A DNA stretch of 56,440 nucleotides, from contig PDPP01000022.1 in the NCBI GenBank assembly GCA_002747515.1, positions 1 to 56,440 of the forward strand. The letters are read 5' to 3'. The DNA is from Candidatus Moraniibacteriota bacterium (lineage in GTDB: Bacteria; Patescibacteriota; Minisyncoccia; Moranbacterales; GCA-2747515). Shown piece after piece: positions 1 through 56,440 of the stretch. Position 1 is the stretch's first letter. Every line of letters starts with the position of its first letter. The translations under genes and the position numbers were made by a program. The notes under the pieces were generated by a model. The model searched no databases, had not been told where the DNA came from, and was given only the letters and a program-made list of their open reading frames with translations.

Positions 1-130
1 TCCTGTGTTTGTGTGTACATGCCAAAAGCACAAAATGACATACAGGATAAAGGGATGAGAAAAAACGAAAACAATTTCTTCATATATTTTATATTAATTT
101 GTTTTACATGATTTATTGTACCACAAAAAA

Positions 131-152
131 GAAACAGGCCTAAACCTGTTTC
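131..152 (-). terminator. Rho-independent terminator downstream of mscS
   Basis: GAAACAGG-cctaaa-CCTGTTTC stem followed by T/A runs on both sides; lies just 3' of the CDS ending at 167. Confidence 0.7.
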
Positions 153-166
153 CTTTTTTCCCTGTG

Positions 167-1231
167 TTATAGCCTTCGTTCTTTCATATCTGGTGGACAT
201 GCAAATTCAATTTTTTTATTATCAAACATTTCCTTTATACCGATATTAATCGCATGTTGCGCATTGATATGTAGCGTATAATCTCGTGAATCAACAACAT
301 ACATGATTTCAAAAAGTAAACCCCATTCACCAAACTCCTTAAGATGTACACGCTTACATTCTACATGTTCTATTTGTGCGATGATTTCTGCAATATCATC
401 AGGGATTTGTCGCAACACATCTGCAGATGTATCAAAAGAAACATGAAAATAAGAACGCACATTTCTATAATCCATCGTCTTATAATTGTGCACACGGGAT
501 GATGTCATATCCTGATTTGACACCACCAACTCCTCACCTGTACGAGATACGATGCGGGTTGTCTTGATACCAATTTTTTTAACCACTCCCACATCATCAC
601 CGATTTTGACAGCATCTCCAGCTTTAAACGGTTTGTCAAAATAAATAGAAAAAGATGCAAAGAGGTCAGACAACATTTCTTTCACTGCAAACGCAATCGC
701 AATACCACCAATACCCACACCAGCAACAAGAGAGGTGATATTCACTCCAATATTTGACAGAATCATCATAATGCCAAAAATCCACACAACAATACTTACG
801 ATCGTACTAAGCAAATGCGTTGCACTTTTTATATGCTCATCTTCTTCTGTTCCACTACTCACTTTTTTTGCAAAAAACTCTATGATAATTTGTGCAGATC
901 GTGTAATTTGAAATATAACAATAACAATCAAAATAATATTTATCCCACTCTGTACTACGACACTCAAATTCAATGTATGCAAAGCAATGTACAAAGAAAG
1001 GATTATATACAATCGTGGTCGAATAGACTGTACAAACTCCACAAACACATCATCAAATTCCGTCTTTGTTTTTTTTGCAAATCTCTTAAAATGCGCCATA
1101 AGAAATCGTTGCAATACAAAAAGAATTGCAAGAAAAATCACAAAATACAACAATGCATCTATATACTGTGCAATTGTATTACCAAAATACACTTTTTCCA
1201 AATACGCACCAACGATAATATTATTAATCAT
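167..1231 (-). CDS. MscS-family mechanosensitive ion channel
   Basis: 354 aa; N-terminal TM helices, then 'GVGIGGIAIAFAVKEMLSDLFASFSIYFDKPFKAGDAVKIGD', typical MscS pore/beta domain. Confidence 0.9.
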   Translation of the reverse strand: MINNIIVGAYLEKVYFGNTIAQYIDALLYFVIFLAILFVLQRFLMAHFKRFAKKTKTEFDDVFVEFVQSIRPRLYIILSLYIALHTLNLSVVVQSGINIILIVIVIFQITRSAQIIIEFFAKKVSSGTEEDEHIKSATHLLSTIVSIVVWIFGIMMILSNIGVNITSLVAGVGIGGIAIAFAVKEMLSDLFASFSIYFDKPFKAGDAVKIGDDVGVVKKIGIKTTRIVSRTGEELVVSNQDMTSSRVHNYKTMDYRNVRSYFHVSFDTSADVLRQIPDDIAEIIAQIEHVECKRVHLKEFGEWGLLFEIMYVVDSRDYTLHINAQHAINIGIKEMFDNKKIEFACPPDMKERRL

Positions 1232-1301
1232 ATAATGATACTATTTAATCAACTAATTATGTCCATTTTAACATAAAATACATAAAATTTCTATTTTGTT
1301 T

Positions 1302-4286
1302 TTATCTTTTTTTCACCATATTAAGCAACGCTATATACTCATCCATACTACTATCTCCCCATTTTTTCTCTATGACATCGTCCAAAAATGCTCCTGACAA
1401 TACATCTTGTGCAAATGTATTAATTTCTTTTTTTATACGCACAACATCATTATCATTGACCTTTATAATCTCTTTTTCATATTCATGCGTGTCTGGATGT
1501 GGCTCAATGAAATCCAACTCACCTGAAACCATATTATATTGCCCACTGTTATATGAATCTAATAGCAATTTATAAAAAACTACCTGTCGTCGCAATGACT
1601 CTTTTTTGTTTTTATCATATCTACTCCATGGTTTACCAGATTTATAATCAACTACAGAGATTGTTCCATCTCCTTTGTGTACAATTTTATCAATGACTCC
1701 TGTAAGTAAAATTTCTTCACCACTATCCAAATCAAAAGGAACCGCTTTAATCTTTTTTTCCAATTCGACATCAAGAGAAAAAGTATCTCTATATTGATCA
1801 TAATATCCTCCCAATACATCATAACCACGCCTCTTGATCGAATCAAAATACTCATATGGCACCTGCAATAATTCCATCGATTTTTCAAAGATATCAATTA
1901 ATTCTTCCTTTGAAAGAAATTCTTTTCTCTCGTGTGATTTTTTAAAATATCCTTCCAAAGCTGCATGCAAAACACTTCCACAAAGCATCGTCTTGTTTTG
2001 TGTGCTTGGCAAACGCACCACATTCCGGAAAAAATACAAGATTGGAGAATCAAAATAATTATTGAGTGCTGTTGCTGATAACTGCATCGAAAAAAACTGA
2101 TCTCGGATATACTCTTGCGAAATAATTGACGCAAGCATACGCATACGTGGTGCAAAAAAAATCTCATATCCACCAACTTCCTCCTCTATATCAACAGGTG
2201 TAGCATTGATGTCCGAAATAAAAAGCGAAGGCAACCTCTCTCGTCCTCCCATATCATGATCAGCATAAGAGATTGTAAGTTCCTTTTTAGCACGTGTAAT
2301 CGCCACATAAAATAATCGCCGCTCATCTTCTATATCACCCGAAAACACATTGATTGGTAAAGTAAATTTTTTGATATTTTTTTTACCGCCCCACAATCCA
2401 TTAATGACATTTGTGATATACACATGCTCAAACTCAAGTCCTTTTGACCCATGTGCTGTCATGAGATTTACTCCGTGCATATCTGCACCAGGCACCACAT
2501 CCATCGAGAGATTATATCCTTCGTATGTATCAAGATGTTCTATTAAATCTTTTAGTTTATATTTTTTTTTCTCCGACACAAGATCTCGTACCTCATCAAA
2601 AAGTCGTGATAATTTCTTCAGGAGAAAAACATGGTCTTTTTGCGAAAGTACATGTTCGAGAAACTGTGACTCTCGTACAAATTTCTCAAAAAATTCAACT
2701 AAATATGTATTTTCTGACAGTTTCTTCTGTGTTTTTATAAATGCAATCAACTCACGCACCTTTTCAATTTCCACTACACCATACCGCACGAGTTCTTTTT
2801 CGTTACATAAAAATTGATACATGCTCTTTTTGCGTGAAACATGTCCAAAGTGTTCCAATATCGCCAACGCATCATCAACGTCAATATCAACAATGTCAAG
2901 AAGAAGGAGTTTTGAAAATTCTCGATCATTTCCCGGATTATGCACTACACGCAAAAATGTTATGAGCTTTTGTACTTCCACATCATCCAAAACATTCTGT
3001 CTCGCTGTCACAACAAAAGGCACGCCTCTTTTTTCAAAAACTTCTCGTACAAAAGGCAAATTATTGTGCTCCCGATAAAATACCGCAATCTCCTCTGGTG
3101 CAACGCCACCTTCAATCTTTGCAAGTATATCATCTGCGATATGGACTAATTCTTCTTTATAATCTCGAAAATGCTTTACATGAATTCGTGCACTGTCTTT
3201 CTTAAAAGCTGTGAGCTCTACATGTTTTTTGCTATCTTCTCCACTCATAATGAGAGTGTGTGCTTCATCAAGTATGCCCTGTGCACTTCGATAATTGTCC
3301 TTTAGATTTATGATTACCGCATCATCAAATTTTTTCCCAAAATGCAAAAAACTCCCAATATCTGCTCCCTGAAAACGATAAATTGCTTGTTTATCATCAC
3401 CAACTGTAAAAAGATTTGGCTGTTCACCGAGGTGTTCTGCATCTGTAAGTATATTGATAATACGATTTTGACCATCATTTGTATCTTGATGTTCATCTAC
3501 AAGAATATACTGATATTGCTCACGCAAAATTGATGCAAACTCCTCATTATTCTCAGATACCGACACAAATTGCATAATCATATCTGTAAAATCATACAAT
3601 TTATTCTCCTTCAATTCTTTTTGATATAGTGCATATACCTTTTGTAAATCTCGATTTTTGTGTATTGGTTTTAATGCAGATTCTTTTACATCGCCTTTTT
3701 TATTCTTTTTTGTATCTCTTTTATAATATGAATCTGGATCACTGAGAATTGCTTCTTTTTGCGCGGTGATACGATGTAAAAAATTATCTGGATCTACACC
3801 CTCTCTTTTTAATTCATCAATTGCATAAAGAATATCTTTAATATAATGAAAACTACTATTAAATGTTGTAAGACAATCATATTCATTTTCTGTGAGGATT
3901 TTTTCGAGAATGTGAATCTTTTCAATGTCAGTTGCTACACGCGAAAATGTAATTTCTGGAAAATGATCAGAATTCTGTTTAATCTGATCCTCACAAAAAC
4001 TATGAAATGTAAAGATGTTTGTACGATATGCTTCTTCTGCACCAATAAACGTTGCTAATCGCTCACGCATCGCCACAACACCAGCATTGGTAAATGTAAG
4101 TGCAAGTATATTCTCAGGAGTAATCCCCCCTCCTGCACTTTTTAAGATATTTGCGATTCGCAACGTCAATATCTGCGTTTTCCCTGTCCCAGGACCAGCC
4201 ACGACAATCACTGGCCCTGTGATTGTATCAACTGCTTTTTTTTGCTCTGCGTTGAGCATATTGTATTGTGTATCAAAATCTGTCAT
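1302..4286 (-). CDS. UvrD/PcrA-like ATP-dependent helicase with C-terminal PD-(D/E)XK (RecB-type) nuclease domain
   Basis: Walker A 'VVAGPGTGKTQ', 'ILVDEHQDTN', 'MTAHGSKGLEFEHVYI'; C-terminal 'LLTGVIDKIV...ISVVDYKSGKPW'. Track start 4319; MTDFDTQ at 4286 is more likely. Confidence 0.9.
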   Translation of the reverse strand: MTDFDTQYNMLNAEQKKAVDTITGPVIVVAGPGTGKTQILTLRIANILKSAGGGITPENILALTFTNAGVVAMRERLATFIGAEEAYRTNIFTFHSFCEDQIKQNSDHFPEITFSRVATDIEKIHILEKILTENEYDCLTTFNSSFHYIKDILYAIDELKREGVDPDNFLHRITAQKEAILSDPDSYYKRDTKKNKKGDVKESALKPIHKNRDLQKVYALYQKELKENKLYDFTDMIMQFVSVSENNEEFASILREQYQYILVDEHQDTNDGQNRIINILTDAEHLGEQPNLFTVGDDKQAIYRFQGADIGSFLHFGKKFDDAVIINLKDNYRSAQGILDEAHTLIMSGEDSKKHVELTAFKKDSARIHVKHFRDYKEELVHIADDILAKIEGGVAPEEIAVFYREHNNLPFVREVFEKRGVPFVVTARQNVLDDVEVQKLITFLRVVHNPGNDREFSKLLLLDIVDIDVDDALAILEHFGHVSRKKSMYQFLCNEKELVRYGVVEIEKVRELIAFIKTQKKLSENTYLVEFFEKFVRESQFLEHVLSQKDHVFLLKKLSRLFDEVRDLVSEKKKYKLKDLIEHLDTYEGYNLSMDVVPGADMHGVNLMTAHGSKGLEFEHVYITNVINGLWGGKKNIKKFTLPINVFSGDIEDERRLFYVAITRAKKELTISYADHDMGGRERLPSLFISDINATPVDIEEEVGGYEIFFAPRMRMLASIISQEYIRDQFFSMQLSATALNNYFDSPILYFFRNVVRLPSTQNKTMLCGSVLHAALEGYFKKSHERKEFLSKEELIDIFEKSMELLQVPYEYFDSIKRRGYDVLGGYYDQYRDTFSLDVELEKKIKAVPFDLDSGEEILLTGVIDKIVHKGDGTISVVDYKSGKPWSRYDKNKKESLRRQVVFYKLLLDSYNSGQYNMVSGELDFIEPHPDTHEYEKEIIKVNDNDVVRIKKEINTFAQDVLSGAFLDDVIEKKWGDSSMDEYIALLNMVKKR

Positions 4287-4287
4287 A

Positions 4288-4533
4288 TTATTTTTTTCGC
4301 TTATCTGCAAGCTTTGCATTTTTTACGTTTTTTTTCTCTTCTCTTTTGAATAACTGACCAATATCAATCCCAAAATACCCAAGCGAAGAAAGCAAAAGTG
4401 CTGTCGCTGTCGCTTCATCCAAATTCCCTATCACAGGTGTTATGTCAGGAATAAACTCCACAATACCTGCTGTTGGATTAATAAGGTAAAGAAATGATAT
4501 GATTCCAACGATTGCCACTAAAAAAGATCTCAT
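4288..4533 (-). CDS. Small membrane protein, DUF1232/YkvA-like
   Basis: 81 aa; 'LINPTAGIVEFIPDITPVIGNLDEATATALLL' resembles DUF1232. Confidence 0.65.
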   Translation of the reverse strand: MRSFLVAIVGIISFLYLINPTAGIVEFIPDITPVIGNLDEATATALLLSSLGYFGIDIGQLFKREEKKNVKNAKLADKRKK

Positions 4534-4603
4534 AATACAAAAATTACTTTATAATAATTACTTCTCACATCATAACGCAGCATACAAACTTTCACAAATA
4601 AAA

Positions 4604-4632
4604 AAAGAAACAGAATGATATTCTGTTTCTTT
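4604..4632 (-). terminator. Terminator downstream of K+ channel gene
   Basis: AAAGAAACAGAAT-GAT-ATTCTGTTTCTTT hairpin with A/T runs. Confidence 0.7.
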
Positions 4633-4679
4633 TTTCTAAAAACTAAAAAAATGTATCTTTATAATATTACTGCTATTTT

Positions 4680-5018
4680 TTATTGTTCTTCTCTCTCTTT
4701 TTGCATCAATTTATTGCGGACACGCTTAAATTCCTCGTTGCTATGTTTATATAGTGTATTAATAAATCCAAAGAGAATGCCTACACCCATCAATATATAA
4801 ATCATTGTAAAAATCTTTCCTGCATCAGTGACAGGATACATGTCACCATATCCCACCGTTGTGAGTGTAATCACAGAAAAATATGCTGCATCAATAAATG
4901 TCCATTTTTCTACAAAGTGATAAAACATCGTCCCACCAAACAATGTGAACATCGTTGCCATGAATAAATTTCTTTGCGGGCGATCGCTGAAAAACCGAGT
5001 GATAAAAATTTTTTTCAT
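4680..5018 (-). CDS. Two-TM potassium channel family protein
   Basis: 112 aa with selectivity filter 'TLTTVGYGDMYP' between two TM helices. Confidence 0.9.
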   Translation of the reverse strand: MKKIFITRFFSDRPQRNLFMATMFTLFGGTMFYHFVEKWTFIDAAYFSVITLTTVGYGDMYPVTDAGKIFTMIYILMGVGILFGFINTLYKHSNEEFKRVRNKLMQKEREEQ

Positions 5019-5230
5019 AAATCTTTTTTAAATCAATTATTAAAACAGTAATCTCCGTGCATGTCTTCAAAATATTGTTGTAACAACACCTTCTTTTATG
5101 CTGTTATATGTATAATATATTAACATACTACTAACATATTACCATATAAACATTTGATACATTAAAAAATTTCAAATCTAGAAAACATACTCGTTATAAT
5201 TACTTAATAGACAAATCTACTTATCAAAAA

Positions 5231-5249
5231 ATCAAGCTCATTGCTTGAT
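5231..5249 (-). terminator. Terminator downstream of rpmB
   Basis: ATCAAGC-tcatt-GCTTGAT with T run on minus strand. Confidence 0.6.
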
Positions 5250-5287
5250 CTTTTTATTATCTACATACTGCTTGCTAGACGAAATAC

Positions 5288-5521
5288 CTATTTCTGAATC
5301 AACTGACGTAAATCATACTTTTTTCCTTCTCGTTGCCATTTTTTAAGTGTGCGTAGAGCAGAATTTGAAAGTCGTACAGACATTTTTTCTCCTGTTGCAG
5401 GATTGATTAAATTCTTTTTCTGAAGATTGATCTTAAACTTTCGCTTTGTCTTTACCTGAGAATGGGAGACTTTATGACCAGTCATACTTCCCTTTCCAGT
5501 GATTTCACATATTCGAGACAT
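5288..5521 (-). CDS. rpmB: 50S ribosomal protein bL28
   Basis: 77 aa 'MSRICEITGKGSMTGHKVSHSQVKTKRKFKINLQ...' classic L28. Confidence 0.93.
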   Translation of the reverse strand: MSRICEITGKGSMTGHKVSHSQVKTKRKFKINLQKKNLINPATGEKMSVRLSNSALRTLKKWQREGKKYDLRQLIQK

Positions 5522-5542
5522 AATCGATTTTTCTAAATATAA

Positions 5543-5716
5543 TTATTTCTTCTCCTTATAGATTGTATGTTTTTTTGCAATTGGATTAAACTTCTTTAGT
5601 TCAATTTTAATACCACGCAATTTCTTTGCGTTCTTGTGTGACCAAATGACATGTCCTTTACCATTTCCTTCTTCATCACCTTGAGAAACCAATTTTATAA
5701 GATTGTCTTGAGACAT
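5543..5716 (-). CDS. rpmG: 50S ribosomal protein bL33 (cysteine-free form)
   Basis: 57 aa ORF below the track cutoff: MSQDNLIKLVSQGDEEGNGKGHVIWSHKNAKKLRGIKIELKKFNPIAKKHTIYKEKK; C-terminal 'ELKKFNPIAKKHTIYKE' matches the L33 pattern; 21 nt upstream of rpmB. Confidence 0.8.
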   Translation of the reverse strand: MSQDNLIKLVSQGDEEGNGKGHVIWSHKNAKKLRGIKIELKKFNPIAKKHTIYKEKK

Positions 5717-5742
5717 AACAGTAATTTAATACAAATACTAAC

Positions 5743-5767
5743 AGAAACGCAACTCCTAGGCGTTTCT
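5743..5767 (-). terminator. Hairpin/terminator downstream of mnmA
   Basis: AGAAACGC-aactccta-GCGTTTCT inverted repeat. Confidence 0.5.
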
Positions 5768-5859
5768 TTCACGTACATCCAAGTATACACGAAAATAAAA
5801 ATAATGCAAGAGTTCTATAAATAAAAACTGCAGTCGAATACAGAGATTGTGAACAAGCC

Positions 5860-6912
5860 CTAAGCAATTACTCCACCACCGAGACATATCTGTGCATCAT
5901 AAAACACGGCATACTGTCCAGGTGTTATACCTTGATCCTTTTCATCTAGATGTACATGCACAGAATTATTTTCTTTTTTTACAATGCTACACTGATAGAA
6001 ATGTGCTCCATGGCGCAATTTTACTAGAAGTTCTTTTTTATCAGGAAATCCACAAAACCAGTTAATATTTCTCACATCAAAATGATCTCGTCGCTGATCT
6101 TTACCAGTAAAACCATGCGTGAGATATACAATATTTTTTTCTACATCTTTATCACACACATACCATGGCCCACCACCAAGATCAATTCCTCTACGTTGCC
6201 CAATCGTGTAAAAATAAAATCCATCATGTTCACCAAGCTCTTTCCCCGTTTCTTTTTCAATAAATATGCCTTTTTGTATACCGAGATGTTGTTTAATAAA
6301 CTCAGTAAACGAAATTTTTCCTAAAAAACAAATGCCTTGTGAATCTTTTCTATTTGCCGTCACGAGACCATGATCTCGTGCATATGTACGCACATCACTT
6401 TTTTTCATATCTCCAATTGGAAATAATGCTTTTTGTAATTGCTCCTGTCGCATCATCGCGAGAAAATATGTCTGATCTTTTATAGGATCTGGTGCACAAA
6501 GTAATTGTATCAACCCATCATCACTCTTCACAGTTCGCGCATAATGTCCTGTCGCAATTTTATCAAAATCTTTACCATATTTATCATAAAAAGCCCCGAA
6601 CTTCACCTCACGATTACACAACATATCTGGATTTGGCGTAAGACCATTTTTTACAGCATCAATTGTATAGCGCACAACCCTATCATGATATTCTTTTTGC
6701 AATGACACAATATGCAACTTCACATCACATTGATTACACACATCTTGTGCATATTTCACATCTTCCTCCCATGGACACTCACCCAAAAAAGACATTTCAT
6801 CCTCTAACCAGATTTTGAGATAAAATGCTTCAACATCATGTCCTTGTTTTTTTAATTTATGTAGCGCAACAGAACTATCTACACCACCACTCACTAATAC
6901 TGCAATTTTCAT
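5860..6912 (-). CDS. mnmA: tRNA-specific 2-thiouridylase MnmA
   Basis: 'AVLVSGGVDSSVAL', 'LTPNPDMLCNREVKF', 'ATGHYAR', 'KDSQGICFLG'. Confidence 0.95.
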   Translation of the reverse strand: MKIAVLVSGGVDSSVALHKLKKQGHDVEAFYLKIWLEDEMSFLGECPWEEDVKYAQDVCNQCDVKLHIVSLQKEYHDRVVRYTIDAVKNGLTPNPDMLCNREVKFGAFYDKYGKDFDKIATGHYARTVKSDDGLIQLLCAPDPIKDQTYFLAMMRQEQLQKALFPIGDMKKSDVRTYARDHGLVTANRKDSQGICFLGKISFTEFIKQHLGIQKGIFIEKETGKELGEHDGFYFYTIGQRRGIDLGGGPWYVCDKDVEKNIVYLTHGFTGKDQRRDHFDVRNINWFCGFPDKKELLVKLRHGAHFYQCSIVKKENNSVHVHLDEKDQGITPGQYAVFYDAQICLGGGVIA

Positions 6913-6987
6913 GTATAAAAATTTATAATTTACAACTTAAAAAGTACAAAATACAACATTTCAATTCTACCCACTATCTAACACTTA

Positions 6988-7143
6988 TTAATGCCACTGC
7001 ATTAAAACATCAATCAATGACTCATCAAGAAGAAACTGCCACATAAAATATAAAATGATAAAAAATATCACAATATAAACCGCTGTTTTTACAAGATATT
7101 TTATAATACTTTCTTTTTTCAAGAAATCTTTGAACTTTTGCAT
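6988..7143 (-). CDS. Small (51 aa) single-TM protein
   Basis: MQKFKDFLKKESIIKYLVKTAVYIVIFFIILYFMWQFLLDESLIDVLMQWH; its ATG overlaps the dus stop codon (TAATG). Confidence 0.55.
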   Translation of the reverse strand: MQKFKDFLKKESIIKYLVKTAVYIVIFFIILYFMWQFLLDESLIDVLMQWH

Positions 7144-8105
7144 TATTTTTTACTCAAAAAATTATCAACAATATCCTCAACATGTGTAGCATCACGCGCA
7201 TTCATCAACTGCGCACGGAGATTACTTGCCTGTGGAAAACCACTTATATATGCCTTATAATGTTTTTTCATTATCGCAAAGTTTTTGATTCCTGTAAAAA
7301 GCTCTGCAAAAAGTTTTGTATGCTCTACCATCACACGCAATTTTTCTTCCATGGATACTGACATTGCATTACCAGAAAATATCCATGGATTGCCAAAAAC
7401 ACCACGACCAATCATAACACCATCACATCCATACCTTTTGATTAATTCTTTTCCTTGTACAACACTTGTCACATCACCATTACCGAGAAGTTTTACTTCT
7501 GGTCGTAAGTCATTTTTTATATCCACAATGCGCGACATAAGATTCCAATGTGCCGGCACCTTACTCATTTCTTTACGTGTACGCAAATGTACCGTTAGCG
7601 CTGCGACATCTTTTTCTAATATATGCGGCAGCCATTGATCGATCTCCTCTTTATTAAATCCAATTCGCGTTTTTACACTCACGGGCATATCTCCTGCACC
7701 AGAAATTGTTGCACTGATAATATCTTTTGCCAATTCTGGATCATTAATCAATGCTGATCCTGTGCCTTGCTTGACTATATTTTTTTCAGGACAACCCATG
7801 TTAATATCTATGCCATCAAAACCACGTTCTTTACAAAGTTGTGCCACTTTCTCAAAGTTTTTTGGATACACACCAAAAACCTGTGCCACAACAAAACGCT
7901 CACTTTCATCAAACCAAAGATGATGCATGAGTTTTTCACGTCCCTTCGGATGTGAAAGGCCATCTACACTCACAAATTCTGTAAAAATTACATCTGGTGC
8001 ACTATATTTTGCAATCATGCGTCGAAACGCCGCATCCGTCACATCATACATCGGCGCTAATGCAAAAAAAGGCGTTTCTAATTTTTCCCAAAATCCTTTA
8101 CTCAT
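7143..8105 (-). CDS. tRNA-dihydrouridine synthase (Dus family)
   Basis: 'APMYDVTDAAFRRMI', 'GIDINMGCPEKNIVKQGTGSALI', 'GNGDVTS', 'GVMIGRGVFGNPWIF'; start MSKGFWEK (8105) preferred over 8132. Confidence 0.92.
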   Translation of the reverse strand: MSKGFWEKLETPFFALAPMYDVTDAAFRRMIAKYSAPDVIFTEFVSVDGLSHPKGREKLMHHLWFDESERFVVAQVFGVYPKNFEKVAQLCKERGFDGIDINMGCPEKNIVKQGTGSALINDPELAKDIISATISGAGDMPVSVKTRIGFNKEEIDQWLPHILEKDVAALTVHLRTRKEMSKVPAHWNLMSRIVDIKNDLRPEVKLLGNGDVTSVVQGKELIKRYGCDGVMIGRGVFGNPWIFSGNAMSVSMEEKLRVMVEHTKLFAELFTGIKNFAIMKKHYKAYISGFPQASNLRAQLMNARDATHVEDIVDNFLSKK

Positions 8106-8191
8106 AATCTCATCATAACATATGAAATACAAATACCCATTGTACTAAAAAATACTAAAAAATCAAGGATAAGAAATCAAGAAATTTTTTG

Positions 8192-8220
8192 TTGACAAAT
8201 TCATTAAAATGAATCATAAT
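8192..8220 (+). promoter_or_regulatory. Sigma70-type promoter with inverted repeat in the spacer
   Basis: TTGACA (8192-8197), 17-nt spacer, CATAAT (8215-8220); ATTCATT-AA-AATGAAT occupies the spacer. Confidence 0.7.
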
Positions 8221-8265
8221 AGCTCGGTAGTTCTTTTTATTAACTTAAACCAGCAGGAGGTTGGG

Positions 8266-8646
8266 ATGCAAGAAGTTGTTACAAAACAACAAAAAGAATC
8301 GTTGATGAAAATATTCACAGAAGAATTGAAAGAATTGAAAGCGATTCTGCAAAAAGAAAATACAATTTCCATGAAAGTGGAAAAAGGAGATGAATGTGAT
8401 ATCTCGTCTTCCGTTACTCAAAAGAGTTTAAACGCCACAATGAATAACAGAAGACGATCGCGAATTCACAGACTCGACACAATACTAAAAGAAATTCCCT
8501 CATGGGATTTTTACTGCACAAATTGTGGTGAATTTGTACAACCTAGTAGAGTAGAGTCATCTGCAAACATGCTCTGCGTCTTGTGTGCAAAAAAAATACA
8601 GAGTAAAGCAAAGAAAAATAATGGAGGACATCATGCATACATATAG
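8266..8646 (+). CDS. TraR/DksA-type C4 zinc-finger protein
   Basis: SD 'aggaggttggg' before ATG 8266; 'FYCTNCGEFVQPSRVESSANMLCVLCAKK' CxxC...CxxC; coiled-coil-like N-terminus. Confidence 0.75.
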   Translation: MQEVVTKQQKESLMKIFTEELKELKAILQKENTISMKVEKGDECDISSSVTQKSLNATMNNRRRSRIHRLDTILKEIPSWDFYCTNCGEFVQPSRVESSANMLCVLCAKKIQSKAKKNNGGHHAYI

Positions 8647-9136
8647 AATTGAGCTTGTGGTTCATCAAAGAATTAATCAGATTAAAGAGATTGTTATTAC
8701 CTCCTCTCATAGTCTGAAGCAAGACCAGGTATTGGATTTCAAAAAATTTTTCTGTAAATACTATGGCATGCAGTTTCACATCATGTCTATTGACACCAAT
8801 ATCTATTTTGTTTTTCTTCCTGATGAAAAAATCACAGCAGAACCCGTATCTGATTTAATCACTCTGCTGGATGTAATCCACAATCATGCAAAAAAAATTC
8901 TGCCAAACGCAGAAATTGAGGTGTGTATGACATTTTCCGAAGTCTCACAGAAAAAAATGATGAGATTTGAGACAGAAAAACGCCTTAAACTGTATGCAAA
9001 AAAAATATTTGCACTGCAAAAAGCAATTGGGGATACATCCATACATTCAGTGGATGATGAGAAAGTACTAAAAAGCAATCTCAACTTCCTTTTGGCAAAA
9101 GCAAAAGAAGCGAAAATGCTTCTCAATTCTTTATAA
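8633..9136 (+). CDS. Conserved hypothetical protein, 167 aa, coupled to the DksA-like gene
   Basis: MHTYRIELVVHQRINQIKEIV...; SD 'aatggagg'; overlaps the 3' end of the preceding ORF by 14 nt. Confidence 0.7.
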   Translation: MHTYRIELVVHQRINQIKEIVITSSHSLKQDQVLDFKKFFCKYYGMQFHIMSIDTNIYFVFLPDEKITAEPVSDLITLLDVIHNHAKKILPNAEIEVCMTFSEVSQKKMMRFETEKRLKLYAKKIFALQKAIGDTSIHSVDDEKVLKSNLNFLLAKAKEAKMLLNSL

Positions 9137-9147
9137 AACTACTAACA

Positions 9148-9176
9148 CGTGGAAAGAAAATCTTTCCACGTTTTTT
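9148..9176 (+). terminator. Rho-independent terminator
   Basis: CGTGGAAAGA-AAA-TCTTTCCACG followed by TTTTTT. Confidence 0.9.
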
Positions 9177-9238
9177 ATTTTTTAGAAACATTTAAAAACT
9201 TATGGTATCATAGGTGTGCATTTTTTCAATGAATACAC

Positions 9239-11332
9239 ATGATCGATATCACACAAAAACTTGATTCTCTCCCTCGCATCTCAAAAACATATGCAAAAAA
9301 ATGCGAAAAACTCGGACTATTTACTATACGAGACCTTCTATTTCATTTCCCTACACGTTATGAAGATTTTTCACATACATATGACATCGCCGAACTCTCA
9401 GCCAATACAAGTGCAACAATTATCGGAAAAGTAACAGATATAAACACAACACGTATTTACAAGAGAAATCTCACAATCACCACAGCTATAATTCACGATA
9501 GTACAGGAAGCATAAATGCAATCTGGTTCAATCAACCATTTATCGAAAAATCTATTTCCACAGAAAAGCAATTGCGTATTAGTGGCAAAATCAGTTTTAA
9601 TAAAAAAAACGGACTACACTTTGCTTCTCCAAGTATCGAGCGACTTGAACGCACACCCACAAGCACTGGCCGATTAGTTCCCATCTATCCTGAGACAGCA
9701 GGTATCACATCAAAATGGATTCGCTGGCAAATCCAAATGATTTTTGAAAAGGATTTTACTATATCTGACACAATTCCAAAAGACATTCTTGATGAACTAC
9801 ATCTCCCTAAAATTAAAAGATCTCTCAAGCTCATTCATTTTCCAAGAAATGTCGATGATCATAATTTTGCGCACAAACGATTTATATTTGAAGAAATGTT
9901 CCTATTACAAATAGTTACATTACAATCACGCGTTGCACTCGCACAAAAAAAAGCACAAAAAATCTCATTTGATAAAAATGCAATCAAAAAATTTGTTGAC
10001 AGCCTTCCATTTACTCCCACAAATGCTCAAAAAAAGAGCGCTTTTCAAATTCTTACTGACATACAAAAAACCGTTCCAATGAATCGATTACTTAATGGTG
10101 ATGTCGGTGCAGGTAAGACCCTTGTCGCTGCAATTGCCGCACTACAATGTGCATTAAATAAAAAACAAATCGCAATTCTTGCTCCCACAGAAGTTTTAGC
10201 CAAACAGCATTTTGATACATTACTTTCATTTTTTGAAAATTACGACATTTCTATTGGCCTCCTTACAGGATCTTACAAAAACTATGGCACGCACCCAGCA
10301 CTAATTCAAACCACAACACGACCAAAAATGCTAAATCTCATCAACTCAGGAGAAGTGAGAATTGTCATTGGTACACATGCAATCATTCAAGAGGACGTTG
10401 CATTCAAAAACCTTGCCCTTATCATCGTCGATGAGCAACATCGTTTTGGTGTAGCTCAACGTGCAAAACTTGCAGAAAAAAGTATGAATAGCAATGACGG
10501 AAAGAAAAACACTGTCCCTCACTTTCTCACAATGACCGCGACACCTATTCCTCGCACATTTGCACTTGCACTTTTTGGTGATCTCTCTGTATCAGTACTT
10601 GATGAAAAACCGAAAAATCGCAAAGAAATCAAAACAAAACTCATCCATCCAGAAAATAGAGTAAAAATCTATGAATTTATAAAAAAAGAAATCAGCAATG
10701 GTCGCCAAGCATACATCATCCTTCCGCTCGTTGAAGAGTCTGAAACACTACAAGATGTACGAAGCGCAAAGAGCGAATTCGAACGATTACAAAAAGAAGA
10801 TTTCTCAAACCTCTCTCTTGGACTTATGTACGGAAAACTAAAATCAAAAGAAAAAGAACAGCTCATGTCAAAATTCGAAAATGGTTCTATTGATGTACTC
10901 ATTTCAACATCTGTCGTTGAAGTTGGTGTTGATGTGCCAAATGCCACTGTTATGATCATTGAAAATGCTGAACGATTTGGACTCTCACAACTCCATCAAT
11001 TTCGTGGTCGTATTGGACGTGGTGAACATCAATCATATTGTTTTTTACTTTCCACACATTTTAACAGTAAGCGACTTCAGTCAATGGAACAATACACTGA
11101 TGGTTTTAAATTAGCTCAAATCGATTTAGATATTCGTGGACCAGGCGAATTTCTCGGTTCACAGCAAAGTGGTATCCCAGATGGTGCAATGAAAAATATT
11201 GCAAATACAAAACTCATTACTCTCACACGAGAATATGCAAAAAAAATCCTACAAAAAGATCCATCACTCACAAAACACAAAAACCTCAAAAAAGAAATTG
11301 CACATTTTTACACAAATATCCACATGGAATAG
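9239..11332 (+). CDS. recG: ATP-dependent DNA helicase RecG
   Basis: 'LLNGDVGAGKTLVA', 'VDEQHRFGVAQR', 'MTATPIPRTFAL', 'QLHQFRGRIGRG', 'DLDIRGPGEFLGSQQSG'. Confidence 0.96.
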   Translation: MIDITQKLDSLPRISKTYAKKCEKLGLFTIRDLLFHFPTRYEDFSHTYDIAELSANTSATIIGKVTDINTTRIYKRNLTITTAIIHDSTGSINAIWFNQPFIEKSISTEKQLRISGKISFNKKNGLHFASPSIERLERTPTSTGRLVPIYPETAGITSKWIRWQIQMIFEKDFTISDTIPKDILDELHLPKIKRSLKLIHFPRNVDDHNFAHKRFIFEEMFLLQIVTLQSRVALAQKKAQKISFDKNAIKKFVDSLPFTPTNAQKKSAFQILTDIQKTVPMNRLLNGDVGAGKTLVAAIAALQCALNKKQIAILAPTEVLAKQHFDTLLSFFENYDISIGLLTGSYKNYGTHPALIQTTTRPKMLNLINSGEVRIVIGTHAIIQEDVAFKNLALIIVDEQHRFGVAQRAKLAEKSMNSNDGKKNTVPHFLTMTATPIPRTFALALFGDLSVSVLDEKPKNRKEIKTKLIHPENRVKIYEFIKKEISNGRQAYIILPLVEESETLQDVRSAKSEFERLQKEDFSNLSLGLMYGKLKSKEKEQLMSKFENGSIDVLISTSVVEVGVDVPNATVMIIENAERFGLSQLHQFRGRIGRGEHQSYCFLLSTHFNSKRLQSMEQYTDGFKLAQIDLDIRGPGEFLGSQQSGIPDGAMKNIANTKLITLTREYAKKILQKDPSLTKHKNLKKEIAHFYTNIHME

Positions 11333-11346
11333 ATTATCTTCAAATT

Positions 11347-12504
11347 TTATCTTTTGAATTCTGTTATAGTTTTTTCATATACAGAAAACAACTTCTCAGC
11401 ACATTTGTCAGATGTATATTTTTCTCGTGCAATAACATAAGATTCCTTTCCAATACGGTTACGCAAAGTTTCATCATCAATAAGTCGTTGTATATTATAT
11501 GAAAAAGAATCATCTTCTTTTGTTAGTAATCCACTTTTTTCATCTTCAATTAAACTTCCTACACCATTAATCCCTACACCAACAATTGGACGCCCAATAT
11601 ACATATTTTCTGTCACAATCGTTCCTTGTGTCTCCGATGTGGATGCATATACAAAAATATCTCCTGCTGCCAAATAATTTTTGACAACATCGCGTGCAAT
11701 CTTTCCTGTAAATATCACTTTATCCAAAACTCCTTCTTCTATAAAAATTTTCTTCATTTCACATTTTTGATCACCTTCCCCACAACAAAGAAATACAATA
11801 TTATCATTTTGAGCAAGCACATTTGCAACTTGTTTCGCAAGAAAAAGCACATTTTTTTCTTCTGTAAGACGTGAAACCGTCACAAGAACAATTGCATTAT
11901 CAGCTATTTTGTGTTTTCTGCGTATATTTTTTCCATTAGGATTTGCAAATAATTTCTCATCAACACCTGACTCTACAACATTAATTCGATGAGAATTCAC
12001 ACCAACTTTTTTTATCAAAGAAGTAATTGCATCAGTTGGAGCTATGATACAATCGGCTTGCTTAGCAAAAGATGCGGCATTTTTCATTGCAATATGTGCT
12101 GAAATTTTTTCTGGCACAAAAGGCATATAATGTGCATACCTGTCATACAAAGAGTGCCATGTGAACACTAAAGGAATACTTTTTTTTCGCGCCCATCGTT
12201 TTGCAGTTATACCCAGTAAATTTGGATGTTGTGCATGAATAATATCAAAATCCATTTCAGCAATTTGTGCATCAATATATGAAGAAAAAGGTACAACAAG
12301 CGAAAAATCAATTTTTGTTGGTGCTTTAATTGCTGGATAGCGAAAAATATTTTTCTCATCTTTTGTCACACGTTCAAACCACTCTGGTGCAAACACATAA
12401 ACAGTATGACCTTTCTTTATCAAAGATAAACGAAAACCCTCAACAGACGTGCTGACACCGTAAGGGTTTGGTAAATAATTATTTGTAAATATCGCAATTT
12501 TCAT
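11347..12504 (-). CDS. Glycosyltransferase family 4
   Basis: 'MKIAIFTNNYLPNPYGVSTSVEGF', 'VYASTSETQGTIVTENMYIGRPIVG'. Confidence 0.9.
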   Translation of the reverse strand: MKIAIFTNNYLPNPYGVSTSVEGFRLSLIKKGHTVYVFAPEWFERVTKDEKNIFRYPAIKAPTKIDFSLVVPFSSYIDAQIAEMDFDIIHAQHPNLLGITAKRWARKKSIPLVFTWHSLYDRYAHYMPFVPEKISAHIAMKNAASFAKQADCIIAPTDAITSLIKKVGVNSHRINVVESGVDEKLFANPNGKNIRRKHKIADNAIVLVTVSRLTEEKNVLFLAKQVANVLAQNDNIVFLCCGEGDQKCEMKKIFIEEGVLDKVIFTGKIARDVVKNYLAAGDIFVYASTSETQGTIVTENMYIGRPIVGVGINGVGSLIEDEKSGLLTKEDDSFSYNIQRLIDDETLRNRIGKESYVIAREKYTSDKCAEKLFSVYEKTITEFKR

Positions 12505-12603
12505 TGTTTAGAATTTACACATCTACAATACATGCACATGAGTATTACGGATACAAATTATGAAGTTTAGAATGATAAAATCCGCCACAAACCAATTTAA
12601 TTT

Positions 12604-13443
12604 CTAGTTATTTTTAACAAAATCTACAACATCCTGAAAAACATCTTTATGTTCACCATTTCCCATAAAATTATGACTAGCTCTTTTTACATATCGTTTT
12701 TCTTTTTTCTTTGAACTAATCCTATTGTAAAACTTTTCAACACTCTTGTGAGATACAAGATGATCGTGCTCTGGCTGCACAATAAATACTGGTTGCGTGA
12801 TCTTTTCAAGGTCATTCAACGATTTCTTGATTGCTTTATATGCTTCAAATACACTACTGAGTGGATAATATTGATATGAAATTAACTGTGTAATACTTGG
12901 TTGCGCCTTCCCCAAACGTGGATAATATTTCCTTTTATATTTCGTAAATTTACTTGTCACACGCGCAATACAAATACCAAGTTTTTCAAAACGCATGTCA
13001 TATGGCGTGCTCATAAGAATAACACCATTTACGTCTTTTTTCTTTGAAGCAACAAGTAATGCAAGATTTCCTCCCATGGACATGCCACCAATATATACTT
13101 TTTTATACTGTTTTTTCACACGCTCATATGCTCTGATAACATCATTCATCCACTCCGTCCACACAACTTTTTCCATTGCTTGTGGATTTATACCGTGTCC
13201 TGACAACATAGGCGCATCCACACCAAACCCTTCGCGATTTAACTGCTCACCCAATATACGCATTTCATACGGTGTCGATGTCCATCCGTGCACTAAAATA
13301 ACACACGTATCGTTTGTGCCTTTAAAATGAAATGATTTATTAATAATATTAATCTCATCATTATATCTGTCACGCATCTCAACTGGCACTTCTTTTCGTC
13401 TTTTCTTGACAACCTGATACAATTTTTGTGCGTATTCTGTCAT
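12604..13443 (-). CDS. Alpha/beta hydrolase (carboxylesterase/monoglyceride lipase-like)
   Basis: 'VILVHGWTSTPYEM', 'YIGGMSMGGNLAL' GxSxG, 'QPEHDHLVS', 'ASHNF'. Confidence 0.88.
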   Translation of the reverse strand: MTEYAQKLYQVVKKRRKEVPVEMRDRYNDEINIINKSFHFKGTNDTCVILVHGWTSTPYEMRILGEQLNREGFGVDAPMLSGHGINPQAMEKVVWTEWMNDVIRAYERVKKQYKKVYIGGMSMGGNLALLVASKKKDVNGVILMSTPYDMRFEKLGICIARVTSKFTKYKRKYYPRLGKAQPSITQLISYQYYPLSSVFEAYKAIKKSLNDLEKITQPVFIVQPEHDHLVSHKSVEKFYNRISSKKKEKRYVKRASHNFMGNGEHKDVFQDVVDFVKNN

Positions 13444-13533
13444 ATTTATTCAAATTGAAAATAGAGATAAAACATCTCTTCATAAGTATAATAGTACCAA
13501 TTTTTCACAATTTCGCAATAGATAAAACACTTT

Positions 13534-14148
13534 TTATCTCATCACCATATCTGTTGAACATGTGTTTTGTAAGATGCTCTTTTTTCGTTTTCTCTCATAA
13601 ATTGTCCATAAAACCCCCAAAAAAAGCATTAACATCATAATAATCCATCCTGCCCAAGAGATATATTCAACAATTTGATTGTACATATACCCAAAAAAAT
13701 ACCCAGCAATTGTAAGTCCTCCACTCCAAACTATACCGCCGATAATCGTATAAAAGAAAAAGCGCCAAAAAGACATTTTGACAATTCCAGCAGCAACAAA
13801 TGTCACCCAACACAATCCTGTTGTTGATTTTACAGCAATAATAATTTTACCTCCATGCAACAAAAAAGCATTTTCCATACGAAGAACCATCTTCTCCGTA
13901 ACACCAAAATACTTCCCTACACTCGTCACAAATCGCATGCCCCATTTTTTACCGATATAATACAAAACAATATCCCCTATCATTCCAGAAACCAATGACA
14001 CAAAAAATACCACATAAACATTAAAAACACCCCATGATGACATAAATGCAGCCACAAGCGTCACGATTGGACCAAACGCCATCATAAGTGGAATCATGAT
14101 AATATAACCATACTCAATCAAAAATTGTATAATCATTTCTCCTTCCAT
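13534..14148 (-). CDS. DedA/VTT-domain membrane protein
   Basis: 204 aa multi-TM, 'FFVSLVSGMIGDIVLYYIGKKWG', 'KSTTGLCWVTFVAAGIVKMSFWRFFFYTIIGGIVW'. Confidence 0.85.
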   Translation of the reverse strand: MEGEMIIQFLIEYGYIIMIPLMMAFGPIVTLVAAFMSSWGVFNVYVVFFVSLVSGMIGDIVLYYIGKKWGMRFVTSVGKYFGVTEKMVLRMENAFLLHGGKIIIAVKSTTGLCWVTFVAAGIVKMSFWRFFFYTIIGGIVWSGGLTIAGYFFGYMYNQIVEYISWAGWIIMMLMLFLGVLWTIYERKRKKSILQNTCSTDMVMR

Positions 14149-14169
14149 GTTTTAGACTATATGTAATAT

Positions 14170-14784
14170 TTATTCTTCTATCAATCGTGCACGTACCACA
14201 AGTCGTTTCAATGCGGTATATTTTGGTGTGCATGTATACAGTGTAAGAATTGGCTCATTCACTTCTTGATCAAGAACATCTACATCATCACCCCCAACGG
14301 TGTCACGTTCATACACCTCATATATGTATTTTTCACTTCTATAATGTACAGTGACACGATCCCCAGTTTCCAATTTATCCAAATCTTCAAAAACGGTATA
14401 GGCGGGGTTTTTGCCAAATTTCCACCTATGTCCAGAAAGCACCACATTCCCACCATCGTGATTCGGCAGAGCTGTGGTTTTGTGATGTCCTACACCCTGT
14501 GCAAGTTTTTCGTCCGTCACACCTTCCACAATTGGTGCTTCTATAGTTTTTTCACCAAAATTAATGGTGATCCAAAATGTTCCAAGATCACTAAAAGTGT
14601 TTTTTTCATCGAACTGTTCAACTTCATCACGCACATGCTCCTCGATCGTTTTTTCCATTTCATCAGACACATCATCATCGATAGAAACATGCCGCGCATG
14701 AAAAAACCACCACCAAAATATTATATACACACCAAAAAAAAGAGAGAGAGAAATCTTTTTGTGTTTCTTAATCATATTCATCAC
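14170..14784 (-). CDS. Sortase (class D/E-like)
   Basis: N-terminal TM anchor; catalytic 'VVLSGHR' (His), 'LTLYTCTP' (Cys), distal Arg 'RLVVRARL'. Confidence 0.93.
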   Translation of the reverse strand: MMNMIKKHKKISLSLFFGVYIIFWWWFFHARHVSIDDDVSDEMEKTIEEHVRDEVEQFDEKNTFSDLGTFWITINFGEKTIEAPIVEGVTDEKLAQGVGHHKTTALPNHDGGNVVLSGHRWKFGKNPAYTVFEDLDKLETGDRVTVHYRSEKYIYEVYERDTVGGDDVDVLDQEVNEPILTLYTCTPKYTALKRLVVRARLIEE

Positions 14785-14830
14785 TATGCCATACTAAAGA
14801 TTATTTATCTCCCCCATTTTTTCTTATTTA

Positions 14831-17800
14831 CTATTTTTTCACAGCCAATCGCCACCATACCATGAAAACCATACTGATGACACTTATAAACGTCCACAAT
14901 ACATTATCATCTCCTGTCTTCGCCAAATGCATTTCTTGTGTATTGTACCCAAAGTCTGCTTTGGTGTGATGATCGTTATTGCCGAGTTTCACGTGTGCTT
15001 TGTTGTTCATTTTGCCTTGTGGGTCGTATGTTTGGACATACTTTCTGATGTCTTGTTCTTTCACTTTGACTTTGTATTTGCCTTTAGGAAGATCTTCGAA
15101 AAGGTATTTGCCTTTTTTGTTGGTTTCTGTGCGCCAGACATAATCATCACTGGTGCCGAATTTTTTGTCTGGTCCTGCCCATGTGAGTTTGACACGGATG
15201 TCTTTTAGTCCCGGTTCATCTTTGTCTTGTTTACCGTCGCTGTTTTTGTCGTGCCAGATGTAATTGCCGATGGAGGAATTGCCTTCTGCTATTCCTTCCC
15301 TTCTCCATGTGGTTGGATCAGTACTTGTACTTGTTGTTGGGTCATCCGTACGTACGGGTGTTTGACCACGCAAGATATCATCGCCAAATTCCCCACTACC
15401 GTCTTCGTCCCAATATGCGTGTGCCTGATTTTCAATGGTGTTGATTTCATCCGGTACTGTGGATGTGAAGATGATGACAACTTCATTGTTGGAATTATCT
15501 TCGTTTGTGCCGCCTGGATCCGGTGCAATGTCTCCTTCCCATCGTACGCGGTTTTCTGCACTGTCATAGGTACAGACGCTTGTTGTGGATGCACCTCTTG
15601 CATCACACGTGAGAGAATTTTGGATGTATGTTGTGCCTGTTGGAATCGGATCGATCACTTGTGTATTCAATGCAGTCGCATTGCCATCGTTAATCCATAC
15701 CATTTTCCATTCCATCTCTGGCTGTGAGTTTGTGATGATTTTTTGTGCACTTGGTGGATCAAAGACGTTAGTGTATTGCACTTCAACGGTTGCTGTATTT
15801 GTCACTGTGTTGCTATCACTATCTGTCACTGTGTATGTAATTGTGTATGTGTCGGGTGTGTTGTTATCAAAACCGCCATCATTTTGCACAGTAACATTTG
15901 AAGTGATGTCACCATCTTCCAAATCAGTAGCTGAATCAACAAGATCCAAGAGATTAAGACTTTCACCTTGTAAAATGATGGTGTCATGTGTTGTGATGAC
16001 AGGTGGCGTGTTTGTACCGATACTAATGTTAAGAGATTGTGTTGCGCATGCCGGTGTCGGTGTAACATCATCACATACTTGGATTTCCACACTGTCTGTA
16101 CCAACGTAATCAGTGTCCGGTGTATAGGTAAAGTCACCATTTGCATTTAGTGTAATTGTGCCATGACTTGGACCAGTAATGGGTGATGTTGTTACCACCA
16201 AAGCGTCTCCCTCCGGATCTGTGTCTTGCACAGTGAGAATATTCCCTGACACCGGATTGTTCACTTGTGTATTAGCAGTGTCATCAGTGAGTGTTGGCGG
16301 GTCATTTATGGCATTTACCGTAATATCCGTTGCACCATTGACTGTTGCGGTGCCATCACTGACACTGTAGGTGAAGTCACCAACATTGTCTGTGCCGTTG
16401 TATTCGGTTGGTGCGTCATAGAGTAGTCCAGTGAGCTCTGCTGATGTAAGAGTATCTCCATTACTGATCGTTGTGCTATCCGCTTTTGTGACAGTGCCGA
16501 GGTTTGGGAGACCTGTTACGGTAATTGTGAGAGTATCACCATCCGCATCGGTTGGTGCCGACAGTCCAAGATTTGTGTCTGTAGACTCTTCATCTACTGT
16601 GACGGTTGAACTATCTGCGACAGGAGCGGTGTTAGTTTTTGTTAGTTGTGCTCTCGTTAATTCTTCAGTGCATACTTTATCCGTACAGTTCGTCATCACA
16701 CGATAGATATTGCCATCCATACTTACTGTACCTGTTAAGTTTAAAGTAGCATTTGTTTCGCCTGGCATGTCACTAAAAGATGCCCCATTGTCTGTGCTAA
16801 CTTGCCATTGATAGGAAATGCTGGTAGTTTGTTGCGGTATACCGCTATAGTTAGGAGTACCAGCATTAAAAACTTGTGTTGTTTGATAGTACGCATCGGT
16901 GATAGTGAAAGTGATAGTGTCATTCACTTGGTAAGTTTGGTCTGTTAAAGGCGTGCCTATCCCTAGTTGAGTGGCTTGTTGTGAGTTACCGACACCTTGT
17001 CCGGCACCAATTAAAGTTGGAATACCGTTTACATCAACTGGACTATTGATTGATCCATTGGCATTTAAATTAGATTGATTTAAACTTCCATCACCTTCCA
17101 ATGCATCAGGACAACTATCGTTGTCTGAGTCTAAATCAAGATAGTCTGGGGTTCCATCGTTGTCGGTGTCGCAATTCAAAACCACTGCATAAGTTGCTGC
17201 TTGTGTAGCGGGACCATTGCCATATGTTAATACATCAGCTCTGGTAGAGATTGTTAGATTTTCTCCCCGAGTATAAAACATTGCATTTCTCGGTAAAATA
17301 GTGCTTGTACTACTAGAGATGGTGTTGTTATAAGTGATTTGTTGGGTATTTTCACCAACAATAGCTCCAGCACTATTTGGGTATCCCCCGATCTCTTCTA
17401 AAAAGGTAAAATTAGTTCCATCGGTTGTAAATTCCAAATCTTCATTCCAATTATTTGGAGTGGTGTTATAGTTTGTTAACTGAGCGTCAAAAACAGCTAT
17501 CTTAACCGGATAAGATACGCCACCTCTTTCAGCTGAAAAGACAAGATCGTAGGTAACACTGTCTGTAGAATGAGGAGAACCATCTTCAAAACGCATCCTT
17601 ATGGCTTCTGTACTACCGGCAGGGTTATACCTACTTGAACCATATCCAGACATGCCCATAGCGGTAATAGGAAAATTCCATGATCGACTAACATTTTTCA
17701 TCTCAGCTTTGTAAGTAATACCTTTGTGAGTAAATTGAGCTGTATGAACAGTATTACCAGACATGTCATTAGCATTGATATTCAAGCCTGACCAATCAAA

Positions 17801-18058
17801 AAAATGTAGACTTCTTTTATAAGCACCTGAACCAGAAATACTTTGCGTACTTTCATTACAATATTTTTCATCCGCATCAAGAATACCATCATTGTCATCA
17901 TCAAAGTCAAGATAATTTGCAACAGTATCATCATCATAATCATTAGGGGCGGCTAGGACACAAAAGCTCAAACCAAATACAATAATAAGAAAAACATTAA
18001 ATATCAATGATAGTTTTTGATATCTACGATATATTTTTTTCTTTTTTTCTTTTTGCAT
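14831..18058 (-). CDS. Large surface protein: TSP3-like, Ig/cadherin-like, DUF11-like and SdrD_B-like domains, C-terminal LAKTG sorting signal
   Basis: 1075 aa; signal peptide; 'DYDDDTVANYLDFDDDNDGILD'; tail 'LAKTGDDNVLWTFISVISMVFMVWWRLAVKK' (motif + hydrophobic + basic). Confidence 0.88.
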   Translation of the reverse strand: MQKEKKKKIYRRYQKLSLIFNVFLIIVFGLSFCVLAAPNDYDDDTVANYLDFDDDNDGILDADEKYCNESTQSISGSGAYKRSLHFFDWSGLNINANDMSGNTVHTAQFTHKGITYKAEMKNVSRSWNFPITAMGMSGYGSSRYNPAGSTEAIRMRFEDGSPHSTDSVTYDLVFSAERGGVSYPVKIAVFDAQLTNYNTTPNNWNEDLEFTTDGTNFTFLEEIGGYPNSAGAIVGENTQQITYNNTISSSTSTILPRNAMFYTRGENLTISTRADVLTYGNGPATQAATYAVVLNCDTDNDGTPDYLDLDSDNDSCPDALEGDGSLNQSNLNANGSINSPVDVNGIPTLIGAGQGVGNSQQATQLGIGTPLTDQTYQVNDTITFTITDAYYQTTQVFNAGTPNYSGIPQQTTSISYQWQVSTDNGASFSDMPGETNATLNLTGTVSMDGNIYRVMTNCTDKVCTEELTRAQLTKTNTAPVADSSTVTVDEESTDTNLGLSAPTDADGDTLTITVTGLPNLGTVTKADSTTISNGDTLTSAELTGLLYDAPTEYNGTDNVGDFTYSVSDGTATVNGATDITVNAINDPPTLTDDTANTQVNNPVSGNILTVQDTDPEGDALVVTTSPITGPSHGTITLNANGDFTYTPDTDYVGTDSVEIQVCDDVTPTPACATQSLNISIGTNTPPVITTHDTIILQGESLNLLDLVDSATDLEDGDITSNVTVQNDGGFDNNTPDTYTITYTVTDSDSNTVTNTATVEVQYTNVFDPPSAQKIITNSQPEMEWKMVWINDGNATALNTQVIDPIPTGTTYIQNSLTCDARGASTTSVCTYDSAENRVRWEGDIAPDPGGTNEDNSNNEVVIIFTSTVPDEINTIENQAHAYWDEDGSGEFGDDILRGQTPVRTDDPTTSTSTDPTTWRREGIAEGNSSIGNYIWHDKNSDGKQDKDEPGLKDIRVKLTWAGPDKKFGTSDDYVWRTETNKKGKYLFEDLPKGKYKVKVKEQDIRKYVQTYDPQGKMNNKAHVKLGNNDHHTKADFGYNTQEMHLAKTGDDNVLWTFISVISMVFMVWWRLAVKK

Positions 18059-18191
18059 AAAAACTTTGACTGTACATTAAAATCACTAGCACATTACACG
18101 ATCAGCCCACAAAATACGAGAAAACCAATAACACTTAATATGTTATCACATTTTTCCTCATCACAAAAATCACAAAAATTTTTCATCACAA

Positions 18192-21100
18192 TCACTCCGT
18201 ACTTCCAGAGATAAAATGCCATACAAGGCTCATCACACTTTCCCCCGTCTTCGCCAAATGCATTTCTTGTGTATTGTACCCAAAGTCTGCTTTAGTATGA
18301 TGATCGTTGGTACCGAGTTTTACAGTCGCTTTGTTGTTCATTTTGCCTTGTGGGTCGTATGTTTGGACATACTTTCTGATGTCTTCTTCTTTGACTTTTA
18401 CTTTATATTTGCCTTTAGGGAGATTGTCGAAAAGGTATTTGCCTTTTTTGTTTGTTTCTGTACGCCAGACATAATCATCACTGGTGCCGAATTTTTTGTC
18501 TGGTCCTGCCCATGTGAGCTTGACACGGATGTCTTTTAGTCCCGGTTCATCTTTGTCTTGTTTACCGTCGCTGTTTTTGTCGTGCCAAATGTAGTTACCG
18601 ATGGAGGAATTGCCTTCCGCTTCCGCACGCTTTTCCCATCGTGTCGGATCGTTTTCCGCTGCCGTGCCAGGATCATTAGACAAAACAGGTGTCTGATCAC
18701 GTAAGATGTCATCGCCAAACTCCCCGTTGCCATCTGCGTCCCAATATGCTTGTGCTTGATTTTGTACTTCATCAAAACCTTCTAACACTGTTGTGCGATA
18801 TGTGAGTACGACTTCATTGAGTGCATTTTCTTCAGTAGTCGCTCCCATGTCTGGCGCGATAATTCCTTCCCATCGTACACGATTTTCTGCAACATCATAT
18901 GTACATACTGTCGTCACAGATGCGCCACGCGCCTCACACGTAAATGACCCGGCAACATACGTTGTGCCAGCCGGCACATCATCGAGCACTTGCATGCTCG
19001 TTGCCGCCATATTTCCATCATTAATCCATACCATCGCCCATGCGATTTCATTTTCTCCCGTTTCACTGACAATTTTATCTGCATGTGGCGGATCAAAGAT
19101 GTTTGCATACAATGCATAGAATCCTGCATCATTTGTGCGATTGTCTGTCCCAGAAACAGCAATAATCGTATCCGTCGTATATGTTACCGGATCAACATCA
19201 CTGTCCAGTGCATCATCGCTACCGGCGTCTTTATCTGTTGCTTCATATGTGCCACCGGATGGTGCCGTCATCCTTATCTGATATGCACCGGGTGCGAGAT
19301 TTTCAAAAAGATAATTGCCATTTGCATCTGTTGTTATTGTATATGGTGTACCGAGATTAAGTGGATCATCCACCGGTGTACCGGTGCCGTCAAGCAATTC
19401 CACTGTCGCACCCGACAAACGTGGTTCCCACGGCGCACGTATGCCGTTGCGTTCATCATCGCGCCACACAGTACCACCGAGACGCACTTTCTGATACAAA
19501 CCACCGTCACAATCCGTAATAGTATCACCGGAAGACAACGTTATCACATCTGTTATACCGGTCGATACATCCATATCAGAATCTTGTGTATCATCTCCAC
19601 CGACATCTTGTGGTGAAAATGCATGATCATGTGGCAACACAGTCGCGACGCGATACGACCCGGGCAAAAGATCTTTGAAAAGATAATTTCCATCACTATC
19701 GGTTGTCACGACATATGGCGTACCGGGATTGAGCGGATCATCAACAGGATTACCGGCATCATCAAGCAAATTCAGTGTGACATTGGCAATACCGTTTTCA
19801 TCAGAATCTTGCACACCGTCACCATCAGTGTCATCCCATATGCGACCTCCCAATACCGTAGTAATATACATACCGGCATCTATAAATGTTTTATGCTCCC
19901 CTGCCACAAGTGAAATAGTGTCAGTGCGCCCCGTTGTGATATTTACATCAGAATCAGTTGTATCATCACCACCAATATCTTTTGGTGAAAAATTGCGGTC
20001 AGTTGGTGCATCAAATTCCACCTGATAATCGCCTGCCAATAAACCATCGAATGTATAGTCTCCGTTTGCGTCAGTCACTACAACATATGACGTGCCAGAG
20101 TTATCCGGATTATCAACAGGATTCCCACTACCATCCAAAAGATGTACAACCGCATTAGCAATACCGGTTTCACCGACGTCTTGTACACCGTCTCCATCAG
20201 TATCGTCCCACATGCGACCGGACAATTGTGCCGTTATAAAACCGGCATCTATACTATTATCTGTTGTATCATGTCCCAAAGTAATGATATCTGTCATGAA
20301 ATTTGTTGCATCAACATCTGAATCAATCGTATCATCACCGCCGGCATCTTGTGTTGTCACAGCATATGCGCCACCCGTATCAAAATGGACGCGATAGTCT
20401 CCTGCAGACAAATTTATAAATGCATAATTTCCGTGCACATCAGTTGTCACGGTGTATGGCGTACCAGGGTTGAGCGGATCATCCACCGGATTACCAGCGC
20501 TGTCACGCAAAGACACTGTGATGCCGGCAATCCCTTCTTCATCAACATCTTGCACACCATCTTGATCACGATCATGCCACACAAAATCACCAATACCTGT
20601 TGAGGCAACAAGGACATTTACACTATCATTGTCTGTGTATATACGTCCATGTGGATTTCCTGCTGTTTGAGATGAGCCACTAAATGTAGTAGCATTTGTC
20701 AGATTAGAACCCATTACTACAGTATTTTCCACAATAGCACGATAAGTAATTGTCATTGACTCTCCACCTTCCAAAATAGTTGAAGATAAACCTGAATGAA
20801 AATCAATCGTCATCGGATTTGCTCCAAAGTTTGATACAAAATCTGTTCCTTCTGTTAGTGCGCCTTGCGACGAATGCATAACTGAAAGTAGCGTTGGACT
20901 CGTTGGTGCATCAAACAGTTCATCTGGCAATGTATCCGTCCATTGCACATTTTGTAAAGGCGCTGTTCCATCATTATCAATTGTCACAGTATATTCCAAC
21001 GTATCACCAATACCGGCAATAGTTTCATCAACAGTTTTGGTAATGCGCGAAAATGGCTCTGTAACGGTCACATCCACAAAGTCAGTGGTAACCGTATTAA

Positions 21101-24100
21101 GTGGACCACCATCCGAAGAACTCCATTGATTTTGCGCATTATTTGTCAATACATCTTGTGCATCACCATCTACACTGATCGGCAACCCATCCAGTAGTGT
21201 TGCGTCAAAAAACGCATCGTCTACACGCACTTGTATTGTGAGAATAACTTGTGGTATCGGATTATACGACACATCTCCGACATCCCACACAACTGTCGTT
21301 GTACCATTTGGATTTGCTGTTGTTGTCACTGTGCCGATGTTATTTGGTGTCGTAGTCACACCAAGAACCGTTAAACCATCAGGAATAGTATCATTAATAT
21401 CAGCATCATAAAGCGTGGTGTTTTGCGGAATATTTACCGTAATCGTATAGTCGAATTCATCTCCGATTGTGGCCGTGTTACTACCGATTGATGTATCTTT
21501 TGTAATTGTTGGCGATGCCGTTGTGACACTGTCGGTTGCACTGTCCGCATCATCTTCTAGTATTTCCGTATCATCATACTGACGCTCGTCCGCATTGCTA
21601 CCATCCATACTGGAATAATCAGCATCAACACTGTTTTGCATCGTTGCACCCGCACCGATGAGCGGATCAACATCCACTGTGTACACCAACACCAATCGCT
21701 CCCCCGGCGCAAGATCAGTCGCGTTACTGTTATATTCTAGAGTAAAGCCATTGGCTGTTTGAGTAAAAGTATAATCACTTGCATCATTTAGTGTGGTTGC
21801 CGTATTGGAAGCGGTGTAATGTGTAAACGATGTAATTTGCGGATTAATTAACCCTGCTTCCATCACATCTGTAAAATCAATACCTCCGTCATATTCATAC
21901 GCAGTTCCATTACCGTCATTGGTTATCTCAACTGTCGCAGTAATTTGATCGCCTCCAGCGACATTTGCAACATCAAAATTCTTTGTTGTTGTAATGTGTG
22001 GCTGTGCCACATTAATATTTGCACTATCATTTGCTGACTGCGACTCATTACCATCGTTCCAATTCAAAGTTGCTGTGTTATTGATCGTGTGATTAGTCAC
22101 TGTTGGATCCCATATCCAATTATTCGCATCATCCAATCCAGTCACCACACAATCATATCTCACATGAAATACGTAATCCGTATCTCCAGTTGGTGACGCA
22201 CTGTCTGCATTATCAATGTTGCCATTAAAAGCAAAATCGATCGTTGTACCCGGATTTGGTTGGCTGTTGTTTATCGTCGGTGTTGCTGAAAGTTGTGCAG
22301 TTGTTTCCGGATTGCCAGAAACATCTGTCAGTACAACTGAGCTCATATCACATTGCACGCCATCAGTAGCAATCACATCTTGCATGGTTGGTGTATATAA
22401 CACCGTCTCTGCCGGCACTGACACTTCTAATTGATATTGCACAGTATCCCCAATCTGCACAGAACCTGTTGTGGGCGAAATAATCGTTTTTTCAAAAATT
22501 GCTTTTGAGATATTTACAGTTGCCGTTGCCGTATCATCAGTGTAACCACTTTCTGCCGGTGAATCATCATAAACACGTCGTGGAATGGTGGTGTTACTTG
22601 AAGATGTCCAGTCTGCATCAGCCGTGTTGGACACCGCTGCACCCGATCCGATATCTGTATTTGTTACTGCTGTATATTGGATAGTAAGCGATTCTCCCGG
22701 CGCTAAAACCGTCGGGCTAGTCCCCGCCGCAAAATCAATTGTCAATGGATTGGTTGCAAAGTTTTCCACAAAACCGGTTCCGGAAGCCAATGCACCCAGC
22801 ACAGAATGCTCCACTGAAACTAATGTCGGATTAGACAACTCCGTTGGAAAAACATCGGCAAATGACACATCATACGCTGTAGACTGCCCATCGTTGGTGA
22901 TTTCTATTTGGTACGCAACAGTAGAACCGGTAGTGTATGGGCCAGTGGATGTAATCGTCTTTTGCGTGTTAAGTAGCGGTTGATCCACGTCAGTAGCTAC
23001 TGCACTACTTTCCGCATGTGCATTGGTAGTGCGCGCCGCTGCCGGATAATTAGCAAAATCAAGATGTCCTGTATCTGATAATTGATCGGTAGTTGTTGGC
23101 ACAAAAAACTCCCAGCTCGTGCCATCATCCTCCAGACCAGTATACGTCACATCAAAATCCAGCCGAAAAACATAATCAGTGGCTTGTCCGCGGTTATCAA
23201 TTGGTTGCGCCAAGTCCCAACGGAAAACGGTGTTATTGGATCCGGTCGTATCAGTTGTCGGCACAGCAGACGTGGCGAAAGACGCGCCCGTTACCGGTGC
23301 GCCTGACACATCGGTTAAAGTGGCATTGCCGGTTGACACCACACCATCTTGTGCAAAAACATCCCTGATTGTCGGCCAATATATAATTTGCCCTTGTGGC
23401 ACAGTTACTTCAATACTATATGATGTGGTTTCACCAACAGTAATCGGTGTTGCCGGACCGAACTTACTCATCGTAGGAACTGGTAAACCGATTGTTGCAT
23501 CATCCGTATTATCATCGGCAACATCTGCCGTACCGGTGGTGGTGCGACCAGTTCCATCGGCCCGCGTGTTATATGACACTGTTGCAATATTGGCAAACTG
23601 CCGTCCCGCACCGGCATCATTATCCACTATTGTACTGTATGCAATAGTGATTATTTCTCCGGCATTAAGATTTGTATTCACAACACCATCATGAAAATCA
23701 ATATCAAATGCCCGTGTTGCCGTATCCCATAAAACCGTATAATCCGTGCCTTGTGTAAGTACATTTCCTTCAAGCGAAACAGATGTAACCGTTGGCGCAG
23801 TGTCATCCATGTATTCCGCAACAGTATCATGAAACAACACATCTCGTGCCATACCCGTACCGGTATTTTCAATTGTCACAGTATATGCCACCGTATCCCC
23901 CGGCGTAAGCAACGTATTTCCCGTCACATTTTTCTCCAACACAAGCTTTGGATCAGTATAGTGAATCTTTACACTGTCACGATCAGAATAGGCATCTCCA
24001 TTTGTATTAATTCCGGTCATTTTCCACACATTATTGACTTCGCGCCCATCAAAAAACTCCGCATTATCAACAATATCCACCGTAAACTCCGCCTGCCACC

Positions 24101-25895
24101 ATCCACCACTACTAATATCACCAAGATTCCACTCTACACCATTCAAACTACCGATTGTTTGTGTTACTGGCGAATCATTATATGCAGAGCTCGGATCCAA
24201 AAAATCTGAAGCATTTGAGTAAGTCATAGTCGCATCATTGTTGTATGCCGTGCCTTTTGGTAACCAGTCCGTGACAACAATATCACCGAGATTTACATTA
24301 CCCAGCGTTGGTGTTGCACCATCAGTTGTGTTAAATCGCACACGAAATTTTAATGTGTCTCCGACCACAGCATCTACCTCTTTCTCCCATGTACCGGGAT
24401 TTGCTGGATCCTCCACTTCTTTTGTAATCAATGGAGTCGTCATGCCAAACTCTGCTGTCGATTCAGAATTTGTGACATCATTTGGACGACTTGTATCAAC
24501 AATATCATCCCATTCCCCGTGTGAATACACATTGTTTGTCATATTGTCTGCCGCAACAATCGTATCACCACCATTCCATTGATTGTTCACATCTGCAGAA
24601 AAAGTAATTGTCATATCAGCACTATGGTTCATACCATTGAGCACACTAGAATTCCAATAAATATCTGCTGTACCATTTGCATTGCTTATGTACGAACTTT
24701 CTGCCGGACTTGCATCATTATTAAATGTTTGTCCATCCGGCAACAGATCATGAATTGTAATTGATGCCGTATTATCATCCACATCATCATCCAAAATATC
24801 GTAGTACTCAGATGCTGCATATGTAATCGTATAATTAATCGTATCTCCATTACCACCATGTGTGATACTTTGACTCTTTTCCACTGTGGCATACGCCGCA
24901 ACAACCGGTGTATCTCTACTCTGCATATCAATCGCATCACCCTGATATTCTGCGTCCAACTCCACATGATTCACAAAACCAGTTTTATCGGGAATAGGTG
25001 TCCCAAGAGTCGTCGGATCAGTGAAGTCATTATGCACACGATTTGTTCCCCCGTTATCTGTCCCATAATAATCATAGCGAATACCGGCATCAAACACGAT
25101 TGTTTCGTTGACACCCGGTGTCATCGTTGATAAATCACACACGATTGTCGTAATACCTGTATCAGGATCCCGTGTTTCTGTGCAACTATGCCCTGACTTT
25201 ACTCCCAAAAATTCAATACCATCGGGCAACGTGTCTGTCACAATCACACTATCCGTATCATTGACATAATTGTTTTGCACTTCAATTGCATATTGATACA
25301 CACGATCAACCGTACCCGTTGCCTGTTCCACGTGAGTACTTTGCAACGTACTTTTGCGCATCAGTGCAATCGGCAAGACATCAGAAGTATCCGATGCACT
25401 ATCTGTCACACTTGTCCCAGTTCCATCAGGAAATTCATTTAATTCTGCAGTAAGGTCAAACGTAATATCATCCATCGCTTCCCATGTCGCATCCCCAGAC
25501 AAATCAACAGTAAGTGTAAATGTATATTCTTCATTTTGTGCTAGATCTCGCACATTTACAAACTCAATTGTTGTTTCACCAGTACTTTCATCTGTCACAA
25601 TACTTGATGGAATAATGCCAGTATTTTCATCCTCTGCACTAGAAAAAGAAACAATTCCTTCTGGATCTGTACGATCACTATCAAAAACCGCGTGAAAACT
25701 CAGATTATATCCTTTGTCAGTCGCATCGGTATTACGCACAGTCACTGTATATTGTGCTTGCCCGCCGAGTAAAACCATTTGTGGCGACACACTGACATCC
25801 AAAATAGGTTGTGCCCACACATGTTGTGCACATAAAAAGAAAAAAATACTAAAAAAAAGAAAAGAAATTTTTTTTCGAAGGAATGCAGAAGACAT
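18192..25895 (-). CDS. Giant surface protein (2567 aa): many DUF11-type repeats, four SdrD_B-like domains, C-terminal LAKTG module
   Basis: Signal peptide 'FLFFSIFFFLCAQHVWA'; repeated 'ITNDGxGTAYDV' DUF11-type units; 'GIGDFVWHDRDQDGVQDVDEEGIAGITVSLRD'-type SdrD_B repeats; ends 'LAKTGESVMSLVWHFISGSTE'. Confidence 0.9.
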   Translation of the reverse strand: MSSAFLRKKISFLFFSIFFFLCAQHVWAQPILDVSVSPQMVLLGGQAQYTVTVRNTDATDKGYNLSFHAVFDSDRTDPEGIVSFSSAEDENTGIIPSSIVTDESTGETTIEFVNVRDLAQNEEYTFTLTVDLSGDATWEAMDDITFDLTAELNEFPDGTGTSVTDSASDTSDVLPIALMRKSTLQSTHVEQATGTVDRVYQYAIEVQNNYVNDTDSVIVTDTLPDGIEFLGVKSGHSCTETRDPDTGITTIVCDLSTMTPGVNETIVFDAGIRYDYYGTDNGGTNRVHNDFTDPTTLGTPIPDKTGFVNHVELDAEYQGDAIDMQSRDTPVVAAYATVEKSQSITHGGNGDTINYTITYAASEYYDILDDDVDDNTASITIHDLLPDGQTFNNDASPAESSYISNANGTADIYWNSSVLNGMNHSADMTITFSADVNNQWNGGDTIVAADNMTNNVYSHGEWDDIVDTSRPNDVTNSESTAEFGMTTPLITKEVEDPANPGTWEKEVDAVVGDTLKFRVRFNTTDGATPTLGNVNLGDIVVTDWLPKGTAYNNDATMTYSNASDFLDPSSAYNDSPVTQTIGSLNGVEWNLGDISSGGWWQAEFTVDIVDNAEFFDGREVNNVWKMTGINTNGDAYSDRDSVKIHYTDPKLVLEKNVTGNTLLTPGDTVAYTVTIENTGTGMARDVLFHDTVAEYMDDTAPTVTSVSLEGNVLTQGTDYTVLWDTATRAFDIDFHDGVVNTNLNAGEIITIAYSTIVDNDAGAGRQFANIATVSYNTRADGTGRTTTGTADVADDNTDDATIGLPVPTMSKFGPATPITVGETTSYSIEVTVPQGQIIYWPTIRDVFAQDGVVSTGNATLTDVSGAPVTGASFATSAVPTTDTTGSNNTVFRWDLAQPIDNRGQATDYVFRLDFDVTYTGLEDDGTSWEFFVPTTTDQLSDTGHLDFANYPAAARTTNAHAESSAVATDVDQPLLNTQKTITSTGPYTTGSTVAYQIEITNDGQSTAYDVSFADVFPTELSNPTLVSVEHSVLGALASGTGFVENFATNPLTIDFAAGTSPTVLAPGESLTIQYTAVTNTDIGSGAAVSNTADADWTSSSNTTIPRRVYDDSPAESGYTDDTATATVNISKAIFEKTIISPTTGSVQIGDTVQYQLEVSVPAETVLYTPTMQDVIATDGVQCDMSSVVLTDVSGNPETTAQLSATPTINNSQPNPGTTIDFAFNGNIDNADSASPTGDTDYVFHVRYDCVVTGLDDANNWIWDPTVTNHTINNTATLNWNDGNESQSANDSANINVAQPHITTTKNFDVANVAGGDQITATVEITNDGNGTAYEYDGGIDFTDVMEAGLINPQITSFTHYTASNTATTLNDASDYTFTQTANGFTLEYNSNATDLAPGERLVLVYTVDVDPLIGAGATMQNSVDADYSSMDGSNADERQYDDTEILEDDADSATDSVTTASPTITKDTSIGSNTATIGDEFDYTITVNIPQNTTLYDADINDTIPDGLTVLGVTTTPNNIGTVTTTANPNGTTTVVWDVGDVSYNPIPQVILTIQVRVDDAFFDATLLDGLPISVDGDAQDVLTNNAQNQWSSSDGGPLNTVTTDFVDVTVTEPFSRITKTVDETIAGIGDTLEYTVTIDNDGTAPLQNVQWTDTLPDELFDAPTSPTLLSVMHSSQGALTEGTDFVSNFGANPMTIDFHSGLSSTILEGGESMTITYRAIVENTVVMGSNLTNATTFSGSSQTAGNPHGRIYTDNDSVNVLVASTGIGDFVWHDRDQDGVQDVDEEGIAGITVSLRDSAGNPVDDPLNPGTPYTVTTDVHGNYAFINLSAGDYRVHFDTGGAYAVTTQDAGGDDTIDSDVDATNFMTDIITLGHDTTDNSIDAGFITAQLSGRMWDDTDGDGVQDVGETGIANAVVHLLDGSGNPVDNPDNSGTSYVVVTDANGDYTFDGLLAGDYQVEFDAPTDRNFSPKDIGGDDTTDSDVNITTGRTDTISLVAGEHKTFIDAGMYITTVLGGRIWDDTDGDGVQDSDENGIANVTLNLLDDAGNPVDDPLNPGTPYVVTTDSDGNYLFKDLLPGSYRVATVLPHDHAFSPQDVGGDDTQDSDMDVSTGITDVITLSSGDTITDCDGGLYQKVRLGGTVWRDDERNGIRAPWEPRLSGATVELLDGTGTPVDDPLNLGTPYTITTDANGNYLFENLAPGAYQIRMTAPSGGTYEATDKDAGSDDALDSDVDPVTYTTDTIIAVSGTDNRTNDAGFYALYANIFDPPHADKIVSETGENEIAWAMVWINDGNMAATSMQVLDDVPAGTTYVAGSFTCEARGASVTTVCTYDVAENRVRWEGIIAPDMGATTEENALNEVVLTYRTTVLEGFDEVQNQAQAYWDADGNGEFGDDILRDQTPVLSNDPGTAAENDPTRWEKRAEAEGNSSIGNYIWHDKNSDGKQDKDEPGLKDIRVKLTWAGPDKKFGTSDDYVWRTETNKKGKYLFDNLPKGKYKVKVKEEDIRKYVQTYDPQGKMNNKATVKLGTNDHHTKADFGYNTQEMHLAKTGESVMSLVWHFISGSTE

Positions 25896-25932
25896 GTTGT
25901 GTATTTGTTACATATTACTTTTATATAAGTAC

Positions 25933-26373
25933 TTACATGATAACATATTTTTGTGCATCACTCCACCAACCTTTTAGTAAAGGTGCATTCTGCAGATCAA
26001 CAATTTGTACACCACCAAAATCACGATCAATTTGTAATCGTGCTGTATTAATTAAGCCTTGCATAATATATTTTTGTTTCTCTTCTTCGATTTCATTCCA
26101 CTTATCAACATTTTCAATATATATAATCATCCATTGTTTTTCTTCTTCCTGATAGTCTCGTGTTTCTATCATCGTTGTATGATCAATATTCTCTTCAGAA
26201 AGCACATGCTGTGTAATCCCTTGCACATTTTTCTTCTGCTGCTCTGCCTTTTTCTTTTCATCCCCCATAATTGATTGATTTTCTTCTTTTTGCTGGCTCA
26301 AAAAATATAATCCACTAAAAACAATGCCTACTAAAACACTACTCCCTATAATTATTTTTATATATTTTTGCAT
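25933..26373 (-). CDS. Hypothetical membrane-anchored secreted protein
   Basis: 146 aa; N-terminal TM 'YIKIIIGSSVLVGIVFSGLYFL' then charged domain. Confidence 0.65.
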   Translation of the reverse strand: MQKYIKIIIGSSVLVGIVFSGLYFLSQQKEENQSIMGDEKKKAEQQKKNVQGITQHVLSEENIDHTTMIETRDYQEEEKQWMIIYIENVDKWNEIEEEKQKYIMQGLINTARLQIDRDFGGVQIVDLQNAPLLKGWWSDAQKYVIM

Positions 26374-26432
26374 AATGCATTCGTCATATTCTTATTTTTT
26401 TATTATACTATACAATACTAAATAAAAAATAT

Positions 26433-28109
26433 ATGGAAAAAAACATATTCGAAAATATTTCACCAAAAAATGAGCAAATTCCTGCAAAAAAACAATCCTC
26501 TCAAAAAGGCATGACACGTCGTGACCTTTTAATTGGTGCAGGCGCATCATTAGCAACGCTCGCTGTTGGAAAAAAAATCATAAATATCGCAGAGGATATG
26601 CACAATGATGCTCTTTTAGATAAAAAACTACAAGAAATTGAAAAACACATTGCAGAACGTGATTTATCAAAAACAACACATGAACAGTCACAAATTACAT
26701 ACAAAGAAAAAGAAATTATTGGTAAAACATTTATCGAACAAATTCGTACATCAGATACAGTAATATTAGATAATGCTACACGCAAAGCAATTTACACACA
26801 TTGGCATGAAGAATATACAAATCATGACAAAAAATTACGAGATGGTCTTAATCGTATGCAACCATGGATTGCTGAAATAAAAGAAGTATTTCGCACATAC
26901 GATATCCCAGAAGAATTTATCTATCTTGCAATTGCAGAGTCTCACTTTGATATTAAGGCAGTTTCATCAAAAGGAGCCATTGGACCCTATCAAATTACAG
27001 AAAAAACGGCACGATTACCACAATACAATCTTACAGTAAACAGTTGGTGCGATGAACGCCTTGACCCAATTAAAAGTGCAGAATTATGTGCAAAGCATCT
27101 TCGAGATAGCTATGTGCAATTTGGTAATGATTGGAATATGGCACTTATGGATTATAATGGCAAACTTACAAACATATATCGAAAACACCTTCTCAAAAAA
27201 GAGGAAACTGTACAAATTCGTGTTCGTCCTACAAAACATTCTATGCAAAAAGGTGAAACATTATCTTCAATTGCAAAACAGTATAATACATCAGTCAAAC
27301 TCCTCAAGCGTGCAAATAAATTATCAGATAATATGGTACGCACACTACAGATTGGTCAAAAATTATATATTCCGCAAGAACGAGAAGAAATCACCTTTGA
27401 AAAATTCAATACATGGCTTGAAGAACAAATTAATAAAGCGATTGCGGAAGAAGAAAAGCAACCTGATTACACCGTCAAGGAAAAAGATACTCTCAGCAAA
27501 ATTGCATCGCAAACCAATACCACTATAAAAAAACTTAAAGAAATCAATCATCTCACAAGTGATGTTATTCACCCTGGTATGAACTTAATCATTCCAAAAC
27601 AAGTTGAAAAAAAGAGAGATGCTATATTAAAAACTCTCACTAACTTCAAAGAAAACATTAATTATCCTGGAAAATTTTATGCAATACGAGATGTTATTTT
27701 TGAAAAAAAACTTGACAATACAATGCGCATGCAAGAAAAAACATATAAATACATTGATATACCAAAAATTAATTCAACACACTTAGAATATACTATTCAA
27801 AAAAATGATGGAATAGATAAAATTGCTCAAACACTACACAAACAACTCACACGATCTTATAAATCATTTAAACAAAGTGTTACATACATAAAAAAAGAAA
27901 TCATACAACAAAATAACATTACAAATCCAAACAAAATCATATCTGGTAAAAAAATTACAATTGATATTCCAATACAACAACCCACAACACTCCTTCACAT
28001 TGCCAAAAAATATAACATTAACATTACCCGCCTACACAAACTCAATCCTGCTATACGCTCACTCAATGCACCTATCTCACATAATACAAAAATTCGTATA
28101 CCAAAATAA
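26433..28109 (+). CDS. Lytic transglycosylase (SLT domain) with LysM repeats and Tat-like signal
   Basis: 'MTRRDLLIGAGASLATLAVG'; 'YLAIAESHFDIKAVSSKGAIGPYQITEKTA' SLT; LysM 'HSMQKGETLSSIAKQYNTSVKLLKRANKL' and further LysM-like units. Confidence 0.9.
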   Translation: MEKNIFENISPKNEQIPAKKQSSQKGMTRRDLLIGAGASLATLAVGKKIINIAEDMHNDALLDKKLQEIEKHIAERDLSKTTHEQSQITYKEKEIIGKTFIEQIRTSDTVILDNATRKAIYTHWHEEYTNHDKKLRDGLNRMQPWIAEIKEVFRTYDIPEEFIYLAIAESHFDIKAVSSKGAIGPYQITEKTARLPQYNLTVNSWCDERLDPIKSAELCAKHLRDSYVQFGNDWNMALMDYNGKLTNIYRKHLLKKEETVQIRVRPTKHSMQKGETLSSIAKQYNTSVKLLKRANKLSDNMVRTLQIGQKLYIPQEREEITFEKFNTWLEEQINKAIAEEEKQPDYTVKEKDTLSKIASQTNTTIKKLKEINHLTSDVIHPGMNLIIPKQVEKKRDAILKTLTNFKENINYPGKFYAIRDVIFEKKLDNTMRMQEKTYKYIDIPKINSTHLEYTIQKNDGIDKIAQTLHKQLTRSYKSFKQSVTYIKKEIIQQNNITNPNKIISGKKITIDIPIQQPTTLLHIAKKYNINITRLHKLNPAIRSLNAPISHNTKIRIPK

Positions 28110-28110
28110 T

Positions 28111-28141
28111 AAAAACGCATCATGTTACATGATGCGTTTTT
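28111..28141. terminator. Bidirectional terminator between convergent genes
   Basis: AAAACGCATCATG-TTA-CATGATGCGTTTT. Confidence 0.85.
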
Positions 28142-28154
28142 ACTTTGATGTAAA

Positions 28155-30371
28155 TTATACAATAATATCTTTACGCACAATTCCATCATGTACTTTCACA
28201 TCACCTTGTTTTTCAAATGCTTCACCACTCACAGGTTGTCCTTTTGCTTTCATCTTATACTTACCATTATCCGCTAATAAATAATATCGTCCAATTGCAT
28301 CTGTCACGGCAAATCGTTTTTTTTCATTAGAATTCTCATCATGCAAACTCACAACTGCAAATGGAATTGGTTTTCCTTCATCCGTTTCAATAGAACCATA
28401 TTTTTTCTTCTTGAAAAATACCTGATAAATAAATAAAATAATGTAAATACCTAAAACAACAAAATTGAATGTATTTGGATAGAACCATGTAATAATACAT
28501 GTCGAAACAAATCCAAGAATATACAATGTAAGAAAAAAATATTTCTTAAACATTGAAAAACTAGATCGATATTGTTTCACCTTTTTTTGTGCATATTCTT
28601 CCCAGTTAATCGCCAACGATTTCATCGCAATATTCACAAGGATGATATGTTCTTCACTCATTTCTACAACGCCTCCATTGTATACATTTCCATAGAGATC
28701 GTCGGCATCAATATCTGTAACCATCTCATAATCTTTTTTAAAGATACTCAACTTATATTTTCCTGGACTTGCCAAAAATCCAAATCGTCCGTCTTTATCA
28801 GAATATGTTGTTGCCATTTCTTTTCCAAACACATCAGAAAGCACAATTTTTGCCGCTGGAATTGGCATACGTGTCACACTATCAAATACCACGCCCCAGT
28901 TTCGCTCCTCTTTGCGACGACCAATGATGCCAAACAATTCGATAAACTTAAGAAAAATTGAACTACTAAATGCTCCTGGCATCGCTGTAAAAAGTGGCAC
29001 CGCAGATCCAGCAAGTGCAGCAATTGATCCAGCTGTTGCACCAATTACTCCTGCTGTTTGATATATATTTTTTGTCTCCTCTGGCGCAATAACCTCTCGT
29101 ATTTCCTCTTTGAAATCTTCCTCTTCATCTTCTTTTACCACATCAATTGTGTCGCCTGACACCGTATCAACTGGATCTGTTGGCGTCTCAGGTGGCGTAG
29201 TGCCTCCACCTTGTTGACATTCACCTTCATAAGCTCCTTCATCAAGATAGTCCTGGAGCTCTGTTGAACTAATTGTAATCGTTCTGTCATTGTGACAAAT
29301 GACTACCTGTGTTTCATTATTGTCAATATAATCTGTTCGTTCACTCTTTGGCTGTGACCAATCACTCCATACACTTCCACCATCACGCATATATTTCACC
29401 TTAAATTCATACTCTGTACCTGCACTTAATCCATCTACAGTGAAAGTAACAGTTCCATCACTGTCAACATTTTCTGAAAAATCCACATCAAATGTTTCTC
29501 CGGTAGATTGATTTGTAACACGTACTATAATATCCACATCTTCACCGGATAGATCTTCATCAATTTCCACAAGCAAATCCATAGAATTCGTTGTCACATT
29601 GTTTGTCTCATCAATTACAGGTGTTTTTATATGTGTCTCTGTATTCCTAGAATTTGACCAATCACTATAATAATTTGTATTAGCTCGTCCATATCGCACT
29701 CTAAATGAATATTGTGTACCAGGATCTAAATTGTCAATATCAATACTTACACTGTTACTCGATGTTGTTTTTGTTAGTTGCACTGTATAATCATCTCCAT
29801 TATCTTCATTTGTCACTTCAACAATATAATCCATCGAATCACCAGTAAACCGCGGATCAATCACTACATCCAAGGTCAAAGAATCTGCATCAACACTACT
29901 AATATCATCAATCACAGGTGGCTCAATTGCGGTTTTCTCTCGATATGCGTTTGAATTTTCACTAAAAACATTCATTCCATCAAGTGAATATCGCACAACA
30001 AAATCATAATATGTTCCTGGTAAAAGACCTGACACGTCCAATTCAGTCTGCGCATTTCCATTTGGAACTCTATCATACGTCAAAATCGTAGAATCCCCAT
30101 TATCTACACGTGTCGCAATTAAAACTACATCGATATCCACACCAGCATAAAGATCTTCTACTTCTATAAGAACATCCATATAATCTGTTGTTATGTTGTA
30201 CACATCAATGATCGCAGGTGTTCCTGGAATATTATGCATGGAATTATCCACTGTCACGCCAATATCAATACTATCACTGTTTGACGCAGCTTGTGCATGC
30301 AAGATTCCTAAAAAACTTAAAAGAAAAAAACCACAAAAAACGACGATTATTCCTTTGAAAAAATTCACCAT
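28155..30371 (-). CDS. Fibronectin type III repeat protein with carboxypeptidase-regulatory-like domains and TM segments
   Basis: 738 aa; signal peptide; repeated 'GTxYxFxVRYxxxxxxxxSxWSxxxxxxT' Fn3 units; 'FDSVTRMPIPAAKIVLSDVFGKEMATTYSDKDGRFGFLASPGKYKLSIFKKDY'; two TMs; second CarboxypepD_reg-like domain. Confidence 0.8.
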   Translation of the reverse strand: MVNFFKGIIVVFCGFFLLSFLGILHAQAASNSDSIDIGVTVDNSMHNIPGTPAIIDVYNITTDYMDVLIEVEDLYAGVDIDVVLIATRVDNGDSTILTYDRVPNGNAQTELDVSGLLPGTYYDFVVRYSLDGMNVFSENSNAYREKTAIEPPVIDDISSVDADSLTLDVVIDPRFTGDSMDYIVEVTNEDNGDDYTVQLTKTTSSNSVSIDIDNLDPGTQYSFRVRYGRANTNYYSDWSNSRNTETHIKTPVIDETNNVTTNSMDLLVEIDEDLSGEDVDIIVRVTNQSTGETFDVDFSENVDSDGTVTFTVDGLSAGTEYEFKVKYMRDGGSVWSDWSQPKSERTDYIDNNETQVVICHNDRTITISSTELQDYLDEGAYEGECQQGGGTTPPETPTDPVDTVSGDTIDVVKEDEEEDFKEEIREVIAPEETKNIYQTAGVIGATAGSIAALAGSAVPLFTAMPGAFSSSIFLKFIELFGIIGRRKEERNWGVVFDSVTRMPIPAAKIVLSDVFGKEMATTYSDKDGRFGFLASPGKYKLSIFKKDYEMVTDIDADDLYGNVYNGGVVEMSEEHIILVNIAMKSLAINWEEYAQKKVKQYRSSFSMFKKYFFLTLYILGFVSTCIITWFYPNTFNFVVLGIYIILFIYQVFFKKKKYGSIETDEGKPIPFAVVSLHDENSNEKKRFAVTDAIGRYYLLADNGKYKMKAKGQPVSGEAFEKQGDVKVHDGIVRKDIIV

Positions 30372-30459
30372 ATTTTTTATTTAACTATACATTTTTCATA
30401 ATACCATTTTTTATAAAGAAAGCACAAATTTCATAAATATTTTTTATAATATACAAAGG

Positions 30460-30487
30460 TTGCAAATTCAAAAAAAATATGTATAAT
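30460..30487 (+). promoter_or_regulatory. Promoter of tRNA-Glu
   Basis: TTGCAA (30460-30465), N16, TATAAT (30482-30487). Confidence 0.65.
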
Positions 30488-30505
30488 AAATAATACTGTC
30501 TAAAA

Positions 30506-30577
30506 GGTCCGGTCGTCTAGTGGTTAGGACGCCAGGTTTTCATCCTGGTAACCGGGGTTCGATTCCCCGTCGGACTA
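30506..30577 (+). tRNA. tRNA-Glu(TTC)
   Basis: Cloverleaf: acceptor GGTCCGG/TCGGACT, anticodon arm CCAGG-TTTTCAT-CCTGG, T arm GGGG-TTCGATTC-CCC. Confidence 0.95.
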
Positions 30578-30584
30578 CATCTTA

Positions 30585-30609
30585 GAGATTTTTCATTATG
30601 AAAAATCTC
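30585..30609 (+). terminator. Terminator-like hairpin after tRNA-Glu
   Basis: GAGATTTTTCAT-tatg-AAAAATCTC with a downstream T run. Confidence 0.55.
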
Positions 30610-30673
30610 AATGAAGTTTTTTGTAATTCAAAGCACTTCTAATCATATTTTTAGTTCGTAGCTCATCATTTTT

Positions 30674-31708
30674 TCACATTTTGATAACTTCCACATCACG
30701 TTGCACATTTGCAATCTTTATAATCTTCGTTTCACGAAGAATCATAAAAATAAAACGTGCTAAAAAGTTTGATAACACACGAATAACTGACGCAAAAGAG
30801 AATAATATAAGGAAAAATAATGCGCTAAATATCTCTGCCTTATATGTCCTAAGAATCTCATTTTGTGTCATTATTGTATTAACTTGATTTTCGATAATTT
30901 CAGAAAACACTTCTATCATTTCTTCTTTTCCAGTAAGTTCATAACCAAGTACTTCAGAGAGATTTGTACGCATTTGTTCTACAACCATTTCTTGTGCGTT
31001 ATCTTCAATTTTTTCTAAATCCATACCTGCATTATTTGCCCATCTCACTATCATACCTTCACTCTCCACTGGAATCACATTGCCCTTTTGTTCTTCTGTA
31101 TATGCATTTTTTGCCAAAAACATGAGAAAATCATCCACAGTCATCGTATCCATCGACACATTATTGATATTACTTTGTGTCAATATGAGATTTGCAAACA
31201 TATTTGACATTTCCACATGCTCTGTTGCATCAAATATAATATCCACCTCACCCTCTTTAAGAGAAAAATAATATTGACTACTTACAATAACTACAAGTGC
31301 AATACTCACATATGCTGAACCTGAACGCACAATCGTTCCTACATCAATACGCAATGTATTAAAAAGCGTTCTGCGCATCACATACAATCCATGGATAGCA
31401 ATAATCATCATTACAATAGTAACTGACATATGTGTAAGAACTGGCATAAAGATGATACTTGGCAAAAATGCAATAATTGCAATTGGCATAGCTATCTTTT
31501 TTACACTAGACGTAAATGCAAAAACAGACAAAAGTGCTGTGAATATCGTTACTGCGATAATCGGAACAATCCACGTGCTATACGCCACACCACTAATCGA
31601 TCGTGAAACAAAAAGAAAAAATAATGCACCACTCCCAGTGACAAGTAGTGCCAAGATAAGATCAAGTGTTCGAACTTTTTTTGAATTTATACCTTCTGCT
31701 CCTCCCAT
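30674..31708 (-). CDS. Hypothetical polytopic membrane protein
   Basis: 344 aa, multiple hydrophobic segments around a soluble central region; no family recognised. Confidence 0.7.
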   Translation of the reverse strand: MGGAEGINSKKVRTLDLILALLVTGSGALFFLFVSRSISGVAYSTWIVPIIAVTIFTALLSVFAFTSSVKKIAMPIAIIAFLPSIIFMPVLTHMSVTIVMMIIAIHGLYVMRRTLFNTLRIDVGTIVRSGSAYVSIALVVIVSSQYYFSLKEGEVDIIFDATEHVEMSNMFANLILTQSNINNVSMDTMTVDDFLMFLAKNAYTEEQKGNVIPVESEGMIVRWANNAGMDLEKIEDNAQEMVVEQMRTNLSEVLGYELTGKEEMIEVFSEIIENQVNTIMTQNEILRTYKAEIFSALFFLILFSFASVIRVLSNFLARFIFMILRETKIIKIANVQRDVEVIKM

Positions 31709-31743
31709 ATATTATTATATAATTTTATTATTATACTACATTT

Positions 31744-32202
31744 TTATTGTGCATATTTTGAAAAAAGAACTGTAAACATAATTGGCGCAACAGCAAAATA
31801 AAAGATATATTCTACCAAAATATCGTAAACTTCTTTTGTAAAAAAGAGATTAATAAGTGAAAACGGCAAAAACATGCACAATGCTGCTACAATAAAAATC
31901 CACACTAATACAGAAAACCCAAATGATTGTAAGCTAAATCTACCCACACTCCATTCAGACACATCAAAAAATTGCTTCTTTGCCACAATTGCAAAAATAA
32001 TCGTGATACAACAAAAATATACTGCATTTACATAAGAATTAAATGCAAATGCATTAGGCATAAGCAAAACTAAACATGTAGAAATATAACTCGCTATAAG
32101 GACGCGCATTCCCCAAGCAATTTGCAAAAACGGCGCTAAAAAAAGCCCAATCGCTATAATTCCCGCAATTACAATAAAAGTATTTATCTCAAGTGTTTCC
32201 AT
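31744..32202 (-). CDS. Hypothetical polytopic membrane protein
   Basis: 152 aa, four to five hydrophobic segments; lies immediately upstream of the 344-aa gene. Confidence 0.65.
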   Translation of the reverse strand: METLEINTFIVIAGIIAIGLFLAPFLQIAWGMRVLIASYISTCLVLLMPNAFAFNSYVNAVYFCCITIIFAIVAKKQFFDVSEWSVGRFSLQSFGFSVLVWIFIVAALCMFLPFSLINLFFTKEVYDILVEYIFYFAVAPIMFTVLFSKYAQ

Positions 32203-32309
32203 TTTTTATTTTTTATTTCTAAGATATTATATATTATACAATACAATAGACTTGATTTGTAGTATAATATAGATTATACTTCATTTTCTAGGAAAATAAA
32301 CATTTTAGT

Positions 32310-33773
32310 ATGAAAACACCAATCACACGACGAATATTTTTTTGGACATTGACCATATCATATTTTATTACAACAGCAGCAGTTCTCTTTTTTGTATTTG
32401 GCTACAAACATGATTTTTCATCAAAAATCTTTATTCATACAGGATCAATTTCTATAGCACCAAACCCACAAAAAAATATTAATATCCTAATCAATGATAA
32501 AAAACCACAATCACGACTAGTAAATTTTATCAATAATTCTTATTATATAAGTGGCTTACATCCACGAAACTATGAAATAACCGTACAAAAAAATGGTTTT
32601 AAACCATGGAAAAAAGAAATCTCTGTACACAGCGGTGTCTCAACAGAATTCTGGAACATTACACTTGTGCGCAATAAATATGAGCACATGCTATATAATC
32701 TCGAAAATATCGATCAATTCTTTCCCGCACCAAAAGAAAATATTTTTGCTGCGACACGTCAACTCGGCAAAACACTCTCCATACATGTCTTTGATACAGA
32801 AAATAATACATCAACAAACACCTTTCTCTTTCCTAAAAAAGAATTTACAAAAGACGTACGTGAAAATATTGAATGGGCACCAAATAGCAAAGATCTCATC
32901 ATTCCTTTAAACACTACTGAAACAACAAAAAAAGATTACGCAATTGCTTACACAAAAAATGATCTTCACATACTACTCTCTGATCATATTTCATTGCCAA
33001 TGATACACAACGTACGATGGGATCCAAAAGATGAAAATACTATTTATCTCATTTCAAATACCAGTTTATTTCGCACAGAAATCAATCCTGAAGAAAAAAC
33101 AATAATTCTTGATTCTGTGGCAAATGATGTGATTGCATATGATTTTACTGATGACGGTATTTATCTTTTCACAACTGACTACCGCATATTGTACGATCAT
33201 AATGTACATGGCACAAATTTTAAAGAAATCACTTCATTTGAACTTCCAAAAAATACACGTGATGTACGACTGATTGCATATGACAATCATCGTTTCTCTA
33301 TCATAAATGATGAAGAAAGAACTCTCTACCTCTATAATAAAGGTGATAAATCAATCTATATAAAAAAATTTGATACAAATATCATTGGAGCACATTTCTC
33401 TGATGATGGAAAAAAACTTCTCTTTTACTCTCCTTTCGAAATATTTGTCTATTTTGCAAGAAATTGGGATGCACAACCAATTCGCAAAGAAAATGAAATG
33501 CACTCAATTATTCGATTTTCACAACCACTCGACAACGTGCACTTCGCAAAAGACTACGAACATGTCATGTACACTGTTGGTAATGAGATCAAGATGACCG
33601 AATTAGATTATCGAGGAAATAGAGTTACAGAAACAATTATGCAAACATCCGAAAAGAACAATACTCTTATCAATAAACATAAAAAAAACTTTCTTTATTT
33701 CATTGAATCAGAGAAAGGACATACACGACAATTACGCTCAATCAAATTTCCAGAAAAAGAAACATTCTTCTAA
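32310..33773 (+). CDS. PEGA-domain membrane-anchored protein with beta-propeller-like C-terminus
   Basis: 'TGSISIAPNPQKNINILINDKKPQ...YYISGLHPRNYEITVQKNGFKPWKKEISVHSG' is PEGA; TM at N-terminus. Confidence 0.8.
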   Translation: MKTPITRRIFFWTLTISYFITTAAVLFFVFGYKHDFSSKIFIHTGSISIAPNPQKNINILINDKKPQSRLVNFINNSYYISGLHPRNYEITVQKNGFKPWKKEISVHSGVSTEFWNITLVRNKYEHMLYNLENIDQFFPAPKENIFAATRQLGKTLSIHVFDTENNTSTNTFLFPKKEFTKDVRENIEWAPNSKDLIIPLNTTETTKKDYAIAYTKNDLHILLSDHISLPMIHNVRWDPKDENTIYLISNTSLFRTEINPEEKTIILDSVANDVIAYDFTDDGIYLFTTDYRILYDHNVHGTNFKEITSFELPKNTRDVRLIAYDNHRFSIINDEERTLYLYNKGDKSIYIKKFDTNIIGAHFSDDGKKLLFYSPFEIFVYFARNWDAQPIRKENEMHSIIRFSQPLDNVHFAKDYEHVMYTVGNEIKMTELDYRGNRVTETIMQTSEKNNTLINKHKKNFLYFIESEKGHTRQLRSIKFPEKETFF

Positions 33774-33793
33774 TCAATAAAATTCGTGAAAAA

Positions 33794-33828
33794 ATACCCT
33801 CACATTTTAGAATGTAAGGGTATTTTTT
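33794..33828. terminator. Terminator between PEGA gene and tRNA-Ile
   Basis: ATACCCT(c)ACATT-TTAG-AATGTAAGGGTAT then T run. Confidence 0.8.
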
Positions 33829-33832
33829 TCTG

Positions 33833-33906
33833 TGGGCGATCGGGGACTTGAACCTCGGACCTCGTCATTATCAGTGACGCGCTCTAACCAGCTGAGCTAA
33901 TCGCCC
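33833..33906 (-). tRNA. tRNA-Ile(GAT)
   Basis: GGGCGAT acceptor; anticodon arm CGTCA-CTGATAA-TGACG; T arm TTCAAGT. Confidence 0.94.
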
Positions 33907-33972
33907 AATTTTATATCAAAAATAAAAAATCAAAAACTTTTGACGTAACATTTTTTACTTTAAACTTATATG

Positions 33973-34045
33973 TGGACCGGACAGGACTTGAACCCGCCAC
34001 CTCCTCAGTGCAAGTGAGGCGCTCTACCAGATGAGCTACCGGCCC
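33973..34045 (-). tRNA. tRNA-Ala(TGC)
   Basis: GGGCCGG/CCGGTCC acceptor; anticodon arm CCTCA-CTTGCAC-TGAGG; T loop TTCAAGT. Confidence 0.94.
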
Positions 34046-34130
34046 ATAAAATGTTTACTAAAAATAGCATAACAGGATCTATTGTAACAAAACTTAAAAA
34101 ATAATGCAAGAGTTATCTTCCAAATAAAAA

Positions 34131-35528
34131 CTACAAAGATAAGACTTCTTTTTTAAACTGATTTCCACGATCAAATTCATTTGAAAATATACCAAAACTC
34201 GCTGCTCCTGGAGAAAGCAAAACAACATCCCCCTCTTCAGCACCAAGCGTTGCAATTTCAACTGCTTTATCCATTGCATCAACAACTTCAAAAGAAATTT
34301 TCTTCATATCTCCACCAAGCTCCTTTCTTATAAGAGAGACAATTTTTTCTGTTGCAGTTCCTTTTAGAAAAACAACACCCTTGACTTTTTTTATAATTTT
34401 TTTTGCAAATTCTTCATATGCAAGGTTTTTATCTACTCCCCCCGCAATAAGAACAATTGGACTTTCAAAAGAGTCCAAAGCAACACATGCAGAATCTGGA
34501 TTTGTCGCAGCAGTATCATTGTAATAACGCACACCTTTTTTTTCTGTAACAAACTCCAATCGATGTGCCACCCCATTAAAACTTTTCACAGCAGATATAA
34601 TTGACTTTGTTGGTACGCCATATGCAAATGTTGCACCAATAGCACACATAATGTTATTGATATTATGTGCACCTCGCAAAGGACTTTCATTGACTTTCAT
34701 GACTGCAGTAATATCAATACCATCATTGATAAAAATCTCTCCATTTTCCATAAAAACACTGCGACCATCAGAAACATGCTCTCGTGCAACGCACAGCACA
34801 TTACCCTTTGCCTCATCACAAAGCTTTGCAACTGTTTCGTCGTTTTTATTGCAAATAAACCAATCTTTTGGTTTCTGGTGAATAAAAATATTCTTTTTAT
34901 CTTTTAGATATGCATCCATTGATCGATAATAGTTCATATGATCTGGAAAAAAATTTGTAAACACACCAATATGTGGACTCATTTTTTCCTGTGCCAATGC
35001 AGACAATCTCCAACTCGATAACTCAAAAACAACTACAGAATTTTTCTTGAGAAGCTTAAGACGATCCAACACTGGTGTTTGCCCAATACCGATTTTTATT
35101 GGGTTTTTTCCTGATTTTTTGAGAATATGATAAATCAAATGTGATGTTGTCGTCTTTCCTTTTGTTCCTGTAATTCCAATAATTGGATTTTTGCAAAGCA
35201 AAAAGAATAAACTAGAATCAACCTCAACTGGAATATTATTTTTTAATGCAAGTTTAATATGCTTATTAGTCCATGGTGCCTGTGGCGTCTTGATAACCAT
35301 ATCCACTTTTGTAAAATCTTCCTGACGATGTTGTCCAAGAACATACTCAACATTTTTGAAATCTTTAAGCTGCTCAAGTGAGAGTGCGAGCTTTTCCCTA
35401 CTTTTAATATCCGTTGCAATCACTCGCGCACCATGTTCTACCAAAAAACGAATGGTACCTACACCGCCACCAAGTAAACCAATCCCAAAAACCGTTACTC
35501 TTTTTCCTTTAAACCAATTTGTATCCAT
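34131..35528 (-). CDS. murD: UDP-N-acetylmuramoylalanine--D-glutamate ligase
   Basis: 'GITGTKGKTTTSHLIYHIL', 'HRLEFVTEKKGVRYYNDTAATNPDS', 'LIAGGVDKNL', 'LLSPGAASFGIFSNEFDRGNQF'. Confidence 0.95.
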   Translation of the reverse strand: MDTNWFKGKRVTVFGIGLLGGGVGTIRFLVEHGARVIATDIKSREKLALSLEQLKDFKNVEYVLGQHRQEDFTKVDMVIKTPQAPWTNKHIKLALKNNIPVEVDSSLFFLLCKNPIIGITGTKGKTTTSHLIYHILKKSGKNPIKIGIGQTPVLDRLKLLKKNSVVVFELSSWRLSALAQEKMSPHIGVFTNFFPDHMNYYRSMDAYLKDKKNIFIHQKPKDWFICNKNDETVAKLCDEAKGNVLCVAREHVSDGRSVFMENGEIFINDGIDITAVMKVNESPLRGAHNINNIMCAIGATFAYGVPTKSIISAVKSFNGVAHRLEFVTEKKGVRYYNDTAATNPDSACVALDSFESPIVLIAGGVDKNLAYEEFAKKIIKKVKGVVFLKGTATEKIVSLIRKELGGDMKKISFEVVDAMDKAVEIATLGAEEGDVVLLSPGAASFGIFSNEFDRGNQFKKEVLSL

Positions 35529-35532
35529 AATC

Positions 35533-37083
35533 CTATCCTCTTATAACATTACCTGCTCGTATACCTGTATATTTACCATACTTTATAGCAACTTGTCCAT
35601 TTACAAGCAACCATTTTATACCAGTTGCATATTGAAATGGACGATCTGGTGTTGCAAGATCAGAAAATATCTCTGGGTCAAATATAACAATATCTGCAGC
35701 ACGACCTTCTTCAATAATACCACGATCAACAATACGTAATTCTTCTGCAACTTTTCCACTAGACTTATGTACCATTTGTTCAACGCTCAATTCTTTACTC
35801 TCTTTAACGTGGTGAGAAAATATATGTGGAAACGCACCAAAAGATCGTGGATGAATCAATTGCTCATTACGTGCTTGAATTGTGTATCCAACACCATTTG
35901 TTGAAATTACTGAATTTTTACTTTTAATTCCACGCATGATATTTTCAACACTTACACTTTCGAAAAATACCATCACTTGTCCTTCTGATGCTAAAAGAAC
36001 ATCAATTACAGCATCATTAACTGTTGAATCCTGTGTTCGTGCAATATCTTCAAACGTCTTTCCACAAAAATAATGCGATCGTGTTGTACTTGCAACAATT
36101 ACACGAGAGAGATCTGGGCCTTTTTCCATTTCATCAATTACCTGTTTACGCAACTTTTTATTTCGTAACCGTTCTGCCATCATTCTCCTTCCACCTTCTG
36201 ACACCCAATCTGGTAAAAAAGTATAAAGGACTGTTTCAGAAAAAGTATAAGGATAAATATCAAATATGATATTTGTCTGTTCAATCTTTTCAATTGCTTT
36301 TTCCATAAGAGTCCAATTGTCCTTCATCATTGCCTTAAGATGCGAAATATGCATCCGTGTTTTCGTTTCCTTTTGAATATCAAGTACTTCATTTAGTGAT
36401 TCTATCATTTTCTCCCCCTCATCACGCAAGTGAGAAACAAATACTCTATTTTCTTTTGCTGTAATTTTTCCAATTGCAATAAGTTCATCTTTTGTAATAC
36501 TCTTTTCATGTGAATATACCATACCAGTTGATATACCAAGTGCACCATTTTTCAAAGCTTCTTTCATATGTTTTTGAATCGACAACTGCTCTTCTTTTGT
36601 TAAATCTCGTGATTGATCTCCTGTAAGACCGCGCCGCAATGTACCATAACCTACAAATGATCCAAAATTCACAGACAATCGATATTTCTCGATTACATCA
36701 AGTAAATCTCGTATTGTTTGCCAATCTACATTCACATTAGCAATATCAGACCACTTTCGCATAGATTTAAGCATATCTTCACTATAAATTGGTGCAAGCG
36801 ATGATCCAGAATTTCCACCAATAATCGTAGTTACACCTTGATAGAGCATGCTTTCTAGATGCGGATCATCAAAAAGGCGCCACCGCGTATCTGAACGATT
36901 TGAAATATCAATAAAACCTGGTGACACATACAATCCTTTAGCGTCAATCGTTTCACGTGCATTATCCCCTGACAAATCTCCAATTTCAGTAATCTGTCCA
37001 TCATTTACAGCAATATCTGCGTCAAATCGCTTGTCACCTGTACCATCAAATATCGTACCATTTTTAATCAAAATATCATGCAT
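35533..37083 (-). CDS. N-acyl-D-amino-acid deacylase / D-aminoacylase-type amidohydrolase
   Basis: 'ILIKNGTIFDGTGDKRFDADIAV', 'YVSPGFIDISNRSD', 'FVSHLRDEGEKMIESLNEVL', 'MHISHLKAM', 'EGRAADIVIFDPE'. Confidence 0.9.
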   Translation of the reverse strand: MHDILIKNGTIFDGTGDKRFDADIAVNDGQITEIGDLSGDNARETIDAKGLYVSPGFIDISNRSDTRWRLFDDPHLESMLYQGVTTIIGGNSGSSLAPIYSEDMLKSMRKWSDIANVNVDWQTIRDLLDVIEKYRLSVNFGSFVGYGTLRRGLTGDQSRDLTKEEQLSIQKHMKEALKNGALGISTGMVYSHEKSITKDELIAIGKITAKENRVFVSHLRDEGEKMIESLNEVLDIQKETKTRMHISHLKAMMKDNWTLMEKAIEKIEQTNIIFDIYPYTFSETVLYTFLPDWVSEGGRRMMAERLRNKKLRKQVIDEMEKGPDLSRVIVASTTRSHYFCGKTFEDIARTQDSTVNDAVIDVLLASEGQVMVFFESVSVENIMRGIKSKNSVISTNGVGYTIQARNEQLIHPRSFGAFPHIFSHHVKESKELSVEQMVHKSSGKVAEELRIVDRGIIEEGRAADIVIFDPEIFSDLATPDRPFQYATGIKWLLVNGQVAIKYGKYTGIRAGNVIRG

Positions 37084-37103
37084 AATTTTTTATTTTATTT
37101 TTT

Positions 37104-37802
37104 TTAGAAAGATGCTATAAAAAAGAAGTTCCATAAAATCGTTAAAACAGTATGAAACGGCACAGAAAAAAGTGGGAACATAAGAAGTACAAGGATAATA
37201 AAAAATCCCCATTGTTCCAAAAAGAGCTGTGTTTGTGGTTTTACACGAAAAAATATGTAAAGAAGCTTTGATCCATCCAAAGGTGGCAATGGAATAAGGT
37301 TGAAAGTACCTAACAAAATATTCCAAAAAATAAGCATAGCACAAATCGTATATAAAATAGCCATTGGCGAACCCACAACATTGTTCACCAGACCGCTCCA
37401 CTCAGTACTCATTAAATGCCCTACAATAATATGCTTTTGTGCTACTGGCACATTTATAAATGATGCACACATTGCTGCAATTAATGCTAAAAGATAATTT
37501 GTAATCGGTCCAGCAAATGCCACGAGAACTTCTCCCCATTTTTGAATACGTAAATTATACGGATTGTACGGCACCGGCTTTGCCCACCCAAATGCAAATC
37601 CTGTCGTAAGAATCATAACCAACGGCAAAATTACTGATCCCAGTGGATCAATATGACGAATTGGCTCAAGAGATAATCGTCCTGCATACTTTGCTGTCTT
37701 ATCTCCAAGCCACAATGCCACCATACCATGAGACACCTCATGAAATATTATACTATAAATAAGTGTGATTAAATAAAAAGCAATAAGAAATATCTGTTCC
37801 AT
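37104..37802 (-). CDS. Site-2 protease (M50) family membrane metalloprotease
   Basis: 'IIFHEVSHGMVALWLGDKTAKYAGRLSLEPIRHIDPLGS', 'FNLIPLPPLDGSKLL'. Confidence 0.93.
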   Translation of the reverse strand: MEQIFLIAFYLITLIYSIIFHEVSHGMVALWLGDKTAKYAGRLSLEPIRHIDPLGSVILPLVMILTTGFAFGWAKPVPYNPYNLRIQKWGEVLVAFAGPITNYLLALIAAMCASFINVPVAQKHIIVGHLMSTEWSGLVNNVVGSPMAILYTICAMLIFWNILLGTFNLIPLPPLDGSKLLYIFFRVKPQTQLFLEQWGFFIILVLLMFPLFSVPFHTVLTILWNFFFIASF

Positions 37803-37874
37803 TAATAAAATTTTAGAATTATACTACTTCTCCATTATATACCACTTCGATAACATTGATAAGTAATGCTTTTA

Positions 37875-38846
37875 TCATTCTGTATGTTCTTTGCGTACTC
37901 TCATCAATTCAATCGGTTCTGTAAATTGCATATTCTCCTCAGTAACAGTGAGTAATCGATGTGCAACACCTTTTTTAGTAAAAGTTGTAATAATCTCCTG
38001 AACCTTGTATTCTGGCGCACTTGCACCTGCGCTTATACCTACACGCTCAGCATCTTTAATCCACTCACTCTGAATTTCTTCAACCGTGTCAATAAGATAT
38101 GTATCACAACCAGAAGTTTTCGCAACCTCCACAAGTCGATTTGAATTTGATGATGTCTTTGACCCAACAACAAATATCACATCAACCTCTTTAGCTAATG
38201 CCCGAATTGCCTCTTGACGATTTGTTGTTGCATAGCAAATATCTTTTGCTGGTGGCCCAACAATATGTGGAAATTTTTTCTTAAGCGCATTAATAATCGC
38301 TTCTGTCTCATCTATACTCAAAGTTGTTTGCGTAAGAAACGCAATTTTTTCTTCTGTTCCATATTCAAGTGCTTGCACATCTTCCACCGTCTCCACAACA
38401 GGAATACTTTTTCCAAATTTTTCTGCTTCACCGATTACACCAAGTCCTTCCACGTGACCTTTGTGCCCCACATAGATTACATGATATTTTTCCTTGAGAA
38501 ACTTTATCATCTCCATGTGCACTTTTGTTACAAGTGGGCATGTCGCATCGATAAAACGAATACCTCTTGCTCGTGCCTGTGCAAAATGTTCCGGTGGCGA
38601 CCCATGTGCACTGAACACTGCTACTGCGCCGTCTGGAATATCTGACACAGATTCCACTGTAATTGCACCTTTTGCTTCCAAATCAGCGACAACCGTTTTA
38701 TTGTGTACAATAGCATGCTTAATATACACCGGCGCACCAAAAATCTCTAAGCAGTCCTCCACAACCTTAATCGAACGCGCAACGCCAGCACAAAATCCGC
38801 GTGGCGCAACCGTCACAATTTCTTTTATTGCCATAAAAAATACCAA
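37875..38846 (-). CDS. ispH: 4-hydroxy-3-methylbut-2-enyl diphosphate reductase
   Basis: 'APRGFCAGVARSIKVVE', 'IVHNKTVVADLEAKGA', 'DATCPLVTKVH', 'ICYATTNRQEA', 'GISAGASAPE'; start MAIKEIV (38834) likely. Confidence 0.95.
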   Translation of the reverse strand: MVFFMAIKEIVTVAPRGFCAGVARSIKVVEDCLEIFGAPVYIKHAIVHNKTVVADLEAKGAITVESVSDIPDGAVAVFSAHGSPPEHFAQARARGIRFIDATCPLVTKVHMEMIKFLKEKYHVIYVGHKGHVEGLGVIGEAEKFGKSIPVVETVEDVQALEYGTEEKIAFLTQTTLSIDETEAIINALKKKFPHIVGPPAKDICYATTNRQEAIRALAKEVDVIFVVGSKTSSNSNRLVEVAKTSGCDTYLIDTVEEIQSEWIKDAERVGISAGASAPEYKVQEIITTFTKKGVAHRLLTVTEENMQFTEPIELMRVRKEHTE

Positions 38847-38858
38847 AAAATTACATAA

Positions 38859-39446
38859 TTACATCGTCAATGCATTCACACCCATATCCCTCAGCACACA
38901 ATAAATTTTATTCACAGGAAATGCCACGATAGAATAAAAATCACCAGAAAATGATTTTACCAAGACAGCCCCTCGCCGCATCGCACCAAAAGACCCTGCA
39001 AGAGACAGAGGTTCTCCCGTTGCGACATATTGTGCAATCTCCTCATCCGTCAAATCACGAAAAAATACACTACCCGCACCATAATCACATACCACATTCC
39101 CTGTTTTTGTATCAATGATTGCAAAACCAGATACCGCTCTCACTTCTTTGCCAGAAAATGCACGCAGTGTTTCTCGCGCTTCTTTTGCATCACGTGGCTT
39201 ACCAATACACCTCCCATCAAAAACCAAAACCGTATCACCTGAAATAATAATTGCATCATGATAGTGTTTTGCGACCACTTTTGCTTTCTCACATGCCAAG
39301 AATTGCACAAGTTCCACAGGATCTGCACATGCATTCATATCTTCTTCATAATCACTCACGACAACATCAAAATTTGTAATACCAATCTGCTTTAATAACA
39401 TTTTTCGATGAAATGATTGCGAAGCTAAAATAATATGGCGATTCAT
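38859..39446 (-). CDS. Maf-family nucleotide pyrophosphatase
   Basis: 'IILASQSFHRKMLLKQIG', 'IISGDTVLVFDGRCIGKPRDAKEARETLRAFSGK'. Confidence 0.92.
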   Translation of the reverse strand: MNRHIILASQSFHRKMLLKQIGITNFDVVVSDYEEDMNACADPVELVQFLACEKAKVVAKHYHDAIIISGDTVLVFDGRCIGKPRDAKEARETLRAFSGKEVRAVSGFAIIDTKTGNVVCDYGAGSVFFRDLTDEEIAQYVATGEPLSLAGSFGAMRRGAVLVKSFSGDFYSIVAFPVNKIYCVLRDMGVNALTM

Positions 39447-39455
39447 GTCATGTAA

Positions 39456-40355
39456 TTACAACATCCATTTATCATGTTTACACGTCAGTATACCCTCTTT
39501 TTCCAATTTTAACAACACATCCTGACACCATCCACCATCATTTTTTGCGCAATAATCCTTTTTGATTGCACGTCCAATTTCATCAACTGTACCCGCAGCA
39601 TTGTATCGCAAAAATTCCACTATGCGTCCACGATAAATACGTCGTGGGATATGCTTACCATTTTCTCTACGACCAACCTCTTTTTTCTTTACCATGACCA
39701 CATCTTTTGGTTGCGGATATGAAAGACACCATTTTTTCAGTGGACACGCTGTACATTGTGGTGCACGTTTTGTGCAAATAAGTGATGCAAAATCCATCAA
39801 TGCATTGTGCCAATCGCGAGATTTTCCCTTTGGCAAAAATGTTCTACACAACTCTTCCACGCGTGCATCGCTGATGTTAGCATCTCCATACACACGTCGC
39901 ATGATACGCACAATATTTACATCCCACGTTGCACTATCTGCATTGCATGCAAATATGAGGATTGATCGTGATGTATACGGACCGATACCATAAAGAGTCA
40001 TTAATGCACGGGAATCACGCGGAAAAATACCCTTATAATCATCAACGATATTTTGTGCCATTTTATGCACATACATTGCACGTCGATTATAACCCAAACC
40101 CTGCCACATCATTATGACATCTTTTTGCTCTGCAGCCGCTAACATCTCCACTGTTGGAAAGCGCGCAATAAATGCTTTGAATTTTTCAATCACCTTTGGC
40201 ACATTTGTTTGTTGCAGCATAATCTCAGAAATAGCAATTTTGTATATATCTGTTGTTTTGCGCCACGGCAACTCATGCCTGCCATACATTTCATACCACG
40301 ACAAAATTGCGTTTTGTATATCAACAATCTGTTTTTTTGTCATAATCCCACTCAC
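39456..40355 (-). CDS. mutY: A/G-specific adenine glycosylase (MutY/HhH-GPD)
   Basis: 'HELPWRKTTDIYKIAISEIMLQQTNV', 'GIGPYTSRSIL', Fe-S ligands 'CTKRAPQCTACPLKKWC'. Confidence 0.92.
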   Translation of the reverse strand: MSGIMTKKQIVDIQNAILSWYEMYGRHELPWRKTTDIYKIAISEIMLQQTNVPKVIEKFKAFIARFPTVEMLAAAEQKDVIMMWQGLGYNRRAMYVHKMAQNIVDDYKGIFPRDSRALMTLYGIGPYTSRSILIFACNADSATWDVNIVRIMRRVYGDANISDARVEELCRTFLPKGKSRDWHNALMDFASLICTKRAPQCTACPLKKWCLSYPQPKDVVMVKKKEVGRRENGKHIPRRIYRGRIVEFLRYNAAGTVDEIGRAIKKDYCAKNDGGWCQDVLLKLEKEGILTCKHDKWML

Positions 40356-40897
40356 TACTTATTACGCCACAAACCAATATGCTCTTTTCGTGCTGCACGT
40401 TCTGCACTCGTAAAATCCGCAACATGTGCAACATCAGGCGCATATGTCACCAATCGTGCAAATCCATCACGAATCATCTTTTTATTAATCCACTGATCAT
40501 CGACATACACATGACGCAACAGCCGCCCATAACGATCTCGCTCTGACACATCCTTGACCAAACGCACTTTTTTACCATGTATCAATATTTTCAAATATTC
40601 CTTTGCTTCTTTGTAATACACCTCGCCTCTCTCTGGCGTATCAATACCAATCATACGTACACGTTCACCATTTTCAATATCAAATGTATCTCCATCTACA
40701 ATATGTATAACAGAATATATTCCTTCTGCAGAAAGGCTCCCTTCATTTTTTTTATTCTCTGTATCTTGTAACACTTCCTGAGACCTATCAAATAATTCAA
40801 AATAATCTTCACCTGTAAAAACATAGAAAAAAGTAGCCACAGCAAACACTACAGCTACTATGATATTTTTTGAATTTTTTTTCTGCGTTATCTTCAC
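40355..40897 (-). CDS. Thermonuclease/SNase-like secreted or membrane-anchored nuclease
   Basis: N-terminal TM; 'VHIVDGDTFDIENGERVRMIGIDTPERG', 'RDRYGRLLRHVYVDDQWINKKMIRDGFARL'. Confidence 0.93.
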   Translation of the reverse strand: MKITQKKNSKNIIVAVVFAVATFFYVFTGEDYFELFDRSQEVLQDTENKKNEGSLSAEGIYSVIHIVDGDTFDIENGERVRMIGIDTPERGEVYYKEAKEYLKILIHGKKVRLVKDVSERDRYGRLLRHVYVDDQWINKKMIRDGFARLVTYAPDVAHVADFTSAERAARKEHIGLWRNK

Positions 40898-41713
40898 TTA
40901 TTTTTTTACAATAATAATATTTTTACTTGTTCCTATAATTTCTTTTTTCTTTCCAGTTTCATAATCACGAATTGCATTATATAGCGTCGTGTCCTTATAC
41001 TTATATCCTCGTCCTACACGTGTGCCAGGATCATTTGTAATAAATTCTCGATTATTTTTATTATACCCAATAATCACCAGCATATGCCGTTCCGGTCCAC
41101 CATTTGTAAAGTGCGGATTGCCAAGCATTTTCCCATTTGTTGGCACAATAATAATATATCCATCTGACAAAATGCGATATAAATCTTCCATCGTAACATC
41201 TTTTCGTACTTCTGCACTGTGACCATAATATTCTGTAAAAAATTTAGCCGTATCTGTAACCGAAGTATCAATCGCGCCATTAAATATCTTTTCTTCCTGA
41301 TCAAACATTTCCTCCATCACTTTCTCTGCGTCATTTTTTGAGATATGTCGATCATTCTTGACCCATCCATCAGCCATAATCATCGATGCCTCTTCACATG
41401 CATCCTGATAATCTATCTCATCCCATTGTGCATGCGGAGCCTGCACAACAAATGGCACAGAATACTTTACTGTTTTCTTGATCTCATTAGACCTTTTTTT
41501 CTCCTCTTTCTCTTTTTCTTCTTTCTTTCTTTTTTCCTCCTTTATCACAACCCGTTCTTTTTGTGCTAGATCTTTTTTGTTTTCCTCAGAACTTTCTTCA
41601 GAATATTCCACAAAAAAACTATCAGGAATAAGATACCACGAGACAATAATTACACAAAAAGACAAAGATATTATCGCTCGTATAATAAAACTCCACATAG
41701 TGTTTATGTACAA
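40898..41713 (-). CDS. C39-family (papain-like) extracellular peptidase
   Basis: N-terminal TM; 'VPFVVQAPHAQWDEIDYQDACEEASMIMA', 'HMLVIIGYNKNNREFITNDPG'. Confidence 0.85.
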   Translation of the reverse strand: MYINTMWSFIIRAIISLSFCVIIVSWYLIPDSFFVEYSEESSEENKKDLAQKERVVIKEEKRKKEEKEKEEKKRSNEIKKTVKYSVPFVVQAPHAQWDEIDYQDACEEASMIMADGWVKNDRHISKNDAEKVMEEMFDQEEKIFNGAIDTSVTDTAKFFTEYYGHSAEVRKDVTMEDLYRILSDGYIIIVPTNGKMLGNPHFTNGGPERHMLVIIGYNKNNREFITNDPGTRVGRGYKYKDTTLYNAIRDYETGKKKEIIGTSKNIIIVKK

Positions 41714-41813
41714 AATTAAAATACAGTCTGCCTCCCCAAAAACAGATTGTGCATACTATTGTACCACCTTTTCAAATATGATAAAATAGCATCATTGTCT
41801 TTTAAAAAAAATT

Positions 41814-42389
41814 ATGCGAAAAATCGTTCTTGATATCGAAACACAAAATACCTTTCAAGAAGTCGGTTCCAACGATCCGACAAAACTCGACATTTCACTT
41901 CTCGTCATTTATGACTATAAGACAGAAGAATACCTCACATTTACCGAAGAAAATTTCAATGATCTCTGGCAAATTCTCGAAGAAACTGACCTCATCATTG
42001 GTTATAATTCCAACCACTTTGATATTCCACTTCTCAATAAATATTACCCTGGCGACCTCACAATCGTCGGCAGCCTCGACCTCCTCACAGAAATCAAAAA
42101 CGTCATCGGCCGTAGCATCCGCCTCGACAACATCGCAGAAGCAACTATCGGCGTCGGCAAAAGTGGACACGGGCTTCAAGCAATTGAATGGTGGAAAAAC
42201 GGCGAAATTGACAAAATCGAAAAATACTGTCGTGACGATGTCAAAGTCACAAAAGATGTCTACGAATATGCCATGAAAAATGGCACGCTTAAATACAAAG
42301 ACCTTCTTGATACTGTAGAATTTGATATCGACACGAGCAACTGGGATAAAAAAATATCACAAGCTATCAACTACACATTGCCACTATAA
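41814..42389 (+). CDS. Predicted 3'-5' exonuclease / RNase H-like fold protein
   Basis: 'KIVLDIETQNTF', 'LIIGYNSNHFDIPLLNKY', 'YCRDDVKVTKDVYEYA' Exo I/II/III-like acidic motifs. Confidence 0.82.
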   Translation: MRKIVLDIETQNTFQEVGSNDPTKLDISLLVIYDYKTEEYLTFTEENFNDLWQILEETDLIIGYNSNHFDIPLLNKYYPGDLTIVGSLDLLTEIKNVIGRSIRLDNIAEATIGVGKSGHGLQAIEWWKNGEIDKIEKYCRDDVKVTKDVYEYAMKNGTLKYKDLLDTVEFDIDTSNWDKKISQAINYTLPL

Positions 42390-42410
42390 CAGAAAAAAGA
42401 CCACAGTAGA

Positions 42411-42428
42411 GACGCGATTTATCGCGTC
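42411..42428. repeat. GACGCGAT-TT-ATCGCGTC palindrome (family I), also a plausible terminator
   Basis: Perfect 8-bp arms followed by TTTTTT; related copies at 42643, 46037, 46205 and 47950. Confidence 0.85.
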
Positions 42429-42488
42429 TTTTTTATTATGATTCGTATTCAGTATCCGAATGCTAAAACTTTAAGATTGCACAAAATT

Positions 42489-42517
42489 CTAGATCCCCGC
42501 TTTCGCGGATATGACAT
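42489..42517. repeat. REP-like 'ctagatccccgctttcgcggatatgacat' (family II)
   Basis: Related to copies at 45498, 45541, 45956 and 53528. Confidence 0.7.
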
Positions 42518-42642
42518 AAATAATCTAGATATCTAAAAATCTAATCATCTAGAAATCTACATAATCCCTATCTAATATTTTTTATTTTATGCACTACGCA
42601 CCACTCTCTATTTTCTACATTCCATTTTCCATTCACAAAAAA

Positions 42643-42660
42643 GACGCGATAAATCGCGTC
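42643..42660. repeat. GACGCGAT-AA-ATCGCGTC palindrome (family I)
   Basis: Perfect 8-bp arms, followed by TCTAC as in other copies. Confidence 0.85.
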
Positions 42661-42696
42661 TCTACATGCTACTCGCTACTTGCTATCTACTACAAT

Positions 42697-43611
42697 CTAT
42701 CTCTCCAAATACCGTCGCACACCGATGTAACTGCTCACAAATCCGAGTATCATGCCCAAAACAATCACAACACCCACCACGACCAGCATCGTTTGTCCAT
42801 AAAATGCAGAAATATCGATGTTTTCAATAATCTTTTTTGCAAATGGGTCAGAAATATAGATTGTTAAAATGAGAAAAATCGCTGAAATCACACCGCTTGC
42901 ACATCCATAAAGGATGCCTTCGACAAGCGTCGGAAGCTTTACATAAAGATTTGATGCTCCGACAAGTCGCATAATTTCAAATTCTTTGCGATGTGCATAC
43001 AAGCTCATGCGTATTGTATTGAGTGTAACCAAAACAGCAATTACTCCAAACATCACGCCAAGCACTACTCCAGTATTGCATACAAATGTAATCGAATCAT
43101 AAATCTCATCAATCACAGCTTTATTGCGATCAAGATTTGTGCTCATAATATATTCCTCATACTCCTGATAGAGAAATGTATTAATATTCTCATAATCAGA
43201 AATATCATGTGCTACAATCACAAGCGATGCTGGCAAAGGATTATTTCCAATCATATCAAGTGCCTCTTTAATTTCCTCACTTTCACCTTCACGTGCAAGA
43301 AAATCCTCTAATGCCTGATCTTTAGATATATATGTTACTGATTGAATTTGTTCAATAGATCTTTTTTCCAAATCATTTTTAATCTCAAGGATTTTTTCTT
43401 CATTTACAGTAAAATCAAAATACATGCTCACATTTACACGATCTTGCACCGTATCAATCACATGTAACACACCAAATCCGAGAAAAACTGCCACACCGAC
43501 TAGATACAATGACAGAGACATGATAACTACTGTTGCCAATGTCAACCATTTATCTCGATAAAAATTTCTTACACCCTCGCGCAATGCACGAGCAAGTTTT
43601 ATTGATTTCAT
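42697..43611 (-). CDS. ftsX: Cell-division ABC permease FtsX
   Basis: 304 aa; 4 TM layout; 'NIIRMSLYAHRKEFEIMRLVGAS'-like region; adjacent to ftsE. Confidence 0.92.
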   Translation of the reverse strand: MKSIKLARALREGVRNFYRDKWLTLATVVIMSLSLYLVGVAVFLGFGVLHVIDTVQDRVNVSMYFDFTVNEEKILEIKNDLEKRSIEQIQSVTYISKDQALEDFLAREGESEEIKEALDMIGNNPLPASLVIVAHDISDYENINTFLYQEYEEYIMSTNLDRNKAVIDEIYDSITFVCNTGVVLGVMFGVIAVLVTLNTIRMSLYAHRKEFEIMRLVGASNLYVKLPTLVEGILYGCASGVISAIFLILTIYISDPFAKKIIENIDISAFYGQTMLVVVGVVIVLGMILGFVSSYIGVRRYLER

Positions 43612-43613
43612 AT

Positions 43614-44315
43614 TTATTTTCCACTTATAACATATTTTCCTCTCTCATCATCGCGTGCGATGTGTCCACGATCCATCAAGATTACACGCCGATTGAGCTT
43701 ATCAACAATTGATTTATCATGCGTCGCCAATATCACCGTCGTACCGAAAGAATTGATTTTGAGAAGTAGCTTCACAATTTCCAGTGTTGAAATCGGATCG
43801 AGATTTCCTGTCGGCTCATCCGCAATGAGCACACGCGGTCGATGGATAACTGCTCGTGCCAGAGAGACGCGCTGTTGTTCACCACCACTGATTTGATGTG
43901 GATATTTTTGCCCTTTCTCTCCCATGCCGACAACATGCAAAATATTATGCACTTCTTCTTTGATTTGCGCATCAGAACTGCCATGTACTTCCAGTGTATA
44001 CGCGACATTTTCAAAAACCGTTTTTTGCGGCAACAGTTTAAAATCTTGAAAAACCGTGCCAAAATTGCGCCGAAAATACGGCAACAAACGCCGCTTTGTC
44101 TCTGCAATATCACGTCCGCCAAAAAACACCGCTCCATCACTCGGCATTTCTTCCGCATAAATCATTTTGAGCAAAGTGGACTTCCCTGCACCAGATGCGC
44201 CTACAAGCGATACAAACTCTCCTTGATCAATCTCACAATTGACATTTGCGAGCGCGACAAAACCGTCCGGATATTCCTTTGTCACATTTTCCAATGTGAT
44301 CAGCTTCATGTTCAT
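43614..44315 (-). CDS. ftsE: Cell-division ATP-binding protein FtsE
   Basis: 'FVSLVGASGAGKSTLLKMIY', 'QISGGEQQRVSLARAVIHRPRVLIADEPTGNLDP'. Confidence 0.95.
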   Translation of the reverse strand: MNMKLITLENVTKEYPDGFVALANVNCEIDQGEFVSLVGASGAGKSTLLKMIYAEEMPSDGAVFFGGRDIAETKRRLLPYFRRNFGTVFQDFKLLPQKTVFENVAYTLEVHGSSDAQIKEEVHNILHVVGMGEKGQKYPHQISGGEQQRVSLARAVIHRPRVLIADEPTGNLDPISTLEIVKLLLKINSFGTTVILATHDKSIVDKLNRRVILMDRGHIARDDERGKYVISGK

Positions 44316-44367
44316 TGTATTTTTGTTTATAACGATATATATTTCACTATATCAGTATACCATATTT

Positions 44368-45445
44368 CTATAGTCGTAGAAATGCCATGATAAACGCATC
44401 AATATCCCCATCCAAAACATCCTCCACATGTGATGTCTCATGTTTTGTCCGATGATCTTTGACCATTTTGTATGGATGCAAGACATACGAACGAATTTGA
44501 TTGCCCCATCCGGCATCTGCGATATCACCGCGCAATGCGTTTTTTTTCTGCTCTTGCTCATCAAGATGCTTTTTGTGCAATTTTGCTTTGAGCAGTTTGA
44601 GCGCATTTTCTTTGTTTTGCATTTGCGAGCGTTCATTTTGACACTGTGCTTGGATGCCTGTCGGCACATGCGTCACACGTACCGCACTATCCGTCGTATT
44701 AACACTTTGTCCACCAGCACCCGACGAACGATACGTATCCACACGCACATCACTCATATCTAGTGCAACTTCTGCAATCTCATCAATCACCGGCATCACA
44801 TCCACACGCGCAAAAGACGTCTGTCGCAGATTATCCGCATTAAACGGCGACAAACGCACCAACCGATGTACACCCGCCTCGGCACGCAAATGTCCATACG
44901 CCAATCGCCCCGTGATTTCACACGTCGCACTTTTGATCCCTGCTTCCGCCCCAGACACTTTGTCCAAAATCGTCACAGAAAACCCTTTTTTCTCCGCCCA
45001 CTTAAGATACATCGCTAGAAGCATCTCCGTCCAGCCCTGCGCGTCCACTCCGCCGGCACCGGCAAACAAAGAAATAATCGCACTGTGTTCATCGTATTCA
45101 CCATCAAAAAGCGTCTGCATGTGTAATTTTTCTACAGACTGTTCTACTGCGTGTAATTGTTTTTCCAATTCCGCACGCTCCGCGTCACTCCCCACCATTT
45201 CCGCAAGCGCACACAAATCCGCCAGCTCCGTATCCAACGCATCAAACTGCACAACGTCCTGATGACATGCATCACGCTGCTGCATCACTGATCGTGCTTT
45301 TTCTTGATCATCCCAAAAACCGGTCTCTGCCGATTGCGCATCCAGCGCCACAATCGTTTCACGTTTCTGGGCAATGTCAAAGAGAGTCCTGCAACTGCAG
45401 GAGTTTATCATGTAATGCCGTACATGTAGCGATAAATTCTTTCAT
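44368..45445 (-). CDS. prfB: Peptide chain release factor 2 with programmed +1 frameshift
   Basis: 'RLSPF' and 'SSGAGGQSVNTTDSAVRVTH' (GGQ); frame 1 ATG at 45445 MKEFIATCTALHDKLLQLQDSL, CTT TGA C at 45382..45376, then DIAQKRET in the +1 frame. Confidence 0.93.
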
Positions 45446-45497
45446 AAGACTATAATATCATTTTTCACAATTGTCTTTTTTGTCAATACAGTACCCC

Positions 45498-45567
45498 CTG
45501 GATCCCCGCCTCCGCGGGGATGACACCATCCCAAAACACTGTCATTCCCGCGGAGGCAGGAATCCAG
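45498..45567. repeat. Inverted pair of REP-like elements (family II)
   Basis: CTGGATCCCCGCCTCCGCGGGGATGAC ... GTCATTCCCGCGGAGGCAGGAATCCAG, ~24/27 complementary, 16-nt spacer. Confidence 0.85.
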
Positions 45568-45607
45568 AACTTTTTATTTAACATTTACAACTTACCACTT
45601 AATTTTG

Positions 45608-45683
45608 AGCCATCCATCGGATTCGAACCGATGGCCTGCACGTGGAGTTTATCCGCCTGTGGCGGGAATGTGTTGCTCTGCCA
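45608..45683 (-). pseudogene. 3' portion of a disrupted tRNA (tRNA-Thr-like)
   Basis: ATCGG-TTCGAAT-CCGAT T arm and GGATGGC+T acceptor 3' strand; anticodon arm replaced by CCGCC-ACA-GGCGG palindrome; lacks acceptor 5' strand and part of the D arm. Confidence 0.75.
45652..45683 (-). repeat. 32-bp direct repeat copy 1 (part of broken tRNA)
   Basis: tccgcctgtggcgggaatgtgttgctctgcca, one mismatch to 45807..45838. Confidence 0.9.
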
Positions 45684-45714
45684 AAATCACTTTTAATTTT
45701 TCAGTATTCTTTTG

Positions 45715-45787
45715 AGCCCACAACCGGGATTGAACCGATGGCCTGCACGTTACGAATGTGCTGCTCTACCAGCTGAGCTATGTGGGC
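45715..45787 (-). tRNA. tRNA-Thr(CGT)
   Basis: GCCCACA/TGTGGGC acceptor; D arm GCTCAGCTGGTAGAGC; anticodon loop TTCGTAA; T arm ATCGG-TTCAATC-CCGGT. Terminal A-C mismatch in the anticodon stem. Confidence 0.85.
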
Positions 45788-45806
45788 TGAGACTACGACG
45801 GACTTG

Positions 45807-45838
45807 TCCGCCTGTGGCGGGAATGTGTTGCTCTACCA
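45807..45838 (-). repeat. 32-bp direct repeat copy 2
   Basis: tccgcctgtggcgggaatgtgttgctctacca. Confidence 0.9.
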
Positions 45839-45854
45839 ACTGAGCTAGGATGGC
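45807..45854 (-). pseudogene. 5' half of a disrupted tRNA (tRNA-Thr-like)
   Basis: GCCATCC-TA-GCTCAGTTGGTAGAGC then ACACATTCCCGCCACAGGCGGA; its GCCATCC pairs perfectly with GGATGGC of the 3' portion at 45609..45615. Confidence 0.75.
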
Positions 45855-45955
45855 ACCACCAGTACAGTGTATAAAAAAAATCCATTCTTTGCAATGTTTT
45901 GAATCAGTTATAATCATTGCCATTTTTCTACACATTCACATATTTGTCATCCCCG

Positions 45956-45980
45956 CGAAGGCGGAGAACCAGTATTTTTC
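45956..45980. repeat. REP-like 'gtcatccccgcgaaggcggagaacc' (family II)
   Basis: Similarity to 45498..45567 and 53528 copies. Confidence 0.65.
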
Positions 45981-46036
45981 ACTGTTCACTTTTATTTTTC
46001 CACTGAACTTCCACTTCAATCAAAACACACAAAAAA

Positions 46037-46054
46037 GACGCGATGAATTGCGTC
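46037..46054. repeat. GACGCGAT-GA-ATTGCGTC palindrome (family I, one G-T)
   Basis: Near-perfect arms, followed by TCTATTTTTT. Confidence 0.75.
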
Positions 46055-46107
46055 TCTATTTTTTTATTCGTAACAATACGATGTTAAATTTTTCAAACAA
46101 GCAAAGA

Positions 46108-46266
46108 ACGAAAAATTTTTCACCATTTTGTCAGAAGTCTATATGTAGCCACTACTATACTACGTAGTATAGTAGTGGTAATCCAAAAGTAGAAATACGC
46201 AAAAGAGACGCGATAAATCGCGTCTCTACTATTTGTATATTCATAATGATTCGTACTTTCGTAGGA
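46108..46266. repeat. Composite repeat element, copy A (~159 bp)
   Basis: acgaaaaa..ttttgt..gaagtctatatgt + 30-bp palindrome (46149..46178) + GAGACGCGAT-AA-ATCGCGTCTC (46205..46226) + tttgtatattcataatgattcgtactttcgtagga. Confidence 0.9.
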
Positions 46267-46287
46267 TTCAACTGAATTAGACATAAA

Positions 46288-46321
46288 AAATAGTCCTACA
46301 AGTGTTTCACTTGCAGGACTA
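46288..46321 (-). terminator. Terminator of the 333-aa orphan gene
   Basis: AGTCCTGCAAGTG-aaa-CACTTGTAGGACT then TATTTTTT on minus strand. Confidence 0.88.
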
Positions 46322-46329
46322 AAGATGGC

Positions 46330-47331
46330 TTAAATGGAGAGTCCGACCGAGTTGTCGGGCTGAAAGCGTTTTCGCACTTCAGGATTGTGCCATTTTCTTA
46401 TGACATCCAAAACCAACTTTCGAATATCGGGAAGAGTACCTTGGCAGGAGTAGAAATATAGATTCTTGTAATCATTTTTGGCATGGAAGCTAATCAATGC
46501 ATCCTTGTTCTCCAGCTGGACCTTTCTTATTCCAGCTATTTCATAGACAAGAATTTTTTCGTCTTCACTAAAACTTAGAGAAAATCCTCGAGTGAAGTCA
46601 TTCTCGTAAAGACTTCTCATCCCATTGTCGTAGACTTGCATTTGGAATTGGATGCACATTTCTGCTAAATGACCATTGATACACAAGATATCTATATTTT
46701 TTCGGATAGTTCCTCCAGAGAGGATTGTGTTATTAAGGTGGAGATGCTCGTAAATATTTGATTGGCGAAGCAATTTTCCAAAACCACAGCTTGGCTCATG
46801 ATAGACTGTGATTTTAACTTCCCGACTTTGCAATTCACCAAAACGTCCTCTGGGCACATCATTATTTTTTGTGTCCAGACACCATTCATCGCTTTCCAGC
46901 AAGACAAGGAAGGCTATCTTATCAAAGAGATTAGAGCGGGAATCATGTTTAAAAAAAATATTTCGAGCAAAGACTGGCTCTGATTCTCCGTACTTTTCAT
47001 CCTCGTCACTGTTTGGCCAATGCAAGACTCTTAATACTTGACCATTAGCATCTGTTGCAAAAAGAACATTTTGAGAAGCGCCCACTTGATTTTCCCGATT
47101 TTTTTCCATAGATCTATAACATGAGAAACTACCAGCCAAGCCCCCGTTGAGATTCTGACGAAAAAGAAGTCTGCCATCTGCTACCTTGAATTCGATAGCA
47201 AGTTCGTCGTTATCCTTGAGACCATTTTCATCCATCAAGTAAATCCCATGCTCTCGGGGGTTTTGAAGAACATTAACCGCAAAGGGGAAATTATCAAAAA
47301 AATCCCTATTTTCTTGCACATGCTTTTCCAT
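46330..47331 (-). CDS. Orphan protein of unknown function, 333 aa
   Basis: Intact ORF, SD AAGGAG before ATG, promoter TTGACA-N17-TACCTT, own terminator; no recognised family or TM. Confidence 0.85.
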   Translation of the reverse strand: MEKHVQENRDFFDNFPFAVNVLQNPREHGIYLMDENGLKDNDELAIEFKVADGRLLFRQNLNGGLAGSFSCYRSMEKNRENQVGASQNVLFATDANGQVLRVLHWPNSDEDEKYGESEPVFARNIFFKHDSRSNLFDKIAFLVLLESDEWCLDTKNNDVPRGRFGELQSREVKITVYHEPSCGFGKLLRQSNIYEHLHLNNTILSGGTIRKNIDILCINGHLAEMCIQFQMQVYDNGMRSLYENDFTRGFSLSFSEDEKILVYEIAGIRKVQLENKDALISFHAKNDYKNLYFYSCQGTLPDIRKLVLDVIRKWHNPEVRKRFQPDNSVGLSI

Positions 47332-47403
47332 TTTTTTCTCCTTGTATTTGATTGTTAATTGAGAGGATATATTCCTCGAACTTTCTAATTATTAGAATTT
47401 TAG

Positions 47404-47432
47404 AAGGTAACATACATTACTTATTCTGTCAA
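47404..47432 (-). promoter_or_regulatory. Promoter of the 333-aa gene
   Basis: minus strand TTGACA (47432-47427), N17, TACCTT (47409-47404). Confidence 0.65.
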
Positions 47433-47465
47433 ACAAAAATTCTATCAACATTTTTTGTCAATTTT

Positions 47466-47510
47466 TTTGTATATTCATAACAATTCGTACTTTCGTAGGA
47501 TTATGATGAT
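47466..47510. repeat. Composite-element tail, solo copy C
   Basis: tttgtatattcataacaattcgtactttcgtaggattatgatgat, ~3 mismatches to 47973..48017. Confidence 0.88.
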
Positions 47511-47575
47511 ATTATACGTGCGGTAATTAAAAAGAGTGACGACTATATAGTCACCACTCTTAAAGTCACAATTCT

Positions 47576-47752
47576 CTACTTTACTTTATAAAAAATTGCA
47601 ATGACCAGAGAATCATTTTTTGTCATATTCATCAGCCGTTTCACAATCTCAATCCTTCCAGCATTCTCTTTCAACCATCTATTGACATCTTTTTCGATCA
47701 TATACGGGTCCCCAAAAAACTCATAAAAAACTTTCATTTGTTCTTTTTCCAT
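47576..47752 (-). CDS. Small orphan protein, 58 aa
   Basis: MEKEQMKVFYEFFGDPYMIEKDVNRWLKENAGRIEIVKRLMNMTKNDSLVIAIFYKVK; SD GGAGGTAGGAG; below track cutoff; palindrome at ~47540-47563 downstream. Confidence 0.8.
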   Translation of the reverse strand: MEKEQMKVFYEFFGDPYMIEKDVNRWLKENAGRIEIVKRLMNMTKNDSLVIAIFYKVK

Positions 47753-47804
47753 TCTCCTACCTCCTTTTCAGATTTTGATTTATAGCCTTAAAGAACAACC
47801 AAAT

Positions 47805-47833
47805 ACCATATCAAAACTCATCAGATTTGTCAA
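47805..47833 (-). promoter_or_regulatory. Promoter of the 58-aa gene
   Basis: minus strand TTGACA (47833-47828), N17, TATGGT (47810-47805). Confidence 0.65.
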
Positions 47834-47852
47834 TAGAAACGCGTAGCGCCGG

Positions 47853-48007
47853 ACGAAAAACCTTTCATCGTTTTGTGAGAAGTCTATATGTCTTCAAATA
47901 AAAACCACTACCATACTACGTAGTATGGTAGTAGCACAAAAGTGGAGAAACGCAAAATTTTGCGTCTCCCTTTTTGTATATTCGTAACAATTCGTACTTT
48001 CGTAGGG
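47853..48007. repeat. Composite repeat element, copy B (~155 bp)
   Basis: Same order as copy A: gaagtctatatgt, palindrome ACTACCATACTAC-GTAGTATGGTAGT (47907..47932), ACGCAAAA-TTTTGCGT (47950..47965), tttgtatattcgtaacaattcgtactttcgtaggg. Confidence 0.9.
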
Positions 48008-49264
48008 TTATGATGACATCGCTTCCATCGGTGAAATGGCAGCAGCGCGGCGGGCGGGATAAACGCCAAATGTCACACCGGTTACTACAGAAAAAATCAG
48101 CGCAATACCCACAGCGTGCGTCGGGATATAAAATGCGATTTCATCAAATCCCGCAGCACGAACCGCACTAAACGCCAACAATAAAACAATAACCGTTATC
48201 ACCACGCCAATCAGTGCACCCACACACGCGATCATTACTGCTTCAATCAAAAATTGTTTCATCACATCACTTCTGCGCGCACCAAGTGCTTTGCGGAGCC
48301 CAATCTCTTTGCGCCGTTCTTCAATCGACACAATCATAATATTCATTATCCCGATGCCACCGACAAACAGCGAAATAGACGCCAACGCCAAGAGCAAAAT
48401 ATTCACACCGCCAAAAATCGTGTCAAACATGTCTTGCGCTTCGGTGATTGACATCACAGAAAAATCCGCCTCATCAATGTCATCAATGTCATGCCGTGAC
48501 AATAAAATACGTTTAATGTCGGCAACGGTGTTATCCATACGTGTCGTATCGTGCACTTTAACGCTGATGTAACTGATATAATCAATGTGCAAAAATTTTT
48601 TCTGCAGTGTGGTGTACGGTAAATACACCATATTATCAAACGACATACCAAACATACTGCCCCGATCTTTGAGCACGCCCACGACACGATATTTTTTATC
48701 ATTGAGCGTAATGCGCTTTCCGATAACTGTTTCATCCACCACCGCAAAAAGTTCTGTGGCGATTTCCGACCCGATCACTGCGACATCCGCCGCGACACGT
48801 TCTTCTTCCGATGTAAAAAATCGTCCATAGCGCAATTTGACACCCGGATCAACCTGTGGATTGCTCGCCGATGTACCGAGCAAAATCCCATACAATGATG
48901 CGTCTTTATACTTTGCCAACGCCTGCCCCATCAGACCCACGCTGTAATTGGCGACATTGGGTAGTCGCCCGATAACTTCTGCATCCTCATCTGTCAGTGT
49001 CGTAATCTCCACACCCATCGCCATTTGTGACACATTGGTTGTCGATGCGTGTTCTGTCTCCGGGATAGAAATTTCTACTTGGATTACATCCGTACCAAAC
49101 TGCTCAATTTCACTGGCGATGTATTGTTGTACCGACGTCCCCATCGTCACCACACTCATAATCACAAATACACTGATAATCACGCCCAACAACGTCAAAA
49201 TCGTCCGCATCGTATGCGAAAACATACTTTTTATAGAAATGATCATCAGTCGGAGAATATTCAT
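48008..49264 (-). CDS. MacB/FtsX-type ABC transporter permease
   Basis: 418 aa; 'MRTILTLLGVIISVFVIMSVVTMGTSVQQYI', 'GGIGIMNIMIVSIEERRKEIGLRKALGARRSDVMKQFLIEAV'. Confidence 0.92.
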   Translation of the reverse strand: MNILRLMIISIKSMFSHTMRTILTLLGVIISVFVIMSVVTMGTSVQQYIASEIEQFGTDVIQVEISIPETEHASTTNVSQMAMGVEITTLTDEDAEVIGRLPNVANYSVGLMGQALAKYKDASLYGILLGTSASNPQVDPGVKLRYGRFFTSEEERVAADVAVIGSEIATELFAVVDETVIGKRITLNDKKYRVVGVLKDRGSMFGMSFDNMVYLPYTTLQKKFLHIDYISYISVKVHDTTRMDNTVADIKRILLSRHDIDDIDEADFSVMSITEAQDMFDTIFGGVNILLLALASISLFVGGIGIMNIMIVSIEERRKEIGLRKALGARRSDVMKQFLIEAVMIACVGALIGVVITVIVLLLAFSAVRAAGFDEIAFYIPTHAVGIALIFSVVTGVTFGVYPARRAAAISPMEAMSS

Positions 49265-49285
49265 AACACTACGTGAAAAAAAATA

Positions 49286-50008
49286 TCATGCACTAAATTG
49301 TTGTAAATAGGTCAGTGTTTCATCAAATAACATCTCTTCTTTTCCTTCTTCATCAAAACTGTGTCCTGCGCCATCAATAATGCTATACTCATATGGTACC
49401 GCCACTTTATCAATAATTGCATCCCACCGTTCAGCACGCGGACTACTGCCAGCGCAAATAATTTTTGTTGGAACCTTCATTTTTTCTATCATATCTGCAT
49501 TAGAATTTTTCCATTCATCATACATTTTTGTATTCATAACCTTTTCTACACCTCTTTTTCTGACATATACATTCCTCGTATCATCATATACCCACCCATC
49601 CATATGAGCATCTTCTAGCACAAGTGACGGGTCCCACAATACAACCGCATGCACTTTTTGTGCTGATTGCAAAATGGACGGCCCTCCCAAACTATGCCCC
49701 ACAAGATAGACCTCATCATATTCTGAGCAAAAGTGATCAACAACTGTGTTAATATCCGTTGCATGCGTTGTAATTGTGCAATCAATTAAATTTCTTCCCT
49801 TTTCTTGTGGAGAATATAAATCAAAACGATATGTTGTAAAACCATTTTGTGGAAAAAATCGTGCACCATTAAAAAATAAATGGCGACTTTGCTTACTACC
49901 AAAACCATGCACAAATATTATCAACTTTTTCGACTGTGGCTCTTGCCAGTTGAGTGTACCATGGATGACATGGCCATCATTTGTCGGAATACTAATGCTT
50001 TTTTCCAT
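49286..50008 (-). CDS. Alpha/beta hydrolase
   Basis: 'LIIFVHGFGSKQSRHLFF', 'YLVGHSLGGPSIL', 'ICAGSSPRAE', 'DGAGHSF'. Confidence 0.88.
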   Translation of the reverse strand: MEKSISIPTNDGHVIHGTLNWQEPQSKKLIIFVHGFGSKQSRHLFFNGARFFPQNGFTTYRFDLYSPQEKGRNLIDCTITTHATDINTVVDHFCSEYDEVYLVGHSLGGPSILQSAQKVHAVVLWDPSLVLEDAHMDGWVYDDTRNVYVRKRGVEKVMNTKMYDEWKNSNADMIEKMKVPTKIICAGSSPRAERWDAIIDKVAVPYEYSIIDGAGHSFDEEGKEEMLFDETLTYLQQFSA

Positions 50009-50025
50009 AATCTTTTTTATAGTAT

Positions 50026-51273
50026 TTACTCATATCGTAGTGCTTCCATGGGGGAAATTTTTGTCGCTTTGTATGCCGGATAGATGCCAAACAAAAATCC
50101 CAGCACCAGTGATGTGACGAGTGCCACAACAACCATGTCCGATGAGAACATCACGACCCATGCAAATCCACTGTGCACCGCAACCAGTGACACGCCATAA
50201 ATCACACCTATGCCGATTAGAAACCCGACACATCCGCCGATAAAAGCAATTGTTGTCGACTCAAAAAGAAACTGCACGATAATATCGCGCCGCCGCGCAC
50301 CGAGTGCTTTGCGCAGACCAATCTCTTGTATCCGCTGTGAGAGTGCGATGAACATAATATTCATGACCCCAATCCCTCCGACAATCAGTGAAATTGCCGA
50401 CACGGCAACGAGAAAATATTTCATGATATTAGTGATATTACTCACCACATCCAGCGCCGCGACGATATTGCGAATGGAATAATCCCCGTCTTCATCATCG
50501 GCGATGTCATGCCGCGAACGCAAAAGCGTGTCAATATCACGTTCCGTTTGTTCAATGTTGATTTCTTCATCGACGCGTGCACGCACCAAACTCAAGTGCG
50601 AAATGCCCAACATGTTTTTTTGTGCGGTGAGCAGTGGCATGTAAATCATGTCATCCGGGCTACCACCAAGTGACGCACCGCGCGCTTTCAAAATACCGAT
50701 GATACGAAATTTGTGATCACCGATTTTAAGCTTTTTCCCGATCGGGTCCGCTTGATCAAAAATATCCTGTGCAACTTGTGGCCCCAGCACCACGACCCGT
50801 GCATGACTTTCATCTTCTGCGGCAGAAAAAAAGCGTCCATACTCCACAGAAGTATTTTCCACATTCACCAAATCAGATGATACACCTTGAAATGTGTGTG
50901 ATTTTGCATATGATTTATATGTCACACGATCATTGCCCGACACATATCCCGTCCATGCAATCGCATGCGGGACATTGCTTTTTTTGCGCAGTGCCTTAAG
51001 GTCATCATTTGTCAGTGTCGTCGTGACAATTCCCAACGCACCCGCCGGCGGTCCATCGTTGTCCGCAGAACCCGGCAAAACGCCAACGAGATTTGACCCA
51101 AAACTGCGAATTTGTCCGACGATAAGCTCTTGTGCACTCGCACCCACACTCATCACGATGAGTACCGCCGCAATGCCGATAACAATACCGATAATTGTCA
51201 ACGATGTCCGCAGTTTTGCGGCAAAAAAATTCTGTAATGTAATCCGAAAAGAGAGAAGAAGTTGCCCAAACAT
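50026..51273 (-). CDS. MacB/FtsX-type ABC transporter permease (second copy)
   Basis: 415 aa; 'LRTSLTIIGIVIGIAAVLIVMSVGASAQELI', 'GGIGVMNIMFIALSQRIQEIGLRKALGARRRDIIVQFLFES'. Confidence 0.92.
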   Translation of the reverse strand: MFGQLLLSFRITLQNFFAAKLRTSLTIIGIVIGIAAVLIVMSVGASAQELIVGQIRSFGSNLVGVLPGSADNDGPPAGALGIVTTTLTNDDLKALRKKSNVPHAIAWTGYVSGNDRVTYKSYAKSHTFQGVSSDLVNVENTSVEYGRFFSAAEDESHARVVVLGPQVAQDIFDQADPIGKKLKIGDHKFRIIGILKARGASLGGSPDDMIYMPLLTAQKNMLGISHLSLVRARVDEEINIEQTERDIDTLLRSRHDIADDEDGDYSIRNIVAALDVVSNITNIMKYFLVAVSAISLIVGGIGVMNIMFIALSQRIQEIGLRKALGARRRDIIVQFLFESTTIAFIGGCVGFLIGIGVIYGVSLVAVHSGFAWVVMFSSDMVVVALVTSLVLGFLFGIYPAYKATKISPMEALRYE

Positions 51274-51278
51274 AAATC

Positions 51279-52067
51279 TTATTTTACCAATGCATGATTT
51301 TTTGCAAACCGCCGATTTTCCACAACTGCATCATCCACCAACACACCATCTTTGAGATGCAAAATCCGCTCGGCATGTTCTGCGGTGGATTGTTCATGTG
51401 TCACCAAAATAATCGTGTGTCCTTTTTTATGGAGCTCTTGCAAAATCTGCAACACCTGTGTGCCGGATTTTGAATCCAAATTCCCTGTCGGCTCATCGGC
51501 AAAAATAATGTCAGGCTTATTCACCAGAGCCCGCGCAATCGCGACACGTTGTTTTTCGCCACCGGACAATTGGTGTGGCATGTACTCGATGCGATGTGAC
51601 ATGCCCACACTTTCCAACGCACTGTGCACACGCTGTTTTTTATTGTGCCCGCCTGCGAGTCGCGCGAGAAGTGACATTTTGTTGTCACCTTTTTGCTTCG
51701 CTGCATAAAAATCATACAACAGCGGTAATTCCACATTTTCAAAAACACTCACACGTTGCAACAAATTAAACGACTGAAATACAAATCCGATTTTTTGATT
51801 GCGTAGAAATGCCAACTGCGTGTCATCAAATGCAAGCGCATCTTTGCCATTAAATGTGTACGTCCCACCTGTCGGCCGTTCCAACAAACTGAGGAGATGC
51901 ATAAATGTTGACTTCCCCGATCCACTCGGACCCATAATCGCCACAAATTCCCCTTTGGCGATGTCACACGACACATCGCGAAGTGCATGCGTCTGCGTCT
52001 CACCCATATCATATACTTTTGCCAGATGTGCACACGATATCATTGTCGGTGTTTTTTCCTTACTCAT
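51279..52067 (-). CDS. ABC transporter ATP-binding protein (MacB/LolD-like)
   Basis: 'AIMGPSGSGKSTFMHLLSLLERPT', 'QLSGGEKQRVAIARALVNKPDIIFADEPTGNLD'; start MSKEKTP at 52067 (ATGAGTAA overlap with adaptor stop) rather than 52142. Confidence 0.94.
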   Translation of the reverse strand: MSKEKTPTMISCAHLAKVYDMGETQTHALRDVSCDIAKGEFVAIMGPSGSGKSTFMHLLSLLERPTGGTYTFNGKDALAFDDTQLAFLRNQKIGFVFQSFNLLQRVSVFENVELPLLYDFYAAKQKGDNKMSLLARLAGGHNKKQRVHSALESVGMSHRIEYMPHQLSGGEKQRVAIARALVNKPDIIFADEPTGNLDSKSGTQVLQILQELHKKGHTIILVTHEQSTAEHAERILHLKDGVLVDDAVVENRRFAKNHALVK

Positions 52068-53058
52068 TTTCTTGTTCATAAATCGCAAAAATTTCTTCTC
52101 CCTCAGTAAGTCCATCCACCACTTCGACATTTCCCGCGTCACCTTCTAAACCTGTTGTAATATATTTTTTGGTATAGCCTTCTCCACTTTGCACATACAC
52201 AAACGCTCCATCGTCATCCGTGCGAATAAATCGCAGTGGCACGTGCAAAACATGTTCTTTTTGCGCCACGACGATATCCACGTCCACACCCATACCGGAT
52301 CGTACACGATCATCGTTTTTATCCATCACAAGCGTCACTTTATAATACGTCACATCTTGTAGCGTCACAGCTTCCGGGTCAATTTGCGTAATGTGTGCTA
52401 TAAATGTCTCATTGTCAAACGCATCAAATGTAATTTGCGCTTCTTGCCCAACATGCATCCGCACCACATCAGACTCCGACATGAGCGACTCAATGTGCAA
52501 GTCACGTGGATCAATCACTCGCACAACAACCCCCTGTGCAATTTCGCCAACTCGCGCTTCTTGCTGCGTCACGATGCCATCCATCGGCGCGCGGAGCACT
52601 GTTTTGGACCATTGCGACTGTGTTGCGCGGAGCATTGCACGTGCACGCTCCACATCTTTGCGATATTGTTCTTTCTCTTCCGGTTTCAGCGCATCCCAAT
52701 GTCGCCGTGCTAATTGCTCACGCGCAACCGCCTGCTCCACTTCCACGCGCGCAGCATGAATTTGCGCACCCAACTGATTGCGGTCAATCGTAATGAGTTT
52801 TTGTCCTTCTGTCACCGTGTCTCCGACTGCCACATCCACCGATGTAATCACTGTCGGCACTTCAAAAGAAAGGTTTGCATATTTCTCCGGCCGCACATCA
52901 CCGCTGTCACTGACCATTTCTGACACTGTGCCACGCGATACCCGATACACATCCGCGACATCTTTATCCGACTTACCAGCAAACCGTTGCCACACGAACA
53001 CTCCGACAAACAGCAATATAATGACAATAATAATCGTTTTCTTTGATGGTTTTTTCAT
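52060..53058 (-). CDS. HlyD/MacA-type efflux periplasmic adaptor subunit
   Basis: 332 aa; N-terminal TM; 'VGDTVTEGQKLITIDRNQL', 'APMDGIVTQQEARVGEIAQG', 'VRSGMGVDVDIVV'. Confidence 0.9.
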   Translation of the reverse strand: MKKPSKKTIIIVIILLFVGVFVWQRFAGKSDKDVADVYRVSRGTVSEMVSDSGDVRPEKYANLSFEVPTVITSVDVAVGDTVTEGQKLITIDRNQLGAQIHAARVEVEQAVAREQLARRHWDALKPEEKEQYRKDVERARAMLRATQSQWSKTVLRAPMDGIVTQQEARVGEIAQGVVVRVIDPRDLHIESLMSESDVVRMHVGQEAQITFDAFDNETFIAHITQIDPEAVTLQDVTYYKVTLVMDKNDDRVRSGMGVDVDIVVAQKEHVLHVPLRFIRTDDDGAFVYVQSGEGYTKKYITTGLEGDAGNVEVVDGLTEGEEIFAIYEQENE

Positions 53059-53207
53059 AAAACATCTATCATCAATAATTTACACACGATGCACTACACT
53101 ATTGCATCGCTACACTTTTCACGTGCATTATACCATAGATTGAATATGATGAATAACTTGTAATACACACTAGAAAAAGAACATTCATCAATTACGTGAT
53201 ATAAAAA

Positions 53208-53235
53208 AGAAAACCTACCGAAATAGGTTTTCTAT
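53208..53235 (-). terminator. Terminator downstream of second 58-aa gene
   Basis: AGAAAACCTA-CCGAAA-TAGGTTTTCT. Confidence 0.75.
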
Positions 53236-53249
53236 TACCGATAGGTATA

Positions 53250-53426
53250 TTACTTACGTTTATAGAAAACGCGAACCATCGTTGGCACTGATTCCGAGAT
53301 TAATATAATATCATCTGATATTATCTGACGTATATCTATTTCATCATTAATCCTTTGAACAATTTCCTCATCACTCATATTTATACACCTAAAAGAAAAA
53401 TAATCGATATGACGTTTTTCCAACAT
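53250..53426 (-). CDS. Small orphan protein, 58 aa (possible paralogue of 47576..47752)
   Basis: MLEKRHIDYFSFRCINMSDEEIVQRINDEIDIRQIISDDIILISESVPTMVRVFYKRK; SD GGAGGA; below track cutoff. Confidence 0.7.
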   Translation of the reverse strand: MLEKRHIDYFSFRCINMSDEEIVQRINDEIDIRQIISDDIILISESVPTMVRVFYKRK

Positions 53427-53463
53427 GATATTCCTCCATCTAAAATAATATTTTAATCTGTAT

Positions 53464-53481
53464 ACTATCTATCAAGATAGT
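53464..53481 (-). promoter_or_regulatory. Hairpin ACTATCT-atca-AGATAGT in 5' leader of second 58-aa gene
   Basis: 7-bp inverted repeat just downstream of a candidate promoter (TTGACA 53514-53509, N16, TACATT 53492-53487). Confidence 0.5.
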
Positions 53482-53527
53482 TCTCTAATGTACATCAATA
53501 TATACATCTGTCAACATTTTTATATAT

Positions 53528-53556
53528 CCTAGATCCTCGCCTGCGCGAGGATGACA
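53528..53556. repeat. REP-like 'ctagatcctcgcctgcgcgaggatgacat' (family II)
   Basis: Similarity to 42489 and 45498 copies. Confidence 0.75.
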
Positions 53557-53787
53557 TGAGGCACAAGCATATCGCTCTACCCAAAGGTAAGCCAAGACTC
53601 CAAATCTTACTATCTCTGTAAAAAAATCTGTCATTCCCACAGAGACTTATCTGTCTGTGGTAAGCTTGTCTACTTGTAATGGGCGGAAATGTGTGACCTT
53701 ATAATCTTACAAACATACGATGAACTGTAAACTTCCCCATTTTTCATTATTCACTGCTCATTATACATTTAATGAATTTTCCCTAAT

Positions 53788-54927
53788 CTACTCCACAATC
53801 ACCGCTGCGACACGTTCCGGTACGGATACGTCAAACGGATCAGGGATAACATAATCTGGTCGGGTTTCTGTGATACATCCAGCAATTGCTTCAGCTGCTG
53901 CGACAAACATCTCATTGCGAAATTGTGTAATGCCGTTGTCCAGTGCACCGCGAAAAATGCCGGGAAATGCCAATACATTGTTGACCTGATTTGAGAAGTC
54001 GCTGCGCCCCGTCGCGACCACAAGTGCACCAGCAGCGTGTGCCATGTCCGGCATAATTTCTGGTTCGGGATTTGCTAGGGCAAAAATAACTGGCTTGTCA
54101 CGCATTGATGCAATCATATCTTGTGTCAATGCACCAGCAACAGACACACCGATAAATACATCCGCGTCAGCAATCGCGTCAGCTAACTGTCCATGGATAT
54201 CATTTTTATTGCTCATTGTGCGCAGACGTTTTTTCACATCGTTGAGGTCATCCCTCTTTGAACTGATGATCCCTTTGCTGTCACAACAAATAATATTACC
54301 CACACCCCACACGCGCAAAATATCCGCAATCGCCACGCCAGCAGCACCTGCACCGTTCATCACAACTGTCAATTCTTCTTTTGTGCCACCACGCAGCTTC
54401 AGTGCATTCATCAGTCCCGCAAGCACCACAACTGCTGTGCCGTGTTGATCATCATGCATCACCGGAATATCCAATTCCGCACGCAGTCGTTCTTCAATCT
54501 CAAAGCATCGCGGTGCAGAAATATCTTCCAGATTAATTCCGCCAAAAACTGGTGCAATGCGTTTGACCGTTGCGATAATTTCTTCAGTATCTTGCGTATC
54601 CACACAAATCGGAAATGCATCCACATCTGCAAATCGCTTAAACAATGCTGCCTTACCCTCCATCACGGGAATTGCCGCATGCGGACCCAGATTCCCCAAT
54701 CCCAAAATCGCACTACCATCAGAGACAACGCCAATGGTATTTTTTTTGAGTGTGAGCTGTTTTGCTTCCGCTACATCCGCATCAATCGCACGCGATGCAC
54801 CAGCAACACCCGGCGAATACGCCAGAGATAAATCATCTTTGTTTTCAATGGCAATTTTGTTTGCCAACGCAATCTTTCCACCGTTTTTGCGGTGCAAATC
54901 TACGGATTGTTCATAAATATCTGTCAT
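53788..54927 (-). CDS. NAD(P)-dependent malic enzyme
   Basis: 'LAYSPGVAGASRAID', 'VSDGSAILGLGNLGPHAAIPVMEGKA', 'GINLEDISAPRCFEIE', 'PVMHDDQHGTAVV', 'FALANPEPEIMPD'. Confidence 0.96.
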   Translation of the reverse strand: MTDIYEQSVDLHRKNGGKIALANKIAIENKDDLSLAYSPGVAGASRAIDADVAEAKQLTLKKNTIGVVSDGSAILGLGNLGPHAAIPVMEGKAALFKRFADVDAFPICVDTQDTEEIIATVKRIAPVFGGINLEDISAPRCFEIEERLRAELDIPVMHDDQHGTAVVVLAGLMNALKLRGGTKEELTVVMNGAGAAGVAIADILRVWGVGNIICCDSKGIISSKRDDLNDVKKRLRTMSNKNDIHGQLADAIADADVFIGVSVAGALTQDMIASMRDKPVIFALANPEPEIMPDMAHAAGALVVATGRSDFSNQVNNVLAFPGIFRGALDNGITQFRNEMFVAAAEAIAGCITETRPDYVIPDPFDVSVPERVAAVIVE

Positions 54928-54929
54928 AC

Positions 54930-55481
54930 TTATTGTAAATTAAAAATTACATCTTCAAGTGTCTTGCTGTTTTTCCATCGCTTAATTTCTTTTCCATTTT
55001 CATCAACAAAAATAAATGTTTGTTGTTTTACTACTTTGTATTTTTCTTTTAATTCTTGATCTTCAAAATCCACTTTCATAATAGATATATTTGGTGGTAT
55101 AAAAGCTTCTTTTTCTTTTATGATCTTTTCTAATGCATGAAAACTCGGACACCACTCAGCTGCAAAAAATAGTACATTTTTTTCATATTGATTGAGTTTT
55201 TCAGGGTTATACGAACCAAAATATCCAGGCACATCATACTCCTCGTAAAGGATTTTTTCACTTGCATTTTTTAGCGTTTTATCAATCTTTTCTTTTCCTG
55301 TCTCCACAATCTTTTCTACAACTTTTTCTTCACCTTTTTCAATCGTATCTCCAGCAACATCTTGCACGTGATCTACAATATCACCAGACTGATAATCTAT
55401 AGTAAAAATTAATGCTGATATAATAAGTATTACAATCATAATAATCAACATGAAAAAAATTTTTATATCACCTTTAAACAT
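54930..55481 (-). CDS. Membrane-anchored thioredoxin-like protein
   Basis: N-terminal TM; 'VLFFAAEWCPSFHALEKI' (WCPSFH in place of WCxxC), 'KVDFEDQELKEKYKVVKQQTFIFVDENGKEIKRW'. Confidence 0.82.
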   Translation of the reverse strand: MFKGDIKIFFMLIIMIVILIISALIFTIDYQSGDIVDHVQDVAGDTIEKGEEKVVEKIVETGKEKIDKTLKNASEKILYEEYDVPGYFGSYNPEKLNQYEKNVLFFAAEWCPSFHALEKIIKEKEAFIPPNISIMKVDFEDQELKEKYKVVKQQTFIFVDENGKEIKRWKNSKTLEDVIFNLQ

Positions 55482-55604
55482 ATATATTAATATAAATAAT
55501 CTATAACGTCTTCATAATAATACAATGCAAAAAGTTCTTTTGCAAAATAAAAAAGTCTCCTAGAGAGACTTGTTTATTTGTTTATACGCAGTACTGCACT
55601 ATAT

Positions 55605-56201
55605 TTATTTTGTGCCCATCATTTCATCTGCCACTCCCTTCATCATCACAGCCATATCTACAAACTCCACATCAGCTGGTGGAATAAACATTTTTTCATC
55701 CACTTTCCACTTCTCACAAGAATAATCCAAATTCATATCTTCTTTTTCTTCAATCATTTCTTGAATTGTGCTCTCATCATACTCTTCCACATCTTCTTCT
55801 ATATCTACATCATCTTCATACGTTTCATCTTCTTCAATCTTCACTTTCATACCTTGCTTTTCTGCATGGCTCCACATATACATCCATTCTCCATCACTCA
55901 ATGTCGAAGCCATCTCACCTGTTTTTCCCTCACCCATCAAAGATGCATCACCATCAGCGCGCATACGATCTCCATCCATATACATTGTACTTATGACCTT
56001 ACCATTTTCCTTTATCACACACTTTTGTCCACCAGCCATTTTTTCCGCCATTTTTTTTACCATTCCTTTTTCTTCTTTTTTTGCTACTTGTTCTGTAGTA
56101 GTATTATTATCTTTTTTCTCAGAAGTGTCTTGTGTTTTATCACACGCACTAAGCGTGAGCATCATCACAAACACGCCTATACCAATAAAAATGTTCTTCA
56201 T
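55605..56201 (-). CDS. Putative lipoprotein, 198 aa
   Basis: Signal peptide with lipobox 'MLTLSAC'; acidic repeats; no family recognised. Confidence 0.75.
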   Translation of the reverse strand: MKNIFIGIGVFVMMLTLSACDKTQDTSEKKDNNTTTEQVAKKEEKGMVKKMAEKMAGGQKCVIKENGKVISTMYMDGDRMRADGDASLMGEGKTGEMASTLSDGEWMYMWSHAEKQGMKVKIEEDETYEDDVDIEEDVEEYDESTIQEMIEEKEDMNLDYSCEKWKVDEKMFIPPADVEFVDMAVMMKGVADEMMGTK

Positions 56202-56300
56202 ACTTTTAAAAATAAATAATTATATAAACATTATAATAAATTCTGCAAAAATACACAAAAAAATTACTTCACATGTATTATTTACAAGTTTTTATAAATA

Positions 56301-56335
56301 AAAAAGAACAGAAAGTATTCCTGTTCTTTTTTGTT
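56301..56335. terminator. Bidirectional terminator
   Basis: AAAAAGAACAG-aaagtatt-CCTGTTCTTTTTT. Confidence 0.8.
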
Positions 56336-56341
56336 TTGTGC

Positions 56342-56440
56342 TTATTGATAGTATCCACTTGCATCAGTTGTTGCTGTGTATGTGACTGATCCTGTGTAGT
56401 CTCCTGAGGCTTGTGATGCTGGGACATCTATTTTATAGCA
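56342..56440 (-). CDS. C-terminus of a CDS continuing past the window edge (probable surface/secreted beta protein)
   Basis: Open frame '...CYKIDVPASQASGDYTGSVTYTATTDASGYYQ*' with a terminator directly downstream. Confidence 0.6.
   Translation of the reverse strand, partial: CYKIDVPASQASGDYTGSVTYTATTDASGYYQ

Follow-up and report, generated by a model that had tools for sequence, protein, structure and literature searches.

We analysed a window of 56,440 nucleotides, which is contig 34 of the 39 contigs that make up the 1.08-Mb, 99.8% complete genome of a tiny, uncultured Candidatus Moraniibacteriota bacterium (G000). On its minus strand lies a 247-nt locus (45608–45854) in which an intact tRNA-Thr(CGT) gene is placed between the two halves of another tRNA. 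The genes prfB and ftsE follow downstream, and the frameshift signal of prfB is likewise found beside the tRNA of congeners and of several genomes from a different family. The features of the locus are as follows.

45821–45854, minus strand: 5′ half of the old resident tRNA-Thr(CGT), with acceptor GCCATCC, D arm and 5′ side of the anticodon arm; read from the sequence and identified by the intact gene before prfB in G001–G005.
45808–45820, minus strand: palindrome copy 1, CCGCC-ACA-GGCGG, continuing into GGACAAGTCC; kin of a dispersed palindromic element.
45804–45839, minus strand: 36-nt direct repeat, copy 1 (repeat search, 94%).
45788–45803, minus strand: spacer preceding the inner tRNA, GTCCGTCGTAGTCTCA (sequence).
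45714–45787, minus strand: the inner tRNA-Thr(CGT), which is intact, has the acceptor GCCCACA/TGTGGGC and is probably the gene in use (ARAGORN, Rfam).
45685–45713, minus strand: AT-rich spacer following the inner tRNA (sequence).
45649–45684, minus strand: 36-nt direct repeat, copy 2, with palindrome copy 2 at 45653–45665 (repeat search).
45644–45666, minus strand: mini-element CCCGCC-ACA-GGCGGATAAACTCC, palindromic and dispersed, occupying the old tRNA's anticodon loop (pattern search of order genomes).
45608–45643, minus strand: 3′ half of the old resident, with 3′ anticodon-arm strand, variable loop, T arm, acceptor GGATGGC and T73; pairs 7/7 with the 5′ half.
44368–45411, minus strand: body of prfB, encoding release factor 2 (TIGR00020, 459 bits); syntenic marker.
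Near 45445 and near 45382, minus strand: ATG of the prfB leader and CTTTGAC frameshift site, respectively.

The inner gene was called by both ARAGORN and Rfam (60.7 bits, above the gathering score), and neither program called a tRNA in the outer halves when the locus was scanned. The outer 5′ half starts at 45854 with GCCATCCTAGCTCAGTTGGTAGAGCAACACATTC, and the 3′ half reads ATCGG TTCGAAT CCGAT GGATGGC T, ending at 45608. Their acceptor strands GCCATCC/GGATGGC pair at 7/7 positions and their T stem at 5/5, which bears out the broken tRNA with matching 7-bp acceptor strands around a tRNA-Thr(CGT) reported in a preliminary description of this DNA. The inner acceptor is unlike the outer one, and the CGT anticodon is absent from the outer halves. 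The two direct repeats, offset by 155 nt, are identical at 34 of 36 positions; the 32-bp repeats described earlier fall inside them, and both carry CCGCC-ACA-GGCGG. Within the window CCGCCACAGGCGG is present exactly two times, both at the nested locus, and these are also its only two occurrences in the whole genome; the chance expectation with two mismatches allowed is 0.19 per window. At about 155 bp, the insert is too short to hold a gene. A promoter-like TTGCAA-N17-TACACT had been proposed in front of the 5′ half; the string is there, but it scores 8/12, under the cut-off of the promoter scan. Flanking the locus on both sides, at 45498–45567 and 45945–45972 of the window, are REP-like inverted repeats of the type GTCATCCCCGCG...GGCGGGGATCCAG.

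We next asked which tRNA the outer halves derive from. All five congeners examined (G001–G005) have one intact tRNA-Thr(CGT) each, directly before prfB, with the acceptor GCCATCC, GCCATTC or GCCATCT. We joined the outer halves, leaving out the palindrome, and ranked 98 intact Thr(CGT) genes from the order by their identity to the product: these congeners took ranks 1–5 of 98, with identities of 0.89–0.85 (chance, 1.5e-8). By this comparison the outer halves are a relic of the ancestral resident tRNA-Thr(CGT). The inner tRNA has other affinities. Its best match (0.90) is to G007, a genome of the same family and another genus in which the gene is nested too, followed by G125, G020 and G019 from other families (0.86 each). 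Seven of its eight best matches come from outside the family, and the congeners reach identities of 0.74–0.81 at ranks 20–76. Similar patterns were found at other loci: the inner tRNA of G130 matches family f6 at 0.96, and in G019 the inner tRNA matches family f5 at 0.97, the outer one its own family at 0.95. Since the inner gene matches other genera and families and the outer halves match the congeners, the working Thr(CGT) gene is probably of foreign origin and came to lie within its predecessor. A resident resembling its congeners around an incomer resembling other lineages is what xenologous displacement would leave; as the tRNAs are only 73 nt long, these ancestry claims are based on identity ranks rather than a supported tree. 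The outer 3′ arm GTGCAGGCC is closer to the inner gene than to the congeners, so some conversion or exchange of sequence between the two copies must be assumed and probably took place.

The locus is not an isolated case: nesting of this kind is found at many places in the order and also outside it. A strict pattern detected Thr(CGT) in 97 of 131 genomes of the order, most of them metagenome assemblies, and almost always as a single copy. We scanned 99 intact Thr(CGT) loci for a 5′ half on the same strand within 260 nt upstream, using the opposite strand as a control. A stray 5′ half was found at 20 of the 99 loci (one in the control), and fully paired (7/7) outer halves flanked ten of the 99 (none in the control), spread over families f1, f4, f6, f9, f10 and f11. 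The scan flagged 29 loci, of which the flags in G001 and G002 were false, the motif lying within prfB. Among 51 intact Thr(GGT) or Thr(TGT) genes taken as a further control there were three stray 5′ halves and no paired ones, a modest contrast; one of these strays, in the Thr(GGT) locus of G027, looks nested, and the one in G039 is a tandem decayed copy. This G039 copy (1459–1595 of its locus) is a full decayed tRNA-Thr(TGT) with palindromes in the D and T loops, in tandem with an intact copy.

Several of these loci can be read as displacement series in which, judging by the acceptors, one resident received different incomers. The resident of family f11, GCCGATG, is uninterrupted in G055, G049 and G037; G074 has it broken around GCCATCT, G043 around GCCGGAA and G075 around GCCGCCT. 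Genus g23 has GCCGATG intact in G042, G031 and G091. Its member G097 has GCCAAGA right after a GCCGATG 5′ half, and in G054 GCCATCT lies within GCCAAGA, with a further GCCGATG-type 3′ half (ending CATCGGC) beyond. Two 5′ halves stand upstream in each of G026 and G100. Loci with identical inner and outer acceptors, among them G041, G068, G085 and G117, may be local duplications. Nesting also extends to other tRNAs and taxa: G032 has a Gly(CCC) gene within the halves of another such gene (GCGGGAT/ATCCCGC), and G361, from another order of the same class, a Leu(CAG) gene within Leu halves (GCCGATG/CATCGGC). An outer pair GCCGATA/TATCGGC surrounds an intact Thr gene in JAKANV010000013.1, and LCEZ01000003.1 (Parcubacteria) shows a comparable nesting whose 3′ side has decayed. 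Searches of the open part of PubMed Central brought up no account of one bacterial tRNA gene nested within another, a partial coverage that is not proof of novelty.

The palindrome within the outer halves is not confined to tRNA genes. The pattern TCCGCC-NNN-GGCGGAYAARYTCC gave 37 matches, distributed over 25 of the order's 124 searched genomes; its reversed form, used as a control, gave none. Outside tRNAs, the element is found within hairpin-like repeats such as GTCATCCCGAG / GCGAGGGATC; in tRNA remnants it occupies D and anticodon loops. Its sequence contexts mark the palindrome as a putative dispersed element of tRNA and hairpin loops, and a tRNA-specific conserved intron, for which the shared GGATAAACTCCA motif might have been taken, was ruled out by the occurrence of the same element in non-tRNA palindromes and D loops. 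Although the family is dispersed across the order, the exact palindrome core is limited in G000 to the nested locus. Outer halves have gained further palindromes elsewhere: G034 and G062 have one in the T loop, and the same outer half in G063 is without it. That outer halves freely gain palindromes argues against tRNA constraint on them. In G019 (C10, near 15955), another tRNA 3′ half carrying this palindromic element is found about 370 bp off and on the opposite strand, preceded by AAGTCCGATTATAGTCTCAG, which resembles AAGTCCGTCGTAGTCTCAG of the window.

The other threonine tRNAs of G000 had been suggested as a check on the locus, and the outcome was mixed. The Thr(GGT) gene is whole and Thr(CGT) is represented by the inner gene, and the one tRNA-Thr(TGT) that the search of the genome turned up (C18:5179–5235, minus strand; about 875–950 of the extracted locus) is without its 5′ acceptor strand. 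Its first ~10 nt are replaced and read ATCTCATAAAT, against GCCACTTTAG in congener G005. Pairing of the acceptor is thereby precluded, and the decoding of ACA is left without explanation. Contig C1 of the same genome has two more irregularities. Between tRNA-Leu(GAG) and tRNA-Phe, a palindrome-rich stretch replaces the tRNA-Val(TAC) of G005, and no tRNA-Val(TAC) was found in the G000 genome. At C1:1230–1455, a group I intron (86.8 bits) splits a CAT anticodon between CA and T in a tRNA that is uninterrupted in G005.

Taken together, we consider it likely that one tRNA gene was displaced in place by another. A foreign intact tRNA-Thr(CGT) with short flanks would have inserted inside the ancestral resident before prfB and broken it, with palindromic mini-elements located in the anticodon loop of the broken gene. 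The inner gene is now the sole Thr(CGT) gene and would probably be transcribed from the promoter captured from the resident, and the outer halves, having presumably lost their function, would be decaying debris. As to how the incoming DNA inserted, we favour entry mediated by short homology or by hairpins in these palindrome-rich genomes. C34 isoacceptors are partly covered by the U34 isoacceptor, and the break may have been tolerated because of this partial redundancy. Gly(CCC), Leu(CAG) and Thr(CGT) are all C34 isoacceptors, as the redundancy argument would have it, although the cases are few and Thr(GGT) in G027 is an exception. Several findings count against displacement: the outer 3′ arm is closer to the inner gene than to the congeners, some loci have identical inner and outer acceptors, the 155-nt offset and the 36-nt repeats do not follow from a simple insertion, inner tRNAs show no overall enrichment of inverted repeats around them, and the contrast with the Thr(GGT)/Thr(TGT) control is modest. 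In xenologous gene replacement by horizontal transfer, as appears to be the case here, a foreign isoacceptor takes over from the resident; unlike such replacement, the insertion here is inside the resident, and both halves are left as a record.

A more specific form of in-place displacement, whose probability therefore overlaps with it, is that the incomer is a mobile cassette, that is, a tRNA with palindromic ends that targets the loops of tRNA genes, perhaps by means of a REP-associated Y1 transposase. Patescibacteria would then carry self-targeting tRNA cassettes that kill the same tRNA gene, seize its promoter and leave serial nested layers, a proposal that we regard as tentative and on balance unlikely. 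Similar ends and the D-stem site GGYAGA/YYTnCCCGCC ... tRNA ... GGCGGGGC occur around different residents in families f4, f7 and f11, and also in the Thr(GGT) locus of G027 (family f3); a tRNA-Leu from a different order has a comparable 5′ end. The outer anticodon of G094 is split between CG and T by an inverted repeat of 13 bp. These shared ends and the G094 repeat suggest mobility. Conversely, the ends vary between classes, the window's own locus is without that cassette, and neither a tRNA-free cassette nor an excision product was seen. Inverted repeats were not enriched over a mismatched-pair control and were rejected as a general cassette end, and a search of viral contigs for the D-stem junction gave no match. 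A single Y1_Tnp (IS200/REP-type) ORF of 224 aa is present in G000 (C39, minus strand, 1297–1971 of the extracted locus). It passes the Pfam cut-off but falls under the NCBIfam cut-off for REP transposases (26.9 of 80 bits), and is possibly linked to the palindromes. REP/REPIN sequences and the Rickettsia palindromic elements are short dispersed palindromes with many insertion sites. The elements described here resemble them, and REP/REPIN with its Y1 (RAYT) transposases also in the Y1_Tnp ORF, but differ in their location, which is the loops of tRNAs and hairpins, and in the nesting of entire tRNA genes together with them.

Local duplication followed by decay would do without foreign DNA: a palindrome would have hit the resident, slippage or unequal crossing would have copied the region, one copy would have stayed intact, and the acceptors would have diverged later by compensatory change. 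We find this doubtful for the window. It would account for the 36-nt direct repeats on both sides of the inner tRNA and for the anticodon arm and GTGCAGGCCATCGGTTC that inner and outer copies have in common, and is further favoured by the several relatives with identical inner and outer acceptors and by the tandem decayed Thr(TGT) copy in G039. It does not sit well with the difference between inner and outer tRNA of G000 in the acceptor and on the 3′ side of the T stem, with the inner gene matching other lineages above the congeners, or with the f11 and g23 series, where different inner acceptors lie in the same resident. The preliminary description had preferred a history in which a palindrome entered a tRNA-Thr-like gene and a duplication or insertion came next, and had rated a functional split or intron-bearing tRNA as less likely. 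That preference holds, but by its best matches the inner gene resembles a xenologue rather than a plain duplicate.

It is very unlikely that the locus is the remnant of a classical integrase-mediated integration at a tRNA gene. Integrases use the anticodon and T loops of tRNA genes (PMC8371274), and G034, G062 and G063 each have an intact tRNA with a 3′ half of the same acceptor downstream, as expected after integration. Foreign DNA at tRNA loops and a gene that keeps the resident's promoter are features that integration (PMC8371274) and, by the proposed displacement, the nested loci have in common. Yet integration normally restores the resident tRNA gene and usually brings in a larger element (PMC8371274), whereas both resident halves here stay broken, the intact gene that replaces them is a different tRNA with another acceptor, and the insert measures only ~155 bp.

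Highly improbable is a functional split or intron-bearing tRNA, in which joining of the outer halves, or their pairing in trans by way of the 7-bp acceptor, would yield a second working tRNA or a tRNA-like RNA. The acceptor and T stem are perfect, but perfect stems are equally expected soon after breakage. In the predicted fold of the 247-nt RNA, the acceptor closes around the inner tRNA (z = −2.27), and the group I intron in the tRNA with the CAT anticodon shows that the genome does have a real tRNA intron. That intron is the only match to the group I model; no RF00028 core was found at the locus, where Rfam reports tRNA only. Nor do the halves rejoin to a canonical tRNA with an anticodon, as those of archaeal-type split tRNAs do. 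Collapsing the repeats had been expected to give one tRNA with about 19 extra nt. The collapsed form received no tRNA call by default; with introns allowed, ARAGORN did call a 19-nt intron, but in a Gly(CCC) and not a Thr tRNA. Outer copies in other genomes have acquired palindromes in the T, D and anticodon loops or are missing one of their halves. The missing anticodon, the missing group I core and the decay of outer halves in relatives led us to reject this explanation, in agreement with the earlier view that it was the less likely one. The nested loci recall archaeal split and intron-bearing tRNAs (PMC4090602) and bacterial tRNA group I introns in their complementary-acceptor halves and anticodon-loop insertion, and are set apart from them by the lost anticodon, the lack of a group I core and the free decay of relatives' outer halves. 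An assembly artefact or strain mixture in this metagenome-assembled genome of 39 contigs is equally improbable, as comparable structures occur in many independent assemblies, including contigs of 939 kb (G054) and 635 kb (G097).

The nesting found in many related bacteria suggests an unusual route of in-place tRNA gene displacement. If this is right, the loci would be layered fossils that preserve, in one stretch of DNA, the old gene, its successor and the order in which things happened, and would reveal the way in which redundant tRNAs are renewed in small genomes. Nesting would also explain tRNAs that annotation tools miss or misread in such bacteria, and the nested loci would form a ready test set for tRNA genes as mobile, self-targeting elements.

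Follow-up and report, generated by a model that had tools for sequence, protein, structure and literature searches.

The locus lies in a window of 56,440 nt, the whole stretch of DNA that was analyzed, and consists of two composite repeats, A and B, that enclose a 58-aa ORF and a 333-aa orphan gene (Table 1). Both copies carry the same parts in equal order and equal orientation, namely a leader, a TACGTA palindrome (p1), a second palindrome (p2) and a tail that we call the T arm, and a BLAST search of A against its own genome aligns it to B at 72% identity (E 1.8e-22). Re-reading of the sequence and BLAST agree with the positions and part order given in the original prediction, and two details that it had singled out are real: p1 differs between A and B by a paired T-A to C-G change, and p2 stays complementary in both copies despite being built from different bases. 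Read along the minus strand, the locus starts with the end of a macB-like gene, whose stop codon is followed after two bases by the start of B's T arm, and continues with the remainder of B (p2, p1, leader), the 58-aa ORF with its terminator, and a solo T arm, M. Downstream of M come the 333-aa gene with its terminator, copy A (T arm, p2, p1, leader), and a degenerate copy, D (broken T arm, p2). M, which is tail only, and D, which retains the second palindrome and a broken tail, are partial copies that the first reading had overlooked; all four copies share one orientation and lie inside a single 2-kb stretch. M matches B at 85% over 67 bases, ~12 of which belong to the end of the macB-like gene, and A at only 64%, and the agreement with B into the gene end points to local copying.

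Table 1. Repeats, genes and associated signals at the A/B locus (window coordinates)
Feature	Position	Strand	Remarks
Degenerate fourth copy D: p2 + truncated T arm	46023..46080	+	directly before A, oriented like A
Composite copy A	46108..46266	+	leader, p1, p2, T arm
A leader	46108..46146	+	39 nt, 87% identical to B leader
p1 palindrome of A	46148..46179	.	core ACTACTATACTACGTAGTATAGTAGT
p2 palindrome of A	46204..46227	.	GTAG-tagged REP type, AGAGACGCGATAAATCGCGTCTCT
T arm of A	46229..46266	-	CCTACGAAAGTACGAATCATTATGAATATACAAAT on minus strand
Intrinsic-terminator-like hairpin of 333-aa gene	46291..46321	-	
333-aa orphan gene	46330..47331	-	
M, solo T arm in the 58-aa/333-aa intergenic gap	47463..47500	-	repeat shared with B spans 47446-47512
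Intrinsic-terminator-like hairpin of 58-aa ORF	47532..47561	-	
58-aa ORF	47576..47752	-	
Promoter-like site of 58-aa ORF	47805..47833	-	TTGACA, 17 nt, TATGGT; downstream of B leader
Composite copy B	47853..48007	+	leader, p1, p2, T arm
B leader	47853..47891	+	
p1 palindrome of B	47904..47935	.	core ACTACCATACTACGTAGTATGGTAGT
p2 palindrome of B	47945..47970	.	diverged, GGGAGACGCAAAATTTTGCGTTTCTC
T arm of B	47971..48007	-	

As had been predicted, neither gene belongs to a recognized family: Pfam, NCBIfam and PHROG all give nothing at a useful score for the 333-aa and 58-aa ORFs. For the 333-aa gene, two of the 384 genomes of the class contain a relative, one at 38% and one at 36% identity; no homologue was found in five congeners, and the gene product has no match in viral contigs. 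Its predicted structure (pLDDT 33) was too poor for a fold search. Because the congeners yielded no homologue and the genes downstream of the macB-like homologue differ in the three congeners examined, there is no syntenic empty site. Nothing shows that the 333-aa or the 58-aa gene moves with the repeats.

The leader is the one part without a family of its own. Beyond B, the A leader has one weak 21-nt match in the genome (C8:14937), which led us to reject a dispersed family, and a degenerate second T arm was rejected because a profile scan of the window gives three T arms and no more; the leader may nonetheless belong to a real unit. On the 45-kb side of the locus, an intact tRNA-Thr (CGU) at 45714-45787 on the minus strand stands between two partial tRNA-like halves (45603-45855). 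The acceptor arm of one half matches that of the other (GCCATCC / GGATGGC), and the palindrome CCCGCCACAGGCGG occurs in the anticodon region of each. Rfam gave this tRNA-Thr as the only credible match over 42000-50000. Another GC-rich palindromic repeat family (CTGGATCCCCGCCTCCGCGGGGATGACA) occurs beside the A/B locus, at 45498-45567 and 45945-45972.

The palindromes p1 and p2

To assess p1, we aligned 21 copies from five genomes (the window's own, G003, G023, G024 and G027), giving 15 pairs for testing. The arms co-vary, with a score of 0.280 vs 0.124 ± 0.016 in shuffled alignments (0 of 500 shuffles) and at most 0.099 in slid controls, a result in which related copies are counted repeatedly, as the copies in one genome tend to have the same p1 variant. 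Specifically, 88.9% of cells pair vs 80.6% in shuffles, and 35 cells are changed on both sides vs 15.1 in shuffles; two-sided change occurs in 7 of the 15 pairs, a number that alone is not unusual (192 of 500 shuffles). The original prediction that the palindromes are held for their folded form is thus borne out for p1, and its symmetry would be kept because the unit that functions, or that is copied, is the folded or palindromic form. Such a unit might be a 3′-end hairpin, or the target of a TrpR-family protein whose gene it flanks; REP-like spread would fit the p1 data as well. p1 offers a clear example, drawn from several genomes, of co-varying palindromes adjoining a TrpR-family gene.

p2 is a short, imperfect palindrome found in many contigs and in relatives, preceded by GTAG in most of the copies listed, with the tag lost in copy B. 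One copy in G003 (L052) precedes a RAYT-like start codon, as read from the sequence, and one in G004 (L031) lies inside a RAYT reading frame; p2 was not seen around the sole Y1 gene of the window's own genome (L029). The GTAG super-family comprises REP elements with RAYT transposases (PMC3733652), and p2 fits these RAYT-associated REPs. We found no literature linking CPR and RAYT.

Two functional readings of the palindromes have to be weighed. In the first, p1 and p2 would be plain 3′-end hairpins (terminators or mRNA stabilizers) whose arms are kept paired by RNA-level selection, their clustering being functional rather than mobile. Most mapped p1 copies indeed follow a gene end by no more than ~120 bases, both palindromes of B have terminator-like scores, and the outer stem positions of p1 vary yet can still pair. 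Nevertheless, the conserved TACTACGTAGTA core and the genome-shared variants exceed what a terminator needs, many copies lack a T run, one copy (L133) lies between divergent genes, and p2 falls clearly among RAYT-type REPs, so that we regard this reading as possible but unlikely. In the second, p1 would be the operator of a TrpR/YerC-family regulator, and A and B would hold two such operators. In three genomes from two families (G000, G003 and G024), a Trp_repressor-family (PF01371) gene has p1 within a few tens of bases on either side, and the number of copies, about 5-8 per genome, is regulon-like. A plausible promoter position is seen in just one or two copies, however, the others being mostly at 3′ ends, and complementary changes outside the fixed core would not be expected from a dimer operator alone, which makes this second reading rather improbable. 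Where p1 brackets the TrpR-family gene (L126, L122, L145), the layout resembles that of a RAYT gene between REPs.

The T family and its association with GxxExxY genes

The T arm represents a single arm of a family of inverted repeats, which a T-arm profile detects in 77 of the 131 genomes of the order, in many of them at near ~51 copies, a value at which the score saturates and which therefore means at least that number. The window's own genome has three T copies, all at the A/B/M locus, where the arms are solo and direct rather than facing inward. In other genomes, 29 arm pairs face inward and none outward, mostly around a short loop, and public genomes yield 71 further inward pairs, Bacteroidetes included. 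An exact search of genome contigs with the window's own T tail gave no match; the exact pattern of the family consensus was matched by over 112 stretches from public genomes, including those of Moranbacteria, Falkowbacteria, Nealsonbacteria, Uhrbacteria and several Bacteroidetes. T arms consist of TACRAA units arrayed at 8-10-8 spacing, for which we found no literature containing the unit sequence, and 147 of 173 lie outside ORFs, vs 78% of the DNA being coding. At one locus (L184), three same-direction arms fall within one long open frame, so that T arms can be translated too. No covariation was detected in T arms, and the arms of one element are not more alike than those of different elements, a comparison weakened by one-arm exact-match sampling.

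Occupancy could be followed at one conserved site, the rpsP-rplJ gap, six further loci with their two gene hits in the wrong order being left out. After an L10-leader-like terminator, T is present in this gap in four genomes (G039, G063, G072, G067); G034, G051 and possibly G070 have a degenerate T there, and G061, G068 and G069 have none. Occupancy therefore varies at this site, and the absences could be deletions.

In about a dozen cases, inward T arms bracket a gene of ~130 aa (L162, L172, L186, L207, L212, L213, L217-L219, L264 and L274, some with weak arms, the last on a Bacteroidetes contig). The bracketed gene belongs to the GxxExxY family, with TIGR04256 at E 4e-29 to 1e-25 and a PF13366 profile match over the cut-off. 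The two also co-occur across genomes: presence agrees in 105 of 131 (53/24/2/52 for both, T only, GxxExxY only and neither; odds ratio 57, p 2e-15; rho 0.80), and counting by genus gives an odds ratio of 43 (p 1e-6), with both p-values inflated by shared ancestry. No GxxExxY hit was obtained in seven genomes that contain 10 or more T copies. The window's own genome likewise has none over the threshold used, and its T arms are therefore most simply relics.

The inverted repeats beside GxxExxY genes are not confined to T. Most of the top 30 GxxExxY loci lack T arms and about half have other inverted repeats; those without T arms among L191-L220 often carry repeats of short iterated units (CTGATT, ACGAAT, CGCGGA), which differ from locus to locus. 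In the 200 bases on each side of 28 high-scoring loci, the inverted match averaged 16.9 vs 10.1 in shuffled flanks (sd 0.9), and 15 of the 28 exceeded the 95% cross level. At four loci (L205, L208, L203, L206), the GxxExxY domain forms an in-frame part of lepA-, leuS- and recG-like genes, as if it were a translated insertion; these gene names were assigned by eye from the reading frame. The GxxExxY protein has no PDB relative and its predicted model (pLDDT 45) was too poor for a fold search; it is a predicted PD-(D/E)XK-type nuclease by family name only.

Together, these observations describe a T/GxxExxY element that is widespread, mobile-like and apparently undescribed. A T arm would be one terminal inverted repeat of this element. 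In the fuller form, two T arms in inverted orientation would enclose a GxxExxY gene; the short form, which is commoner, would be MITE-like, with an inward arm pair around a loop. The GxxExxY protein might cut DNA and so drive the spread. More broadly, we tentatively suggest, at somewhat less than even odds, that GxxExxY is the active gene of undescribed small mobile elements with inverted-repeat ends of iterated 7-10-base units, of which T would be one branch with MITE-like short forms, present at tens of copies per genome in Patescibacteria and Bacteroidetes, other branches having different iterated ends and some copies lying in frame inside essential genes (lepA, leuS, recG). It is quite unlikely that T is mobilized instead by the tyrosine transposase (Y1/RAYT) of many of these genomes: TIR-associated RAYT-like genes are known (PMC3733652) and Y1_Tnp co-occurs with T too (odds ratio 3.4, rho 0.43), but this association is far weaker than that of GxxExxY, Y1_Tnp gives no hit in 11 genomes that contain 10 or more T copies, and T arms bracket GxxExxY genes.

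Composite repeats as probable mosaics and their relation to known systems

When A is queried against its own genome, p1, p2 and T are matched separately, on other contigs or at M, and 56 relatives likewise give matches to p1 alone, p2 alone or T alone. No third composite of leader, p1, p2 and T was found in these 57 genomes, so the search for further copies that had been proposed alongside the original prediction returned only single parts. Because the parts match singly and the composite was found nowhere else in the genomes searched, the block is a mosaic, and the likeness of A and B as wholes is best read as local duplication. We therefore favor, at roughly 70% probability, a reading in which A and B are intergenic mosaics of three independently dispersed repeats, locally copied and not the ends of a cassette, with T the end repeat of a mobile-like GxxExxY element. 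A solo T arm, a REP palindrome of the GTAG type (p2) and an almost perfect TACGTA palindrome (p1) would have come to lie side by side next to a locus-specific leader, and this one mosaic would then have been copied locally between transcription units to give A, B and the partial M and D, the copies diverging afterwards.

The original prediction had instead taken A and B as direct repeats that delimit a cassette, either non-autonomous and mobile or exchangeable, around the 58-aa and 333-aa genes. Each gene is an orphan with a terminator of its own, the 333-aa gene is rare and patchy in the class, T arms stand at each gene boundary, and the interval could be lost or swapped if A and B underwent homologous recombination. 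In the 57 genomes searched the composite was found only at this locus, however, its component families are dispersed separately, the window's T arms are direct and not inverted, each of the 333-aa gene's two distant relatives occurs alone and lacks T arms nearby, and there is no empty site to compare, which together leave such a cassette very improbable. An integron cassette was considered as well; on inspection, the inverse and core sequences seem unlike attC.

Replacing the cassette with mosaics yields a testable account, in which one repeat piece leads to an inverted-repeat family that extends over many Patescibacteria and into Bacteroidetes and that is linked to a common protein family, GxxExxY, without a known role. 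If GxxExxY moves or homes T elements, this would assign that protein family a function and identify a major origin of the intergenic repeats of reduced genomes.

Comparison with known systems places each part differently. The gene bracketed by T is a member of the GxxExxY family (TIGR04256 / PF13366 PDDEXK_3), although the literature we found names this family in passing, without inverted-repeat bracketing. Short T elements share several traits with MITEs, namely terminal inverted repeats that face inward across a small loop, an intergenic position, many copies, and fuller copies with a gene; they differ from MITEs in having no associated known transposase family and in arms that are built as TACRAA arrays with 8-10-8 spacing. 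p2 resembles the REP/REPIN and RAYT system (PMC3733652) in being short, GC-rich, GTAG-tagged, dispersed, and located by or inside RAYT genes in relatives, whereas p1 and T are not such GTAG-tagged hairpins, p1 flanking a TrpR-family gene and T bracketing a GxxExxY gene. Finally, the composite as a whole resembles BIMEs in that several palindromic repeats are joined in one intergenic block, but BIMEs join one kind of REP in alternating orientation, whereas here three unrelated families are joined and the block is copied locally.
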